64,000 nt of DNA from a bacterium (lineage in GTDB: Bacteria > Zhuqueibacterota > Zhuqueibacteria > Residuimicrobiales > Residuimicrobiaceae), in NCBI GenBank assembly GCA_029554865.1, contig JAKPUX010000025.1, positions 1 through 64,000 of the forward strand, given 5' to 3'. This document shows, in pieces, positions 1-64,000 of this stretch. The first letter of the stretch is position 1; the number at the start of each line of letters is the position of its first letter. Under the pieces are notes generated by a model. That model was not told the origin of the DNA, ran no database searches, and was given only the letters and a program-made list of their open reading frames with translations. Position numbers and translations under genes: made by a program.

Positions 1-3000
1 AATCAGGGGGGCAGCACAGTCGAGATCGATGACATCAACAGCCGGCTCGATTTTACGACACCGGGGTTCATTCTCGGACCGCCCCGGCTGGTTCAAAACG
101 GCACCATACTCCGCGGCAACCAGTCGGATATCCTGCGCTTCCCGGTCCTCAGGAATGGAAATGCGCCTGCTGCGGTGACCATCAGCGCGACTATTAATTA
201 TCAGGTTCTCAACTCCGGCGCTCCTCGTACCCTGGTCTCCCCGGTCACCGGCAATGTCCGCTTGCAAAACAGGGCGGCCAATTTTGTCCAAAAGATCCGC
301 CTCGATCCGGGCATCCTCACCGAGGACAAGCTCGCCCCGTGGCGCGTCGTTCTCACCCTGGCCAGCAGTGCGACCGATGGCGACCTCCAGATCAATCTCG
401 ACGACGCCGACAGCACCTTCGTCCGCTTTCTGGATTATCAGCTCCCGCTGCCGGCCCGCCTGGCGGGCAACGGCACCCGCGTGCTCAAGTCCGGCACCAC
501 GGACAGCCTGATATTCACCGGCATCGTCCCCGTCGACACCAGCGGATCTTTTGCCATCACGGCACGGGTAGCTGCCCGGGACCTCAACAGCAGCCTCGCC
601 GTCAGCGCTGCACCGCCGCAGTCGGTTGCCCTCGTGGTACAGAATCCCCCGAGCCTCGCAGCCCTGACCAATTCCCTGCAGCCCGCCTATGTTTCGGGAG
701 GTACAGTCTACCAGTTTCAGATTAACGTCGTCAATAACGGTGGATCAACCCTGCTCCTGGATCCCACCCGGACTGCTTTCGCGATCGTGGACACCACGAC
801 CGGCCTGGAGCTCTATTCCTCCCTGCTCGACGCCTCTTTCGGATCAAGCCTGCCGGGCAACATGAGCTCGCGCACGCTCTATTTCCATTTCAAGGATCTT
901 CCCGCCGGCATCGCCCCGGGACGCTATCGCACCCGCCTCCTGCTCGCCGGCACGGAAAACCGCAACGCCTTCAGCCAGACCCTGGAGCTGAGCAATAACA
1001 GGGTCACGGTGGCGAGCCCGCGTGAGGTCATGATCACTTCCCTGCGCAGCGAGTCGCCCACCGTCACAGCGGGGCAGGGACTGCCCTGGTTCATTGCACT
1101 GGAGGTGACCAACAACGGCAGCAGCACCCTGCGCCTCGACCAGTCCAGCATCACCTTTTATCGCAACAATGTCGATGTTTCCTCCTCCTTCGCCCTGGTC
1201 GTGCCGGATACCTTCACCACGGGCCTGGCGACCATTCCAGGCGACACCACCCGGATCATCCGCTACCGGGTCGATGCGGTCGATGCGGATCTCGAGCCCG
1301 GCCAGATTGTCATCGCGGGCCATATCTGGCTCACGGATGTAGCCCAGGCCTATCGCCGTTTCGATGAGCAGACCGATCAGGGCAATTCCGGTTATGTCAC
1401 CGTGCAGGCCCCGGCGGAAGCCCTTTTGATCTCCTTCTCGCCCAGCCAGAATTCTGTGACCAGGGGCCAGCAGGAGCCCTGGACGATCTCCGCGCGGGTG
1501 AAGAATCGGGGTGGAAGCATCCTCGCCCTCGATCCCGCCCGGCTGGAGCTCCACTTCAGCGCAGGAGACACCCACTTCGTCTTCCAGCAGCCCAGCCATT
1601 TCCTCGGCAGCGGCGATACCCTTCTGCTGCCGGGCGTTGAGGATACCCTGCGCTGGACTGTGGATGAGGTCTCGGCGGAGTCGAGCCTGCCTGGCCTGGT
1701 GCGGGTGGAGGCGGCGATACCCCTGAGCGAACTCAACAGCGGCCGTCTCTATACCCTTGAGACCTCCTCCGGCAATGCCGGCTTTGATATTGCGGTGCAG
1801 GATTCTGCCGCAGCGCGGCTCGCCGGCTTTAGAGTGGTGGTGCCGCAGGACTCTCTGGTTAATGCCGGACAGAGCTTTTACGTTCAGGCCTGCGTGAAAA
1901 GCCTTGAAAATCGGGACGGGCTGGAAAATGTGCGCGTGCGCTTCGCCGCCGACGGATATCTCTCCTTCCCTGAAGGCAGCGAGACCGTGCTCGGACCCAT
2001 CCCCGCCGGCGACAGCCTCTGGACTGTGCCCGGGATCCTCGTCAAGGCCGATACCATGGCGGGCGTCGATCCGACCCTTTTTGCCCGGATCCTCTCCGCT
2101 GCCGCGGCCAATACCGGCCAGCCGACCCTCATTGAACCAGCCCGCGCCGGGAGGGATTCCTCCAGGACCATCCACATCCAGAAGCCGGGCGCCCTGACGG
2201 TGACGCGGATCTTCGTCTCCCAGGACACCATCCCCTCCGGGTACAGCCTGGACTGGACCATCCAGGTGGATGTGACCAATCCCCGTGAGGGAACCCTGCT
2301 GCTGGAAGCACCCAGGGCGGGCGATATTTCGATCAAGCAGGGCTTCGTCATCCGCGCCCCGGAACTGACTCCGGCCGAACGTACCCTCTCCCCCGGAGAT
2401 ACCCTCCGGGTCATCTATGAGGTCATTGCCTCCAGTTCCGGCAGCGGCCGGCTGCCGATCACGGCCCAGCTCGCGGCCAGAGATGTCAACGACACCCTGC
2501 GCGTGGTCTCCACCTCGGCCACAACCTCAATCTTTGTCTCCACCAGCGCGCGCGTGCGCATCGTCCGGACCGCGGTCAACGCCGACTCCAACTTTGTCGA
2601 TGCCGAAGGGATCGGACATGTCAATACCCGCCAGCCCTTTTATGTTGATGTAGATATCGAAAACAGCGGCGGACAGCCGCTTAAAACAGTCTATGTACGG
2701 CTTGCCGGCGTCCGTTCGCCGGTCGCCACCCCCCTTCAGTTCATCGAAAATCTGAGCACCTTTGAGGGCCCCCGCCGCCTGAGATTCAGCGTGCAGGCGG
2801 ACAGTCTCGAAAACCTGGCCGGCGAACTTTTCACCGCCGAAATCACCCAGGCCGCCGGCGAAGACGGCTCTCCTGCCTTCATCGCTCCCGCCACAGATGC
2901 CCTGGCGACGGCCCGCATCTACCGACCGGCGGTGCTGCAGCTGGTCAGTACTTCGGCCCTTAATCCGGGCACTGAAAGGATCGTCAGTTACGGACAGGCC

Positions 3001-6000
3001 TTCCCGGTGGAGGTCGTCGTGCAGAATCTGGGTTCGGAGCCGGTCAGCGGCGTGACCCTGACGATGCGGGCCGATCCGGCCGACCGGGCCGGCATCACGA
3101 CCACGCCCCTGCTGTTAGCCAAGACACTCGCCGCCGGAGATACCGGCAAGGTCGTTTTCACAGCCACGGCGGGCAGTCAGAGTGGAGAGGTGCTTCTGGT
3201 TTCGGATGTCACCACCTCAACCGGCCAGAACACCGGGCTGCCCGTGCCCTTGCAGCGCGCCGGGCAGGACTCTTCGAGCCTGGTGACGATCGAATCGGGC
3301 GCACGGCTGACTATTCTCTCGGTGCGGGTGGTGCCCGCCGCCGTTTCGGCCGGCGATGCCCAGAACGATACCCGCATCTATGTACAAGTCGCCAATACCG
3401 GCGATGCGGATCTGCGCTTTCTTGGCATCTCGCCCGATAATGTCCGCTTTACGACCAATGGCATTCTGGATGAAGAGTACCGCGTTAACGCCCCCGCCAA
3501 ACTGATGGGCTCCGACAGCCTGGTTTTGAAAGGCCAGGCGCAGGACTCGCTCCTTTATATCGTCACCCGGATCGGGGACATCGCCGGGGATGCCGAGGTC
3601 AGGGTGCAGCTCACTGCGATGGATCTGAACAGGAGCCCCTCAGAAGCGAATCAGATGATGGCCACCGGCACCACCAGCCTGGAGGTGACCAGCACCTCCT
3701 GGGTGCGCATCAACCAGACCCTGGTGAGTTCTGCCACAGCCTTCGATGAGCAAAATACTCCCCTGGTCAACCGTGGCCGCCAGTTCATCCTGGCGGTGGA
3801 GGCGGAGACCAGCGAACTCTCCGGTGTGGATTCAGTCTGGGTTCGTCTCACAGCGGAGGGGGCTTCCAGCATCGTCCAGCCCCTGCTGGTGATCCCGACC
3901 ATCAACAAGGGCGGCACGGGCCGGGCCGAGTTCACTATCATCGCTGACGACAGCTGGGATGGTGCGCTGGGTGAAATCCGCGAGAGTTTCAACGCCCAGA
4001 TCCTTTCCGCCAAGGCGGTGGGCTCCTCCCTGGCTGCACAGGTCCGGGCGCCGGTCCGGCCGGTGGACGCACTGGCGACGGTGCGCATCCAGAATCCGGC
4101 GCGCATCGACCTCCGTCTCGCCCTTGCGGCCGGCCAGGATTCCATCCTGACGGCGAGTCAGGAGTTCAGCCTGGTGGTCAGTCTGGTCAACCTCGGCTCC
4201 TCCGCCATGCGGGACGGGCAGTACACGATCACCCTGCCGCCGGGAAACAAGTACCGCCTTATCGGGGGCGAAACGGAACGCTCCTTCGATGTACCGCTCG
4301 GCTGGACGAGCTACACCGACACCCTCCACCTGATCGCGCCTGACCAGGATTCCTTCAGCGACACCATCCGTGTCAACCTCACTCGGGTGCCGCAGGATGT
4401 CAATATCGCAGCACCCGCTGCGACCGAGTCTGTGCAGGCGGCTGCAGTCGTCACGACCCTGAGGTCGGGACTGGCATTGAATCTCTCCATCTATTCACCC
4501 TCCGGTGCCCAGGACCGGATTCTCTCCACGGCCCAGCAGATGGTGCTGCGCGCGACCGTCCAGTCGACCGACAACATTCGAAACAAGAGCGTCACCCTCA
4601 AACTCCCGATCTCCCCTGCCTATGTTCTGCTTAGCCCTGCGTCGCAGGCGGTGGCCTCCAGCCGGGATACGGTCTACTGGCGCGTCCAGGTTCCTGATGC
4701 CGAGACCGTAATGGCCCATATTTTCGAGGCCACGGCGCGCGGGCAGTCCGCGGAGAGCGAACTGATCCAGACCCGTACCGCAACTATCGATCAGATCGTA
4801 AGCCGCGCCAGCCTCTGGGTCGATGACCTTGAGGTGAGTTCCCCGGCAGTAGGGGTGATGGAGAGCGGCCAGGCCAATTTCTCCGTACGCCAGCAGGCCA
4901 TCCTGAGAACCAGGGTGCGCAATCTCGGCGCCGCCCGCGTCGGGGCGACTGGCAGGATCACCCTCTCCCTGCAGAACAGCGGTTTGACGCTGGTCTCCTC
5001 TGATTCAGCCAAGGGCTTCACCATCGGCAGCTATGTAACCTGGAACGTCCAGGCTTCCGATGTGCCCATCAGCGAGATCCGGGATATCCGTGTCGAGATC
5101 TCCACCATACCCATGGACGAGAATACCAATGCCCCGGCGGCTATCGCCAATGGTTCGGCGACGCTGAATGTCCTCACCGAGGCGCGGGGGACAACGCGCA
5201 TCGATCAGTTCTATATCAGCAGCCCGGCTGGCGCCCTTGACAATTCGGTCTCTGCGGAACAAAGCTTTGTGGTGACGGCGGAGATCACCTCCACCTCGGT
5301 CCGTGAACTGCAGGCCGAGATCAGCAGCGCCGGGGATTTTTCGACCAATACACCGTCGGTTACGGTCCCGGCCGGGAATCGTCAGGTGGTGACCTGGACG
5401 GTAAAGGCCCCGGCGGAGGCCGGATCCAACACCCTGACCCTGACGGTGAGCGGCAGGGATTACCGTTCGAACATTGCCCTGACCAACCAGGTCCGCGCCC
5501 TCAATGTGACCACCCAGCCGCCGACCCGTTTCACCCTGACTCCGCGCATCATCTTCCCGGCGGGGCTGAGCAACAAGGTCTCCAGTGAATCGCCGATGCG
5601 GCTGGCCCTCTACATCGATCATCGTGAGGAGACCGCCCCCCAGGTGGCGGGCGAAGCGGCTACCATTCGTCTCAATGTCCCCGCCCGCTTTCTCGACGGC
5701 AGCGAACCCCTGATCAAGAGCGGCAGTGACAGCCTGGTCTGGAACCTGGCCGCCCCGGCGGTTTCGCAGGACACTCTTTTTGATGTCCAGTTCAGCGTCA
5801 CAGCTCTGCCGAAGGATGCCAATTCCGGTCTGGAGGCGACGACGGAGTTTATGAATGTCTATTTCCCGATCTGGGTCGTGCGCAAAGCGCGGCTTGAAGT
5901 GCTCGCCCAGGTACAGGGCCGGTCGGGGACGACGCCAATACCGGTGCGCATCGGCAATGAGTTCGACCTCTTTTCGATCCTCTCCAATCTCGGCTCTGCG

Positions 6001-7074
6001 GATTACTACGGTTCCTACCAGGTGCAGCTGCGGCTGCCCTCGGGCTATACGAGCGCGGACGGCCTGACCGTAAGCACCGAGAGCGACACGGTGAAGTGGC
6101 GGGTCAAGGCGCCGGATGTATTCAGGGAGACCCCGGATACCCTGATGGTAAAGCTGCTCAGTGCGCCGAGGGATTATTTCTCCAAAACCCCTGCTGATAT
6201 CGCGCAGGATTCGGCGATTGTGCTGATCTCGCCTGAGGCTGGTTTTATGGTGGCCAAGTCCTTTCCTGTGCGCACCGGATCGGTCGGCCTGCGCGGCGGC
6301 GCCAGCCTGCCCATGCTCGGCCTCTCTCTGCAGAACAAGGACCAGTCGATCGGCAGCCGGTCGTTGCTGGATACCATCAAGGTCTCTTTCCGCAACAAGC
6401 GCGGCAGCGCGGTGGCGGCGCGGTCGGTGGTGAGCCGGATCGCCGCCGTCCGGCACGGCAATCCCGCTGAGGTGCTGGCTGAGAACAATAGTCCCGGCGC
6501 GGCCAGCGAGATGGTGCTCAATTTTGACAAGGCTGTTCCCGACACGATCCGGGGCAGCGACCTCTTCGCCATCGATATCCTTATCGATATCGCTGCGGAG
6601 GCCAACCTCACCGATTTTGTCATGGTGGTGGATTCGGCCCGTGCGATAGTAGCCAGGGACGCCATCTACCACAACCGGCTGAGCATCGCCGACTCGACCC
6701 TCAATCGCGTCCAGTATCTCGGCTTCTCCTCCGGCACCCTGGTGGTGATGCAAAACAACCTGGAAGAGTCTTTTTGTAATTATCCCAATCCCTTCGGCAC
6801 AGCGTCGCGCCCGACCACCCGCTTTGTCTATTATCTCAAGCAGGCGAGCGACGTCCGTATCAAGATCTTCACCCTGACCGGAGATCTGGTACAGGCCTGG
6901 GAGTACACCAGGGCGGCTCATCCGCGGCAGACCAGCGCCGGAGTTCATCAGGATGAGGTCATCTGGGACGGCCGCAACGGCCGCGGCGAGAAGGTGATGA
7001 ACGGCGTCTATCTGGCCTATCTGCAGACCGATTACGGCGAGATGGCGCTCACCAAGATAGCAGTTGTCAAATAA
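1..7074 (+). CDS. Giant secreted Ig-like repeat protein with C-terminal sorting-type domain (5' partial)
   Basis: The reading frame is open from the first base, so the N-terminus and any signal peptide lie outside the window; at least 2,357 residues are visible. The protein is a chain of about fifteen similar units of 110-150 residues. Each has a short beta-strand entry, a Gly-Gln-like turn and a V-x-N-x-G stretch, as in CARDB or other Ig-like adhesion/scaffold domains. The C-terminal ~100 residues contain NYPNPF, then KIFTLTGDLV, WDGRNGRGEKV and NGVYLAYL. These are the hallmarks of FlgD-like or type IX secretion (type A) sorting domains of FCB-group bacteria. The inferred role is a large exported or surface-attached protein. 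The next gene encodes a PorV-like barrel protein, consistent with secretion-linked function. The substrate or ligand is unknown. Confidence 0.8.
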   Translation, partial: NQGGSTVEIDDINSRLDFTTPGFILGPPRLVQNGTILRGNQSDILRFPVLRNGNAPAAVTISATINYQVLNSGAPRTLVSPVTGNVRLQNRAANFVQKIRLDPGILTEDKLAPWRVVLTLASSATDGDLQINLDDADSTFVRFLDYQLPLPARLAGNGTRVLKSGTTDSLIFTGIVPVDTSGSFAITARVAARDLNSSLAVSAAPPQSVALVVQNPPSLAALTNSLQPAYVSGGTVYQFQINVVNNGGSTLLLDPTRTAFAIVDTTTGLELYSSLLDASFGSSLPGNMSSRTLYFHFKDLPAGIAPGRYRTRLLLAGTENRNAFSQTLELSNNRVTVASPREVMITSLRSESPTVTAGQGLPWFIALEVTNNGSSTLRLDQSSITFYRNNVDVSSSFALVVPDTFTTGLATIPGDTTRIIRYRVDAVDADLEPGQIVIAGHIWLTDVAQAYRRFDEQTDQGNSGYVTVQAPAEALLISFSPSQNSVTRGQQEPWTISARVKNRGGSILALDPARLELHFSAGDTHFVFQQPSHFLGSGDTLLLPGVEDTLRWTVDEVSAESSLPGLVRVEAAIPLSELNSGRLYTLETSSGNAGFDIAVQDSAAARLAGFRVVVPQDSLVNAGQSFYVQACVKSLENRDGLENVRVRFAADGYLSFPEGSETVLGPIPAGDSLWTVPGILVKADTMAGVDPTLFARILSAAAANTGQPTLIEPARAGRDSSRTIHIQKPGALTVTRIFVSQDTIPSGYSLDWTIQVDVTNPREGTLLLEAPRAGDISIKQGFVIRAPELTPAERTLSPGDTLRVIYEVIASSSGSGRLPITAQLAARDVNDTLRVVSTSATTSIFVSTSARVRIVRTAVNADSNFVDAEGIGHVNTRQPFYVDVDIENSGGQPLKTVYVRLAGVRSPVATPLQFIENLSTFEGPRRLRFSVQADSLENLAGELFTAEITQAAGEDGSPAFIAPATDALATARIYRPAVLQLVSTSALNPGTERIVSYGQAFPVEVVVQNLGSEPVSGVTLTMRADPADRAGITTTPLLLAKTLAAGDTGKVVFTATAGSQSGEVLLVSDVTTSTGQNTGLPVPLQRAGQDSSSLVTIESGARLTILSVRVVPAAVSAGDAQNDTRIYVQVANTGDADLRFLGISPDNVRFTTNGILDEEYRVNAPAKLMGSDSLVLKGQAQDSLLYIVTRIGDIAGDAEVRVQLTAMDLNRSPSEANQMMATGTTSLEVTSTSWVRINQTLVSSATAFDEQNTPLVNRGRQFILAVEAETSELSGVDSVWVRLTAEGASSIVQPLLVIPTINKGGTGRAEFTIIADDSWDGALGEIRESFNAQILSAKAVGSSLAAQVRAPVRPVDALATVRIQNPARIDLRLALAAGQDSILTASQEFSLVVSLVNLGSSAMRDGQYTITLPPGNKYRLIGGETERSFDVPLGWTSYTDTLHLIAPDQDSFSDTIRVNLTRVPQDVNIAAPAATESVQAAAVVTTLRSGLALNLSIYSPSGAQDRILSTAQQMVLRATVQSTDNIRNKSVTLKLPISPAYVLLSPASQAVASSRDTVYWRVQVPDAETVMAHIFEATARGQSAESELIQTRTATIDQIVSRASLWVDDLEVSSPAVGVMESGQANFSVRQQAILRTRVRNLGAARVGATGRITLSLQNSGLTLVSSDSAKGFTIGSYVTWNVQASDVPISEIRDIRVEISTIPMDENTNAPAAIANGSATLNVLTEARGTTRIDQFYISSPAGALDNSVSAEQSFVVTAEITSTSVRELQAEISSAGDFSTNTPSVTVPAGNRQVVTWTVKAPAEAGSNTLTLTVSGRDYRSNIALTNQVRALNVTTQPPTRFTLTPRIIFPAGLSNKVSSESPMRLALYIDHREETAPQVAGEAATIRLNVPARFLDGSEPLIKSGSDSLVWNLAAPAVSQDTLFDVQFSVTALPKDANSGLEATTEFMNVYFPIWVVRKARLEVLAQVQGRSGTTPIPVRIGNEFDLFSILSNLGSADYYGSYQVQLRLPSGYTSADGLTVSTESDTVKWRVKAPDVFRETPDTLMVKLLSAPRDYFSKTPADIAQDSAIVLISPEAGFMVAKSFPVRTGSVGLRGGASLPMLGLSLQNKDQSIGSRSLLDTIKVSFRNKRGSAVAARSVVSRIAAVRHGNPAEVLAENNSPGAASEMVLNFDKAVPDTIRGSDLFAIDILIDIAAEANLTDFVMVVDSARAIVARDAIYHNRLSIADSTLNRVQYLGFSSGTLVVMQNNLEESFCNYPNPFGTASRPTTRFVYYLKQASDVRIKIFTLTGDLVQAWEYTRAAHPRQTSAGVHQDEVIWDGRNGRGEKVMNGVYLAYLQTDYGEMALTKIAVVK

Positions 7075-7095
7075 CGCATCGAGCAGTTGGCCATT

Positions 7096-9084
7096 GTGAA
7101 ACCAAATACCAGAAAATATCTCCTCTCTTTGCTCTTCCTGCTGCTTCTTCAGGCCGGAGGGGCGTACGCGCAGCAGGTGCTGCAGGATCGAGCCTATGGC
7201 GGAGCCAATGATGTCTTTGACCTTCCCGTCGGGGCCCGGGCTCTGGCCATGGGCGGGGCCTATGTCTCGACGGCCGATGATCCTTTCGCCCTATACTGGA
7301 ATCCAGCCGCCCTGGAGAATGTTCAGAATATGGGCGTCGGGCTCTACTATTCCAATCTGACCGCGGGCACACAGTACAGCTATCTCGGCTATGCTCACCC
7401 CACCCTTTTTCTGGGCACCTTCAGCCTCGGCATCATCAGTCTGTCGACGCCGGACATCGACATCCGCGACGAGTTCGATCCGATGAAGTTAGGCTCGCTC
7501 TCCTACAGCCGGAACATGCTGCTCTTCGGCTACGGCTACAAGCCTCTCAACTGGCTTGCTGTCGGGGCCGCGCTCAAGGTCGAGCGGGTTTCGCTGCCGG
7601 GCTATCCGGATGGAGCCACGGGGCAGACCGGCAGCCTCACCGAATCCGCCTTGGGCGCGGACATGGGGCTGGTCTTCACTCCCGGGCTGGCGAGCCCCTA
7701 TCTGAAGGATCTCACCCTGGCTGTGAGCGTGCAGAATGCGATTCAGCGCTCCATGCGCGCGGTTGATGAGCGTGAATCCACGCCCCGCACCTTCCGTCTG
7801 GGGATGGACAAGAGGATCGGCATCGGTGATGACGGCAGCAGTATGACGCTGGCCTTTGAGTATGACAAGATGAAGACGATGCCCGCCCACACCCATCTGG
7901 GATTGGAGTACAGCTTTCAGGATATGTTCGCTCTGCGTACGGGGCTTTATCGCAATCACTTTACGATCGGGGGCGGCGCCAAGCTGGCCGGTGTCCAGCT
8001 TGATTACTCTTACTGGACGGGCGATGATTCCTGGCTGAGCAGCAGCCATCGCATCTCCCTGGTGCTGAACATCGGCAAGAGCCGCGAATTGCGCATGGCT
8101 GAATATCAGGAGCGTGAGGCGCGCCGCATCGAGATGGAGCTGGCGGCCAAACGCCAGGCTGAACGGAACGAGGCCATTGTTTCGGGCATGAGCCGTGCGC
8201 GGGTCCTGGTCGGAAAGGGTGATTACCCCGGGGCTTACAGCGTGGTGAGCCGGGTGCTCTTTTACGATGTGACCGGCAGCGATCCGGATCTGGAGGAGGC
8301 GCGGCAGCTTTTGCAGCAGATCAACACCGCTTTGGAGGAGCAGCGCAAGCGTGAGGAGGCGGCCATTCTCGCCAAGACTGAGGAGGAGATGCGCATCCGC
8401 CGCAACAATCTGCTCATCGAGCAGCATTACCAGAAGGCCCTGAACGCCTACAGCCTCGAGGATTATCAGACCGCCATTCAGGAGTGCGATCAGGCCCTCG
8501 CCATCGATCCGAACAGCGAGCGGGCTACTGACCTGAGACGCAAGTCCGATGAACAGCTGCGCCGCAAGATCATGCAGCTGGCTGAACGCGCGCGCCAGCT
8601 CCAGGCTCAGGATCGCGGCTACGATGCCATCACCCTCTACAATCAGGCCCGGCAGATGGCCAAGGGGATTCCGGACATCGAGACCTTCCTGGCGGGGCAG
8701 ATCTCTTCGATCGAAAGCCGGCTCAGCCGGGAGGATTTGATGCGGCGGGCGGCGGCGCAGGAGATGAGCCAGAACTGGGCCGAGGCTGCCTCGCTCTACC
8801 GGGAAGCCCTGCGCTACGATCCCAACAACCGCTCCCTGCAGGAGCGCTACAACGAAGCCAAGGCCCGGGCGGAAGCGCGCGACATGGAGATGCCCGAAAA
8901 TGTGCGCGAGCTCTACCGGCTCGGGGCACAGGCCTATGCCCAGCACAAGTATGATGAGGCGGTGCGCCACTTTGAGGAGGCGCGCAAGCTGCAGCCCCTG
9001 AATAAAAAGATCCTCAAGGCCCTCGATTCAGCCAAAGAGAATTTGCAGCGGCAATCTTCGAACCAGGGCACCCAGAACAAATAA
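7096..9084 (+). CDS. PorV/PorQ-type outer-membrane barrel protein with TPR C-terminus
   Basis: A hydrophobic signal peptide (roughly residues 7-26, ending in AYAQ) leads into a UPF0164/PorV-like barrel. Its typical opening is FDLPVGARALAMGGAY followed by DPFALYWNPAAL. Aromatic-rich beta strands continue to about residue 330. The C-terminal half is charged and helical, with TPR-like repeats (for example YQTAIQECDQALAIDPNSE and YDEAVRHFEEARKL). PorV proteins of the type IX system sit in the outer membrane and shuttle substrates with C-terminal sorting domains, which fits the upstream repeat protein. The gene starts 21 bases after that gene's stop, so the two probably form an operon. I took the GTG at 7096; a TTG at 7087 is in frame and neither has a strong ribosome site. 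The barrel-plus-TPR fusion is longer than plain PorV. Confidence 0.75.
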   Translation: MKPNTRKYLLSLLFLLLLQAGGAYAQQVLQDRAYGGANDVFDLPVGARALAMGGAYVSTADDPFALYWNPAALENVQNMGVGLYYSNLTAGTQYSYLGYAHPTLFLGTFSLGIISLSTPDIDIRDEFDPMKLGSLSYSRNMLLFGYGYKPLNWLAVGAALKVERVSLPGYPDGATGQTGSLTESALGADMGLVFTPGLASPYLKDLTLAVSVQNAIQRSMRAVDERESTPRTFRLGMDKRIGIGDDGSSMTLAFEYDKMKTMPAHTHLGLEYSFQDMFALRTGLYRNHFTIGGGAKLAGVQLDYSYWTGDDSWLSSSHRISLVLNIGKSRELRMAEYQEREARRIEMELAAKRQAERNEAIVSGMSRARVLVGKGDYPGAYSVVSRVLFYDVTGSDPDLEEARQLLQQINTALEEQRKREEAAILAKTEEEMRIRRNNLLIEQHYQKALNAYSLEDYQTAIQECDQALAIDPNSERATDLRRKSDEQLRRKIMQLAERARQLQAQDRGYDAITLYNQARQMAKGIPDIETFLAGQISSIESRLSREDLMRRAAAQEMSQNWAEAASLYREALRYDPNNRSLQERYNEAKARAEARDMEMPENVRELYRLGAQAYAQHKYDEAVRHFEEARKLQPLNKKILKALDSAKENLQRQSSNQGTQNK

Positions 9085-9163
9085 GAGCAGCCGGCCCGCA
9101 ATCCGTCTGAAAGGAGCTCTCCGGACCGGCGGCGCCCGCCGCCGGTGAAGGGGAAGAGGACAC

Positions 9164-12100
9164 TTGTTCCAGAATATTCTAAAAGAGCAGCTGAAGGTAC
9201 CCGCCCGGATCGAATTTCTCGGCGAACTGCGGGATTTCGTCACCAAGGTTGGCCACCGCCACGGTTTCTCAGAGCGGGTGATCAATGCCTTCAAGCTCTC
9301 CATAGACGAGGCGGCCACCAACATCATCAAGCATGCCTACCGCGACTGGGAAGGCAGCATCACAATTCGCGCCATCGTCAAGAAAAACAGCCTCACCATC
9401 GTCCTGGTTGATCAGGGCAAGTATTTCGATCCGCGTCAGGTCAGCGATCCCGACCTCCAGCGCTATGTCGACATCGGCAAGAAGGGCGGCCTGGGAATCT
9501 TCATCATGCGCCGGCTGCTCGACGAGATCGATTATCGCAAGACCGAAGAGGGCAACGAGTTGTGGATGGTCAAGCATCGCGACGTTGCGCGCAAGCGCCG
9601 CCTCGCAGTGCCCTCGCTCTCCATGACCCTCAAGGCGCGCTACTGGCTGATATCGACCTCTGTTTTCACCCTCTTTTTGCTCGGGGTTCTCGTCTACAAC
9701 TTTTTTCGCAGTGCCGACTCTATCACTGCCGATTTTCTCGCCCGGGGGCGCACCGCCCTCTCGGTGATGACCTCGGACATATCGGCCAATCTGCAGCAGC
9801 AGCTTCCCGAGACCACGCGCCAGAGCATGGTGGAGGGGACCAATCTTCCCGACGACATTGATATCCTCGCCCACACCCTGCCGCCGCTCAACACCCTGCA
9901 GAATTCGGAATACCGGGATATCCTCTATCAGGCGCTTATCGCCGACAATAACCAGTACATTCTGGCCAGCACCGAGGGCAAGCTGATTTTCACCCGTTTC
10001 AATCGGCCGCAGGAAACCGGCAAGCTGCAGAATGATGTCCTGCGTTACACCTTCCCTTCAGGGATCGAGGTGCTGGAAATTACCTCCCCGGTTCTGGATG
10101 AGTCCGGCAAAACCCTTTGCACCGCCCACTTTTTCATCGATCACGCTGCCATCAGCAAGGAGATCAGCAGCGAGCGCTGGAGCAACGCCCGGATGCTGGG
10201 CCTGATCTGGCTCATCGGCGCCGCCGGTCTCTTTTTGCTCATCATCCTAGTGATGAACCCCTTCCGGCGTCTCTCCGAGTGGGTCAAACAGCTCGGACAG
10301 CCCGGTGCCGCTGACGAGATGGACATCGATGCCACAACCGAGATCGGCGAGATCGCCCAGGCCTTCAGTGATATCACCCTGAAGCTGCGGGAATCCCAGG
10401 TCAATATGGCCGAACAGGAACGGCTGCAAAAGGAGATGCAGGTCGCCCAGGAAATCCAGCAGACCCTGCTGCCGGGCGAATTTCCCGAGATCGAGGGTTA
10501 CGGAATCAGCAGCTATTACGCCGCCGCCAAGGAGGTGGGAGGCGACTATTATGATTTCGTCGAGGTGGACAAGGATACCCTGGGCATCGTCGTCGCCGAT
10601 GTTTCGGGCAAGGGGGTTCCGGGTTCACTGGTCATGACCATGATCCGCACCGCCCTGCGCACCGAGGCGCGCGGCGTCAAGGATGCGGCCGAGGTGCTGG
10701 CGCGCGTGAACGACTTTGTCGTCGCAGACATGAAAAAGGGGATGTTCGTCACCCTTTTTTATGTGATCATCGATTCCAAGAAAAGGCGGCTCAACTATGC
10801 CAGCGCCGGACACAATCCGATGATCCTCTATCGCGGCAGCCGCAACAAATCCTATTACCTCAATCCCCACGGCTTCCCCATTGGCATCTCCCTGCCGGAC
10901 AAGAATCTCTTCCGCAACACCATTGAGTCGGACACCCTCTCTCTCAATGAGGGCGACATCCTGCTGATTTACACCGACGGCATCACCGAGGCGATGAACC
11001 GGCGGCGCCAGCTCTACGGGGAGGAGCGTTTTCTCAACGTCATCCGTGAAAACGGCCTTCTGCCGGCCCAGGATTTTGTCGACAAGCTGCACGAGGAGAT
11101 CCTCTCCTTTACCGAGGGCACACCGCAGAGCGACGACATCACGCTCGTCGCCATCAAGGAAAAGTCTTCAGCGGAAAAGATCGAGCTCGAACGCGCCAAG
11201 CGGGTCTATCGCCGTCTCCAGCAGGGCAGCAGCATCAAGGAGGCGTGCGAGAGCGAGGGCCTTTCCTCCTACTCCTATTATTCCAAATACAAAGAGATCT
11301 TTGAGCAGGGTAACATCGAGGAGCTGGTCAGCGTCGAGAGCGAGTCCATCGAAGCCAAGCATCTGAGCATCGAGGAGAAGACCCGTCTTTATGATGTGAT
11401 CATGCGCTACCCCGAGTACGGAGCCAAGAAGATCCATGAGGAGCTCCTCACCGAGCGCTATGGCTTTATGGATATCCATCCCGCCAAGATCTACGAAGAG
11501 TTGGTGCGGGCCAAGCTGAACACGCGCGAGCTGCGCGAGGCCTTTGTTCATCGTGGCGGTAAAAAGCGCCGACCCAAGCCGCCGGGTACCCCGATGCTGA
11601 CGCTGGACGGGCGGGTGATCATCCAGAAGGGCGGGCTGGCCGACATGGAATCCGATCACGAGCCGGCGGAGGCTCCCGGTGAAGCCCGCAAGGGTCGTCC
11701 GGCGGCGGAACCGCCTAAACCCGCACGCGCGGCTGCAGCCCCCGGGCGTCAGAGGGTGGCGTTGCCGCATCAGCCTGGCATGAGCCGCTTCCAGGGACGG
11801 GATATTCTCTCCTACCAGATCGAGGAGCTTCTCGACGTCCCGCTCGAGGATCTCTTCGACAAACGGCTGGGCGGGGCGGCGCCGGAGGCAGAGTCCTATA
11901 CGGATGAGTTCGTCGAGCCTGATGAATCCACCCAGGCTGCCGCCAGACCGGCCGCCGAGCCCGATCTATCCCTTGCGGAGATGGGTTTTGAATATGCAGC
12001 CGGCGCTGGTGAAAAGGGGGCCCCCGTCGAGGAGGAGCTGCTGGATCTGCCCCCGGAGATCGTTCCCCTCGAGGCGGTTGCACAAGCTGAGGCCGGTAAC

Positions 12101-13126
12101 GTGGAGAGCAATCTGCCCGAAAGGAATATCGAGCCCCCCCTGCCGGAGCCGGGGCTGGAGCTGCGTGATGATGAAGATGATCTCACCAGCGACGATCTCG
12201 ATTTTGCGGATATTCTCGAGACCGGGGGCGGGCTTGAGGATCCCTTCGCGCTTCGCGAGGAGGGCAGGAGATTCCCGGCCGCGCCGATGGAAGAGGCGGT
12301 CGTCCTTCCCGCCGCCGAACCGGAGAGGGAGGATTTCAACCCACCCCAGGAGGATGCCGATCCGGCGCTGCGCGACATCTTTGAGGAGTTTCTCGAGATC
12401 GATGAAGAGGCCGGCCTGATTTCCGAAAGTGGCGAGCTGGAGAACGAGATCATCGAGCAGATATTGCAGAACGAGATCGCCTCGCGGATGAACTGGCAGG
12501 TCGGGGAGCAGGAGGGCGCCGGGCCGGACCTGGCGGGGCAATGGCAGCTGGAGGAGGCGGCCGGCGAGGTTGGTCATGCCGAGGAGGAGATAAAGGACCA
12601 GCATCGCCTCTCTTTCGACGAGCTCATCGATCTGCTCAGTGCCGAGAAGAATGGCGGGAAGGAGTGGCCGGAGCCGGGCCTCGAGGCGGCGGAACGGGCG
12701 AGGAGTTCGGAGGGGGGAGGAAGTGCCGCGGCGCCGGCCCATACTGATGATCCCGACCGCGACCGCGCCTACGCCAATGCCCTCAGCCGTTTTCTGAACG
12801 AGGAGTACAGGCAATCGATCGAAATCTGCTCGGAGATTCTGGCGCGAGACGGCGGCGATACCCAGGTGCGCGTGCTGCTGGGGCAATCCTATTTCCGCGC
12901 CAACGCTTTCCGTGAATCGGCGCGGGAGTTTCAGCGCATTCTCAAGATCGATCCACGCAACAAGGAGGCGCATGAGAAACTGGGGGTGATTTACGCCAAC
13001 CAGGGGGCGTTTCCGCGGGCCATTGCCCATTGGGAATATCTGTTGCAGCTCGCGCCGGAGCGCCGCGACATTTTTGAAAGCATCCAGAGAGCCAAGCAGT
13101 TCATCAACCAGACCGAGTCATCCTGA
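9164..13126 (+). CDS. Fused RsbW-like kinase / PP2C (SpoIIE-type) phosphatase with HTH-like and TPR regions
   Basis: A 1,320-residue multidomain regulator. Residues 1-140 are a GHKL anti-sigma-factor kinase like RsbW (N-box DEAATNIIKHAY at 49-60, DQGKYFDP at 83-90, GKKGGLGIF at 105-113). Two membrane helices (about 160-181 and 344-364) flank a ~160-residue external sensor region. A HAMP-like segment and coiled coil follow. A PP2C/SpoIIE phosphatase spans about 440-665, with metal-site motifs GGDYYD (459-464), VADVSGKGV, YTDGITEA and SDDITLVAI. Residues 672-715 and 735-795 look like two helix-turn-helix units of the transposase/integrase kind. Residues 800-1200 are acidic and low in complexity, and the end is TPR-like. 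The start is TTG preceded by GAAGAGG. Kinase and phosphatase in one chain imply a self-contained partner switch acting on the STAS protein encoded next. Confidence 0.85.
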   Translation: MFQNILKEQLKVPARIEFLGELRDFVTKVGHRHGFSERVINAFKLSIDEAATNIIKHAYRDWEGSITIRAIVKKNSLTIVLVDQGKYFDPRQVSDPDLQRYVDIGKKGGLGIFIMRRLLDEIDYRKTEEGNELWMVKHRDVARKRRLAVPSLSMTLKARYWLISTSVFTLFLLGVLVYNFFRSADSITADFLARGRTALSVMTSDISANLQQQLPETTRQSMVEGTNLPDDIDILAHTLPPLNTLQNSEYRDILYQALIADNNQYILASTEGKLIFTRFNRPQETGKLQNDVLRYTFPSGIEVLEITSPVLDESGKTLCTAHFFIDHAAISKEISSERWSNARMLGLIWLIGAAGLFLLIILVMNPFRRLSEWVKQLGQPGAADEMDIDATTEIGEIAQAFSDITLKLRESQVNMAEQERLQKEMQVAQEIQQTLLPGEFPEIEGYGISSYYAAAKEVGGDYYDFVEVDKDTLGIVVADVSGKGVPGSLVMTMIRTALRTEARGVKDAAEVLARVNDFVVADMKKGMFVTLFYVIIDSKKRRLNYASAGHNPMILYRGSRNKSYYLNPHGFPIGISLPDKNLFRNTIESDTLSLNEGDILLIYTDGITEAMNRRRQLYGEERFLNVIRENGLLPAQDFVDKLHEEILSFTEGTPQSDDITLVAIKEKSSAEKIELERAKRVYRRLQQGSSIKEACESEGLSSYSYYSKYKEIFEQGNIEELVSVESESIEAKHLSIEEKTRLYDVIMRYPEYGAKKIHEELLTERYGFMDIHPAKIYEELVRAKLNTRELREAFVHRGGKKRRPKPPGTPMLTLDGRVIIQKGGLADMESDHEPAEAPGEARKGRPAAEPPKPARAAAAPGRQRVALPHQPGMSRFQGRDILSYQIEELLDVPLEDLFDKRLGGAAPEAESYTDEFVEPDESTQAAARPAAEPDLSLAEMGFEYAAGAGEKGAPVEEELLDLPPEIVPLEAVAQAEAGNVESNLPERNIEPPLPEPGLELRDDEDDLTSDDLDFADILETGGGLEDPFALREEGRRFPAAPMEEAVVLPAAEPEREDFNPPQEDADPALRDIFEEFLEIDEEAGLISESGELENEIIEQILQNEIASRMNWQVGEQEGAGPDLAGQWQLEEAAGEVGHAEEEIKDQHRLSFDELIDLLSAEKNGGKEWPEPGLEAAERARSSEGGGSAAAPAHTDDPDRDRAYANALSRFLNEEYRQSIEICSEILARDGGDTQVRVLLGQSYFRANAFRESAREFQRILKIDPRNKEAHEKLGVIYANQGAFPRAIAHWEYLLQLAPERRDIFESIQRAKQFINQTESS

Positions 13127-13159
13127 CCCTGGGCGCCCCTGACTTGCTGGATATTTTTG

Positions 13160-13188
13160 TTGACTATTAGAGGCATAAAGGCTATATT
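13160..13188 (+). promoter_or_regulatory. Sigma-70-type promoter for the STAS gene
   Basis: TTGACT (13160-13165) and TATATT (13183-13188) are separated by exactly 17 bases. The STAS gene starts about 125 bases downstream, so it can be transcribed apart from the kinase/phosphatase gene. Confidence 0.6.
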
Positions 13189-13313
13189 TGTCTGCTGGAA
13201 GAACTCGTCCGGACGGGGTATCTGGTGGGATGGCGTGCTTTCGACTCGACATTGCGGTTACAGTCTTGCGCCCAGTTCCTGCAATCGCGAAATAATCTTG
13301 ATGGAGATTCAAA

Positions 13314-13976
13314 ATGGAAGGCATCCAATTGTCAGTGGAGAAGACGGGAACTAAAAACAGTGTATCGATCATCAAGGTTGGCGGATATATTGACACCACC
13401 ACATCATCGGAACTGGAACACGCCCTGAGCACTCTTCTCAAGGCGGGATCATACAATATCATCATCGACCTGGGCAATGTCGATTACGTCAGCAGCGCGG
13501 GCTGGGGCATCTTCATCAGCGAGATCAAGGGGATCCGCGAAAAGGGCGGTGATCTCAAACTGGTGCGCATGATCCCTGAAGTCTATGAGGTTTTCGAGCT
13601 GCTTGAGTTCCACTATATCCTCAAGGCCTGCGACAGCATTGACGAGGCTATAAAGGATTTCGAGCGCACCCTGGGTCCAGTCACCGAGGGGAGCAAGGTC
13701 GCCGAAGTGGATATGGAGGCGGCGCACTCCCGGGGCGGCAGCGAGCGCCGCGAGAGCGCTCCCCGGCCGGAGAGCGGCAGGGCCGACAATCTGGAAGAGA
13801 AGATTCGCAAGATCATCGGACAGGATCCCGAGATCGGCACCATCCAGCTCATCAGGACCCTGAATACGCCGGAGCATGGCAATATCCGTCTCGGCTGGTT
13901 TGCGATGCGCAAGCTCTTGAAAAAAAGCGGTCTGGACAGCAAAAAAGGTCGGGCCCTTCTCAGCTCCGGACGCTGA
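13314..13976 (+). CDS. STAS-domain anti-sigma factor antagonist with extra C-terminal module
   Basis: Residues 1-115 form a STAS domain of the SpoIIAA/RsbV kind, with the conserved phosphorylation-site region NVDYVSSAGWG (56-66; Ser60 or Ser61 is the likely target). The family binds an anti-sigma kinase and is released or captured by reversible serine phosphorylation. Beyond the STAS domain lies a charged linker (about 120-160). A ~55-residue helical tail follows (161-215), containing DPEIGTIQLIRTL and MRKLLKKSGLDSKKG. It resembles residues 740-795 of the upstream kinase/phosphatase. A plain RsbV is about 110 residues, so this protein is twice the usual length. GGAG sits 7 bases before the ATG. 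No sigma factor gene lies nearby, so the final output is unknown. Confidence 0.85.
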   Translation: MEGIQLSVEKTGTKNSVSIIKVGGYIDTTTSSELEHALSTLLKAGSYNIIIDLGNVDYVSSAGWGIFISEIKGIREKGGDLKLVRMIPEVYEVFELLEFHYILKACDSIDEAIKDFERTLGPVTEGSKVAEVDMEAAHSRGGSERRESAPRPESGRADNLEEKIRKIIGQDPEIGTIQLIRTLNTPEHGNIRLGWFAMRKLLKKSGLDSKKGRALLSSGR

Positions 13977-14027
13977 CGCGCGCCTGCGCGGCACCAATTC
14001 CCGGGTGGCGGCACGGCCTCTGCATAA

Positions 14028-15071
<1,044 letters not shown>

Positions 15072-15092
15072 CGCCTTCCAACAGGAGGTGCT

Positions 15093-16184
15093 ATGGAATC
15101 TGCTACCCCCGAATTAATCAGTTTATGGAATACCCCGGGGATTGGACCGCAGCGGCTGCGCAGCCTGATCGAGCGCTTCGGCAGCGGCCGGGCGGTCTAT
15201 GCCGCCTCCACCCGGCAGTTGTGCGAGGTTGAGGGCATAGACCAGGCGACGGCCGCCAAGATCAAGGCCAATAGAGATCTGGAGGGGGCAACCCGGGAGC
15301 TGGAACGGACCCGCAAGGCAGGTGTGACCGTCCTTTCCCTCTGGGATGCGGCCTATCCGGAGATGCTCCGTCCCCTCTACGATTTGCCGGTGATTCTGTT
15401 CGTCCAGGGCGATCTGGAGGCGCTCTCGGCCAGGGCGGTGGCGGTGGTCGGTACGCGCGTTCCCAGCGAGTACGGGCAGATTGTCGCCCGCAAGCTGACG
15501 CGGGAGCTGGTCCAGCGTGGTCTGGTCATTGTCAGCGGCCTGGCCCGCGGCATCGATACCATCGCCCACCATGAGGCGGTTACGCAGGGCGGGCGGACTG
15601 TTGCAGTGCTCGGTTCAGGTCTCGATCAGATCTATCCCGGCGAGAACCGCCGGTTGGCGCGGATGATCACGGAACACGGCGCCCTGATCTCGGAGTATCT
15701 CCTCGGCACCCAGCCGGATGCCCCCCATTTTCCCCGCCGCAACCGGATCATCGCCGGCCTCGCTGCAGCCACCCTGGTGGTTGAGGCCGGCGAGGGCAGC
15801 GGGGCGCTGATCACCGCGGATGACGCCCTGGAGTACAACCGTGAGGTTATGGCGGTTCCGGGCAATATCACCAATCCGCGGGCGTATGGGTGCAACCACC
15901 TCATCCAGCAGGGGGCCAAGCTGGTGCAAAGGGTGGAGGATATCCTGGTGGAGATCGGCATGGCGGAGGAGCCGCCGCAGAGCCGGCAGCTCGAGCTGCC
16001 GGGGGTGGGGATTTCGGCTGACGAGGAAAAGCTTTTAGGGGTTCTCAGCCAGGAGCCCCGGCATGTGGATGAGATCGCTCAGGTGCTGGGCAGGCCGGTT
16101 TCCACAGTTCTGGCCCAGCTTCTCGAGCTGGAGTTGAAGAGTCTCGTCAACCAGCTGCCGGGGAAGAAATTTGTGCGCGCCTGA
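15093..16184 (+). CDS. dprA: DNA-processing protein DprA/Smf
   Basis: DprA loads RecA onto incoming single-stranded DNA during natural transformation. A helix-hairpin-helix-like N-terminus (about 10-60) precedes the Rossmann-like core: VVGTRVPSEYG at 118-128, VSGLARGIDTIAHH at 147-160, GSGLDQIYPGENRRL at 174-188, FPRRNRIIAGL at 213-223 and EAGEGSGALITAD at 231-243. The last ~60 residues look like the winged-helix domain common to DprA proteins. Length (363) is normal. AGGAGG lies 7 bases before the ATG. No other competence gene is in the window, so transformability cannot be judged. Confidence 0.95.
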   Translation: MESATPELISLWNTPGIGPQRLRSLIERFGSGRAVYAASTRQLCEVEGIDQATAAKIKANRDLEGATRELERTRKAGVTVLSLWDAAYPEMLRPLYDLPVILFVQGDLEALSARAVAVVGTRVPSEYGQIVARKLTRELVQRGLVIVSGLARGIDTIAHHEAVTQGGRTVAVLGSGLDQIYPGENRRLARMITEHGALISEYLLGTQPDAPHFPRRNRIIAGLAAATLVVEAGEGSGALITADDALEYNREVMAVPGNITNPRAYGCNHLIQQGAKLVQRVEDILVEIGMAEEPPQSRQLELPGVGISADEEKLLGVLSQEPRHVDEIAQVLGRPVSTVLAQLLELELKSLVNQLPGKKFVRA

Positions 16185-16217
16185 GGGCAAACGAATGAGG
16201 TTCTATGCAAATAATGT

Positions 16218-16246
16218 TTGACTATCTTTTTAATTATTTGTAAATT
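16218..16246 (+). promoter_or_regulatory. Sigma-70-type promoter for the tRNA-Ser pair
   Basis: TTGACT (16218-16223), a 17-base spacer and TAAATT (16241-16246). The tRNA-Ser(UGA) 5' end is 12 bases past the -10 box, a typical short leader for a stable RNA. Confidence 0.7.
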
Positions 16247-16257
16247 GACATCTGCCG

Positions 16258-16341
16258 GGAGGGATAGACCTAACAGGCAAGGCAGCGGTCTTGAAAACCG
16301 CCGGGCGCAAGCCCTTGGGGGTTCGAATCCCCCTCCCTCCG
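16258..16341 (+). tRNA. tRNA-Ser (anticodon TGA)
   Basis: The acceptor arms GGAGGGA and TCCCTCC pair fully and the discriminator is G. The anticodon loop CTTGAAA gives TGA. A long variable arm (GGGCGCAAGCCC region), as in class II tRNAs, and a TTCGAAT T-loop are present. CCA is not encoded. Confidence 0.95.
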
Positions 16342-16377
16342 CTTCATGAGGTCGATTCCCGGCGAAGACATATTTTC

Positions 16378-16466
16378 GGAGAGGTGCCGGAGTGGCTGAA
16401 CGGGGCGGCCTGCTAAGCCGTTGTAGGGGGTAACCCCTACCCAGGGTTCGAATCCCTGCCTCTCCG
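16378..16466 (+). tRNA. tRNA-Ser (anticodon GCT)
   Basis: The acceptor arms GGAGAGG/CCTCTCC, anticodon loop CTGCTAA, a long variable stem (GTAGGGG/CCCCTAC) and loop TTCGAAT mark it as class II. It lies 36 bases after tRNA-Ser(TGA), so both probably share one transcript. CCA is not encoded. Confidence 0.95.
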
Positions 16467-16469
16467 CAA

Positions 16470-16499
16470 CAAAAAATGGCGAAATTCGCCATTTTTTTG
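16470..16499 (+). terminator. Rho-independent terminator after the tRNA-Ser pair
   Basis: ATGGCGAA and TTCGCCAT form a tight hairpin flanked by A-run and T-run (AAAAAA/TTTTTTT). It ends the tRNA transcript before gltX. Confidence 0.85.
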
Positions 16500-16531
16500 T
16501 GAGAGTCAACGAACCAGCAGAAGGATTGGTT

Positions 16532-18055
16532 GTGGCCAAGACAAGAGTGCGATTCGCCCCGAGTCCGACGGGATTTGTTCATATCGGCAGTCTGCGCACA
16601 GCGCTCTACAACTATCTCTACGCGCGCAATCAGGGCGGTGATTTCATTCTGCGCATCGAGGATACAGACCGCGAACGGTTTGTGGAGGGGGCGGTCGAGA
16701 ATCTGATTTCAGTGCTCGAGTGGGCGGGGTTACGCCCAGACGAGGGCCCGCGCTGGGGCGGAGCCTGTGGCCCCTATTTTCAGTCCGAGCGCACAGAGAC
16801 CTACCGCCATTATGCCCAGGAGCTGCTCAAGAAAGGGTATGCCTACTACTCCTTTGATACGCCGGCGGATATCGAAGCGATGCGCGCGCGCGCCAAGGCA
16901 GCGGGGAATCCCTATGCCAAGTACAATTTCGCCAACCGGATGGAGATGCGCAACAGTTTGAGCCTCCCGCCCGCAGAGGTCGAGGAGGCGATCGCGGACG
17001 GCACCCCCTACGCCATCCGCCTGCTCGTTCCGGAGGGGCGCAAGTTCGAGGTTGAGGATGAGGTTCGCGGCCATGTGGTTTTTGACAGCAAGGAGGTGGA
17101 TGACCAGGTGCTGCTCAAGTCGGATGGCTATCCGACCTATCACCTGGCCAATGTCGTGGATGATCATCTCATGGAGATCACCCATGTCATCCGCGGCGAG
17201 GAGTGGCTGAGTTCCGTGCCCAAGCACCTGCTGCTGTACGAGTATTTCGGCTGGCAGCCGCCGAAGATGGCCCATCTGCCGCTGATTTTTAATCCCGACG
17301 GCAGCAAGATGAGCAAACGGGACATCCAGTCCCTGGAGGCTTTGCCCCCCGGCAAGGTCGATCCCGATGTCGCCTCCTATATCCGCAGGGGGTATGAAAA
17401 GTCGGCCATCCTCAACTGCATTGCGCTGCTCGGCTGGAATCCCGGGGAGGGGGATGACCGTCAGGTTTTTTCCCTCGATGAGCTGGTACAGGAGTTTTCT
17501 CTTGGCCGCATCAACAAGTCGGCGGCGATTTTTGATCTTAAAAAGCTCAACTGGCTCAACAAGGAGCACATCATGAGGCGCTCCCCCGAGTCGATCGCGG
17601 CTGCCGTGCGTGCCATGCCCGAGGCGGAGGCCCTGGGAGAGATCGATCAGGCCTATCTGCTCGGGGTTGTCGGGCTGCTGCATGAGCGCCTCCATTTCAT
17701 CGGCGATTTCTGGAGGATGGCCGGCTACTTCTTCAAGGATCCGGAGAGCTATGAGGCGGAAGCCCTGCAGAAGCGCTGGAGCCCGGAAACCGCTCCGTTG
17801 CTTCAGGAACTGAGCCGCGAGTTCGAAGCCGCCGGGGTTTTTGCCGCGGCGGAGATCGAGCAGGCCTTGCGTACTGTGGCGGAGCGGCATGATCTCAAGG
17901 GGAGCCTGCTCATTCACCCGCTCCGCCTGGCGGTCACCGGCCTCAGCGTCGGACCGGGGTTGTTCGAGCTGATGGAACTCCTCGGCCGGGAGACGGTGCT
18001 GCGCCGCCTGACCCTGGCCATCAAGCAAGTACCTATGATATTAGGGATCGGATAA
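16532..18055 (+). CDS. gltX: Glutamyl-tRNA synthetase
   Basis: Charges tRNA-Glu with glutamate. It is a class I synthetase: the first residues read [12 protein letters not shown], the HIGH-type motif is HIGS (residues 17-20) and the KMSKS-type motif is [10 protein letters not shown]-terminal anticodon-binding helical region follows; total length is 507 residues. I chose GTG 16532, which has AAGGA 7 bases upstream and gives the family N-terminus. An in-frame GTG at 16499 lies inside the terminator stem and was refused. glnS follows after one base, so glutamate and glutamine charging are expressed together. Confidence 0.95.
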
Positions 18056-18056
18056 G

Positions 18057-19796
18057 ATGGAAAACGTCAACGGACAGGCGGAAAGAACGGAGCAGGGCTC
18101 CGGAGAGGCGGCGGTCTCGACCGCGCCCCCCAATTTCATTCGCACTATCATCCGCGAGGATCTCAAGACCGGCAAATATCAGGGACGGGTGCACACCCGC
18201 TTCCCGCCGGAACCCAACGGTTATCTCCACATCGGCCACGCCAAGTCAATTTGCCTCAATTTCGGCCTTGCCCGCGAATTCGGCGGCAAGACCAATCTGC
18301 GTTATGACGACACCAATCCCGCCAAGGAGGATGTCGAGTATGTTGAATCGATTGAGGAAGATGTCCGCTGGCTGGGCTTTGACTGGGAAGGGCGCAAGTT
18401 CTATGCCTCCGACTATTTCGAGCAGCTCTATGAGTATGCGGTGCAGCTCATCAAGCTGGGGATGGCTTATGTCTGCGATCTAAGTCCCGATGAAATCAGG
18501 GAATACCGGGGTACTCTAACAGAACCCGGCAAGAACAGCCCCTATCGCGACCGGAGCGTAGCGGAAAATCTGGATCTTTTCGAGCGCATGCGCAAGGGTG
18601 AGTTCGCGGAGGGCAGCCGTGTGCTGCGGGCGAGGATCGACATGGCCTCACCCAACCTCAATATGCGTGATCCGGCCATCTACCGGATCAAGAAGGTCGA
18701 GCACCATCGCACCGGCGATACCTGGTGCATCTATCCCATGTACGACTATGCCCACTGTATTTCTGATTCGATAGAAGGGATCACCCACTCCATCTGCACC
18801 CTCGAATTTGAGGATCATCGGCCGCTTTACGACTGGTTTCTCGATCAGCTCGGAATTTACCATCCCCAGCAAATCGAATTTGCGCGGCTGAACCTCTCAT
18901 ATACCCTACTGAGTAAACGCAAACTGCTCCAGCTGGTGACCGAGAAACATGTCAGCGGCTGGGATGACCCGCGTATGCCGACGATCACGGGTATTCGCCG
19001 CCGCGGCTACACCCCGGAATCGATCCGCACTTTCGCCGAAATCATCGGCGTGGCCAAACGTGACAGCGTCGTCGACATCCAGCTGCTGGAGCACTGCCTG
19101 CGTGAGGATCTGAATCAGCGCGCGCCCCGGCGTATGGCGGTCCTCAATCCCCTCAGGGTGGTGATCGACAACTATCCGGAGGGAGAGTTCGAGGAGCTGG
19201 ATGCCGTCAATAATCCCGAGGATCCCGCGATGGGCACACGCAAGGTGCCTTTCGGCCGGGAACTCTACATCGAGCGCGATGACTTTCGTGAAGACCCGCC
19301 GAAACAGTTCCACCGCCTCTCGCCGGGACGGGAGGTCAGGCTGCGTTATGCCTACTTTGTCACCTGCACCGGGCTGGAAAAGAACGACCAGGGAGAAGTG
19401 ACAACCTTGCACTGCAGCTACGATCCTGCCTCGCGGGGCGGCGGCACGCCGGATGGACGCAAGGTGAAGGGCACCATCCACTGGGTCTCGGCTGCGCATG
19501 CCTTCAACGCGACCGTGCGTCTTTATGACAGCCTTTTCACCAGGCCAGACCCTCAGGCCACGACGGAAGGGGAAAGTTTTCTCGACTATCTCAATCCCGA
19601 CTCCCTGCGGGTGCTGACCGGCTGCAAACTAGAGCCCTCCCTGGCAGAAGCGGAGCCGGGAGCCCGGCTGCAGTTCGAACGCAACGGCTATTTCGTCGCG
19701 GATAGTGTCGATTCGAAACCAGGGGTTCCGGTATTCAACCGCACAGTAGCCCTGCGTGACAGCTGGGCGAAAATCGAAAAGAAAATCGGCGGCTGA
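18057..19796 (+). CDS. glnS: Glutaminyl-tRNA synthetase
   Basis: Charges tRNA-Gln directly with glutamine. The class I signature [15 protein letters not shown] (50-64) is followed by NLRYDDTNP. The KMSKS equivalent is LLSKRKL, and two C-terminal beta-barrel anticodon-binding domains follow. At 579 residues it is slightly longer than the E. coli enzyme because of a ~25-residue polar N-terminal extension. The ATG is one base after the gltX stop. GlnRS is patchily distributed in bacteria, many of which use GatCAB transamidation instead, so its presence is a lineage clue. A tRNA-Gln gene lies just downstream. Confidence 0.95.
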
Positions 19797-19877
19797 TCAG
19801 GCGCGGCCCACGGTCAAACACAGCACCGCGGGCGTTTTCAGCGCATTCCCGGCTTTCTTCCCGGCTGAAAAATTTGC

Positions 19878-19905
19878 TTGAATTGTCGTAAAAAATGCGT
19901 ATATT
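19878..19905 (+). promoter_or_regulatory. Sigma-70-type promoter for tRNA-Gln
   Basis: TTGAAT (19878-19883), a 16-base spacer and TATATT (19900-19905), with the tRNA starting 26 bases past the -10 box. Confidence 0.5.
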
Positions 19906-19930
19906 TACTGCCATCAAGCCATATCGTCCC

Positions 19931-20001
19931 TGGGGAATCGTCCAATGGCAGGACACATGACTCTGGATCATGGTATCGGGGTTCGAATCCCTGTTCCCCA
20001 G
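19931..20001 (+). tRNA. tRNA-Gln (anticodon CTG)
   Basis: The acceptor arms TGGGGAA/TTCCCCA pair, the anticodon stem is CATGA/TCATG with loop CTCTGGA, and the T-loop is TTCGAAT. A U1-A72 pair, as here, is a known GlnRS identity element in E. coli. It lies about 135 bases downstream of glnS. Confidence 0.93.
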
Positions 20002-20007
20002 CTCACA

Positions 20008-20042
20008 ACGGAAGGTCTCAGCTGAACCTTCCGTTTTTTTTT
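20008..20042 (+). terminator. Rho-independent terminator after tRNA-Gln
   Basis: ACGGAAGGT and ACCTTCCGT form a perfect 9-bp stem followed by a run of nine T. Confidence 0.9.
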
Positions 20043-20074
20043 CCCCCACTCTTCCCCGCTCTCCCCTACCGGCT

Positions 20075-20100
20075 CTGGCACACTTATTGTATATATACAA
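20075..20100 (+). promoter_or_regulatory. Possible sigma-54 promoter overlapping a 14-bp palindrome
   Basis: CTGGCAC at 20075-20081, then TTGTA at 20087-20091, matches the -24/-12 spacing of sigma-54 promoters (YTGGCACG-N4-TTGCW) with two deviations. The -12 element is the left half of the perfect palindrome TTGTATATATACAA (20087-20100), which could be an operator. Both are pattern matches only. Confidence 0.35.
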
Positions 20101-20236
20101 GAATGATTCGAGCTCTTTTCGCGTCCCGTAAATAAATTCAAGTGTTTACAACAGGTTTGCTGCCCACTGCGGATGGGTGGCAGCCCCTCCGATTGCGAAA
20201 TTGTTGCTCCGATGTCCCATTTTGTAACAGCAGGAG

Positions 20237-21400
20237 ATGATGTACCTCGCCAAGTGGACACATATTGCGCTCACGCTCTGCGCGGCGTTGATGATCCTTG
20301 TGGTGCACCTCAAGCGCACCGGGACGGAGACGCCATCTGGCGGGATAGCCATGGTTCCGCTGGCCGAGATCACGGCCGGGCCGGCGCCGGTTTTCTCGAT
20401 CAATGATCCTTCGCCTCAGCCTGTGATCACCGCGGCCAGGCCGTTCCGGGCTGCGCGTCCGGCTGGTGTATTAACCCCGCCTGAGCCTGCGCCGGCATTG
20501 GTATCGGCAGGAAGAGCTGGAAGTAAAGTTCCGGAGCCCGACGTGATGACCTCGCAGCCCGCGGATGCGCCTGTGCTTCCCCAGCCAGTCCTGGCGTCAG
20601 ACGAAAATACGCGACCCCTTGAGAGGGCGGTAGATCATCGCCTTGAGAGTGCGGTGGCTGCTGCAGTCAAGAAAACGGCGCCACACATGGAGAGCCGCTC
20701 CGCTTCCGGTGAGGAGGTCCATCGCCAGGTCGTCGCTCTGATCAAGAGATATATTGAGGAGCAGCATGGACGGGAGGCCCGTCCGGTGGATTTGGCCAGT
20801 GCCTCCAGAATGGCTCCGCTGGGGATGTCGGCGCGGGTGGTCACCTCCCCGGGCACAGGGCGCTGGGTGCTCGGTGCATCGGCCGGCCGCCAATCCCTGG
20901 CCGGCTCCGTTCTTTGTTCGGAGCTCTATTGGGGGCGGCGACTCTCTTCAGGGCTGCAAATCGGATTTAATCTCTCCACCAGTCTCGTGAAGGGGGTGAG
21001 CGGGGAATCCGGGGGAGGCACAACGCTGCTGCAGGGCGACCTGCAGATGCGTCTCTTTCTGCAGCCCCGGGCGAAGCTTGCACCCTTTGTCCTACTGGGG
21101 GCAGGATATGGAGAGTATCGTGAGGAGGAGTCTTCGTCCGCCGCCCCGGTCGCCATCGCCGGAGCGGGCCTGGAATACCGTTTCAGCCGGCGCCTCGGCG
21201 CACAGGTGACGGCCTCCTATGAAAAGATGCAGGTGAAGAAGCAACTGCCGGAGAGCGGGGGCAGCGGCCGCGGGGTTTGGGAACTGAAGGCGGGTCTTGT
21301 GCTGGCGATCGGCGGTCCGCGCATGATCGCCGGTCCGGTTTCGAGCGGACTGGCGGCGGCAGAATTTTCTGCCGAACAGGCGGAACATTTACCCAGATAA
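20237..21400 (+). CDS. Membrane-anchored protein with C-terminal outer-membrane-barrel-like domain
   Basis: I do not recognise a named family. Residues 7-24 are a hydrophobic helix (signal anchor or uncleaved signal peptide). A Pro/Ala-rich linker (about 35-150) follows, with a charged helix near 160-180. From about 205 on, alternating hydrophobic and aromatic strands with Gly turns (for example LQIGFNLSTSLVKG, FVLLGAGYGEY, AGLEYRFSRRLGAQV) look like an eight-stranded OmpA/porin-type barrel or an outer-membrane beta-barrel domain. The inferred role is in the envelope, perhaps spanning the periplasm. AGGAG lies 6 bases before the ATG. It stands alone between tRNA genes and ends in a strong hairpin. 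Confidence 0.6.
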   Translation: MMYLAKWTHIALTLCAALMILVVHLKRTGTETPSGGIAMVPLAEITAGPAPVFSINDPSPQPVITAARPFRAARPAGVLTPPEPAPALVSAGRAGSKVPEPDVMTSQPADAPVLPQPVLASDENTRPLERAVDHRLESAVAAAVKKTAPHMESRSASGEEVHRQVVALIKRYIEEQHGREARPVDLASASRMAPLGMSARVVTSPGTGRWVLGASAGRQSLAGSVLCSELYWGRRLSSGLQIGFNLSTSLVKGVSGESGGGTTLLQGDLQMRLFLQPRAKLAPFVLLGAGYGEYREEESSSAAPVAIAGAGLEYRFSRRLGAQVTASYEKMQVKKQLPESGGSGRGVWELKAGLVLAIGGPRMIAGPVSSGLAAAEFSAEQAEHLPR

Positions 21401-21414
21401 TACGTTTATTATTC

Positions 21415-21492
21415 AGGCGGTACGTCCTTATCCCTCCATCGAATGCCGACCCCCCTAAGGCATTCAAAAATAAGGACGTCCGCCTTTTTTTA
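21415..21492 (+). terminator. Long nested hairpin with T-run after the barrel gene
   Basis: The outer arms 21415-21431 and 21470-21485 pair over 16 bp with one bulged T. An inner GAATGCC/GGCATTC hairpin (21441-21447, 21459-21465) sits in the loop. Seven T follow. It is larger than an ordinary terminator. Confidence 0.75.
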
Positions 21493-21541
21493 TTCTCCGG
21501 ATCGAGCAGGTGTTATCGGCGGGCGGGCTGCGAGAAAAAGC

Positions 21542-21571
21542 TTGAAAGGATATAGTAAAAAGTGCTACTTT
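21542..21571 (+). promoter_or_regulatory. Weak sigma-70-type promoter for tRNA-Arg
   Basis: TTGAAA (21542-21547), an 18-base spacer and TACTTT (21566-21571), with the tRNA starting 17 bases past the -10 box. The -10 match is poor. Confidence 0.35.
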
Positions 21572-21587
21572 ATGTGCAAGCGATCGG

Positions 21588-21661
21588 GCGCTCGTAGCTC
21601 AACTGGATAGAGCTTCTGACTTCGGATCAGAAGGTTGGGGGTTCGAGTCCCTTCGGGCGCG
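21588..21661 (+). tRNA. tRNA-Arg (anticodon TCG)
   Basis: The acceptor arms GCGCTCG/CGGGCGC pair with one G-U. The D-arm is GCTC...GAGC, the anticodon loop is CTTCGGA and the T-loop is TTCGAGT. CCA is not encoded. Confidence 0.93.
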
Positions 21662-21662
21662 C

Positions 21663-21702
21663 AAAAAAAAAAGAGCTCAAGTCATTTGAGCTCTTTTTTT
21701 TT
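21663..21702. terminator. Bidirectional terminator between tRNA-Arg and the minus-strand ATPase gene
   Basis: AAAGAGCTCAA and TTGAGCTCTTT form a perfect stem with A-run before and T-run after, so it works on both strands between convergent genes. Confidence 0.88.
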
Positions 21703-21711
21703 ATCTGGCGC

Positions 21712-22422
21712 TCAGATACGCCGGTTGGCGATGAGCAGGGTTTTGGGGTCGAGGCGGAGCTGCAGCCGGTCGAGCTGCCGCTCGCCGTTGTCCTTGACGA
21801 GCTTTAATTCGATATAGTCGCGATGGGCCACCAGCAGGATGACGACCGTCAGCGTCTCTGCGAAGGCATTGATCGGTGCCGGGATGATGGTTTGGTCCGT
21901 GATCGGCAGCTCGGGCGGCAGGGTGGCGGAGAACCATATTTCCGCATCGTGCTCCTGGGCGAGCTTTTTCCAGAAGTGGAGATCGCTTTCGCTGGCCTTG
22001 TCGAACGAAAAGCCGTCGACGATGATGATCTGGGGCACAAAGGCCGAATCCTTGATCAGGCGGACGATGCTGCTCTTGACCGAGTCGAGGTTGAGCCCGC
22101 TGCGCTTGAAATGGAGGATGAGGCGGTTGCGGATGATCTCTTCGTAGATATCCATCGCGCCGGCCAGTTTGTAGGCGCGGGCGATCTCATGAAAAACCTG
22201 GGTATACCAATGTTCGATATGTTGGGGATCATCCGAGAAGGAGATATGGAGGGCTTTCTGGCCGCGCAGCAGGTTGTCGGTAGCGAAGTGGACAAGGCAG
22301 GCTGTTTTTCCCACCCCCTTGCGCGCGACGAAGACGCCGAGATTGCCTTTGCCCAGTCCGCCGTGAATCGATTTTTCCAGGATCCGGATCGGACTGCGCT
22401 TGATGATTTCTTCTTTGAGCAT
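21712..22422 (-). CDS. RecA-superfamily P-loop ATPase of unknown role
   Basis: A soluble 236-residue protein with a Walker A ARKGVGKT near residue 33 and a hydrophobic Walker B strand ending IIIVDG near 136. Its overall order resembles the RecA/KaiC/DnaB ATPase core, with FSATLPPEL as a possible sensor strand. It starts with a short helix and MLKEEIIKRSPIRILEKS, recalling regulators that sit on a partner. No DNA-binding or membrane segment is evident. AGAGG precedes the ATG. It is a single gene, convergent with tRNA-Arg and about 130 bases downstream of the EF-G gene. I cannot name a specific family or function. Confidence 0.65.
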   Translation of the reverse strand: MLKEEIIKRSPIRILEKSIHGGLGKGNLGVFVARKGVGKTACLVHFATDNLLRGQKALHISFSDDPQHIEHWYTQVFHEIARAYKLAGAMDIYEEIIRNRLILHFKRSGLNLDSVKSSIVRLIKDSAFVPQIIIVDGFSFDKASESDLHFWKKLAQEHDAEIWFSATLPPELPITDQTIIPAPINAFAETLTVVILLVAHRDYIELKLVKDNGERQLDRLQLRLDPKTLLIANRRI

Positions 22423-22554
22423 GAGAGGCCTCTGAAGTAAGGTGCGCTGCTGCAGGTGGCGGCTCTAGTGTAATATACGACAGAGCGGGCCATTAATGCA
22501 ACAGCGGAGTGCAGTGTTTTCGTCTGAATGGCCGGCCTTCAGCCGATCAGTCGT

Positions 22555-24636
22555 CTATCTGTTTTTAAGCTTTTCCTGATATGCCTTTTTTAGTTCCTCG
22601 GCGATGGACTCGGGCACCTTGGCGTAGCGCTTGAATTCCATGGTGAATTCTGCCTTGCCCTGTGTGGCCGAGCGCAGAACCGTGGAGTAGCCGAACATCT
22701 CACCGAGGGGCACTTCGGCCTCGACAGCGGTGAAGGTTTTGTCCTCTGTGGCGCTGAGGATCATGCCGCGGCGCTGATTGATGGTGGCGAGCACCGCGCC
22801 CTGAAACTCGGGCGGGGTCTCGACGGCGACGCGCATGACCGGCTCGAGAATAATCGGCTTGCAGCGGCTGTAAAATTCCCGGAAGGCGCTGGAGGCCGCC
22901 GTCTGGAAAGCCATGTCAGACGAGTCGACAGGATGGTAGTTGCCGTCATTGACGATGACCCTGACCCCAACGATGGGAAAGCCGACCAGCGGGCCCTTCT
23001 CGAGCGCCGCCTCAAAGCCCTTTTTGCATGACGGGACATATTCCACGGGGATGACGCCGCCCTTGATCTCGTCGACGAATTCAAAGACGCCCTCATGAAA
23101 GGGCTCGACCTGTCCGCAGATGCGGGCGTACTGGCCTGCACCGCCGGTCTGCTTTTTGTGGGTATAATCGAAACTGGCCGCCTGGGAGATGCTCTCGCGG
23201 TAGGCCACTTGTGGTGCGCCGGTCTCGAGGGCCACCCCGTATTCGCGCCGCATACGCTCGACATAGACGTCGAGGTGAAGCTCGCCCATACCGCGGATGA
23301 TCGATTCGCCGGTCTCGGGATCCACGAAGGTCTTGAAGGTCGGATCCTCTTTGCTGAAGCGGTTGAGGGCCTTGGCCATGTTCTCACCCGATTTGTTGTC
23401 AAGGGGACGGATGGAGAGTGAGATCACCGGGCTGGGGACGAACATCGAGGTCATGGAGTAGTTGATGTCAGTCGAGCAGAAGGTGTCGCCGGAGGCGCAG
23501 TCGATGCCGAAGAGGGCGACGATATCGCCGGCGCTCGCCTCATTGATGTCCTCCATCTCGTCGGCGTGCATGCGGATAAGTCGGCCAATGCGCACCTTTT
23601 TCTGGGAACGGCTGTTGCGCAGCTCCTCGCCCTTGCGGATCATCCCCTGGTAGATGCGCACGTAGGTAAGCTGGCCGAAGCGGGTGTCGTCGAGCTTGAA
23701 GGCGAGCAGCACGGCTGGCAGGGCGTTGTCGGGTTGGAGGAGAATTTCGGTTTCGCCGGCGTCCAGGTCCAGGGCACGGTTTTCGATTTCGGTGGGCGCG
23801 GGCAGATAGTCGACCACTCCGTCCAGCAGGGTCTGGATGCCCTTGTTTTTGAAAGCGGAGCCGATGAAGACCGGGGTGAGTTCAAGGGCCAGGGTGCCCT
23901 GGCGCACGGCCTGATAGATGAGTTCTTCGGTGACCCGGTCTTCGAGGTAGGCCTCGGCGAGTGCGTCGCTGAAGAGAGAGGCACGATCGATGAGGAGATC
24001 GCGTTTTTCCAGGGCCTTTTCGCGCAGCCCGGCCGGGACCTCTTCTTCGCGCAGGATCTCGCCGTTACTGCCGTCGAAGTAGATGGCTTTCATGCGGATG
24101 AGGTCGATGATTGCCTCGAAATTGGCTTCGAGGCCGATCGGGAGCTGCATCAGTACTGCGTTATGGCCGAGTTTGTCGCGCAGCTGTTCGACGATGCGTT
24201 CCGGATCGGCGCCCATGCGATCGCACTTGTTGATGAAGGCGAGGCGGGGGACCTTGTATCGGGTCATCTGCCGGTCGACGGTGAGGGTTTGGGATTGCAC
24301 GCCGCCCACGGCGCAGAGGACGAGCACAGCGCCGTCGAGGACGCGCAGAGAGCGTTCCACCTCGATGGTGAAATCGACGTGTCCCGGGGTATCGATGATA
24401 TTGATCATCGATTTCTTCCAGGTCACATTGGTGGAGGCGGAGGAGATGGTGATGCCGCGTTCGCGCTCGAGATCCATCGAGTCCATGGTGGCGCCTACGC
24501 CGTCCTTGCCGCGGACTTCGTGGATGGCGTGGATTTTTTGGGTGTAGTAGAGGATCCGTTCGGTCAGCGTTGTCTTGCCCGAGTCGATGTGGGCGCTGAT
24601 GCCGATATTGCGCATTTTTTGCAGATCGATAGCCAT
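22555..24636 (-). CDS. fusA: Translation elongation factor G, mitochondrial EFG1/spd-EFG1-like type
   Basis: The GTPase that drives ribosomal translocation. The N-terminus has G1 [16 protein letters not shown] as G3 and NKCD as G4, and domains II-V fill the 693 residues. The switch region reads [16 protein letters not shown] and LERERGITI. This is the form seen in mitochondrial EFG1 and in the spd-EFG1 of spirochaetes, planctomycetes and deltaproteobacteria, not the HDGAATMDWM of E. coli EF-G. In lineages with this type, translocation and ribosome recycling are divided between two paralogues. The second is not in this window. I chose ATG 24636; an in-frame ATG 39 bases upstream adds non-family residues. 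It has its own promoter-like site. Confidence 0.93.
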
Positions 24637-24682
24637 ATTCAACTCTGAGTTTATGATGAAATTCGCGAAAAACAAAGAGTTA

Positions 24683-24711
24683 ATTTTACGAATTTTTCAT
24701 CATATTCCCAA
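24683..24711 (-). promoter_or_regulatory. Sigma-70-type promoter for the EF-G gene
   Basis: On the minus strand, TTGGGA (24706-24711), a 17-base spacer and TAAAAT (24683-24688), about 47 bases before the ATG. Confidence 0.5.
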
Positions 24712-24761
24712 CAAAAAAATGACCGATTTCCGCCCCGGCCTGAGAATCGCATGCTGTCCGA

Positions 24762-24800
24762 AAAGGGCCTCCTTGCGGCTGCCCCGCCGCAAGGAGGCGG
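24762..24800 (-). terminator. Terminator-like hairpin after the tricorn gene
   Basis: GCCTCCTTGCGGC and its complement form a 13-bp GC-rich stem. On the minus strand it is followed by CCTTTT. It lies directly after the tricorn stop codon. Confidence 0.6.
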
Positions 24801-24806
24801 AACCGC

Positions 24807-27800
24807 TCAGCGCACTGGATAGGGGGGGACAGGCGGAACGGTGTTCTGCCAGTTTTTCAGCTCCTCGAGGATCAGTTCGATCGCCTTGTCGAGCTGCTGA
24901 TCGGTGCCGTTGAATTCGAGGGCGGGATCGTTGTCGACCCAGACATCCGGCTCCACGCCGGTGCCTTCGATGATCCACTCCCGGCCGTCGAGGCCGAAGC
25001 GGGAGAATTCAGGCTTGTTGAGCGAGCCGCCGTCGAGGAAGGGCAGGGAGCCGCGGATACCAACCACGCCGCCCCAGGTGCGCTTGCCGACGAGCTTGCC
25101 CAGCTTCATCTGCCTGAAGCGGTAGGGGAAGAGGTCACCGACGGAGGCGGAGAACTCGTCGATCAGGCAGATCTTCGGGCCCCACTGCATGCCGCCGGGA
25201 TCGACCGAGGCCACAGTGTTGCGGGCGAAGGTGAACATGGCGATCTCGCGGCGGAGCCGTTCGATGATCATGGGCGAGACGTTGCCGCCGCCGTTGCCAC
25301 GATCGTCGATGATCAGGGCTTTTTTCTGCAGCTGGGGGTAGTAGTATTTTACGAACTCATTGAGGCCGTTTACGCCCATGTCGGGGATATGGATATAGCC
25401 GACCTGGCCGCCGGTCGCCTCGTTTACTCGGGCGATGTTGGCCTGGACCCAGGAGTAGTAATAGAGCTCCGCCTCATTGTCGATCGGTACGACTGTGACC
25501 TCGCGGCTGCCGGCGGTATTGGGGGTGCTGTTGAGGGTCAGCTGCACCTGCCTGCCGGCCTTGCCGGCGAGGGCGGCATAGAGGTTGGGCATCTCCGCGG
25601 TGGATTGCCCGTTGATGGCGAGGATATAGTCGCCTTCGCGAGCGTCGACCCCGATCTCGGTGAGGGGGGAGCGGGTTTTGGCCTGCCAGTTCTCCCCTTT
25701 GAGGATCCTGTCGATGCGGAAGTAGCCGCTGCGGGGATCCTTGCTGAGGCGGGCGCCGAGCAGCCCCAATTTGATGCGCCGGGGTTTGGGCAGGTCGCCG
25801 CCGCCGACGTAGGTGTGGCCGGCGCCGAGTTCCCCGATCATCTCGCCGATGAGGTAGGAGAGGTCCGCGCGGTGCTCCACATAGGGGAGCAGGGGGGCAT
25901 ATTTATCCCGGACGGCGCGCCAGTCCACCCCGTGCATGTTGGGGGCGTAGAAAAAGTCGCGCATCTGCCGCCAGCTCTCGTTGTAGATCTGCTGCCATTC
26001 CGCCTTGCGGTCCAGATTCACCTCCATGCCGGTGAGGTTGAGCTTTTCCTTGATCTCGATCTTGGCGGAGGGCAGATCGATGATGGCGTAGGTGGAGCCC
26101 TGCCGGACGATCATCTTTTTCAGATCGGCGGAGATCTCATAACCGTCGATCTGACCCAGCTCGGTCTCCTTGAGCTCCTTCAAGTCATAGAAAAGCAGGA
26201 TGGGCTTCTCGTCCCTGCTGCTGCGACGTATATAGTAGAGTTTGTCCTCGACGGAGGCGAGGCTGCCATAGTTGGCGGGCTTGACTGGCAGGCCGATGAT
26301 GCGTTGAGCCAGTCCCTCAAGATCGATCCGGGAGGTGGCGATGGAGAATGAATTCTCCTTCTTGGCTTCTTTTTTATCGCTTTTACTGGCGGACCCAGTC
26401 GTGGTCCGGCCGCCGATCTGCACCTCGTCGCTTTTCGGCTGGAACGGGGAGGGGGTATCTTTGGCCAGAGTCAGCATATAGATGCGCGACATGTCGCGAT
26501 AGATGTGGTTCCATTCGATTTGACTGTAGAGGGGATTAAAATCGCGATCGGAGACGAAAAAGAGGTAGCGGTCATCGCTGCTGAAGACCGGGTTGGCGCA
26601 GTCGAACCAGCCGTCGCTGATAGCGGCAGTGGTTGCGGTGGCCACTGAGTAGAGGTAGAGGCGCGGCATCATCTCCTCTTCGTTCCGGGTGTAGACGATC
26701 CATTTGTTGTTGGGCGACCAGGCATAGTCGTTGAATTCAAAGACCCGGGCGCTGTCAACGAGGGTGATCTTTTGGCTCTCGATGTCGACATACTGCAGGC
26801 GCAGCTTTTTATCGGCCCAGAGCAGTTTGCGGCTGTCCGGCGACCAGCTGAGCCGGTATTTATAAACGTCGCCACTGCTGGTAATCTGGCGGGGAGCGCT
26901 CTTGCCCTCCTGGCTGAAGAGCCAGATTTCGTCTTCGCCGCTGCGATCGGAGATGGCAGCGATCCAGCGTCCGTCCGGCGACCAGGTGCTGCTGCGTTCG
27001 TGAATGCCGGGTGTGGCGGTGAGGTTGCGGATCTCGCCGTATTTGGCCGGGATGGTGAAGAGGTCGCCGCGGGCGCCGAAGAGGGCGCGCTGGCCGTCCG
27101 GGGAGATTTCGAAGTTGGCAATGAAGGGGCTGACATCGAGAAGCCCGGAGCGGCTGGCGGCGAGGTCCTCGGCGATGGTGACCGGGACGGCGGAGGCGGT
27201 GCCGGAGGCGAGATCAAATCGGTAGATGGCGCCCCCCTTTTCGAAGACAATCGCCTGGTCGCCAAGGGAGGGAAATTTTATGTCATAATCGGTGAAAAAG
27301 GTGAGCTGGCGCGTCTCTCCACCCTCGGGAGTACAGACGAAGAGGTTCATCCGTTTGTTTTCATCCCGGTCGGAGAGAAAATAGATCCGGTCTCCTGACC
27401 ACATCGGGAAGATGTCGGAGGCCGGGTTGTTGGTGAGATTGCGGGTCTCCTTGCGGTTGCGGTCGTAGATCCAGATATCATCGGCCATGCCGCCGCGGTA
27501 GCGTTTCCAGGTCCTGAATTCGCGGAAGATGCGGTTGTAAGCGAGCCTGCTGCCGTCGGGCGAGAAGGAGGAGAAGCCCCCGCGTGGCAGGGGGAGCTGC
27601 TCCGGCATGCCGCCGCCGGCCGGGACCAGATAGAGCTGTCCTTTAAAGTCGTTGAACTCGCGCATGCGGGAGCGGAAGAGGATCTCCTTGCCGTCGGGTG
27701 TCCAGCCCAGGACGATGGTATTGGGCCCCATCCGGTCGGAGACCTCATCACGATCGAGAGTGGCGGTCCAGGTCAGGCGCTCAGGAACGCCGCCCTGGGC

Positions 27801-28079
27801 GGGGATCAAAAAGACTTCGGTGTTGCCGTCATATTGTCCCGTAAAGGCGATCTGCCGGCCGTCGGGGGAGAAGCGGGCGAACATTTCATAGCCGTCGTGG
27901 CTGGTCAGGCGGCGTGCGGTGCCCCCCTGTGCGGAGACGGTGTAAAGGTTGCCGGCATAGCTGAAGACAATTTGATCGCCGTGGATGGCGGGGAAGCGGA
28001 GCAGAAGAGTGCCCGAGTCCGCAGCGCCGGCGATTGCGCCCGCTGCGATCAGGAGCAGGAAGAGGAGCATTCGTTTCAT
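24807..28079 (-). CDS. Tricorn-type S41 serine protease, exported
   Basis: Tricorn proteases trim peptides through a propeller-gated active site. A signal peptide (MKRMLLFLLLIAAGAIAGAA) opens the 1,090-residue protein. Two TolB/WD40-like propellers follow (about 25-330 and 350-650), with repeats such as RFSPDGRQIAFTG and WSPDGRWIAAISD. Next are the C1 helical domain with GELGAGHTYVGGGD (the His matches the catalytic His of archaeal tricorn), a PDZ-like domain, and the S41 core with IDDRGNGGGN and DEFSASVGDLF. The second Ser of SAS (residue 979) aligns with the tricorn nucleophile. ATG 28079 has AAGGAAAT upstream; the frame extends ~290 bases further without family similarity. The signal peptide places it in the periplasm or outside the cell, unlike cytosolic archaeal tricorn. 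Confidence 0.93.
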   Translation of the reverse strand: MKRMLLFLLLIAAGAIAGAADSGTLLLRFPAIHGDQIVFSYAGNLYTVSAQGGTARRLTSHDGYEMFARFSPDGRQIAFTGQYDGNTEVFLIPAQGGVPERLTWTATLDRDEVSDRMGPNTIVLGWTPDGKEILFRSRMREFNDFKGQLYLVPAGGGMPEQLPLPRGGFSSFSPDGSRLAYNRIFREFRTWKRYRGGMADDIWIYDRNRKETRNLTNNPASDIFPMWSGDRIYFLSDRDENKRMNLFVCTPEGGETRQLTFFTDYDIKFPSLGDQAIVFEKGGAIYRFDLASGTASAVPVTIAEDLAASRSGLLDVSPFIANFEISPDGQRALFGARGDLFTIPAKYGEIRNLTATPGIHERSSTWSPDGRWIAAISDRSGEDEIWLFSQEGKSAPRQITSSGDVYKYRLSWSPDSRKLLWADKKLRLQYVDIESQKITLVDSARVFEFNDYAWSPNNKWIVYTRNEEEMMPRLYLYSVATATTAAISDGWFDCANPVFSSDDRYLFFVSDRDFNPLYSQIEWNHIYRDMSRIYMLTLAKDTPSPFQPKSDEVQIGGRTTTGSASKSDKKEAKKENSFSIATSRIDLEGLAQRIIGLPVKPANYGSLASVEDKLYYIRRSSRDEKPILLFYDLKELKETELGQIDGYEISADLKKMIVRQGSTYAIIDLPSAKIEIKEKLNLTGMEVNLDRKAEWQQIYNESWRQMRDFFYAPNMHGVDWRAVRDKYAPLLPYVEHRADLSYLIGEMIGELGAGHTYVGGGDLPKPRRIKLGLLGARLSKDPRSGYFRIDRILKGENWQAKTRSPLTEIGVDAREGDYILAINGQSTAEMPNLYAALAGKAGRQVQLTLNSTPNTAGSREVTVVPIDNEAELYYYSWVQANIARVNEATGGQVGYIHIPDMGVNGLNEFVKYYYPQLQKKALIIDDRGNGGGNVSPMIIERLRREIAMFTFARNTVASVDPGGMQWGPKICLIDEFSASVGDLFPYRFRQMKLGKLVGKRTWGGVVGIRGSLPFLDGGSLNKPEFSRFGLDGREWIIEGTGVEPDVWVDNDPALEFNGTDQQLDKAIELILEELKNWQNTVPPVPPYPVR

Positions 28080-28189
28080 GGTATTTCCTTGTCTTGTTCG
28101 AGGGGATCCAAAAGCTGAATGGAGAGAAAAGGGGTGGAGGGCGCAACGCTCCTGGTCGCGAGCCGGCAGCTTGCCGCAGGGCACAATGG

Positions 28190-28224
28190 AAAAGCCCTGC
28201 GGCGTGTTAAGGCAGCAGGGCTTT
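28190..28224 (-). terminator. Terminator-like hairpin after the DUF948 gene
   Basis: AAAGCCCTGC and GCAGGGCTTT form a 10-bp stem around a 13-base loop. On the minus strand it ends in TTTTCC, 16 bases after the stop codon. Confidence 0.6.
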
Positions 28225-28239
28225 GACCGCGACGGGATC

Positions 28240-28635
28240 TCAAAGAGATCTCTTTCTATGATGGGTGAAGCGGTTGTAGACCACATCGAAGCCGCGCTTG
28301 ATGCCTTGACCGAGCTGGGAGAGCTTGACTGCGGGCAGGGCAATCTTGGCGAGCAGGTTTGCCTCAAAGTCCTTCACGTTGCGGGAGATCTGGCGGACGT
28401 TATCCACACTCTCCTCAATCATGAAGGTCTGGCGCTGGACCGATTCAAGGATGCGCGCTGTTTTCTGGGTGATGATCGTGATATCGTGGCTGATTGGTGC
28501 GATATGGGGCCGTGCTTCCTCAGTCAGGCGCTGAACCGATTTGATCAGGCGGATGACGTAAAAGAGCGTCACGATCAAGGCGATCCAGGTCAGGACCATG
28601 ACGGCGGCGATGACGACCACGCTGTACTCTAGCAT
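28240..28635 (-). CDS. DUF948-like membrane protein
   Basis: A 131-residue protein with one N-terminal membrane helix (about 5-30) followed by a long amphipathic, coiled-coil-like stretch (residues 30-105). This matches DUF948 proteins, which are often paired with YtxH. The family function is unknown; an envelope-stress role has been proposed for YtxH-type partners in Firmicutes. AAGGAG stands 10 bases before the ATG. It lies 27 bases downstream of the ytxH-like gene on the same strand, so they are almost surely cotranscribed. Confidence 0.75.
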   Translation of the reverse strand: MLEYSVVVIAAVMVLTWIALIVTLFYVIRLIKSVQRLTEEARPHIAPISHDITIITQKTARILESVQRQTFMIEESVDNVRQISRNVKDFEANLLAKIALPAVKLSQLGQGIKRGFDVVYNRFTHHRKRSL

Positions 28636-28662
28636 GACAGGGGCACTCCTTCCGCCTTGGGG

Positions 28663-29103
28663 TTATTTCTTGCCAAACTCCTTGCGCGCGGCATCGACCC
28701 CTGCGACAACCGCCTTTTCAGCCTTTACTTTTTTTTTTGCGACCTCTTCCCTGGTGTCGTGAATATAGCCCTTGGCGGATTCGCCCAGCTCTTCAACCTT
28801 CTGGTTGGCGGTAGTGAGGAGCTCTTCGGCCTTCATGCGGGCGGTGGCGAGCTGTTCACTGGCCTCTTCGCGCAGGGCCTGGGCCTTCTCGACCGCTTCG
28901 GTGATGATGGCGGAGGCGCGGGAGCGGGCATCGTGATAGATGCGTTTGGAGCCCTCGACCGCCTCTTCGCTCTTGCGGACGATATCGCCGCGCAACTCTT
29001 TACCTGACTTGGGGGCGAAAAGCAGGGCAGCCAGGGCGCCCAGGGTTCCGCCGATGAGCAGGCCCTTGAAAAAACTGTCGCGATCGAATCCACTCTCAGC
29101 CAT
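28663..29103 (-). CDS. YtxH-like protein with long coiled coil
   Basis: Residues 11-40 carry the YtxH signature: a glycine-containing hydrophobic helix (GLLIGGTLGALAALLFAP) followed by KSGKELRGDI. The remainder is an Ala/Glu/Lys-rich helix with apolipoprotein-like character up to residue 146. The protein is probably anchored in the inner membrane with the helix in the cytoplasm or periplasm. I chose ATG 29103, which has a perfect AGGAGG 8 bases upstream; an in-frame start 45 bases earlier would lack this. Function is unknown. It is first in an operon with the DUF948 gene. Confidence 0.8.
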   Translation of the reverse strand: MAESGFDRDSFFKGLLIGGTLGALAALLFAPKSGKELRGDIVRKSEEAVEGSKRIYHDARSRASAIITEAVEKAQALREEASEQLATARMKAEELLTTANQKVEELGESAKGYIHDTREEVAKKKVKAEKAVVAGVDAARKEFGKK

Positions 29104-29435
29104 GGTAATTTCCTCCTGATAGAGATGATGAGATAATTTTGGCCGCAATATGATATAGACGGTTGGGAATTGCGGGTTGGTTTGTGCGGTCCGGTCTTGA
29201 TGACCGCTGGATCACACCGGTAATACTACAATTAGCAAAAATTTATCAAAAAGTCAAGGCCCATTTTTGGTCTGATCGACCCCCGAAAGCTGGCTCCCAC
29301 CGGACCCCTGGCGCCGCGGACTCTCATTCCGGGGGCTATCATACCATTTTTGAGCGGACAGGCTCTTACTATAACCAGCCTGGCCGGTATTAGATTCCAC
29401 AAGGGGAGGGATTGGCCGTGCAACAGGTAAAAAAC
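29104..29435. other. Intergenic region between divergent ytxH-like and tex genes
   Basis: About 330 bases with no convincing gene. It is richer in A and T than the genes around it. A minus-strand TTGACT (near 29254) has no good -10 partner at 17 bases. I see no terminator or RNA gene. It probably holds the promoter of the ytxH/DUF948 operon, which I could not pin down. Confidence 0.4.
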
Positions 29436-29464
29436 TTGCTTTTCTCCCCTGCGCGGGATATATT
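29436..29464 (+). promoter_or_regulatory. Sigma-70-type promoter for tex
   Basis: TTGCTT (29436-29441), a 17-base spacer and TATATT (29459-29464), 45 bases before the GTG start. Confidence 0.6.
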
Positions 29465-29509
29465 TACACACTATCCAACAAATCCCGAACCAACATCAGG
29501 AATACCGGC

Positions 29510-31675
29510 GTGCAAGAGCAGCAGATGTACACCGCCATTGCGGAAGAGTTGAACCTGGGCTGGAGCCAGGTCAAGAGCACAATAGAGTTGCTGGATGCGG
29601 ACAATACCGTCCCCTTCATAGCGCGTTATCGCAAGGAGGCGACGGGGAGTCTGGATGAGGAGCAGATACGCGCCATCCAGGAGCGGATCAGGTATTTGCG
29701 CAATCTTGAGGAGCGGCGCCAGGCCATCCTCAAGAGCATCGAGGAGCAGGGCAAGCTGACGCCCGAGCTGGAGGCGGCCCTGCAGGCGGCCGACAGACTG
29801 CAGACCCTGGAGGACCTTTATCTGCCCTACAAGCCGAAGCGGCGCACCCGGGCGACGATGGCGCGAGAGAAGGGGCTGGAGCCGCTGGCGCAGCTCATTC
29901 TCGCCCAGGAGATTCTCAGCGGGGAGCCCCTCGAGTATGCCCAGTCCTTTGTGGATCCTGAAAAGGGAGTGGAGGATGCGGAGGCGGCCCTGGCGGGGGC
30001 GCGCGATATCTGCGCGGAAACCATTTCCGATGATGCCCGGGTCCGGCAAACGGTGCGCGAGCGCACCCTGGCGCGGGGATTTCTCACCTCGGAGGCCAGG
30101 GATCCCGACAACTGCAAGGAGTACGAGATCTACAAGCAGTTCTCCGAACCGGTCAAGACCATACCGCCCCACCGCATCCTGGCCATCAACCGGGGCGAGC
30201 GGGAGAACTTTTTGCGCGCGGCCATCGAGGCGCCGGAGGCGGAGCTGGTGCTGGAGATCGAAAAACTCTATGTCACCCAGCCGCGCAGCATCTTCACCGG
30301 CGAGCTGAAGAAAGCCGCCGCCGATGCCTATCATCGCCTCATCGCCCCGGCGATCGAACGGGAGATTCGCAACCAGCTCACGGAGCGGGCGGATGAACAT
30401 GCTATCCGCATCTTCGCCCAGAATCTGCGCGCGCTTCTGATGCAGCCCCCCCTGCGCGGCAAGGTCATTCTCGGCATCGATCCCGGTTTTCGCACCGGCT
30501 GCAAGATCGCCGCCATCGACCGGACGGGCAAATACCTCGAGGGCGGCACCATCTATCCCCATGAACCGCAGCGGCGCTGGCGGGAGGCGGTGGAGACCAT
30601 CAGCGAATTCATTGCGGACTATCAGATTGACATCATCGCTATTGGCAACGGCACTGCCAGCCGGGAGACCGAAAAGCTGGCCGCCGAGGTGATCGCCGAA
30701 TGCGGCCGGCCGGTTCAGTATGTCATCGTCAGCGAGGCCGGGGCCTCGGTCTATTCCGCCTCGCCGGTAGCGCGAAAGGAGTTTCCGGATCTGGAGGCCT
30801 CGCTGCGCGGCAACATCTCCATCGCCCGCCGTCTTCTTGATCCGCTTTCCGAGCTGGTCAAGATCGATCCCAAGTCGATCGGCGTCGGGCTTTATCAGCA
30901 CGATGTCGATCAGATCCATCTGGCCGAATCCCTCGACCAGGTGGTGGAGTCGTGCGTCAACAGTGTGGGGGTCGATTTGAATACCGCCTCGGTTTCTCTG
31001 CTGCAATATGTCTCCGGTGTCAACGGCAGGGTGGCGGAGAATATCGTCCGCTGCCGCGAGGAGAGGGGAAAATTCACAACCCGCGAGGAACTCAAGGCGG
31101 TCAAGGGGCTGGGCGAGAATGCCTTTGTGCAGGCGGCGGGTTTTCTGCGCCTTCCCGAGAGCGAGCGCTTTTTCGACCGGACGGCGGTTCATCCCGAATC
31201 CTACGCGGCTGCGGAGCGGCTGCTGCAGGAACTCGGCCTCGCTGTGGCGCAGGTGCAGGAGAACGGTCGGCTGGTGAGCCAGCGGCTCAAGCAGAGCGGG
31301 CGCACCCTGACCGAGCTGGCCGGGGTGTGCGGCTGCGGCGCCGAGACCCTGCAGGATATCATCGCCAGCCTGGAAAAACCCAACCGCGACCCACGTGATG
31401 AAATGCCCAAGCCGATCTTGCGCAGCGATGTGCTCACCATCGAGGACTTGAGCGAGGGGATGGTGCTCAAGGGAACCGTGCGCAATGTTGTCGATTTTGG
31501 AGCCTTTGTCGACATCGGAGTCAAGGAGGACGGCCTTGTCCATCTCAGCCGCATGGCGAAAAAGTTCGTCAAGCATCCCCTGGATATCGTCAAGGTCGGG
31601 GATGTGATCGAGGTCAAGGTGATCACCATCGACCGGGAGCGCCATCGCATCGGTCTGAGCATGGTGCTGGATTGA
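29510..31675 (+). CDS. tex: Tex-family RNA-binding protein with S1 domain
   Basis: A conserved nucleic-acid-binding protein linked to transcription and RNA handling. The N-terminal helical Tex domain contains TVPFIARYRKEATGSLDE. A YqgF/RNase H-like core follows (about 320-450: ILGIDPGFRTGCKIAAID, IAIGNGTASRETE). Then come helix-hairpin-helix motifs (about 485-560, LNTASVSLLQYVSGV) and a C-terminal S1 domain (about 640-715, VLKGTVRNVVDFGAFVDIG). The length of 721 is close to the family norm of ~770. The start is GTG 29510 with CAGGAA about 7 bases upstream; ATG 29525 is an alternative. The stop overlaps the next start (TGATG). Confidence 0.93.
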   Translation: MQEQQMYTAIAEELNLGWSQVKSTIELLDADNTVPFIARYRKEATGSLDEEQIRAIQERIRYLRNLEERRQAILKSIEEQGKLTPELEAALQAADRLQTLEDLYLPYKPKRRTRATMAREKGLEPLAQLILAQEILSGEPLEYAQSFVDPEKGVEDAEAALAGARDICAETISDDARVRQTVRERTLARGFLTSEARDPDNCKEYEIYKQFSEPVKTIPPHRILAINRGERENFLRAAIEAPEAELVLEIEKLYVTQPRSIFTGELKKAAADAYHRLIAPAIEREIRNQLTERADEHAIRIFAQNLRALLMQPPLRGKVILGIDPGFRTGCKIAAIDRTGKYLEGGTIYPHEPQRRWREAVETISEFIADYQIDIIAIGNGTASRETEKLAAEVIAECGRPVQYVIVSEAGASVYSASPVARKEFPDLEASLRGNISIARRLLDPLSELVKIDPKSIGVGLYQHDVDQIHLAESLDQVVESCVNSVGVDLNTASVSLLQYVSGVNGRVAENIVRCREERGKFTTREELKAVKGLGENAFVQAAGFLRLPESERFFDRTAVHPESYAAAERLLQELGLAVAQVQENGRLVSQRLKQSGRTLTELAGVCGCGAETLQDIIASLEKPNRDPRDEMPKPILRSDVLTIEDLSEGMVLKGTVRNVVDFGAFVDIGVKEDGLVHLSRMAKKFVKHPLDIVKVGDVIEVKVITIDRERHRIGLSMVLD

Positions 31676-32841
31676 TGACGGCCGCAGGGGTAAAAGAGAA
31701 AGCCGGAGCGCTGCGGGTCTGTATTTTCACCAGTGTACACCGCCCCTATGATGTGCGGGTATTTCATCGTCAGGCGCGCAGCCTGACCGAGGCGGGCCAT
31801 GAGGTCACCCTGCTGGTCCACGCCCCGTTCGCCCGTGAACGGCGTGACGGAGTGGAGGTCATCGGCTTGAAGCCGCCTTCCGGCCGGCTGATGCGGCTTT
31901 GCTCTTCCTGGCGTTTTTTGCGCGCTGCTCTGAGCCAGCATGCGGAGGTCTACCATTTCCACGATCTGGAGCTGCTGCCGGCCGGACTGCTGCTCAGGAT
32001 CTGGAGCCGCAGGGCCGTCATTTACGATTGTCATGAGAACTATCCAGAGGCGATCCTTGAGCGCGCCTGGCTGCCCGCATGGCTGAAGCCTGTGCTCTCG
32101 CGCCTGGTGGGCTGGTTTGAACCGGCTCTGGCCCGCCATCTGGATGCGGTGATCTGCGTGGTCCCCGATCAGGAGGCGCGGCTGCGGCGACGCGGCTGCC
32201 GCACGGTTATGGTGCGCAACTTTCCGCGGCTTGAGATCTTTCAAAGGCCTGTCCGGACAGCCCGGCAGGAGGAGATCATTTATCTCGGGGGACTGAGCAT
32301 TGCGCGCGGGGCGCGGATGATGGTCGATATCATGGCCGGGCTGAAGACGAGCCATCCCGGACTCCGGTTGATCTGCCTCGGTCCCTTCAACGAAGCGCAC
32401 GTGCGGGCAGAGGTTGTGGAATATGCCCGGGCGCAAAGGGTCGATGATATCATTACTTACATACCCCTTGTGCCGCACGAAGAGGTGGCGGATCATCTCC
32501 ACCGCGCCCGGGTCGGACTGGTGCCCTGGCAGCCCCATCCCCAGCTGCTGAAGCTCTGTTATCCCAATAAGGTCTTCGAGTACATGGCCTGCGGCCTGCC
32601 GATTGTGGCCAGTGATCTGCCCGGGCTGCGCGAACTTATCACCCCGGCGAGCTGCGGCTGCCTGGTTGCGGCCGAAGATGTGGAAGCCCATATTGCGGCG
32701 ATCCGGCAGCTGCTGGACGACCCCGGTGCGGCGGAGGCAATGGGGCTGGCCGGCATGGCCTATGCCCGCGGCCATTACAGCTGGGAGGCGGAACGCAAGA
32801 GCCTGCTCAGGCTCTACGAGGAGCTGGGGGCGCGGCGATGA
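31675..32841 (+). CDS. Family 4-type (GT-B) glycosyltransferase
   Basis: A retaining GT-B glycosyltransferase of 388 residues, probably acting on a cell-surface glycan. The N-terminal Rossmann half has VCIFTSVHRPYDVRVFHR, the GT4-like acceptor-side opening, and VYHFHDLELLPAG. The C-terminal nucleotide-sugar half has IIYLGGLSIARGARMM, KVFEYMACGLPIVAS and a conserved Glu-containing loop. The ATG overlaps the tex stop by one base. The next gene overlaps by four bases (ATGA), so the WbqC-like protein is translationally coupled. Donor and acceptor cannot be read from sequence. Confidence 0.85.
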   Translation: MTAAGVKEKAGALRVCIFTSVHRPYDVRVFHRQARSLTEAGHEVTLLVHAPFARERRDGVEVIGLKPPSGRLMRLCSSWRFLRAALSQHAEVYHFHDLELLPAGLLLRIWSRRAVIYDCHENYPEAILERAWLPAWLKPVLSRLVGWFEPALARHLDAVICVVPDQEARLRRRGCRTVMVRNFPRLEIFQRPVRTARQEEIIYLGGLSIARGARMMVDIMAGLKTSHPGLRLICLGPFNEAHVRAEVVEYARAQRVDDIITYIPLVPHEEVADHLHRARVGLVPWQPHPQLLKLCYPNKVFEYMACGLPIVASDLPGLRELITPASCGCLVAAEDVEAHIAAIRQLLDDPGAAEAMGLAGMAYARGHYSWEAERKSLLRLYEELGARR

Positions 32842-33542
32842 TCCTGGCGGCAGCGCCCCCAGCTTATTTCCCGCCGCCGGCGGCCTGCGCCAAGCTGGCG
32901 GCCGCCGATGTGGTGGTTTGCGCCGAAAGCTTTCGCTTCAGCCGCAAGGAGGGCACCCACCGGACGGCGATCAGGTCCATGACCGGCCGGCGCTGGCTTT
33001 CGGTGCCGGTGGTCGGCAGCGGGCGGCCCGGGACCCATATCAGCGATCTCGCCATCGACTTCAATCAGCCCTGGGCGGATGAACATTGGCGGGTTCTGGA
33101 GTACAACTATCATAACGCCGCCTATTTCTACTACTATGCCGAGGCGGTGGAGAGGATCATCCGCGGTGCCGGGCAGTCTTTGGTCGGGCTGCTGGCCGAT
33201 GCCGGCCAATTTGTCCGGGGCAGCCTCGCTCTGAGGGCCCGGGTGATTTCCAGCAGTCTTCTTCCGGAGGTGGCGGAGCGCACCGGGCGACTTCTGGCCT
33301 GGGCGGAGGCCTGCGGATGCGATCGCTATCTGATCCATCCCGGTGAAGCCGGCCTGCTGGATCTGCCGCGGCTCGAGGCGGCAGGCATCGGCCTGGACCG
33401 AATTGAATTCACCGAGGCGCCCTATCATCAGCAGGGTCCGGGCTTTCTGCCCGGGCTCTCGCTTCTTGATCTTCTTTTCAATGAAGGCCCGGCGGCTGCT
33501 GGCTACCTGCAGGCCAACATCAGGATTGTGCCGGCTGATTGA
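32838..33542 (+). CDS. WbqC-like family protein
   Basis: Members of the WbqC family occur in polysaccharide and O-antigen gene clusters; their enzymatic role is not settled. The 234-residue protein has the family layout: an early PAYFPPPAACAKLAAADVVV, the basic RFSRKEGTHRTAI segment, RRWLSVPVVG, a W...H...Y..A.YF middle segment and the C-terminal SLLDLLFNEGP. It is coupled to the glycosyltransferase by an ATGA overlap, which supports a shared role in making or tailoring a surface glycan or glycolipid. Confidence 0.75.
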   Translation: MILAAAPPAYFPPPAACAKLAAADVVVCAESFRFSRKEGTHRTAIRSMTGRRWLSVPVVGSGRPGTHISDLAIDFNQPWADEHWRVLEYNYHNAAYFYYYAEAVERIIRGAGQSLVGLLADAGQFVRGSLALRARVISSSLLPEVAERTGRLLAWAEACGCDRYLIHPGEAGLLDLPRLEAAGIGLDRIEFTEAPYHQQGPGFLPGLSLLDLLFNEGPAAAGYLQANIRIVPAD

Positions 33543-33602
33543 GCGGCCGCAATTTTATCATAGAGTGATATTGATCCGGCTATATAAATCGAGGGAGGAT
33601 CT

Positions 33603-34859
33603 ATGTCCAAAGCGAAGCAGATGGCAAAGCTGGTTGGAGTGATCGATGGCGGGAGGGAAGAGGTCATCAACTTGCAGCGCAGCCTGGTGGCCATTCCCGC
33701 CCTGGCGCCCGAGAGCGGGGGGGACGGTGAGAAGGCAAAGGCCGATTTCATGCGCAGCTGGCTGGAGAAAGCGGAATTCGATGAGCTGATCGAGCTAAAC
33801 GCCCCGGATCCGCGGGTACCGTGCGGCTATCGTCCAAACATGCTGTGCCGGCTCCTCGGGGAGGAGCGCAGCCGCACGGTCTGGGTGCTGGCGCATCTGG
33901 ATGTGGTGCCGGCCGGGGATCTGAAAAAGTGGAAGAGCAAGCCTTTCGAACTGAAGCTGGAAGGGGATGAGCTTTTTGGGCGCGGGACGGAGGACAACCA
34001 TCAGGGATTGATCTCCGGCCTGCTGGCGGTGAAGGCCTTTAAAACGGCCGGGATCCAGCCCCCTTGCAATCTCGGCCTGGCCCTGGTCGCCGACGAGGAG
34101 ACCTCGAGCCGCTACGGCCTGGACTATCTGATGACGCATCACGCCGACCAGTTCGGCGCGGATGATCTGGTGCTGGTCCCGGATGCCGGGGATGAGGCCG
34201 GTACGCTTATCGAAATCGCGGAGAAGAGCATCCTCTGGCTCAAGGTGACCGTCGTCGGCAAACAATGTCATGGTTCAACCCCGGAGCTGGGCAACAACGC
34301 CGCTCGCGCGGCGGCCCACCTGGTGGTCAGGATGGATGGTCTGGAAGGGATCTTTGACGCGCGCAATCCCCTCTTTGAACCCCCCATCAGCACCTTCGAG
34401 CCGACCAAGCATGAGGCCAATGTGCCCAACGTCAACACTGTGCCGGGCAAGGAGGTCTTTTATTTTGACTGCCGGGTCTTGCCGGAGTACCCCCTGGAGG
34501 AGGTGGAGAAAAAAATCCGGGGGATGGTGAAGGAGGTGCGTGATCGTTTCGGGGTGAAGATCAGGCTCGAGTTTGCACAGCGCGCCGAGGCGGCGCCGCC
34601 CACGCCGGAAAGCGCTCCGGTGGTCGTGGCTCTGAAGAGGGCGATCCGGGAGATCAAAGGGGTTGAGCCGCGCTGCGTGGGCATAGGCGGCGGCACGGTG
34701 GCGGCCATTTTTCGCCGCGCCGGCATCCCCGCTGCAGTCTGGTCTAGCCTTATGGATACCGCACACCAGCCAAACGAATCCTCCAGGATATCCGACACCC
34801 TGGGGGATGCCAGGGTGATGGCGCATGTGATGCTCCACGCCCTGGAGGCCGGGAAATGA
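33603..34859 (+). CDS. M20-family metallopeptidase/deacylase
   Basis: A di-zinc amidohydrolase of the ArgE/DapE/CPG2 type with 418 residues. The metal-site motifs are VLAHLDVVPAGD (His98), GRGTEDNHQG (Asp131) and VADEETSSRYG (catalytic Glu165 and metal Glu166). A dimerisation insert follows, then the C-terminal HxxE-type metal end (DTAHQPNE). The variant GTEDNHQG resembles M20A peptidases rather than strict ArgE or DapE, so the substrate is uncertain (dipeptide or acyl-amino acid). GAGGGAGGAT precedes the ATG. It ends in a strong bidirectional terminator. Confidence 0.85.
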   Translation: MSKAKQMAKLVGVIDGGREEVINLQRSLVAIPALAPESGGDGEKAKADFMRSWLEKAEFDELIELNAPDPRVPCGYRPNMLCRLLGEERSRTVWVLAHLDVVPAGDLKKWKSKPFELKLEGDELFGRGTEDNHQGLISGLLAVKAFKTAGIQPPCNLGLALVADEETSSRYGLDYLMTHHADQFGADDLVLVPDAGDEAGTLIEIAEKSILWLKVTVVGKQCHGSTPELGNNAARAAAHLVVRMDGLEGIFDARNPLFEPPISTFEPTKHEANVPNVNTVPGKEVFYFDCRVLPEYPLEEVEKKIRGMVKEVRDRFGVKIRLEFAQRAEAAPPTPESAPVVVALKRAIREIKGVEPRCVGIGGGTVAAIFRRAGIPAAVWSSLMDTAHQPNESSRISDTLGDARVMAHVMLHALEAGK

Positions 34860-34895
34860 AAAAGGCCCGCCGGAACAATCCGGCGGGCCTTTTTA
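34859..34895. terminator. Bidirectional terminator between the M20 and DedA genes
   Basis: AAAAGGCCCGCCGG and CCGGCGGGCCTTTT form a perfect stem with A-run and T-run, between convergent genes. Confidence 0.92.
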
Positions 34896-34906
34896 AATGG
34901 CGGTGA

Positions 34907-35527
34907 TCAGGAGTGCGGTTCTCTGCGGCGTTTGAGGCGGGAGTGGATGAACCATCCCACCAGGGCGGCAAGCAGGAGCAGCACGACGATATCGACCTGG
35001 TGCGAATATTTTTGCACAATAGTCCAGTTTTCGCGCAGCTTGATGCCCAGAAAGAGGAGAAAGCTGTTCCAGAGGGTGGCCCCGATCAGGGTCGCCGTCA
35101 GGAAGGGGAAGAGGCGCATTTTGCCCATGCCCGCCGGGATGGAGATGAAGTGGCGGATAACGGGGATGAAGCGGCTGAAAAAGAGGGTGAGGGTGCCGCT
35201 GCGTTTGGCGAAAAATTTTTCAGTGAGCTCAAGGTCGTGGCGGTCGAGGAGGAGGTATTTGCCGACCTTGAGCACCACGGGTTTACCTCCGTAATAGCCC
35301 ATATAGTAGGAGATGAGCGAGCCGATGATGGAGCCCGCCGTGGTGGTCAGAATGGAGAGGGAGAGGTTCCATTTACCGTCGGCGACGAGGAATCCGACGA
35401 AGGGCATGACGGCCTCGCTGGGGACAGGCGCCACCATGCTTTCGAGCATCATGAGCAGGGCGGCGCTCCAGTAGCCGCCCGCGTCAAGCAGTTTAATGGC
35501 CAGTTCGGAAATATACTCTGTGATCAT
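34907..35527 (-). CDS. DedA-family membrane protein
   Basis: DedA/SNARE-associated proteins help recycle lipid carriers such as undecaprenyl phosphate and keep membrane homeostasis. The 206-residue protein has four to five hydrophobic segments and the family motifs MVAPVPSEAVMPFVGF and FFSRFIPVIRHFISIPAG (the conserved Arg-containing re-entrant loop). I chose ATG 35527, with GGAG 8 bases upstream. An in-frame ATG 33 bases earlier lacks family similarity. It is a single gene, convergent with the M20 gene. Confidence 0.88.
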   Translation of the reverse strand: MITEYISELAIKLLDAGGYWSAALLMMLESMVAPVPSEAVMPFVGFLVADGKWNLSLSILTTTAGSIIGSLISYYMGYYGGKPVVLKVGKYLLLDRHDLELTEKFFAKRSGTLTLFFSRFIPVIRHFISIPAGMGKMRLFPFLTATLIGATLWNSFLLFLGIKLRENWTIVQKYSHQVDIVVLLLLAALVGWFIHSRLKRRREPHS

Positions 35528-35598
35528 TGGGTTTCTCCGGTTCAGGGGATCGATTTTCAATTAGTACGGACAATGGAGATGATCTGCGCATTTTTATC

Positions 35599-36684
35599 TC
35601 AGCCACCCACCCGCTCATCGAGAAAGCGTTTGAGCCCGGCCGAACTGCCGGGAGACCATCCGAAGGCCTTGCGCCAGACCTCGTCGCTCTCCATGCAGAG
35701 ATAGACCGGGGTCTCCTGGCCATGCGCCTTGATCCAGCGATACATGCGGGCGAACATTTCGATGCGCTGCGGCTTGAAATAGCGGAACTTGTGGTCAGCG
35801 CCGGGGAGCAGCTCGCCGAGAAAGATCCGCGACTCGGGGTGGTTATCCCGGATGATCTCATCGAGGAAGGGGGGATAGCGCAGGGCGCCGAGGCTGATCC
35901 AGGCGATATTGCGGGGCTCTATCCGGCGAAAGATCTGCTCGACGACCTCGTGGTAGCCCTCTTCCCAGCCTTCGTGGCGGATCATAGGGTCGAAGTGGAA
36001 GCCGATCCAGAAACCGGCCGCCTGGGCCTCGGCCGCCGCTTCGAGGCGCTCAGCGAGGGACGGGGTATGGGGCTCCTCGCTGGCAACGATGGCAGCGGCA
36101 TTGACTGACCAGGAGACGACCGTACGCCGGTCATGGGGAAGGCTGATGAAGTGTTCTATGTGAGTGTTCTTGCTCTTGAGTTCGATGATGGCGTTGCGGC
36201 GCTGGCGGAAATAGTTCACCAGATCACTGCTCCAGGCGGTGAAGTGGTCGAAGGTCAGGCTGTCGGAGAGTTCGCCGGTGCCGATGCGGTAAAAATGGTC
36301 CGGATGCGAGTCGAGCACCTGGTCGAGTTCGATGAACATGTCGTCGAGATTGCAGTAGAGGGTGGTCATGGGGACGTTGAGGTAGCCCTGCAGGATGCAG
36401 TAGGAGCAGCCGAGATCGCAGCCGGCGGCGATGTCGAGATTGTGATAGAGGCAGCAGATATGCCGGGAGGTGCCTGGGCAGTAGCGCAGAAAGGGGCCGC
36501 GCTGGCGGCTGAGCAGGATGTTTTTCCCGGCCGGGGCCGGTGGAAGGGCCTGCTGGTCGGGGATGGGGATGCGCTCGGCCTTGGACAGTCGGGCGAGGAT
36601 GCGCGTCGTCCAGGGATTGTTTTGCACGGCCTCCTCGATATAGAGGCGGTCGGGGAGGAAGGGCTGATAGCGAGAGGCGTTCAT
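35599..36684 (-). CDS. Radical SAM protein of the spore-photoproduct-lyase-like (SplB) group
   Basis: A 361-residue iron-sulphur enzyme. The CxxxCxxC cluster motif is GCDLGCSYCILQGYLN (Cys89, Cys93, Cys96). The surrounding order (an upstream cysteine-rich CPGTSRHICCLYHNLDIA, then the partial TIM barrel with RIGTGELSDSL and VVSWSVNA) matches SplB and related DNA-photolyase-annotated proteins. SplB proper reverts spore photoproduct in DNA, but nothing here suggests sporulation, so the true substrate is open. The start codon overlaps the stop of the ParB-like gene by four bases (ATGA), showing translational coupling. Confidence 0.8.
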   Translation of the reverse strand: MNASRYQPFLPDRLYIEEAVQNNPWTTRILARLSKAERIPIPDQQALPPAPAGKNILLSRQRGPFLRYCPGTSRHICCLYHNLDIAAGCDLGCSYCILQGYLNVPMTTLYCNLDDMFIELDQVLDSHPDHFYRIGTGELSDSLTFDHFTAWSSDLVNYFRQRRNAIIELKSKNTHIEHFISLPHDRRTVVSWSVNAAAIVASEEPHTPSLAERLEAAAEAQAAGFWIGFHFDPMIRHEGWEEGYHEVVEQIFRRIEPRNIAWISLGALRYPPFLDEIIRDNHPESRIFLGELLPGADHKFRYFKPQRIEMFARMYRWIKAHGQETPVYLCMESDEVWRKAFGWSPGSSAGLKRFLDERVGG

Positions 36685-37664
36685 GTCAGCTCTGTCAGTT
36701 GGTCGATCAGGCCTCGCGCCTGCATCTCCTGGAGGGTCTCGAGGCGGGCGGTGAATTCCGCAGGGGTAGAGAAGGAGAAATCGACCGTGTACTCCTCGCC
36801 GGCGAACCAGGGGGTCGGGCGCAGGTGGAGTTCCGGGGGCAGCTTGGCGGATCGGAGCAGACTCTCGAAGCGGGCGAGGGTGGCGCTGTAAGCGGGGTAG
36901 CGCCGCGTCATGAGCAGGTTCTTGAAGCGGTCAGTCTTTTGCGAGGGGGTGAGGTTCTGCTCCTCCAGCAGGCTCCGCCATTCCGGCTGCGCGAGAAGCT
37001 GGGGCAGGGAGGCCTTGTCAATCCGCTCGATATCGGAGAGCAAGAGCCAGAATTCTCGCTGGCGGTTTTTGCCGAGCCTGAGGGTCCTGCTCAACTGCCA
37101 GAAGGCCAGGCGTTCTGCCGGCTCAGCGGAGGCCATGGCGCCGGCCGTTTCCATGGCGAGTTCATCAGCGGCGAGGGCGCTTTGCAGCTCCGGTTCAAGG
37201 AGGCGCAAGGGGGCGTAGAGGCTGAAGAGCTTGGGATTGGGGGCCAGACCCATGAGGGGGAACCAGGTGCGCAGGATCTCCTCCCGGCTCAGGGAGAGGG
37301 GGCCGGAGAGGGCGGCGATGGCGTGGGAGGCCTCAAGGGGAGAGAAGGGGCGGAGAGCGCCCCTTTGCTCGACGAGCCAGCGATAGGCCTGCAGGTCATC
37401 CCAATTCCGGGGCAGAAGCATCGCCGGGATCCGGGTGAGGCCGGCGGCTGCGGCGGCTTGCAGGCGGCGGAATCCCGTGACCGGTCGGTAGCGTGGTGCA
37501 GGACTCTCCTCACCAACACGCAGCTGGAGGTGAATGGGCTCGACGATGCCGAGGCGGGCGACCGAGCGCATCAGCAGGGCATCCGCCATCCCCGGGAGCA
37601 GTTGAAAGAAGCGGTCATCGGCGTCGATCTCGCCAAGGCCGGCTTCAAGATAGGTCAGTTTCAT
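36681..37664 (-). CDS. ParB-like N-terminal-domain protein coupled to radical SAM gene
   Basis: The first ~100 residues follow the ParB/Srx-like nuclease fold: LLPGMADALLMRSVARLGIVEP, given here only as positions 22-43, then YRPVTGFRRLQAAAAAG (58-74) and IPAML. This matches the 'Pi-x-V...G-x-R-R-x-x-A' pattern of ParB and KorB proteins. The rest (about 110-327) is helical with no recognisable HTH and is unlike chromosome-partition ParB. No parA gene is near, so it is not a partition system. AAAGGA precedes the ATG. Together with the radical SAM gene it forms a two-gene operon of unknown purpose, possibly nucleic-acid modification or repair. Confidence 0.65.
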   Translation of the reverse strand: MKLTYLEAGLGEIDADDRFFQLLPGMADALLMRSVARLGIVEPIHLQLRVGEESPAPRYRPVTGFRRLQAAAAAGLTRIPAMLLPRNWDDLQAYRWLVEQRGALRPFSPLEASHAIAALSGPLSLSREEILRTWFPLMGLAPNPKLFSLYAPLRLLEPELQSALAADELAMETAGAMASAEPAERLAFWQLSRTLRLGKNRQREFWLLLSDIERIDKASLPQLLAQPEWRSLLEEQNLTPSQKTDRFKNLLMTRRYPAYSATLARFESLLRSAKLPPELHLRPTPWFAGEEYTVDFSFSTPAEFTARLETLQEMQARGLIDQLTELT

Positions 37665-37760
37665 ACCATCCTTTCATTGGAGAAGAATAATGTAGCGATA
37701 ATTGGGCCTTTATTTCAAGTCTTTTCATACGGTTTGGCGTTTTTGTGGCGATAAATTCCC

Positions 37761-37789
37761 TTGACAATTTTGTTTATTATTAGTAAGAT
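37761..37789 (+). promoter_or_regulatory. Sigma-70 promoter for ssb
   Basis: TTGACA (37761-37766), a 17-base spacer and TAAGAT (37784-37789), 51 bases before the ATG. The -35 box is a perfect consensus. Confidence 0.8.
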
Positions 37790-37840
37790 AAACTGAGGCG
37801 GGCCAAAAAGGCTGTTTACATTATAACAAGGAGGCGTCAA

Positions 37841-38296
37841 ATGGCTTTCGATAGTAAAGGCACCTTGAACAAAGTCATGCTCATCGGAAGACTGGGCGCA
37901 GATCCCGAATTGAAGTACACCCCCGCCGGAGCCGCCGTTCTGACTTTTAGCCTTGCTACCAACACCTCGTGGAAGGATCAGGAGGGGAAATCCCAGGAAA
38001 AGACCGAATGGCATCGCGTGGTGGCCTGGCGCAAGCTGGCTGAAGTGATCAACCAGTACGCCAAGAAGGGTGGGCGGGTCTATGTGGAAGGCAAGGTCAT
38101 GACCCGTTCCTGGACCGACAAGGACGGGGCCAAGCGCTATACAACGGAGATCCAGGCTGAATCCATTCAGCTGCTGGACAGCCGGGGAGAGCGCGAGAAT
38201 GTGGAGTCGGTGGATGTGCCCCCGCCGAGCGAGGCCGATTTCAACGGACAGGGACAACACGCCGATAGCGAAGTCAACGACGATCTGCCTTTTTAA
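37841..38296 (+). CDS. ssb: Single-stranded DNA-binding protein
   Basis: Coats single-stranded DNA in replication and repair. The OB-fold fills residues 1-115 (NKVMLIGRLGADPELKYTPAG, here as positions 9-28, then WHRVVAWRKLAEV). A short acidic linker follows and the tail ends DDLPF, the canonical partner-binding tip. AGGAGG lies 7 bases before the ATG. It is a single gene with its own promoter and terminator, 151 residues long, a normal size. Confidence 0.97.
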   Translation: MAFDSKGTLNKVMLIGRLGADPELKYTPAGAAVLTFSLATNTSWKDQEGKSQEKTEWHRVVAWRKLAEVINQYAKKGGRVYVEGKVMTRSWTDKDGAKRYTTEIQAESIQLLDSRGERENVESVDVPPPSEADFNGQGQHADSEVNDDLPF

Positions 38297-38355
38297 GTGC
38301 AGTCTCCGGTCGGGACGGTGGGAATTGCCAACGATTCGGGCCGGTTTGAGTGTGT

Positions 38356-38393
38356 AAAAATCCAAGGTCCAGTGCGGCTTTGGATTTTTTTTT
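38356..38393 (+). terminator. Rho-independent terminator after ssb
   Basis: AAATCCAA and TTGGATTT form the stem, followed by nine T. Confidence 0.85.
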
Positions 38394-38426
38394 CCGCAGC
38401 CCATTTTATTCCTTGCAGGTGAAGCG

Positions 38427-38840
38427 ATGACAAAGAAGAGGTACGATCCGGTGCCGTTGATTCGCGCGGCAATCACCGCCAGCGCCGGGGCGAAGGCCCT
38501 CTATTCCCGTTTTCAGGTCGGCGCGGCCCTGCTCTGCGCGGATGGTTCGGTCGTGACCGGATTCAATATTGAGAGTAGTTCCTACGGCCTGACCATTTGT
38601 GCAGAGCGGGTGGCGATGTTCAGGGCCCTTTCCGAGGGCAAGGAGTCTTTCACGGCCATCGCCATCGTTGCGGGCAGCCGCAATTGGTGTCCCCCCTGCG
38701 GGGCCTGCCGGCAGGTGCTGTGGGAATGGGCGGGGGAAATCGAGGTGATCCTGGCCCGCAGCGAAGAGGAGTACCAGATCCTCTCCCTGAGCGAGCTGTT
38801 GCCGCATGCCTTTGACCATGGATATCTGCCCAATGCCTGA
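38427..38840 (+). CDS. cdd: Cytidine deaminase
   Basis: Hydrolyses cytidine and deoxycytidine to uridine and deoxyuridine in pyrimidine salvage. It is the short, tetrameric, zinc-dependent type (137 residues). Zinc ligands are Cys58 in CAE and Cys91 and Cys94 in PCGAC; Glu60 is the proton shuttle. FNIESSSYGLTICAER supplies the substrate-binding Asn/Glu. It heads a salvage run (cdd, uridine kinase fusion, tdk, PNP). The next gene starts inside its last codons. Confidence 0.95.
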   Translation: MTKKRYDPVPLIRAAITASAGAKALYSRFQVGAALLCADGSVVTGFNIESSSYGLTICAERVAMFRALSEGKESFTAIAIVAGSRNWCPPCGACRQVLWEWAGEIEVILARSEEEYQILSLSELLPHAFDHGYLPNA

Positions 38841-40044
38841 CCTGAAACATGATCCGCCCTGCCTGATCATCGGGATCGCCGGTCCCTCCGGATCGGGCAA
38901 GAGTTTTATCGCCGAACAGATCCTGGCCGCGCTGCCCGCCCAGCGGGGCCTCCTGCTTTCGCAGGATGATTACTACCGCGACCGTTCGGATTTGTCCCTG
39001 GAGAAGCGCCAGCTCATCAACTATGATCATCCGGATGCGGTCGAATTTTCCCTGCTCGCTGAACATCTGCGCACCCTGCGCGCGGGCCGGGCGATCGAAC
39101 ACCCCCTCTACGATTTTGCGGTGCACAATCGCAGGGCGGAGCGGGCCGAGGCGGGTCCAGCGGATCTGGTCGTGGTCGACGGGCTGCTGCTCTATGCGGT
39201 GCCGGAGATGCTGCCCCTCTTCGACCTCAAGATCTATGTGGACACTCCCCTGGACATCTGCTTCATCCGCCGGCTCCAGCGGGACGTCCTGGAGCGCGGG
39301 CGCACCATGGAGTCGGTTATCCAGCAGTTCTGCACGACGGTGCGGCCGATGTTCATCGAACATGTGCTTGCGAGCCGGACCCAGGCCGATCTCATCCTTT
39401 CAGGCGAGGTTCCGGTCGAGGAGGTGCTGCCTCAGATCCTGCAGCGCATCCAGGTTCTCAATCCCTCCCTGCATTCGGAAACTTCCGGGGCGGCGGCGCC
39501 CGGCCCGACCTGGCAGGAGCTGCTTATGACGGAACACCTCCTGCTCTTGCGCGGCCTGAAGCTGCTGGAGGAGGCGGCGGCAGCAGTGATGCAGGGGGAT
39601 GCGGAGCGGGATCGACTGGAGCGGATCCTCAATTTTCTGCTCTCCTTCGGAGACCGGATTCACAATGTCAAGGAGGAGAACCATCTCTTTCCCCTGATGG
39701 TCGAGAACGGCATCTCCCAGGAGGGGTTGATCAAGGAGATGCTGCTGGAGCATGAGGCGGAGCGGGAGCTTATTGCGCGGGCGATGGCCCGTCTTGGCAA
39801 GTCCGGTGCAGCCGGTGCGGCCGAGCAAGAGCTCCTCGCCGGCCATCTGCGCAGCTACTGCGCAAGGAGGTGTGAGCATATCCGTCTGGAGAATGAAAAA
39901 CTTTACCCCCGCGCTGCGGAGGTGCTCGGTGCAGGGGACATCGAAAGAATGGTCGCTGATTTTGCCAAGGTGGAAGAGCGTTCGCTCTATCCCAACTCCG
40001 TGCGCCATTTTTCCAAACAGCTGGCGCAGTGGGAGCGGTCTTGA
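38833..40044 (+). CDS. Uridine kinase fused to a hemerythrin (HHE) domain
   Basis: Residues 1-215 are a uridine/cytidine kinase: P-loop GPSGSGKS (17-24), SQDDYYRD (43-50), NYDHPDAVEF (63-72), HPLYDF (90-95) and the lid RRLQRDVLERGRT. Residues 228-385 are a four-helix hemerythrin domain with the ligand pattern His235, His277-x3-Glu281-x2-His284, His307 and His349-x3-Glu353. The kinase makes UMP or CMP by nucleoside salvage. The HHE half should bind a di-iron centre for oxygen, nitric oxide or iron sensing, an unusual partner. The start is ambiguous: ATG 38833 overlaps the cdd stop by 8 bases and gives the usual short Udk N-terminus, while ATGs at 38806 and 38818 are in frame. 403 residues. Confidence 0.9.
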   Translation: MPDLKHDPPCLIIGIAGPSGSGKSFIAEQILAALPAQRGLLLSQDDYYRDRSDLSLEKRQLINYDHPDAVEFSLLAEHLRTLRAGRAIEHPLYDFAVHNRRAERAEAGPADLVVVDGLLLYAVPEMLPLFDLKIYVDTPLDICFIRRLQRDVLERGRTMESVIQQFCTTVRPMFIEHVLASRTQADLILSGEVPVEEVLPQILQRIQVLNPSLHSETSGAAAPGPTWQELLMTEHLLLLRGLKLLEEAAAAVMQGDAERDRLERILNFLLSFGDRIHNVKEENHLFPLMVENGISQEGLIKEMLLEHEAERELIARAMARLGKSGAAGAAEQELLAGHLRSYCARRCEHIRLENEKLYPRAAEVLGAGDIERMVADFAKVEERSLYPNSVRHFSKQLAQWERS

Positions 40045-40077
40045 GCGGGCGGAATAATTAGCTTTCAGGAGAGGAGC

Positions 40078-40662
40078 ATGTTAAGTATCGTTCCGAAGGA
40101 TACCGGGTGGATCGAGGTGATCTGTGGCAGCATGTTCAGCGGCAAGACCGAGGAGCTGATTCGCAGGCTGCGGCGAGCCCAGATCGCCCGTCAGAAGGTA
40201 GCCGTTTTCAAGCCTGTGATCGATGACCGCTATTCAACCGAGCATATCGTTTCACATAACGAGGGCCGCCTGCCTTCGGTGCCGGTCTCTTCGGCCCGGC
40301 AGATCCTGGAGCTGGCGGGCGAGGCCACAGTCGTCGGCATTGATGAGGCCCAATTCTTCGGGCCGGAGCTGGTCGATGTCTGCCAGGAGTTGGCGGACAG
40401 CGGCAAGCGGGTGATTGTTGCCGGTCTGGATCAGGATTATACTGGTAAGCCTTTTGAGCCCATGCCGCAGCTGCTGGCGGTCGCTGAGTATATCACCAAA
40501 ACCCTGGCCATCTGCGTCAAATGCGGCAACCCCGCCAACCGGACGCAACGTCTGAGCCACGATTCCGCGCGGGTAGTGGTGGGCGCCCAGGATATCTATG
40601 AGGCGCGCTGCCGCTACTGCCACGAGGTCTTTGAGGCGGATGACGAGAACAAGGGAGAATGA
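40078..40662 (+). CDS. tdk: Thymidine kinase
   Basis: Phosphorylates thymidine to dTMP in salvage. It is a type II kinase of 194 residues: P-loop GSMFSGKT (17-24), catalytic Glu90 in IDEAQFF and a zinc ribbon with Cys146/Cys149 and Cys178/Cys181. The lasso loop carries [20 protein letters not shown] precedes the ATG. The nucleoside phosphorylase gene follows after 12 bases. Confidence 0.96.
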
Positions 40663-40674
40663 AGGACGCCTGTC

Positions 40675-41529
40675 GTGGAAAAGCTGTTGAAGGAAAAGAT
40701 CGGTGAGGCTCTCGCCTTTCTCCGTCCCCGGCTCAGGGAGCGGCCGCGCGTAGCGATCATCCTCGGCTCGGGGCTCGGCCGCTTTTCCGAGCAGATTGAA
40801 GAGGCAATCAGGATCGACACATCGGAGATTCCCCACTATCCCCATTCGACCGTTCCGGGACATGCCGGCCGCTGGTTCGCCGGCCGTCTGGGCCAGCTGC
40901 CTGTCATCGCCGTGCAGGGCCGGGTCCACTATTATGAGGGCTACCCCCTGGCGCAGGTGACTTTTCCGGTCCATCTGCTCGCGAGTCTGGGTGTGGAGAT
41001 TCTCATCGTCACCACGGCGAGCGGGGGATTGAATCCCGCCTTTTCCGCCGGGGATCTGATGCTGATCACCGATCAACTCAATTTCACCTTCGGCAATCCC
41101 CTGGTGGGCAGGCCGGAGGATCAGCTCGGGCCGCGCTTTCCGGATATGATGCATTGTTACGATCAGGGGCTGCGTGATGTGGCGCGGGATGCGGCGGCGA
41201 GGCTGGGAATGAGGCTGCGCGAGGGGGTTTTTTGCTGGGTGACCGGCCCGGCCTACGAGACTGCGGCGGAGGTGCGCATGCTGCGCCAGCTCGGGGGGGA
41301 TGCAGTCTCGATGTCGACCGCCCCGGAGGTGATCGTCGCGCGGCAGCGTCATCTGCGCGTGCTCGGCATCTCCCTGATCACCAATCCCGGCACGGGCCTG
41401 ACGGCGGCCAAACTTACCCATGAGGAGGTCACAGCTACCGCCAATCAGGCGGGGGAGCGGATGGGGCAGCTTCTGCTCGAGATCGCCCGCCGTCTGGAGG
41501 GGGAGCCAACCCGGCCGGAGCGGGGATGA
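40675..41529 (+). CDS. punA: Purine nucleoside phosphorylase
   Basis: Splits purine nucleosides with phosphate in the salvage pathway. It is the trimeric (low-molecular-mass) PNP fold: GSGLG phosphate loop at 31-35, VPGHAGRWFAG, VQGRVHYYEGY, TTASGGLN and MSTAPEVIVARQ, the motif that contacts the base and ribose. In the purine site the usual N-x-A-A-G stretch reads TNPGTGLT, a variant of that loop. The GTG start has GAAGGA about 10 bases upstream. A promoter for the tRNA group follows within 20 bases of the stop. Confidence 0.92.
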   Translation: MEKLLKEKIGEALAFLRPRLRERPRVAIILGSGLGRFSEQIEEAIRIDTSEIPHYPHSTVPGHAGRWFAGRLGQLPVIAVQGRVHYYEGYPLAQVTFPVHLLASLGVEILIVTTASGGLNPAFSAGDLMLITDQLNFTFGNPLVGRPEDQLGPRFPDMMHCYDQGLRDVARDAAARLGMRLREGVFCWVTGPAYETAAEVRMLRQLGGDAVSMSTAPEVIVARQRHLRVLGISLITNPGTGLTAAKLTHEEVTATANQAGERMGQLLLEIARRLEGEPTRPERG

Positions 41530-41543
41530 TTTACTGAAAAATA

Positions 41544-41572
41544 TTGACAATATTATTGAAATTGCGTATATT
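41544..41572 (+). promoter_or_regulatory. Sigma-70 promoter for the tRNA/tadA group
   Basis: TTGACA (41544-41549), a 17-base spacer and TATATT (41567-41572), with tRNA-Glu starting 18 bases past the -10 box. The -35 box is a perfect consensus. Confidence 0.8.
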
Positions 41573-41589
41573 TATGAGCTTGGGATTTT

Positions 41590-41662
41590 GGCGTGTTCGT
41601 CTAGGGGTCTAGGACGCTGGCCTCTCACGCCGGTAACACGGGTTCGAATCCCGTACACGCTA
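41590..41662 (+). tRNA. tRNA-Glu (anticodon CTC)
   Basis: The acceptor arms GGCGTGT/ACACGCT pair with one G-U end pair. The anticodon stem is CTGGC/GCCGG with loop CTCTCAC, and the T-loop is TTCGAAT. CCA is not encoded. Confidence 0.92.
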
Positions 41663-41705
41663 CAAAATTCAAGTGCTGCACAGCAAGATGTTCTCTGAAC
41701 ATAAC

Positions 41706-41779
41706 GCGCCCGTAGCTCAACTGGATAGAGCATCTGGCTACGGACCAGAAGGTTGGGGATTCGAGCTCCTCCGGGCGCG
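41706..41779 (+). tRNA. tRNA-Arg (anticodon ACG)
   Basis: The acceptor arms are GCGCCCG/CGGGCGC, the anticodon stem TCTGG/CCAGA and the loop CTACGGA. Its A34 is the classic target for deamination to inosine by TadA, whose gene begins 23 bases downstream. Confidence 0.93.
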
Positions 41780-41802
41780 CATTTTTTGGGAAGGCTCTCC
41801 TC

Positions 41803-42258
41803 ATGCAGGATCATGCAGCCTGGATGCGGCTCGCGCTTGCCGAAGCCAGGAAGGCCCTGAATAAGAATGAGGTTCCGGTCGGTGCCGTTGTGGTGTATGA
41901 GGGCCGGGTCATTGGCAGGGGGCACAATCTCATCGAATCCCTGCAGGATCCCACCGCGCATGCGGAGATGCTGGCCGTAACTGCCGCAGCCAATACTCTC
42001 GCCTCCTGGCGGCTGGATCAATCCATCCTGTATGTCACCCTCGAACCTTGTATGATGTGCACAGGCGCGATCCTGCTCGCCAGGATTCCGCTGATTGTTT
42101 ATGGTGCGGCCGATCCCCGTTACGGGGCGTGCGGGAGTGCACTGCAGATGGCTGACGGCGCCAAGCTGGATATTCAGGCCAGGGTCATCGGCGGGATCAT
42201 GAAAGAGGAGAGCAGTCTTCTCTTGAAGGAGTTCTTTCGCAAGCTGCGTCAAAATTAG
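41803..42258 (+). CDS. tadA: tRNA-specific adenosine deaminase
   Basis: Converts A34 of tRNA-Arg(ACG) to inosine so one tRNA reads CGU, CGC and CGA. Zinc ligands are His53 in HAE (Glu55 proton shuttle) and Cys83 and Cys86 in PCMMC; the 151-residue length is standard. The YGAADPRYGACGS loop matches TadA rather than cytidine deaminase. GGAAGG lies just upstream. It sits between tRNA-Arg(ACG) and tRNA-Ser(CGA), so it is probably cotranscribed with its substrate RNA. Confidence 0.95.
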   Translation: MQDHAAWMRLALAEARKALNKNEVPVGAVVVYEGRVIGRGHNLIESLQDPTAHAEMLAVTAAANTLASWRLDQSILYVTLEPCMMCTGAILLARIPLIVYGAADPRYGACGSALQMADGAKLDIQARVIGGIMKEESSLLLKEFFRKLRQN

Positions 42259-42294
42259 CCCCTCTTTCCAGCGAGGAGCGGGCCATGAGTTTCA

Positions 42295-42382
<88 letters not shown>

Positions 42383-42406
42383 AGATGGAGATCAGGCTGT
42401 TGTTTC

Positions 42407-42495
<89 letters not shown>

Positions 42496-42551
42496 GAGGT
42501 CTTCTGCCCGCTCGTGCGGCGGGGCCGGCGTCATCCTGCTGCAAATCTTTC

Positions 42552-42624
42552 GGGGCTGTAGCTCAGCTGGGAGAGCGATACGTTCGCAACGTATAGGTCG
42601 TGGGTTCGAATCCCATCAGCTCCA
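42552..42624 (+). tRNA. tRNA-Ala (anticodon CGC)
   Basis: The acceptor arms GGGGCTG/CAGCTCC pair with G3-U70, the alanine identity pair, and the discriminator is A. The anticodon stem is ATACG/CGTAT with loop TTCGCAA. Confidence 0.95.
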
Positions 42625-42630
42625 CACAAG

Positions 42631-42912
42631 AGGCTGTGCTAGACGGGGAGCTAGCGGTGCCCTGTAACCTGCAACCCGCTCCAGCAGGGTCGAATTCCCA
42701 TTCTGAGGCCTGCTCACGTTCTTGTCTCGCCATGGTGTGCAATGCTGAAAGCCCAAGCCCTACGCAATAGATGCGTGCCCAACCCCGTCAGGATCGGAAG
42801 ATAGCAGCGGCAAGCACATTCTCTATGTGCCGTAGGAGTACTTGGCTGGAGTTGTGCGCTGTGTCGTCTGGTGCGCAGGGGGGTCGAAGGTGGGTGCACA
42901 GCCTTTTTTTTT
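42631..42912 (+). ncRNA. ffs: Signal recognition particle RNA, long bacterial form
   Basis: The SRP RNA works with Ffh to target nascent membrane proteins. The core helix-8 motif appears as GTCAGGATCGGAAGATAGCAG near 42788-42808 (CAGG, GGAAG and AGCAG tetraloop/asymmetric-loop elements). The 5' end AGGCTGTGC (42631-42639) pairs with GCACAGCCT near 42896-42904, closing the molecule, and a run of T ends it. Its ~280-nucleotide length indicates the form with an Alu-like domain, as in Firmicutes and Thermus. It directly precedes dnaX, as in several other bacteria. End positions are approximate. Confidence 0.85.
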
Positions 42913-42937
42913 GACGTGACCGAAGCCGGATCCCTCC

Positions 42938-44644
42938 ATGTCCTACTTGGTGCTTGCCCGAAAATATCGCCCCATGTTTTTTGCCGACGTTCTGGGGCAG
43001 CAGCATGTGACCCACACCCTGCAGAATGCCATCCAACAGAACCGGATTGCCAATGCCTACCTTTTTTCCGGGCCGCGCGGCATTGGCAAGACCACGGTTG
43101 CTCGTCTCCTTGCCAAGGCCCTAAACTGCGATCAGGGCCCCACGATCAACCCCTGCAACACCTGTACTTCCTGCATAGAGATCAATGAAAGCCGCAGCCT
43201 CGATGTATTCGAGATTGACGGCGCCTCCAATCGCGGCATCGACGAGGTGCGCAATCTGCGCGAGGGGCTGCGCTACGCGCCCCATCCCGGCAAATACCGC
43301 ATCTATATCATCGATGAAGTGCACATGCTCACCAACGAGGCCTTCAACGCCCTGTTGAAGACCCTGGAGGAACCGCCCGCGCGGGTGTTGTTCATCTTTG
43401 CCACCACCGAATCACATAAGGTCCCGGCGACGATCCTGTCGCGCTGCCAGCGCTTCGATTTCAAGCGCATGTCCCATCAGTTTATTGTCGAGCAGCTGCA
43501 GACGATGTGCCGTCAAGAGGAGATCGCGATCGATGCGGAATCACTGCGCATGATCGCGCTCAAGGCCGACGGCAGTATGCGGGATTCGCAGAGTATTCTC
43601 GACCAGATCATTGCCTTCGCCGGTAAAAACATCCAGGCCCGGGATGTGGCCTCGCTGCTCGGGATCATCGACCAGGAGCTCTTTTTTCGGGTCACGGATC
43701 TGATTCAGGCCGGGGACGTGGATGGCGCTATCAAGCTTGCCGACCATCTTTTTGCGGAGGGCTTCGACTTTGACGAATTTCTCATCGGCCTTGCCGAGCA
43801 TCTGCGCAATTTTCTGGTGGTGAAAAGCGGCAGCGATCCTCATCTCATTGACTGTTCCGAGGAGCATATTGTGCGCTATCGGGAGCAGATAGAGGCCTTT
43901 TCCATCGAGGATCTGCTGCGGTTGATCAAGGTGGCGGCGGATGCCGAAAACCTGGTGCGCCGCAGCAGCAATGCCCGGCTCCATTTCGAGGTCGGCCTGG
44001 TCAAGATGGTGCGGATGAGCAGCAGCGTGCAGCTGACTACCCTCATGGAGCAGCTGGGAGAGGTAAAAAAAAAGTCTAATTCCCTCCCCTTGAGCAGTTC
44101 CACCTCCCCTGGCTACAAGCCCTCTTTTCTCGCCCAAACTCCGAACCCGACCACTTCCCGTCCTTCGGCCGCACCTTCTGCATCTGCGCCCGCCGGCCCC
44201 GCTTTGATTCCTGCCGATGCAGTTTCGCCGGAGCAGAAAGCGGTGGTTGAGCAGGCGCCCGCTCTCTCTTTAGCTGCGGTGGAAGAGCGCTGGCAGGGTG
44301 TGCTCGATGCGGTGCGCACCCAGAAGGTCGCGCTTGGCACTTTTTTGCAGGAGGGCTGGCCGGTTAAGGTGGGCGCAGGGCAGCTGGAGATCATGTTCGG
44401 CCGTGAGAGCAGTTTCCAGATGAATGCGGTCGAAAACAACCGCCTGCTTCTGCAGGAGATCATGACCGGGATTCTGGGGGTTCCGCTGCGGCTCCTGTGT
44501 GTGAAAGATGAGGAGGGGATCCTGCCGCGGGTGCGTAAAATCCCGGCGCTGACCGATCGCAAGAGCGAGTTCGAGAAGAAGCTGCGGGATGATGTCCGTA
44601 TGCAAAGAATAGTGCAAGAGTTCGACGCTGAATTCATCAAATAG
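42938..44644 (+). CDS. dnaX: DNA polymerase III subunits gamma and tau
   Basis: The ATPase of the clamp loader. It has Walker A GPRGIGKT (45-52), zinc ligands Cys64, Cys73, Cys76 and Cys79, Walker B IIDEVH (124-129) and sensor 1 SRCQRF. Domain III and a Pro/Ser/Ala-rich linker (about 385-440) follow, then a tau-like C-terminal domain to 568. At codons 376-379 the message reads GTA AAA AAA AAG with nine consecutive A (44065-44073) after GGGAGAGG. A -1 shift at A AAA AAG meets TAA after one codon, giving a gamma-like protein of about 380 residues. This is the arrangement known from E. coli and Thermus. ybaB and recR follow closely. Confidence 0.96.
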   Translation: MSYLVLARKYRPMFFADVLGQQHVTHTLQNAIQQNRIANAYLFSGPRGIGKTTVARLLAKALNCDQGPTINPCNTCTSCIEINESRSLDVFEIDGASNRGIDEVRNLREGLRYAPHPGKYRIYIIDEVHMLTNEAFNALLKTLEEPPARVLFIFATTESHKVPATILSRCQRFDFKRMSHQFIVEQLQTMCRQEEIAIDAESLRMIALKADGSMRDSQSILDQIIAFAGKNIQARDVASLLGIIDQELFFRVTDLIQAGDVDGAIKLADHLFAEGFDFDEFLIGLAEHLRNFLVVKSGSDPHLIDCSEEHIVRYREQIEAFSIEDLLRLIKVAADAENLVRRSSNARLHFEVGLVKMVRMSSSVQLTTLMEQLGEVKKKSNSLPLSSSTSPGYKPSFLAQTPNPTTSRPSAAPSASAPAGPALIPADAVSPEQKAVVEQAPALSLAAVEERWQGVLDAVRTQKVALGTFLQEGWPVKVGAGQLEIMFGRESSFQMNAVENNRLLLQEIMTGILGVPLRLLCVKDEEGILPRVRKIPALTDRKSEFEKKLRDDVRMQRIVQEFDAEFIK

Positions 44645-44660
44645 CCGACAGAGGTGGTTT

Positions 44661-45005
44661 ATGTTCAACAAGGGAAACATGGGCGGCCTTCTGCGTCAGG
44701 CGCAGAAGATGCAGGAAGATCTGCAGAAAATGCAGGCCAACCTGGCCAATCTGAGGGTTGAGGGCACGGCCGGCGGCAACATGGTCACAGTCACTGCCAA
44801 CGCCGCGCAGGAGATCCTGCAGGTAAAGATCAATCCGGAGGTGGTCGATCCGGAGGATGTTGAGATGCTGGAGGATCTGGTCCTGGCCGCGGTCAATCAA
44901 GCCCTGCAAAACGGGCGCGCCAAAGCGGAAGAGGAGATGGCTAAAGTCACCGGCGGCATGGATCCGGGCGGGATGCTCGGCGGCCTCAAATTGCCGGGTA
45001 TGTGA
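44661..45005 (+). CDS. ybaB: YbaB/EbfC nucleoid-associated protein
   Basis: A small homodimeric DNA-binding protein (114 residues). It has an N-terminal helix GGLLRQAQKMQEDLQKMQAN (given within 9-28), a beta core with VTVTANAAQEILQVKINPEVV as strands, and the Gly/Met-rich C-terminal tail GMLGGLKLPGM. It follows dnaX by 16 bases and precedes recR, the conserved dnaX-ybaB-recR order. AGAGGTGG lies upstream. Confidence 0.95.
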   Translation: MFNKGNMGGLLRQAQKMQEDLQKMQANLANLRVEGTAGGNMVTVTANAAQEILQVKINPEVVDPEDVEMLEDLVLAAVNQALQNGRAKAEEEMAKVTGGMDPGGMLGGLKLPGM

Positions 45006-45033
45006 GAAACGCTCTGATGTGTGAGGTCTGGCG

Positions 45034-45630
45034 GTGAACTATTCATCCGAGGCGGTTGAACGAGCCATCCATGAGCTGAGCAAGCTGCCGGGCATCGGAC
45101 GCAAATCGGCCCAGCGCCTGGTCTTCTTTCTGCTCAAGGTGCCTGAGGAGGAGGTACGCGCCCTGGCGGGCTCCCTCGCCGAGCTGCATGAGAAGGTGCG
45201 CTACTGCTCGCGCTGTTTCAATATCACCGAAGAGGATCCCTGTCCGATCTGCGCGGATGAGATGCGGGACCGCCGTCTCATTTGCGTTGTAGAGGAGGCC
45301 AATGACGTGGTCGCTCTGGAAAAGACCGGAGAATTCAAGGGGCTTTATCACGTCCTCGGGGGTGCGCTCTCCCCTCTGGACGGCATCGGGCCGGATGATC
45401 TGAAAATCAAGGAGCTTCTCGGGCGGTTGAGCGAAGAGGTCGAGGAGATCATTCTCGCCACCAATCCCAACACCGAGGGAGAGGCCACCGCCCTCTACCT
45501 GGCCCGTCTTTTCAAACCCATGCAGGTGCGGGTTTCGCGCATCGCCCGCGGCATCCCGGTGGGCGCAGACATCGAGTACGCCGACGAGATGACCCTTTCG
45601 CGCGCCATGGCCGGGCGGGTCCCGTTATAA
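45034..45630 (+). CDS. recR: Recombination protein RecR
   Basis: With RecF and RecO it loads RecA at gaps. The N-terminal helix-hairpin-helix (about 15-30, LPGIGRKSAQRLVF), a zinc finger with Cys58, Cys61, Cys70 and Cys73, and a Toprim domain with VVEEANDV and NPNTEGEATALYL identify it. The 198-residue length is standard. The start is GTG with GAGG about 10 bases before. Confidence 0.95.
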   Translation: MNYSSEAVERAIHELSKLPGIGRKSAQRLVFFLLKVPEEEVRALAGSLAELHEKVRYCSRCFNITEEDPCPICADEMRDRRLICVVEEANDVVALEKTGEFKGLYHVLGGALSPLDGIGPDDLKIKELLGRLSEEVEEIILATNPNTEGEATALYLARLFKPMQVRVSRIARGIPVGADIEYADEMTLSRAMAGRVPL

Positions 45631-45712
45631 CCCTCCCCGGCACCGCCCGCCGCACCAATTTATCACTTGCCTTTATTGACACTTTTTTAGTAATTTGCAG
45701 TAGGAAATGGAT

Positions 45713-45737
45713 AAGGTCGGAATCTCTTCCGGCCTTA
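45713..45737 (+). promoter_or_regulatory. Hairpin in the leader of pgpA
   Basis: AAGGTCGGAA and TTCCGGCCTT form a 10-bp stem (one G-U) with a TCTC loop, 22 bases before the pgpA start and without a T-run. It could be an mRNA 5' stabiliser or control element. A TTGACA at 45675 has no good -10 box. Confidence 0.35.
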
Positions 45738-45758
45738 CGTATTATTCAGGGAAACTCT

Positions 45759-46232
45759 GTGAACGAGAAGAGGCAGTGGCGTGATGAGGTGGCGCGTTTT
45801 TTAGCCACGACTTTATACACCGGTTATTTTCCTGTCGCCCCGGGGACTGTGGGCGCGGCTGCAGCTGTTCTGCTGCTCTGGTTCGTCGGCATGGATCAGG
45901 GATTCCTCCTGCTCGGCCTGGTGCTGCTTACCACCCTGATCGGCGTCTGGGCGGCCGGTCGGGCGGAGGCCCTCTGGCAGGAAACGGATCCGGGCCGGGT
46001 GAACCTGGACGAAGTGGCGGGCATGATGGTCTCGCTGCTTTTTTTGCCTCGCACCGGGGTGGTCTTTATTCTGGCCTTCGTCGCCTTTCGTGTTTTTGAC
46101 ATCCTCAAGCCGGTGCCAGTGAGCACGGCGGAGAGGCTGCCGCGCGGCTGGGGCATTATGGCGGATGATATCGTGGCCGGGATTTACGCCAATATCGTCC
46201 TGCAGCTGGTTGTTTATTTCAGGCTGTTCTGA
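45759..46232 (+). CDS. pgpA: Phosphatidylglycerophosphatase A
   Basis: Removes the terminal phosphate from phosphatidylglycerol phosphate to make phosphatidylglycerol at the inner membrane. The 157-residue protein has several hydrophobic helices and the PgpA motifs FPVAPGTVGAAAA, NLDEVAGMMVSL, FRVFDILKPVPVSTAERL and MADDIVAGIYANI. The start is GTG with AGGGAA upstream. cinA begins 20 bases after its stop. Confidence 0.93.
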   Translation: MNEKRQWRDEVARFLATTLYTGYFPVAPGTVGAAAAVLLLWFVGMDQGFLLLGLVLLTTLIGVWAAGRAEALWQETDPGRVNLDEVAGMMVSLLFLPRTGVVFILAFVAFRVFDILKPVPVSTAERLPRGWGIMADDIVAGIYANIVLQLVVYFRLF

Positions 46233-46251
46233 AAGGCCGACGGGAGGCTGG

Positions 46252-47499
46252 ATGCGCATTGAGGTGATCTCCATCGGTGATGAACTGCTCATCGGCCAAA
46301 CGATAAATACCAATGCAGCCTGGATCGGGCAGGAGCTGCTTGAGGCCGGGATGGAAGTGGGCCGGGTCACAACGGTGGGTGACGGCCTCGGCCAGATCAA
46401 GCAGGCCCTGGCCGAGGCTGCCGGGAGGGCTGATTACATCCTGGTGACCGGGGGGTTGGGGCCGACCAACGATGATATCACCCGCACGGCGGCGTGTGAA
46501 TATTTCGGCGTGGGCCTGATCCGCGATGAGGCCACCCTCGACCACATCAGAAGGCTTTTCAAGCGCCGCAACCTGCCGATGGCCAGCGTCAATGAGAGCC
46601 AGGCCCTGGTGCCGGAAACGGCGCGGTTGATGCAGAATGACCGCGGTACGGCGCCGGGATATATCTTTGAACGGGATGGCCGTCATTATTATTTCATGCC
46701 GGGGGTTCCCTACGAGATGAAGGCGATGATGACGGCGGTTGTACTGCCTGAGCTGCAAAAGGCGAAGGGGGGACAGGTCATCCTCACCCACCACATCGCC
46801 ACCATCGGCATCGCCGAGAGTTCCCTCTATGAACAGATCGGCGGCATTCCGGAAATCGAGGCCCTGGTCCGCCTCGCCTTTCTGCCCAGTCCCTCCGGGG
46901 TTCGTATTCGCCTCAATGCCATGGGCGAGCATGAGGAGGAGGTGCGCGCGCGAATGGCGAGGGCTGTGGAGCGGGTATGCTGCAACATTCGTCCCTACAT
47001 CTTCGCCGAGCGCAACATTCCCCTGGAGCAGGCCCTGGCCGAGGAGCTGATCAGTCGGCAGGAGCATCTTGGGGTTGCCGAGTCGTGCACCGGTGGGCTG
47101 ATTGCCAACAAGTTCACCAATCTCGCCGGCAGCTCGCGCTTTTTTGAACGAGGGCTGGTCACCTACAGCAATGAGGCCAAGATCCAGTTTCTGGGTGTGC
47201 CGGAAGACCTCATCGCCCTGCACGGAGCGGTCAGCGCCCCCGTGGCCGAGGCGATGGCTGAAGGGGTGGTCCGGGTGAGCGGGACCGATCATGGCCTCTC
47301 CGTCACCGGCATTGCCGGCCCGGATGGAGGCACCCCGGAGAAACCGGTCGGGCTGGTGTATGTGGGCTATGCCGGGAAGGGGGGGGCGGCGGTGGAGGAG
47401 CATCGTGTGATCTCGGGCGACCGGCTGGTCAACAAGGAGCGTTTCGCCTATATTGCCATGAATCTGCTGCGCAAGCAGCTCTTCAATCTGCAGACCTGA
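46252..47499 (+). CDS. cinA: CinA: molybdopterin-like domain plus NMN deamidase
   Basis: The N-terminal half (about 1-170) is the MoaB-like COG1058 domain with ADP-ribose pyrophosphatase activity in relatives (SIGDELLIGQTINTN, TGGLGPTNDDITRTA). The C-terminal half (about 265-410) is PncC, nicotinamide-nucleotide amidase (VAESCTGGLIANKFTNLAG, VTGIAGPDGGTPEKPVG). It recycles NAD breakdown products and in some bacteria is linked to competence and recA. I chose ATG 46252, with GGGAGG upstream; a longer frame has no family similarity. The stop overlaps the thpR start (TGATG). Confidence 0.94.
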   Translation: MRIEVISIGDELLIGQTINTNAAWIGQELLEAGMEVGRVTTVGDGLGQIKQALAEAAGRADYILVTGGLGPTNDDITRTAACEYFGVGLIRDEATLDHIRRLFKRRNLPMASVNESQALVPETARLMQNDRGTAPGYIFERDGRHYYFMPGVPYEMKAMMTAVVLPELQKAKGGQVILTHHIATIGIAESSLYEQIGGIPEIEALVRLAFLPSPSGVRIRLNAMGEHEEEVRARMARAVERVCCNIRPYIFAERNIPLEQALAEELISRQEHLGVAESCTGGLIANKFTNLAGSSRFFERGLVTYSNEAKIQFLGVPEDLIALHGAVSAPVAEAMAEGVVRVSGTDHGLSVTGIAGPDGGTPEKPVGLVYVGYAGKGGAAVEEHRVISGDRLVNKERFAYIAMNLLRKQLFNLQT

Positions 47500-48059
47500 T
47501 GGCGACCCTGCGCACATTCATCTGCATCGAGTTGTCCGAAAAGGTCCGGGAGCGGATTGCGGAGCTGCAGCAGCAGCTCAAACCGCTGGGAAGCGGCGTC
47601 AGCTGGACCCGTCCGGAAGGGATCCATCTCACGTTGAAATTTCTCGGCGATATCGAGTCGGCTCGGGTGGCCGACATAGCCGGTGCAGTGGAGCGAGCGG
47701 CTCAGGGGGTGGCCCCGTTCAGGATCACAGTGGCCGGGACGGGCGGATTTCCCAATCTGAGCAGGCCGCGGGTGCTGTGGGTGGGCATTGAGAGCAGCGC
47801 CAGCGCGCTGTTCGTCGTACAGTCACAGATCGAAATCGAGCTGGCCAGACTGGGGTATCCCCGGGAGGAACGGCGCTTTTCTCCCCATCTGACCCTGGGG
47901 CGGGTAAAATCGCCCGAGGCGGTGCGGGAGATCTGCCGGGAGCTGCTGCAGCGCTCATTTGCCCCGGTTACCTTCACTGCCGGCTCGATCATCATCATGC
48001 GCAGTGATCTTAAACCGGATGGCGCACTCTATACGCCGTTGAGAACCATCGAACTATAA
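47499..48059 (+). CDS. thpR: RNA 2',3'-cyclic phosphodiesterase
   Basis: A 2H-phosphoesterase (LigT/ThpR) of 186 residues that opens 2',3'-cyclic phosphates. Both HxT motifs are intact: HLT at 43-45 and HLT at 130-132. It is coupled to cinA by a one-base overlap and is followed by recA after 15 bases. The cinA-thpR-recA order is common in bacteria. Confidence 0.94.
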   Translation: MATLRTFICIELSEKVRERIAELQQQLKPLGSGVSWTRPEGIHLTLKFLGDIESARVADIAGAVERAAQGVAPFRITVAGTGGFPNLSRPRVLWVGIESSASALFVVQSQIEIELARLGYPREERRFSPHLTLGRVKSPEAVREICRELLQRSFAPVTFTAGSIIIMRSDLKPDGALYTPLRTIEL

Positions 48060-48074
48060 AGAGCAGGTGCCCTT

Positions 48075-49118
48075 ATGCCAGAAGAGAGAGATGAAAAGCG
48101 CAAAGCGCTTGAGTTGGCCATGACCCAGATCGACCGGCAGTATGGCAAGGGGTCGATCATGTGGCTTGGCGAGGACAAAAAGATTCCCATCGATGTAATT
48201 TCGACCGGATCGATTTCTCTGGATGCCGCTCTGGGAGTGGGCGGGGTGCCGCGTGGGCGCATCATCGAGATTTTCGGCCCCGAATCGTCGGGCAAGACCA
48301 CCCTGGCCCTGCACGTCATCGCCGAGGCACAAAAGGCGGGCGGTCTGGCGGCTTTTGTCGACGCCGAGCATGCCCTGGATGCCCATTATGCCAATCTGCT
48401 GGGTGTGGATACGGAGAATTTGCTCATTTCCCAGCCGGACACCGGCGAGCAGGCCCTGGAGATCACCGAAACCCTGGTGCGCAGCGGGGCGCTGGATGTG
48501 GTGGTGATCGATTCTGTTGCCGCCCTGGTGCCGCGCGCCGAGATCGAGGGGGAGATGGGTGATGCCCAGATGGGTCTGCAGGCGCGCCTGATGTCGCAGG
48601 CCATGCGCAAGCTCACCGCTGCAATCAGCAAGTCCAAAACCTGTGTGGTTTTTATCAACCAGATCCGCGAAAAAATCGGCGTCATGTTTGGCAGCCCGGA
48701 AACCACGACCGGCGGCCGCGCCCTCAAGTTCTACTCCTCGGTCCGTCTCGATATCCGCCGGACGGCATCCATCAAGGAGGGAGAGAACGTCATCGGCAAC
48801 CGGACCAAGGTGAAGGTGGTGAAGAACAAGGTCGCGCCCCCCTTCCGGGAGGCGGAATTCGACATCATTTACGGCCAGGGCATCTCCAAGATCGGCGATC
48901 TTCTCGATCTGGCGGTCAACATGAACATCGTCGAGAAAAGCGGGACCTGGTTCTCCTACAAGGAGGAGCGTCTCGGTCAGGGCCGGGAGAATGTGCGCAA
49001 GTACCTCGATCAGAATCCCGAGCTGCTGGCGACGATCGAAAAAGGGGTGCGTCAGAATCTGGGCCTCTTTCCGGGCGCAGGCGGGGAGGAGGCCGGGGAG
49101 AAGGCCGAAAAGAAGTAA
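48075..49118 (+). CDS. recA: Recombinase RecA
   Basis: The central homologous recombination ATPase. P-loop GPESSGKT is at 68-75. The [16 protein letters not shown] and [20 protein letters not shown] stretches, both conserved in RecA, are present, and the tail is acidic/lysine-rich. 347 residues, no intein. AGCAGGTG precedes the ATG. I saw no LexA box of the E. coli or Bacillus type upstream, because the gene abuts thpR. Confidence 0.97.
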
Positions 49119-49145
49119 CCCGGCCGCGCGGGAGGGAGAGGAACC

Positions 49146-49784
49146 ATGGCTGAGATGCGCACCGTCACGGGGATTGAGATGCAGAAGAGGGATGCCCAGC
49201 GCATCTCCATCTTTCTTGACGGCGAGTTCGCTTTCGGCCTCCACCAGGATGTCTTGCTCGAGAGCGGGATAGCCAGGGGGGACAGGCTGAGCGAGGAACG
49301 CATCGAGGCGATCCTCGCCCTCGAGCAGAAGCGGCGGGCGAAAGAGAAGGCGCTGCGGCTGCTTTCGGTGCGCAGCCGCAGCCGCAAGGAGCTGGCCGAC
49401 CGCCTCAGGCAGGCCAAGTTCAGCCCCGAGGCGATCGAATACACTCTGGGGGAGATGGAACGGCTCGGCTTTCTCAATGACGGCGACTTTGCCCAAGCCT
49501 GGGGGCGCAACCGCACAGCGACCCGCCCGGCAGGGGCCTTTATGCTGCGCCAGGAGCTGCGCCGGAAAGGAGTGGCCGAGGAGGATATCGAAAAAGGGCT
49601 CCAGGCGGCCTTTCGGGAGAGCAGCGAGGCGGAGGTGGCCCGCGAGCTGGCGATCCGTCGCAAGCAAACCCTCGCGGCACTGCCCGAGGAGAAGGCGAGG
49701 AAGCGGCTGCAGGATTTTTTACTACGCCGGGGATTCGGCTGGGATCTGGTCAGCGAGCTGATGGAGGAGTGGGAGCGCCTCTGA
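49146..49784 (+). CDS. recX: Regulatory protein RecX
   Basis: Binds RecA filaments and limits recombination. The 212-residue protein has three repeated three-helix units, with KALRLLSVRSRSRKELADRL as the first and LGFLNDGDFAQAWGRNR as the junction. A ~60-residue N-terminal extension (FLDGEFAFGLHQDVLL) is typical of longer RecX proteins. It lies 27 bases after recA. Confidence 0.92.
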   Translation: MAEMRTVTGIEMQKRDAQRISIFLDGEFAFGLHQDVLLESGIARGDRLSEERIEAILALEQKRRAKEKALRLLSVRSRSRKELADRLRQAKFSPEAIEYTLGEMERLGFLNDGDFAQAWGRNRTATRPAGAFMLRQELRRKGVAEEDIEKGLQAAFRESSEAEVARELAIRRKQTLAALPEEKARKRLQDFLLRRGFGWDLVSELMEEWERL

Positions 49785-49884
49785 CCGAAATTTTATTCCG
49801 CACTATCGAGTTGTATAAGTAATTATGGGTATCCGCAGGGTAACCTGGCTTTCTAATGAGCAAGAGAAGGAACCGATCCAATAT

Positions 49885-52527
49885 ATGACTTCCCAGGAGA
49901 TACGTCAGAGTTTTCTTGATTTTTTTAAAAGCAAGAACCATCATATTGTCCCCAGTGCACCAGTGGTGCCGCAGGATGATCCGACCCTGCTTTTCACCAA
50001 CGCCGGCATGAACCAGTTCAAGGATGTTTTTCTCGGCCTGCGGCAGCGGCAGTGGGCGCGAGTCGCCGATTCACAGAAATGCATCCGGGTCTCCGGCAAG
50101 CACAACGATCTCGAGGAGGTCGGCCGGGACACCTATCATCATACCTTTTTCGAGATGCTCGGCAACTGGTCCTTCGGCGACTATTTCAAGGCTGAAGCCA
50201 TCGAATGGGCCTGGGAGCTGCTGACCGGGGTCTGGCATCTGCCCGCGGACAAGCTATACGCCACGGTCTTCGCCGGGGATGAGCTCGACAAGGTGCCGGG
50301 GGATGAGGAGGCGGCGGAATACTGGGCGAGCCGCACTGCCATTGACCCCGCGCATATTCTTCGTTTCGGCAAGAAGGACAATTTCTGGGAGATGGGCGAG
50401 AGTGGTCCTTGCGGCCCCTGCTCCGAAATCCACATTGACCGCGGTCCCGGTTTTTGCACCAACACCGATCCCGGCCATGTCTGCGCGGTCAACAGTGGCT
50501 GTGCGCGTTTTATTGAGCTGTGGAATCTGGTCTTCATCCAGTACAATCGGGACGAAGAGGGGGTTCTCAACACCCTTCCGGCCAGGCATGTCGACACCGG
50601 CGCCGGTTTCGAGCGCTTGGTTTCGGTGCTGCAAAAGACCCGCTCCAATTATGACATCGATCTTTTCGTTCCGATCATCGCCGAGATCTCGCGGGTGACC
50701 GGGCGTCCCTACGGGGAGGGGGAAGAAGGCGTCGCGTTCCGGGTTTTATGTGATCACATCCGTGCCCTCTCCTTTGCCATCGCCGACGGGGCAATACCCG
50801 GCAATGAGGGGCGGGGCTACGTTCTGCGCCGCATTCTGCGCCGCGCCGCCCGTTTCGGCCGCCTCCTGGGCATGCGCGAGCCGTTCATCTACAAACTGGT
50901 GAAGCCCCTGGCCGATTCGATGGGGGAGGCCTATCCGGAGCTGCGGCAGCGTCAATCCCATATTGAACGCGTCATCCGCTCCGAAGAGGAGAGCTTTGGG
51001 CGCACCCTTGACCGCGGCATCGAGATTTTTGAGGAGAAAGCGGCGGCGAGCCCGGGAGGGGTACTCTCCGGCCGCGATGCCTTCCTGCTTCATGACACCT
51101 ACGGCTTCCCGCTCGACCTCACCCAGTTGATGGCGGCGGAGAAAAACCTCAGCGTGGACGTGGCCGGCTTTGAGGCAGAGATGGAGGAGCAGCGGCAGCG
51201 TTCTTCGCGCGCCCGCGATGTCAGCTATGAGAAGATCGAGGTCGATGCCGTGATGGGGGAGGGTTCGCAGTTCAGGGGCTACCAGGTTGACATCCTGGAG
51301 ACCGAGCTCATCCATTATGAACCGGGGCGGATCGTCCTGCGAGAGAGTCCCTTTTATGCAGAATCGGGCGGTCAGGTCGGCGACCGCGGTGAGATCGGCA
51401 ACGACCATTTTCGTTTTGCCGTCGAGACCACAAAGCATGTCGGGGAGCACATTGTCCATTTTGGTGAGCTCAGGGAGGGAAGCGCGCCTGTTCCGGGTGA
51501 GCGGGTTGAGGCCAGTATTGATGCGGAGAGGCGGCGGGCGACCGAGCGCAATCATACGGTCACTCATCTTGTTCACCGCGCCCTGCGGACGGTGTTGGGC
51601 GAACATGTCCAGCAGGCCGGCTCGCTGGTGGCGCCTGATTACATGCGTTTTGATTTCACCCATTTCGAGAAAATGAGCGCGGAGCAGATCCGCGCGGTTG
51701 AGGATATAGTCAACCGGGAGATCCTGCAGAATCGCCCGGTGCATTGGCAGGTGATGCCGATCGAGGAGGCCAAGGCGCTCGGGGCTATGGCCCTCTTCGG
51801 CGAGAAATATGGGGACGAGGTGCGCATGGTTGAGGTGCAGGATTTTTCCCGCGAGCTTTGCGGGGGCACCCATGTACGCGCCACCGGGGAGATCGGCCTT
51901 TTTGTCCTGCGCGGGGAATCGGCCATCGCCGCCGGGGTACGGCGGCTGGAGTGCCTCACCGGAGAGTCCGCCCGCGCATGGCTGCAGGGCAGGGCGGACA
52001 TCGCCGCGCAGAGCGCGGTCCTGCTGGGCTGCCGTGACGAGGAGGTGGTTGAACGGCTGGAGCGGCTTCAGCAGGAGCGCAAGGCGTTGGAGGGGGAGAT
52101 GCGCAAACTTCGCCACTCCACTTCCCGGGATATTGTCGGCGAACTGGTGCGCGGGGCGCACAAGGTCGCTGGCATCAGTGTAGCGGCGGCGCAGATCGAG
52201 GCTGCGGGGGTTGACGAACTGAAGCAGACAGCGGATCTGCTGCGTGAAGGCCTGCAGAGCGGCGTCGGCGTACTGGCGGCTGTTATTGGTGATAAGGTCC
52301 AGTTCGTCTGCGTCGTGACCAAAGATCTGGTCGAGGGGCGCAAGCTCAAGGCTGGGGATATCGTCCGCGAGATTGCGGCGGTTGCGGGTGGCAGCGGGGG
52401 CGGCAGCCCCCACATGGCTCTTGCCGGGGCCAGGGATGCCGGCAAGATCGCCGAGGCCCTGAATGGGGTGGAGAAGATCATCGCTGAAATGATCACAAGG
52501 TTGGAGCCCGGCGCTACCCAGGGCTGA
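49885..52527 (+). CDS. alaS: Alanyl-tRNA synthetase
   Basis: Class II synthetase of 880 residues. The catalytic domain opens TSQEIRQSFLDFF and has FTNAGMNQFKDVFLG. The editing domain has the zinc motifs HTVTHLVH and CGGTHV. A C-Ala domain with GGGSPHMALAGA ends the protein. I chose ATG 49885, which gives the standard N-terminus and has AAGGA 13 bases upstream. An in-frame ATG 60 bases earlier has no ribosome site and adds unrelated residues. The upstream TATAAG (49814-49819) may belong to its promoter, but no good -35 box is seen. Confidence 0.96.
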   Translation: MTSQEIRQSFLDFFKSKNHHIVPSAPVVPQDDPTLLFTNAGMNQFKDVFLGLRQRQWARVADSQKCIRVSGKHNDLEEVGRDTYHHTFFEMLGNWSFGDYFKAEAIEWAWELLTGVWHLPADKLYATVFAGDELDKVPGDEEAAEYWASRTAIDPAHILRFGKKDNFWEMGESGPCGPCSEIHIDRGPGFCTNTDPGHVCAVNSGCARFIELWNLVFIQYNRDEEGVLNTLPARHVDTGAGFERLVSVLQKTRSNYDIDLFVPIIAEISRVTGRPYGEGEEGVAFRVLCDHIRALSFAIADGAIPGNEGRGYVLRRILRRAARFGRLLGMREPFIYKLVKPLADSMGEAYPELRQRQSHIERVIRSEEESFGRTLDRGIEIFEEKAAASPGGVLSGRDAFLLHDTYGFPLDLTQLMAAEKNLSVDVAGFEAEMEEQRQRSSRARDVSYEKIEVDAVMGEGSQFRGYQVDILETELIHYEPGRIVLRESPFYAESGGQVGDRGEIGNDHFRFAVETTKHVGEHIVHFGELREGSAPVPGERVEASIDAERRRATERNHTVTHLVHRALRTVLGEHVQQAGSLVAPDYMRFDFTHFEKMSAEQIRAVEDIVNREILQNRPVHWQVMPIEEAKALGAMALFGEKYGDEVRMVEVQDFSRELCGGTHVRATGEIGLFVLRGESAIAAGVRRLECLTGESARAWLQGRADIAAQSAVLLGCRDEEVVERLERLQQERKALEGEMRKLRHSTSRDIVGELVRGAHKVAGISVAAAQIEAAGVDELKQTADLLREGLQSGVGVLAAVIGDKVQFVCVVTKDLVEGRKLKAGDIVREIAAVAGGSGGGSPHMALAGARDAGKIAEALNGVEKIIAEMITRLEPGATQG

Positions 52528-52558
52528 TCGTCACTCACCAACTAATATGAGGTAGTCC

Positions 52559-53302
52559 GTGAAGGTTTATGAGCAGCTTCTGCAGATCAGGGAGGAAAAG
52601 GGCGCCGGCTATCTGGTGTTGATTGATCCGGACAAGCAGAGCATGCAGGAGGCGATCGAGCTGGCACGGGTGTGCAGCGAGAGCGGGGTTGACGGTCTGC
52701 TGCTGGGCGGCAGTCTGATGTTCACCCATATTTTTGATGATCTGATCAAGGGCATCAAGACCGCCTCTCCACTGCCCCTGATCATTTTTCCGGGCAGCAC
52801 GCGTCAGCTCTCCCCCTATGCGAATGCCATACTTTATCTTTCGCTCATCAGCGGGCGCAATGCCTATTACATCATCGGCGACCAGGTGCTGGCCGCGCCG
52901 ATAATCAAGTCGATGAATCTGGAAGCCATTTCCACCGCTTATATGCTGATCGAATCGGGAAATATCACTTCCGCACAATTTCTCAGCGATACGCGCCCGA
53001 TACCAAGGGAGAAGCCCGACATCTCCGTCGCCCACGCGATGGCTGCGGAGCTTTTGGGAATGCGCATGATCTATCTGGAGGCGGGCAGCGGGGCGCATCT
53101 CTCGGTGCCTGAAGAACATATCGCTGCCATCTGCCGCTACACCTCCCTTCCTGTCATCGTCGGCGGCGGCATCCGCGCCCCTGAAGAGGCGGCGCGCAAG
53201 GTGGCGGCAGGGGCGAGTTTTATCGTGACCGGCAATGTCATCGAAAAGAACCGCGATCGCGCCCTGATCAGCGCCTTTGCCGATTCCATTCACACCAGGT
53301 AG
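52559..53302 (+). CDS. Geranylgeranylglyceryl phosphate synthase (PcrB/GGGPS)
   Basis: The family joins a prenyl diphosphate to sn-glycerol-1-phosphate, the first committed step of archaeal ether lipids; Bacillus PcrB uses heptaprenyl diphosphate. The 247-residue TIM barrel has LIDPDK (21-26, the metal-binding Asp pair), FPGSTRQLSP (77-86), YLEAGSGA (172-179) and the phosphate-binding VGGGIR (201-206) and VTGNVIE (223-229). It resembles the group II enzymes of FCB bacteria. The start is GTG with GAGGTA 7 bases upstream, 31 bases after alaS. No other archaeal-lipid gene is in the window. Confidence 0.9.
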   Translation: MKVYEQLLQIREEKGAGYLVLIDPDKQSMQEAIELARVCSESGVDGLLLGGSLMFTHIFDDLIKGIKTASPLPLIIFPGSTRQLSPYANAILYLSLISGRNAYYIIGDQVLAAPIIKSMNLEAISTAYMLIESGNITSAQFLSDTRPIPREKPDISVAHAMAAELLGMRMIYLEAGSGAHLSVPEEHIAAICRYTSLPVIVGGGIRAPEEAARKVAAGASFIVTGNVIEKNRDRALISAFADSIHTR

Positions 53303-53328
53303 TACTAATCAGGGCGGACGGGAGGTTT

Positions 53329-54123
53329 ATGGTTCTGGTCGATACACATGCGCATTTGCTGCCCTTCTGGGATGATGGAGCGGACAGGTGGGATACGGCA
53401 CTGGGGATGCTGCGCGCAGCGGAGGAGGACGAGATCGGGGCGGTGGTCTGCACCCCGCACATCCTTTCGCCCAAGGACATGGAGCATGAGGATGCCCTCT
53501 GGGTGCGCTACGAAGAGCTGGTGGGGCGTTCCGCCGAGGCGGGTCTGAAAGTGAAGATTCACATGGGCAGCGAGCTTTTCGCGCATCCCGGCATCGACCT
53601 GAAGCGCAGAATAGCCACCCCGGCGCAGAACGGCCGCTATTTTCTCGTGGAGTTTCCAATGGGTTCGATGCCCGATTTTGTTCTCAAGGGCTTTTTCACC
53701 CAGATTGGCAAGGAGTACACCCCGGTCATTGCCCATCCGGAGCGTTATGCAAGGATCATCCAGAATCCCCGGGAGGCCATGATCCTGGTCGAGAAGGGGG
53801 CACTTTTACAGATCAACGCCGGGAGTCTGCTTGGGGTCTTTGGCGGAGCGATCAAGGAGACGGCGGTCAAACTGCTCGATGCCAACCTGGTGCACATGGT
53901 CGCCTCAGACGCCCACGACCTCAAGGCGCGGCCGCTGCGGCTGCAGCCGGCTTTTACAGTGGTGGCGGAAAAGTACGGCCGCGAGAAGGCGCAGAGGCTT
54001 TTTGCTGACAATCCTGCCCGCATTTTGCGCGGGGAGGATGTGATCGCGGATCCTCCCCGTCCGATCGAGGAGGCCCCCAAGCGCGGCTTCTGGCAGCGGC
54101 TGGAGATCATGACCAAAAAATAG
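53329..54123 (+). CDS. CpsB/YwqE-type PHP-domain phosphatase
   Basis: A metal-dependent PHP-family tyrosine phosphatase, normally the partner of bacterial tyrosine kinases that control capsule export. Metal-site motifs are DTHAHLLP (5-12), DDGADRW, CTPHILSP, GSELFAH, HPERYARI and SDAHDL. It is 264 residues long with a basic C-terminus. GGGAGG precedes the ATG. The kinase partner is not nearby; the downstream gene is a sedoheptulose-phosphate isomerase homologue, so a surface-glycan role is plausible. Confidence 0.85.
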   Translation: MVLVDTHAHLLPFWDDGADRWDTALGMLRAAEEDEIGAVVCTPHILSPKDMEHEDALWVRYEELVGRSAEAGLKVKIHMGSELFAHPGIDLKRRIATPAQNGRYFLVEFPMGSMPDFVLKGFFTQIGKEYTPVIAHPERYARIIQNPREAMILVEKGALLQINAGSLLGVFGGAIKETAVKLLDANLVHMVASDAHDLKARPLRLQPAFTVVAEKYGREKAQRLFADNPARILRGEDVIADPPRPIEEAPKRGFWQRLEIMTKK

Positions 54124-54131
54124 CGCAGGAT

Positions 54132-54716
54132 ATGGAAAGACTGACTTTTATAGAAGAGCAGATGAGAGAGAGCGTGGAGCTGTTCGAGGCCATCCGCCGC
54201 GAAATGGGGCCGGCGATCAGCCGCGGTGCGGAGATGATGATCGACACCCTGCGCAGCGGCGGCAAGCTCCTCATCTGCGGCAACGGCGGCAGCGCTGCGG
54301 ATGCCCAGCATTTCGCCGCGGAGCTGGTGGGCCGGCTGCAGCGGGAGCGCAAGGCCCTGCCGGCGATCGCGTTGACCACGGACACCTCCATTCTCACCGC
54401 TGTGGGTAATGACTATGGTTTTGCCAAAATTTTCCGCAGGCAGGTAGAGGCCTGGGGTCAGCCGGGCGATCTGCTGCTGGCGATCAGCACCAGCGGCAAT
54501 TCACCCAATGTTCTGGAGGCTATCGCTGCGGCTCGGGCGCAAGGCATGCAGGTTCTCTCCCTGGCGGGACGAAGCGGCGGCGAGATGGCCGGCCTCTCCG
54601 ATCTGGCGTTGGTGATGCCGGCGCGCAGCTCCCAGCACATTCAGGAGGGGCATATCGCCATCATCCACATCTGGTGCGCCCTTGTTGAGGAGAGTCTGTG
54701 TCCTCCTGTATCCTAA
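54132..54716 (+). CDS. gmhA: Phosphoheptose isomerase-like SIS protein
   Basis: GmhA converts sedoheptulose-7-phosphate to D-glycero-D-manno-heptose-7-phosphate for lipopolysaccharide core or S-layer glycans. The SIS fold carries CGNGGSAADAQHFAAELVGR (near 49-68), then TSGNSPNVLEA and, near the end, QEGHIAIIH with the metal-site His. The 194-residue length is standard. It begins 8 bases after the PHP phosphatase stop. Confidence 0.92.
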   Translation: MERLTFIEEQMRESVELFEAIRREMGPAISRGAEMMIDTLRSGGKLLICGNGGSAADAQHFAAELVGRLQRERKALPAIALTTDTSILTAVGNDYGFAKIFRRQVEAWGQPGDLLLAISTSGNSPNVLEAIAAARAQGMQVLSLAGRSGGEMAGLSDLALVMPARSSQHIQEGHIAIIHIWCALVEESLCPPVS

Positions 54717-54734
54717 TCCAGAGTCATCCATCGA

Positions 54735-56828
54735 TTGAATTTTCTTAATTCTGCCATATTGATGGGGCTGGCTGCAGTGGCCTTGCCCATCCTCATCCAC
54801 CTCTTCACCAGAGCCCGGGCCAAACCCATCCCCTTCAGCTCACTGCGTTTCCTCAAGCAGCTGCGGAACCAGAAAATCCGGCGCATCAAGATACGTCAGA
54901 TCCTGCTCCTTCTTTTGCGCACCCTGGCGGTGCTTTTTCTTGTGCTCGGCTTCGCCCGCCCGACCTGCCGCACCCAATCCGGTTCCGGGGCCCGTTCCCG
55001 CACAAGTGCGGTCCTTCTGCTCGACAACTCGGCAAGCATGGCGCTCGAAGAGCAGGGGGAGAGCCTCTTTGCGGCGGCCAGGGAAGCGGGGGCGCGCATC
55101 ATCGAGCTGATGCAGCCGGGCGACGAGCTCTATCTTTGCACGACTACCGATACGTTAGAAGGGACGGAGCGGCGGGCCTTTCATGATTTTCAGGCCTTCC
55201 GCCGCCGGCTCGAGGCCACACCCCTCAGTTTCAGGGCGACTGATATCTCGGCGGGGATGCGTTTTGCACAGAACCTGCTTCAATCCGCCCACAATGTAAA
55301 CAAGGAACTTTACCTGCTCTCGGACATGCAGGCGACCGGCTTTGCTGCTGATTCCCTGCCGGCGCGGGAATTCAATCCGCGGCAGTACGCCGTGCCGCTG
55401 CTCGCTTCCCATCCCGCCAACCTGGCCGTGACCGGCGTCCGGCTGCGCTCCGCCATTCTGGAAAGAGGCAAGACGGTGGAGGTGGAGGTGACCCTGGCCA
55501 ACTCCGGCCAGGAGCCCGGGCGCACCAAGCTGGTGCAGCTCTTCATCCATGGCCAGCGTGTGGCCCAACGGATGGTCTCGCTGGAGAGGGGGACGACGGC
55601 GCAGGAGCTCTTCAGGTTCATCGTCGACCGCGACGGCTGGATCGAGGGCTATGTCCAGCTCGAAGATGACGCTCTGATGGAGGATAACCTTCGCTATTTT
55701 ACCTTCTATGTGCCGGAACGGCTCAATGTCGGGGTGATCGGCGAGAGGACCGCCGGCAGTGAACTGCTGCAGCTCGCCCTGCAATCTTCGGCCGATTCGA
55801 GTGCCTTTTTGCGCCTTTTCACCGCTGTGCCTGAACGCTCCTCCGGTCTGGCCATCGATTCCCTCCAGCTGCTTTTGCTTCACGATGTCAGCCGCCTGCC
55901 CGACGCGGTGGTGGAGAGGATTGGGGCGTGGCACAGTCGCGGGGGCGGGATCATTCTGGTGCTGGGCCGGCGCACGGACATCGGCTGGTACAACGCCCGT
56001 CTCGCCCCGGTCCTGGGGCTCAGCCCCGTGCTGGCCGCGTTCGGCGAGGGGGGTCATTTTTCACTTGGCCGTGTCGATGGCACTCATCCTGTATTTTCTG
56101 GTATCTTTGAGGGAGCGGAGATCCAGTTCGCCCGCCCCCAATTCAATTTCGCCTGTCGCGTCGCTTCCGCCCCCGACCAGCATGCCCTGCTCTCCTTCAG
56201 CACCGGGGATCCCTACCTGTATGAAGTCAGACGCGATGAGGGCGCCCTGCTGGTTTTCACCTCCAGTTTTGAGCCGGAGGTGAGCGACATGGCGTACAGA
56301 ACCATCTTTGCTCCCCTTCTCCATCGCAGCATCAGCTATCTGGCTGCGCATGGCCAGAACCGCGGGGTCGAGCTTTCTGCGGGCGAGGTTTTACGTTACC
56401 GGCTTGCCGGTCAGGAGCTGCAGAAGCAGCTGGAAATACACCGGCCTGACGGCGGAGTGGATCTTGTCCACCCCGGGATCACCGCATCGGGGGCGTGGAT
56501 CGACCACGCTGCCACCGGAATTCCGGGGCTCTATTCACTGAGAGCAGATGGCAAACGGCTTGCGGTATGGGCGGTCAATATTCCGGCCCGGGAGCTGGAT
56601 CTGAGAAGGGCGGAGAGGGAACTCGTCGAGGATTCCCACCACCTCCACTGGGTGGATGATCCGGCCCGCATCGACCAGTTCATCCGCGAGGAGCGGATCG
56701 GACGGGAGTACTGGCGGGAGCTGCTGCTGGCCGGGCTGCTGCTTCTGCTGCTGGAGATGGCCCTCTATCGCGAGAAGGGAGAACTCCCGTCGGAAGAGGA
56801 GAGTCAGGAGATGCGGAGGGGATCATGA
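54735..56828 (+). CDS. BatA-type membrane protein with von Willebrand domain
   Basis: The N-terminus MNFLNSAILMGLAAVALPIL matches the 'BatA aerotolerance N-terminal' domain, with a second membrane helix at about 55-75. A von Willebrand A-like domain follows, with the metal-site motif LLDNSASMA near 93. A mixed beta region (CARDB-like, about 230-300) and a glutamine-amidotransferase-like segment (about 330-480) come next. A last membrane helix is near residue 670. Such proteins are common in FCB bacteria beside MoxR/Bat genes, but no MoxR is present here. The start is TTG with a weak ribosome site. The hflX ATG overlaps its stop by four bases. Confidence 0.75.
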   Translation: MNFLNSAILMGLAAVALPILIHLFTRARAKPIPFSSLRFLKQLRNQKIRRIKIRQILLLLLRTLAVLFLVLGFARPTCRTQSGSGARSRTSAVLLLDNSASMALEEQGESLFAAAREAGARIIELMQPGDELYLCTTTDTLEGTERRAFHDFQAFRRRLEATPLSFRATDISAGMRFAQNLLQSAHNVNKELYLLSDMQATGFAADSLPAREFNPRQYAVPLLASHPANLAVTGVRLRSAILERGKTVEVEVTLANSGQEPGRTKLVQLFIHGQRVAQRMVSLERGTTAQELFRFIVDRDGWIEGYVQLEDDALMEDNLRYFTFYVPERLNVGVIGERTAGSELLQLALQSSADSSAFLRLFTAVPERSSGLAIDSLQLLLLHDVSRLPDAVVERIGAWHSRGGGIILVLGRRTDIGWYNARLAPVLGLSPVLAAFGEGGHFSLGRVDGTHPVFSGIFEGAEIQFARPQFNFACRVASAPDQHALLSFSTGDPYLYEVRRDEGALLVFTSSFEPEVSDMAYRTIFAPLLHRSISYLAAHGQNRGVELSAGEVLRYRLAGQELQKQLEIHRPDGGVDLVHPGITASGAWIDHAATGIPGLYSLRADGKRLAVWAVNIPARELDLRRAERELVEDSHHLHWVDDPARIDQFIREERIGREYWRELLLAGLLLLLLEMALYREKGELPSEEESQEMRRGS

Positions 56829-58120
56829 AGGAATCCCAGGAGAGAGAGCGAGCCGTCATCGTCGGACTAATCACCAGGGAGACCCCCTCCTGGCGTGTCG
56901 AGGACTATCTGGACGAGCTGGAACAACTCGCTGATACGGCGGGGGCCGAGGTGATCGAGCGGGTGGTGCAGGAGCGGGAGCGTCGGGACCCCGCCTTCAT
57001 GATCGGCCGGGGCAAGGCGGAGGAACTCGCCCGAACTGCCCGCTACCAGGATGCCGATCTGATCATTTTTGACGATGATCTCACCCCGGCGCAGGCGAAA
57101 AACATCGAAAAGCTGTGCGGCGTCAAGATCGTCGACAGGAGCGCCTTGATCCTCGACATTTTTGCCAAACATGCCCGCACCCGCGAGGCCCGCACCCAGG
57201 TGGAGCTGGCGCAGCTGCAGTATCTGCTGCCCCGCCTCACCGGGCAGTGGCGTCATCTCGAGCGTCAAGTGGGCGGTATCGGGGTGCGCGGTCCCGGGGA
57301 AACCCAGCTCGAGGTCGATCGCCGGCTGGTGCGCAAACGGGTCGCCGTTTTACAAAAGGAGTTGGAAAAGATTGCCGGCCAGCGCGAGATCCGCCGCAAG
57401 AACCGTCGTGATTTTTTCAAGGCGGCTCTGGTCGGCTATACCAATGTCGGCAAATCGACCCTGCTCAATGCCCTGACCGAGGCCGGAGTGCTGGTTGAGG
57501 ACCGCCTTTTCGCCACCCTAGATGCCACAGTCCGCACCCTGCCCATGGACAACCGCCGCCGGCTGCTGCTGATCGACACGGTCGGCTTCATCCGCAAGCT
57601 GCCGCACCACCTGGTCGCCTCTTTCAAGAGCACCCTGGAGGAGTCGGCTGATGCCGATCTTCTTCTCCATGTCATCGATATCAGTCACCCCAATTTTGGC
57701 GAGCAGATGAATGTGGTGGACAAGGTTCTCAAGGAGCTCAACCTTGGGGGGAGGCCGGTGCTCAAGGTCTTCAACAAGATCGACCAGTTTGACCAGTCCG
57801 GTGTGGTCGCCAGGCTGCGGGAGACCGAGCAGCCCTGTGTGTTCGTCTCGGCAGCGCGCGGCATCGGCCTGCCGCAGCTGGTGGAGCGGCTGGCGGAGTT
57901 CGCCGATGCCGCCTTTGTCACGGATGAATTGGTGCTTCCCCTGGAAAAGGCCTCCCGGGTTCCCAAACTGTATGAGGTGGTCGAGGTTCTGAACACCTCC
58001 TACGGGGAGGAGGAGATGGCGGTGCAAATCCGCTTCGCACGCCAGGAGGAGCGGCGGGTGCGCAGCCAGGTTGCGAAAATACTGCAGATGGATGAGGAAG
58101 ATGGCTCTGCGCATGAATAG
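56825..58120 (+). CDS. hflX: GTPase HflX
   Basis: Ribosome-splitting GTPase used under stress. The N-terminal HflX domain includes FMIGRGKAEEL and VELAQLQYLLPRL, then GGIGVRGPGETQLE (150-163). The G domain has P-loop GYTNVGKS (204-211), switch II DTVGF and G4 NKID. The 431-residue length is standard. It is translationally coupled to the upstream vWA gene (ATGA overlap). The next gene begins inside its last 20 bases. Confidence 0.95.
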   Translation: MKESQERERAVIVGLITRETPSWRVEDYLDELEQLADTAGAEVIERVVQERERRDPAFMIGRGKAEELARTARYQDADLIIFDDDLTPAQAKNIEKLCGVKIVDRSALILDIFAKHARTREARTQVELAQLQYLLPRLTGQWRHLERQVGGIGVRGPGETQLEVDRRLVRKRVAVLQKELEKIAGQREIRRKNRRDFFKAALVGYTNVGKSTLLNALTEAGVLVEDRLFATLDATVRTLPMDNRRRLLLIDTVGFIRKLPHHLVASFKSTLEESADADLLLHVIDISHPNFGEQMNVVDKVLKELNLGGRPVLKVFNKIDQFDQSGVVARLRETEQPCVFVSAARGIGLPQLVERLAEFADAAFVTDELVLPLEKASRVPKLYEVVEVLNTSYGEEEMAVQIRFARQEERRVRSQVAKILQMDEEDGSAHE

Positions 58121-59789
58121 AGGGGCTAGCTGGTTGACGGCGGTGCTGATTTTGCTCTGGGTGGCGGGAGCAGCAGCCCAGAGCGAGGGGCGCATCCGCG
58201 GCACCAACCGCCATTACCGCCACGGAGATTGGACAACCTGGTCCTCGATGCGCCATATTCGCCACCTCTGCCTTTCACAGGAGCGTCTCTATCTGGCCAC
58301 GACCGGCGGAATCGGCTGCTTCAATTTTTTCAGCCAGCAGTGGGAGGAGCCCCATACGGTCAGCAGCGGTCTGGCCAGCGCTGATATCGGACTGGTGGCC
58401 TGGGACGAAAACAGCGGGTTTTTGTGGTGTACGCAGAGCGAGGGCATCAGCTATCTGGGTCCGGCTTCCGGGGTGTGGACCAATCTTTTTTACGACGAGA
58501 TCGGTTTTTACGACCGTGAGTCCGTAAGCTCCATTGGTTTCGGCGTCAATCATCAAATCTACCTGGTCACCAGCCGGGGGCGCAGCCTGGCCGGCCACAG
58601 CAACGGAGGCGGCTTCGAGTGGGGCGCCACTCCGCGGCCGGAGGAGGAGGTCAAATGGTTCGGGGAGGCCGCTGCTGTCGATCCACCCCCGCCCCATCTC
58701 TTTCTACCCCCGGGTTATTATTATGACGAACAGGAAAGGGTGATCACCGACAGTCATGGCAGGCGTTATCCACTCACCTGCTGGCTGCGCGACGCCTGGA
58801 ACACCCTCTGGATCGGCACCTGGGGGCTGGGGGCGGCGCGCGTCGACCTGGTCTCCGCCCGATTTGAGGCCCTGCCCTACGGCCTGTGGGATGACGCTGT
58901 CGACGTCCTCGCCTTTGATCAGGGCGCACTCTGGGCCGGCGGCGATCAGGGGCAGACGGGGGGAGGAGGGTTGACGAGATGGGAGATCGGCATCCGCAAT
59001 CCCGAATACTATGAACCACGCTATATCACCGGTTTCAGCGACGACCGCATCACTGCCATGGCCTTTGATGAGGAGGCCTTCTGGTTCGGCACCCGCAACG
59101 GGCTGACGCGCTACGATCTCGACCGGCGCAGCTGGCGCACCCTGAGCCAGGTTGATCACCTTTCCGATCCGCGCATCACCCATCTCTATCTGGACGAAGA
59201 GTATCTCTGGGTGGCGAGCGAAGCGGGGCTGTCGCGCATTCTCAAGGCGAGCGCAGGCCGGCGGGACTCCCTGGTCGTCGATATCATCGACCCGCGTCAG
59301 CTTGGCGACCTGAGGATCTCATTTCTCGCCCCGCAGGGGGACACCCTCTGGGTGGGCACCGAGTATGGATTGTACTGGTACAATGTGAGTGCCGACAGCG
59401 GCGAATTCTACGGTGATGGCTTTTTTCCGGCGAACCAGGAGATTGATGCTGTGGTCTGCTATGGAGATGAGGTCTGGTTCGGCACCAGCTACGGCATCGC
59501 CGGATTCAATGCCAGGAACGGCGAATGGTTCGCTCCGCCAGCCCAACGTCTGGAGCGGTTGGGCCGGATCTTCTGGATGGAGGTGGACGGTTTTTCGGTC
59601 TGGGCGGCCGGGGAGCGGGGGGTGCAGCGTTATGACCGTGAGGGGCTGCGCTGGATTCGTTACAGCATGGAGGACGGCCTGCCCGCTCAGGAGATCCGCA
59701 CCCTCCGCATCGATGGGGATTATGTCTGGTTCGGCAGCAGCCGCGGCCTGACCCTTTTTTACTGGAATGCACCTTACCGGATCGATTGA
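58101..59789 (+). CDS. Exported beta-propeller protein (two-component-regulator-propeller-like)
   Basis: A signal peptide (LTAVLILLWVAGAAAQ near 11-26) is followed by repeated ~40-residue blade motifs with W-FGT-x-G-L or W-V-GT-x-YGL, such as LWIGTWGLGAARVD, FWFGTRNGLTRYDL, LWVGTEYGLYWYN and VWFGTSYGIAGFN. These are the 'reg_prop' repeats found in the sensor heads of hybrid two-component kinases in Bacteroidetes-related bacteria. Here no kinase or membrane domain follows; the protein ends after the last blade (562 residues). The inferred role is a periplasmic or secreted binding protein. The start is uncertain: ATG 58101 is chosen, with further in-frame ATGs at 58092 and 58113. Confidence 0.7.
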   Translation: MALRMNRGASWLTAVLILLWVAGAAAQSEGRIRGTNRHYRHGDWTTWSSMRHIRHLCLSQERLYLATTGGIGCFNFFSQQWEEPHTVSSGLASADIGLVAWDENSGFLWCTQSEGISYLGPASGVWTNLFYDEIGFYDRESVSSIGFGVNHQIYLVTSRGRSLAGHSNGGGFEWGATPRPEEEVKWFGEAAAVDPPPPHLFLPPGYYYDEQERVITDSHGRRYPLTCWLRDAWNTLWIGTWGLGAARVDLVSARFEALPYGLWDDAVDVLAFDQGALWAGGDQGQTGGGGLTRWEIGIRNPEYYEPRYITGFSDDRITAMAFDEEAFWFGTRNGLTRYDLDRRSWRTLSQVDHLSDPRITHLYLDEEYLWVASEAGLSRILKASAGRRDSLVVDIIDPRQLGDLRISFLAPQGDTLWVGTEYGLYWYNVSADSGEFYGDGFFPANQEIDAVVCYGDEVWFGTSYGIAGFNARNGEWFAPPAQRLERLGRIFWMEVDGFSVWAAGERGVQRYDREGLRWIRYSMEDGLPAQEIRTLRIDGDYVWFGSSRGLTLFYWNAPYRID

Positions 59790-59792
59790 ATC

Positions 59793-61079
59793 ATGACCTA
59801 TCAAGAAGCGGAATCCTTCCTTCTGGGGCGGGAGATGTTCGGCTGGAAGCTGGGGCTGGAGCGCATGGAGCGTTTTCTAGCCGGACTCGGAGCGCCGCAG
59901 GAGCAGTTCGACACCGTACACGTCGCCGGCACCAACGGCAAGGGCTCGGTCACTGCCATGATGGGGTCTGTTCTCAAGGAGAGTGGCCATCGCTGCGGCA
60001 TCTATACCTCGCCCCATCTGGAGAGCCTGCGCGAGCGCATCCGCGTCGACGGCCTCTGCATCGCCGAGGAGGCGGTGGTGGGACTGGTCGAGCGCTGGCG
60101 GCCGCTGATCGAAGAGCTGCAGTGCACTTTTTTCGAGACCATGACCGGCCTGGCCTTGCGTCATTTCGCCGACGCCGGGGTGCAGAGTGCGGTGATCGAG
60201 GTCGGACTGGGCGGCCGTCTCGATGCGACCAATGTCCTGCATCCCCTGGTGTCGATCATCACCTCGATCAGCTACGACCACATGGATCATTTGGGGGATA
60301 CCATCGCGGCCATCGCAGCCGAAAAGGCGGGCATCATCAAGCCGGCAGTTCCCTGCGTGATCGGTTCACTGCCGGCGGAGGCGGAAGAGGTGATCCGCGC
60401 GCGGGCGGCTGAACTTGACAGCCCACTTTACGCGGCCGATGCCCTGGTCGAGGTGCGCCACCTGCGTCTCACGGAATCGGGCTCGGAGTTTTCGGCCCAG
60501 ACGGAGGGTGCCCGGTACGAAGGGCTATCGCTGCCCCTGCCGGGTCCTCACCAGGTGGCCAATAGCTGCATTGCAATCTGTGCCAGTGAGCTGCTCGGCC
60601 GGCAGGGGGTGATTCCCTTTCCCCCGCCTTTAAAACGGGCGCTGGCGGGAGTCGATTGGCCTGGCCGCTTTGAAATCTTCCTCAAAGAGCCGCGGGTGAT
60701 CACCGATGTGGCCCACAATCCGGGCGGTTTTCAGCGGCAGAAATGGATGTGGCGTCATTTCTATCCGGATTGGCAGAAGGTGCTGGTCCTCGGCCTGGTC
60801 AAGGAGAAGGACCTCAAGGGTGTGATCGGGGAACTGCCGCGGGATGTGGCCCAAATCTACGTCGTGCCGGCGCCGACCCATCGTGCGCTGCCGGTGGCGG
60901 AGTTCACCGGCGCGCTGGCGGAGGCCGGGCTGCCGGTGGTGCCCTGCGGTTCGGTACAGGAAGGGGTCCGGGCGGCGATAACCTGGGCGAGGGGTGGAAC
61001 AAGGCGGGTTGTCTGCATCACCGGCTCCCACTATGTGGTGGGTGAGAGCCTGAGGGGAATAAAGGACTTGACAAAATGA
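59793..61079 (+). CDS. folC: Folylpolyglutamate synthase / dihydrofolate synthase
   Basis: Adds glutamate to dihydropteroate or folate. The Mur-ligase-like protein of 428 residues has P-loop GTNGKGSV (46-53), TSPHLESLRERIRV, VEVGLGGRLDATN and the C-terminal DVAHNPGGF that binds ADP and the amino acid. It starts three bases after the propeller gene's stop. Its last bases hold the -35 box of the next gene's promoter. Confidence 0.95.
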   Translation: MTYQEAESFLLGREMFGWKLGLERMERFLAGLGAPQEQFDTVHVAGTNGKGSVTAMMGSVLKESGHRCGIYTSPHLESLRERIRVDGLCIAEEAVVGLVERWRPLIEELQCTFFETMTGLALRHFADAGVQSAVIEVGLGGRLDATNVLHPLVSIITSISYDHMDHLGDTIAAIAAEKAGIIKPAVPCVIGSLPAEAEEVIRARAAELDSPLYAADALVEVRHLRLTESGSEFSAQTEGARYEGLSLPLPGPHQVANSCIAICASELLGRQGVIPFPPPLKRALAGVDWPGRFEIFLKEPRVITDVAHNPGGFQRQKWMWRHFYPDWQKVLVLGLVKEKDLKGVIGELPRDVAQIYVVPAPTHRALPVAEFTGALAEAGLPVVPCGSVQEGVRAAITWARGGTRRVVCITGSHYVVGESLRGIKDLTK

Positions 61080-61096
61080 CTATTTCTTCCTAAATT
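61068..61096 (+). promoter_or_regulatory. Sigma-70 promoter for the ABC ATPase gene
   Basis: TTGACA (61068-61073), a 17-base spacer and TAAATT (61091-61096). The -35 box overlaps the end of folC. The leader is about 135 bases. Confidence 0.75.
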
Positions 61097-61234
61097 ATGC
61101 AGGAACCAATCCTGCTCGACCCCATTTTAACACACCTTATTCTTCATAAAGCCGCCAATCACTGTGCACCTTTTCATCTCATGAAGAGAGAATCCACCCA
61201 ACTATTACAACGGCATTAGAACGGGAGCAAAATC

Positions 61235-62335
61235 TTGGCGAGTGTTCAACTGGACAAGGTAAGCAAGATCTTTGACAATCAGGTTCGCGCGGTCGATGCC
61301 GTTGATATCGATATCCGGGATAAGGAGTTCATCGTACTGGTGGGGCCTTCCGGCTGCGGAAAATCGACGACGCTGCGGATGATCGCCGGACTGGAAGAGA
61401 TCAGCGCCGGGGAGATTCGCATCGATGACCGGGTAGTCAACCAGGTGCCGCCCAAAGACCGCGATATCGCCATGGTTTTCCAGAACTATGCCCTCTATCC
61501 GCACATGACAGTTTTTGAGAACATGGCTTTCGGGTTGAAGCTGCGCAAGTATCCCAAGGATGAGATCGAACAGCGGGTCAAGGAGGCGGCGGATATCCTG
61601 AGCATCGAGGGGCTTCTCGACCGCAAGCCCAAGCAGCTATCGGGCGGGCAGCGGCAGCGCGTGGCTGTCGGCCGAGCGATCGTGCGCAAGCCCAAGGTGT
61701 TTCTCTTTGATGAGCCGCTTTCCAATCTGGATGCCAAGCTGCGCGTGCAGATGCGCACAGAGATCTCCAAACTGCATACACGGCTTGAGACCACGATGAT
61801 CTACGTCACGCATGATCAGACCGAAGCCATGACGATGGGGGATCGCATCGTGGTAATGAAAGATGGCAAGGTCCAGCAGATTGACACCCCGATGAATCTT
61901 TATGATGCGCCGGTCAACAAGTTTGTTGCGGGCTTTATCGGCAGCCCGGCGATGAATTTCATCAACGGCGAGATCGTCCGCGACGAGGGGCTTTTCTTCC
62001 GGACGGCGGGGATGAAACTGCGCATTCCGGATTCCCGCAGCGGGCTGCTTGCGGCTCACACCGGCCGGCCGGTCGTGCTCGGCATTCGCCCCGAAGATTT
62101 GAGCGAATATGATCTCGCTCCAGCCCAGATACCGGAGATGAGCGCCCTGTGCCGGGTTGAAGTGGTGGAGCCCATGGGCAACGAGATTTTTGTCTATCTG
62201 GCCAACGGCGGGGAGTCGCTGGTGGCGCGGATGAACGTGCAATCCCGTCCGAGCGTGCGCGCGGATTATCGGGTCCAGTTTGATATGAACAAGGCGCACT
62301 TTTTCATGGCGGAAAGCGAAGAGGCCATTCACTGA
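61235..62335 (+). CDS. Sugar-type ABC transporter ATP-binding protein (UgpC/MsmK/MalK-like)
   Basis: The ATPase of a carbohydrate or glycerol-phosphate importer. Walker [10 protein letters not shown] (38-46), the Q-loop [20 protein letters not shown] (within 81-100), signature LSGGQ (135-139), Walker B FLFDEP, a D-loop and the H-loop His193 are intact. A TOBE domain with GIRPEDL follows. The 366-residue length fits MalK-type proteins. The start is TTG with GGGAG 9 bases upstream. No permease or binding-protein gene is nearby, so it is an orphan ATPase, perhaps serving several importers as MsmK does. Confidence 0.9.
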
Positions 62336-62547
62336 TCTCCATTCCTGCGCATCGCCGGCCATCCTCGTCGTCATTCCGGATCATCTCCTGCACTGTACAG
62401 CCTTTATGACTTTAGGGTGGTGATTCCCCGGGGGGTAGTTTCTCATTGCTGCTGACCGTGTCTGATCCCTTGCATGGCGCGCACCGTTTTTCTCCCATAA
62501 TAATATGCACAATAATTCCCGTATAACTTTACCGACAAGAGGCGTCA

Positions 62548-63795
62548 ATGGATATTGCTGAACTCAAGGCGCGCAAGATCGCCGAGCTGAACAAGCTGGC
62601 TCAGGACATGGGCATCACGGGCTGCACAGGTCTGCGCAAATCGGAATTGATTTTCAAGATTCTGGAGGAGCAGACCAAGAAGGAGGGGCTGATCTTCGCT
62701 GAGGGAGTTCTCGAGGTCCTGCCGGATGGCTACGGATTTCTCCGCTCCCCCGATTTCAACTATCTGCCTGGGCCGGATGACATTTACGTCTCCCCTTCAC
62801 AGATCAAGCGCTTCGGGCTGAGGACGGGCGACACGGTCTCCGGACAGATTCGGCCACCCAAGGAGAATGAGCGCTTTTTCGCCCTGCTCAAGGTCGAGGC
62901 GGTTAACTTTGAGAACCCGGAAGAGGCGAAAAGTATCATCCTTTTCGACAACCTTACCCCCCTCTACCCCCATCAGCGCATCAACCTGGAGACCACAGCG
63001 GGCGAGATTTCGATGCGCATCATGAACATGCTCACCCCGATCGGCAAGGGCCAGCGCGGCCTGATCGTCGCCCAGCCCAAGACCGGCAAGACCACCCTGC
63101 TGCAAAAAATTGCCAACTCCATCACCACCAACCATCCAGAAATGAAGCTGATCGTGCTGCTCATCGACGAACGTCCGGAGGAAGTGACCGACATGGAGCG
63201 CTCTGTCAAGGCGGAGGTGATCAGCTCGACCTTCGATGAGCCGGCGGAGCGCCATGTGCAGGTCTCCGATATGGTGCTGGAGAAGGCCAAGCGCCTGGTC
63301 GAGTACGGCAAGGATGTCTGCATTCTGCTCGACAGCATCACCCGTCTGGCGCGCGCCCACAACGCCGTGGTGCCGCACAGTGGCAAGATCCTCTCCGGCG
63401 GTGTCGACGCCAACGCCCTGCATCGTCCCAAACGATTTTTCGGCGCGGCCCGCAACATCGAGGAGGGGGGCAGTCTGACCATCATCGCCACCGCCCTCAT
63501 CGACACCGGCAGCCGCATGGACGAGGTCATTTTCGAAGAGTTCAAGGGCACGGGCAATATGGAACTGGTGCTCGACCGGCGCATCTCCGACCGCCGTGTC
63601 TTCCCCTCCATCGATGTCAACCGCTCGGGCACGCGCAAGGAAGAGCTGCTGCTCGGCGACCAGGAGCTGAATCGGGTCTGGATTCTGCGCAAGCTTCTGG
63701 CCGAGCTGACACCGGTCGAAGCGATGGAGTTCCTCCTCTCCAAGATGCAGGGTTCGAAATCAAACAAGCAGTTTCTCGATTCGATGAGCATGTAA
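62548..63795 (+). CDS. rho: Transcription termination factor Rho
   Basis: Hexameric RNA helicase for factor-dependent termination. The N-terminal helical Rho_N domain ([18 protein letters not shown]), RNA-binding OB-fold ([11 protein letters not shown]), P-loop QPKTGKTT near 174-181, Q-loop and R-loop regions are in order. The 415-residue length is close to E. coli Rho (419), without the long insertion seen in some actinobacteria and Bacteroidetes. AGAGG lies 8 bases before the ATG. About 210 bases upstream hold no recognised gene and no strong promoter. Confidence 0.97.
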
Positions 63796-63810
63796 CCGCA
63801 AAGGTTTTTC

Positions 63811-63839
63811 TTGCAATTGCCGATTCATTTTTGTATATT
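63811..63839 (+). promoter_or_regulatory. Sigma-70-type promoter for rpmE
   Basis: TTGCAA (63811-63816), a 17-base spacer and TATATT (63834-63839), 45 bases before the start codon. Confidence 0.7.
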
Positions 63840-63884
63840 TATTTTCGCAAAATTTTAACGGCATTATGAACCGGAGGCCATACA

Positions 63885-64000
63885 TTGAAAAAGGGTATTC
63901 ATCCCAAATATGAAGTGAGCACCGTTTCCTGCGCCTGCGGAGCCACCTTCAAGGTCCGCACCACCGTCGGTGACGAGAAGCTGGATATCTGCTCCAGCTG
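63885..64000 (+). CDS. rpmE: 50S ribosomal protein L31 (3' partial)
   Basis: The first 38 residues read [10 protein letters not shown], then [12 protein letters not shown] and KLDICSS, matching L31. The cysteines present (two in CAC, one in ICSS) suggest the zinc-binding (C+) form; the last cysteines lie past the window edge. The start is TTG with GGAGG about 8 bases upstream. The rho-rpmE order is common. Confidence 0.92.

Follow-up and report, generated by a model that had tools for sequence, protein, structure and literature searches.

The kinase/phosphatase and the adjoining STAS protein (STAS1) encoded in the window, the whole 64,000-nucleotide stretch of DNA analysed here, share a helix-turn-helix (HTH)-like module of ~55 residues that is related to the DNA-binding regions of IS3/IS481 transposases. 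A second STAS protein, STAS2, carries the same module; its gene lies a long way from that of the kinase and heads a set of exopolysaccharide genes. A first-pass annotation had proposed a partner switch in which kinase and STAS protein end in matching tails. That description holds for the kinase and STAS1 but was incomplete, as STAS2 is a third carrier, and it placed both tails at the C-terminus, which is correct for the STAS protein; in the kinase the module is internal, with a linker and TPR repeats following it. The features are listed in Table 1.

Table 1. Features of the kinase/phosphatase and STAS loci; positions are those of the window, except for STAS2
Feature	Position	Strand	Basis
PorV-family outer-membrane protein with TPRs, conserved upstream neighbour of the kinase	7087..9084	+	NF033709 E 5e-38, synteny
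Bifunctional kinase/phosphatase gene, 1320 aa, TTG start	9164..13126	+	ORF, Pfam, full-length orthologues
RsbW-type serine kinase domain, residues 12-137	9197..9574	+	HATPase_c_2 E 6e-27
TM segment 1 (159-181), extracytoplasmic sensor (182-341), TM segment 2 (342-368)	9638..10267	+	hydropathy
HAMP linker of the kinase, residues 361-401	10244..10366	+	PF00672 weak, E 0.018
SpoIIE/RsbU-type PP2C phosphatase, Pfam core 470-665	10571..11158	+	PF07228 E 3e-53
First HTH of the kinase, 672-715, HTH_28/HTH_23 type	11177..11308	+	Pfam
Shared tail module, kinase copy, 734-802	11363..11569	+	hhalign to STAS tail
Basic stretch and near-invariant KPPGTP motif, 803-812, directly after the kinase tail module	11570..11599	+	residue check in orthologues
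Long acidic, poorly conserved kinase linker, 830-1190	11651..12733	+	column identity
Kinase TPR repeats, 1203-1303	12770..13072	+	Pfam; present in distant orthologues too
Probable sigma-70 promoter of STAS1, TTGACT-17-TATATT	13160..13188	+	TTGACA-like box recurs upstream in orthologues
STAS1 gene, 220 aa: STAS domain 13-112, disordered linker 123-156, tail	13314..13976	+	PF01740 E 4e-17, structure model
Ser60-Ser61 codons of STAS1, expected phosphorylation site	13491..13496	+	invariant in 24 orthologues
Shared tail module, STAS1 copy, 158-217, four predicted helices, basic	13785..13964	+	profile, structure model
STAS2, second STAS protein with the same tail	L063 9901-10629 (G000:C217)	minus	profile search

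Independent alignments of the orthologues of each protein identify the two tails as homologous (hhalign probability 96%, E 2.8e-9, 54 columns gap-free) and a second hhalign run aligned 58 columns with E 5.6e-10. The gap-free match that had been read from the letters alone is, with E about 1e-9, well above background, and spans residues 741-796 of the kinase and 158-217 of STAS1. The significance of this match comes from the two families and not from the kinase of the window alone, which matches the STAS-tail family weakly (12 bits, E 0.03). In distant genomes, BLASTP aligns both tails of one genome at 30-39% identity, the best case being 39% over 56 residues (E 2e-11). When either tail model was run against the open frames of all fetched loci, the other protein was retrieved and little else, and a chance match is ruled out by the hhalign and genome-wide profile searches. 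The first HTH of the kinase was considered as a third copy of the tail and rejected, there being no profile match between the two. A tree built from these short sequences places the kinase tails in one group and the STAS2 tails in another, with modest support (0.69) for the kinase split.

Pfam and hydropathy bear out the RsbW-like kinase, sensor, PP2C and STAS domains that had been named from the sequence, and the additional HTH scores above the Pfam cut-off in an orthologue. The N-box (E49/N53), D83/G85 and G108-G111 of the RsbW domain are invariant in 30 orthologues, as are, in the residue check, the metal-binding aspartates D461/D464, D479, D605 and D657/D658 of the PP2C domain. As the kinase N-box and G-boxes, the PP2C aspartates and the STAS serine pair are all invariant, both enzymatic domains are expected to be active. 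Mean column identity is 84% for the catalytic domains and 79% for the tail, compared with 40% for the sensor, a variable region flanked by two hydrophobic segments, and 39% for the linker, which is acidic as originally noted but poorly conserved. The HAMP domain is weak in the window's member and above the PF00672 cut-off in a distant orthologue (L161); the Pfam scan that found the kinase to have this element next to its transmembrane sensor detected no receiver (REC) domain. Within the KPPGTP motif (window 11576-11593), the K, the second P, the G, the T and the last P are invariant in 30 orthologues.

The predicted fold of STAS1 matches SpoIIAA/RsbV structures in the PDB, and by analogy with the corresponding positions in SpoIIAA and SypA, Ser60/Ser61 is the expected site of phosphorylation. 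The order of genes at the kinase locus, namely a large secreted protein, the PorV/TPR protein, kinase, STAS1, Obg and DprA, is conserved, the neighbours being surface-protein and housekeeping genes. As had been stated, no sigma factor is encoded in the genes adjoining the kinase and STAS1, nor is there one in the conserved neighbourhood. Directly upstream of the kinase (window 175-9084) are genes for a secreted repeat protein of 2299 residues, FlgD-like at its end, and for the PorV-family TPR protein; both stay with the kinase across the class, possibly reflecting a link to type IX-like secretion. The PADLOC defence-system models gave no match for the kinase or STAS1, and a search of plasmids returned only STAS-domain matches.

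The likeness to IS3-type integrases suggested by the first reading is real for the kinase and weak for the STAS tail on its own. Over both HTHs, every one of the 23 kinase orthologues tested matches the IS481 transposase model (best E 9e-14), and 21 of them match the IS3 model. Pfam assigns HTH_28/HTH_23 to the first part of this region and HTH_32/HTH_21 to the second, with HTH_23, HTH_29 and HTH_Tnp_1 above their cut-offs in one orthologue, and in a structure model of the region the helices are as expected, the tail being modelled with high confidence. Judged from these sequence matches, the kinase module together with the preceding HTH is an IS481/IS3-transposase-type DNA-binding region. It resembles the N-terminal region of such transposases in its tandem HTH arrangement; the difference is that it is embedded in a signalling protein and kept vertically through the phylum, and that no DDE integrase catalytic domain was detected by Pfam scan in the kinase or the STAS protein. 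The STAS tail is modelled as four helices without a predicted wing, reaches the transposase-type models weakly, has few confident HTH matches and matched neither MarR nor ArsR. Tail profiles searched against solved structures gave chance hits only, and Foldseek with the kinase HTH model returned no significant match, with Pax paired domains and Mu/TnsB transposases among the top ranks.

The distribution of the module was established by six-frame searches of 40 and 82 whole genomes, all KSB1/Zhuqueibacterota-type, with the STAS tail profile. Among the matches listed, the tail is present in 40 of 40 and in 81 of 82 genomes, and its presence in both kinase and STAS proteins extends across the phylum. 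The carriers, again among the matches listed, are STAS1, STAS2, the kinase, paralogues of the kinase and two weak stray hits. One stray is a 66-residue fragment with a stop; the other, a 390-residue frame (G038:C112:73586-74680) that matches STAS and, weakly, the tail (E 0.009), is a possible third STAS carrier. Response regulators and sigma factors with the same tail had been suggested as a further place to look, and none was seen among the matches listed for either genome set. The HTH region of the kinase was tallied in 77 of the 82 genomes, a count that falls to 76 with removal of G039, in which the hit is really STAS2 and STAS1 lies at a contig end; among the good genomes, 48 of 49 and not 49 of 49 have the kinase region. 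Of 60 genomes, 56 are listed with a full-length STAS1 orthologue. A scan of a genome collection with the kinase placed the closest kinases in records labelled KSB1, Calditrichaeota, plain 'bacterium' and, in one case, Bacteroidetes, and we infer that the phylum is the KSB1/Zhuqueibacterota type. Kinase paralogues with open frames of 1638-1993 residues and a diverged tail (G026:C23, G048:C169, G036:C39, G031:C248 and G042:C32) occur in one family of the class. A separate cluster at G000:C390 2720-9448 (L048, L050, L051, L059, L060) encodes four PP2C proteins, a stand-alone STAS protein and an RsbW-like kinase, all without tails.

In every genome checked, STAS2 precedes a Wza/Wzc exopolysaccharide operon. 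In the genome of the window it is followed by genes that Pfam identifies as encoding a polysaccharide export protein, a Wzc-like protein, an NAD epimerase and a bacterial sugar transferase, and the order STAS2-Wza-Wzc-epimerase-sugar transferase is also present in the 13 fetched loci of the class. For L093 and L100, the ORF picker took the opposite frame over STAS2 (and, in L093, over the export gene), and the STAS2 frame was confirmed by profile. In 12 of 12 genomes from other classes, glgA-STAS2-Wza-Wzc is conserved, together with the epimerase and transferase genes wherever the contig extends far enough. A sigma-54 -24/-12 site with no more than one mismatch is located upstream of STAS2 in 45 of 51 class genomes, compared with 1.1% of shuffled sequences, and in most a TGTTTCA/TGAAACA repeat motif (19.4 bits versus about 10.4 after shuffling) is positioned about 100-220 bases above it. 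In 8 of 12 genomes from the other classes, a variant of this site (TGGTAT...TTTGC, at one mismatch) occupies the interval from STAS2 to Wza. The window genome encodes 23 sigma-54 activators. Perfect sigma-54 sites number 9 in the window's genome (G000), versus 1 for a reversed-pattern control, and lie ahead of two dnaK genes, one glutamine-synthetase-like gene and further genes (L146-L154). No sigma-54 sites were found upstream of the kinase or STAS1. A Gibbs search for an operator shared by these two genes recovered only the TTGACA promoter box above STAS1; upstream of the kinase, it gave no motif clearly above shuffles.

Equivalent positions were compared in the tails of 49 kinases, 51 STAS1 and 14 STAS2 proteins, a comparison made post hoc and without a statistical test. 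At one position in helix 2, the kinases have Glu (mean charge -0.92) where STAS1 and STAS2 have Lys or Arg (+0.92 and +0.93, respectively). At one in helix 3, the kinases have Glu or Asp (-0.92), adjoined by a further Glu, and STAS1 has Lys or Arg (+0.96), with STAS2 reaching only +0.36. Helix 3, the would-be recognition helix, is also the least similar part of the two copies. Both tails are net basic overall, those of the STAS proteins having charges of +4 to +11. This is compatible with nucleic acid and with docking alike, so that charge alone does not prove docking. The reversal of charge would suit either docking between kinase and STAS proteins or DNA binding by the STAS proteins alone, and the kinase copy could have lost DNA binding. 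Docking is given a slight preference, since the module is restricted to the enzyme and its presumed substrates: the kinase copy most likely docks onto the STAS copies, the basic tails of which may also bind DNA. The first-pass annotation had suggested that the two proteins bind the same DNA or the same partner, and tails that pair with each other would be the simplest version of the latter.

Partner-switch phosphatases choose their substrates through docking surfaces (PMC11418112). We suggest, tentatively, that a transposase-derived HTH, carried since the ancestor of the phylum by the kinase/phosphatase and both STAS substrates, has been re-used for hetero-docking through faces of swapped charge, a private code that would insulate these proteins among many STAS and PP2C paralogues. 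Such a hetero-docking principle was not found described for partner switches in the literature.

The arrangement as a whole is most readily compared with SypE/SypA, the symbiosis polysaccharide switch of Vibrio fischeri. SypE combines a kinase and a PP2C phosphatase in one protein and sets the phosphorylation of SypA (PMC10120452, PMC4517449, PMC10162802, PMC3610818), a STAS protein that is the downstream output of SypE and the product of the first gene of a sigma-54-driven polysaccharide locus (PMC4517449, PMC10162802, PMC10120452). Common to both systems are an N-terminal RsbW-type kinase and a PP2C domain towards the C-terminus with active-site residues kept, a STAS substrate with a conserved serine, and a STAS gene in first place in a sigma-54-driven polysaccharide locus, which in the window's class is STAS2 and not STAS1; in genomes of other classes the sigma-54 site mostly follows STAS2. 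SypE, as described, has a REC domain at its centre and lacks a membrane sensor, whereas the window's kinase has a TM-sensor-TM-HAMP arrangement, tandem HTHs, an acidic linker and TPRs; SypA has 105 residues and no tail, whereas here there are two STAS proteins, each with a tail. By this analogy, the best reading is that the STAS protein is the downstream output. We consider it fairly probable that these proteins form a SypE/SypA-type, sigma-factor-free partner switch that controls exopolysaccharide, with STAS outputs and the tail as the mark of the cognate set. The membrane-anchored kinase/phosphatase would read a signal from outside the cell, its RsbW domain would phosphorylate, and its PP2C domain dephosphorylate, the conserved serine of STAS1 and STAS2, and these proteins, not the kinase, would be the outputs, the state of STAS2 gating exopolysaccharide production. 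The transposase-derived tail, in exactly these proteins, would mark them as belonging together. The placing of STAS2 under this kinase draws on the shared tail and the similarity of the STAS domains and is weakened by the presence of other PP2C and RsbW proteins in the window's genome.

An alternative with a real, if lesser, chance of being correct is that STAS1 and STAS2 are transcription regulators that bind DNA through their tails, with phosphorylation altering dimerisation and so DNA binding, and the kinase copy being either left over from docking or involved in regulating this step. The precedent is CapS, a STAS-wHTH repressor released through phosphorylation by the GHKL kinase CapK, which itself has an HTH without a known role (PMC13373217). 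The pairing of a GHKL kinase with a STAS protein that has a C-terminal HTH-type domain, the HTH in the kinase, the descent of the tail from a transposase DNA-binding region, and the basic STAS tails with conserved Lys/Arg in helix 3 all agree with this alternative. CapK, however, has the domain order HTH-STAS-GHKL and no phosphatase, the CapS wHTH resembles MarR/ArsR proteins whereas the STAS tail lacks its wing and has few confident HTH matches, and CapK/CapS flank immune operons, their two HTHs not being described as the same module. The motif search also found no conserved palindrome upstream of STAS1, where CapS-type autoregulation would place one, and the motif above STAS2 sits at the position expected for the binding of a sigma-54 activator, of which the genome has many. 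The first proposal, that the tails of kinase and STAS proteins recognise the same DNA, now appears very unlikely. The module is of shared ancestry and, in the kinase, the transposase-type region is complete with its two HTHs, but the opposite charges in helices 2 and 3 and the divergence of the latter disfavour a common target, the kinase is anchored in the membrane and no upstream motif is common to the kinase and STAS1 genes.

The same three domain families, with the same expected chemistry, make up RsbU-RsbV-RsbW and SpoIIE-SpoIIAA-SpoIIAB, and an RsbW-type domain together with a SpoIIAA-like STAS fold might point to a canonical anti-sigma switch. The RsbW domain would then have an additional target, a sigma factor from elsewhere in the genome that it would sequester and that unphosphorylated STAS protein would free, and the tails would only aid assembly. 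We regard this as unlikely: the conserved neighbourhood lacks a sigma factor, the operon linked to STAS2 uses a sigma-54-type promoter, and kinase and phosphatase reside within one membrane protein, whereas the known systems are three separate proteins, without HTH modules, that act on sigma-B or sigma-F. We know of no control of sigma-54 by RsbW-type proteins.

In the SypE/SypA-type switch favoured here, the parts and their chemistry are of known kinds; what is new is that the proteins share a private module and form a three-part set across the phylum. How sigma-factor-free partner switches deliver their output is an open question, with the target of SypA still unknown, and substrates that share an extra module with their kinase, and with almost nothing else in the genome, offer a handle on it, whether the module relates to the output (DNA) or is a pairing code. 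The system would also show a phosphorylation switch making use of a domesticated transposase DNA-binding region. Through it, a regulator central to an entire uncultured phylum is linked to exopolysaccharide and to a sigma-54 promoter; in these bacteria a private phosphate switch probably controls the making of exopolysaccharide (slime).
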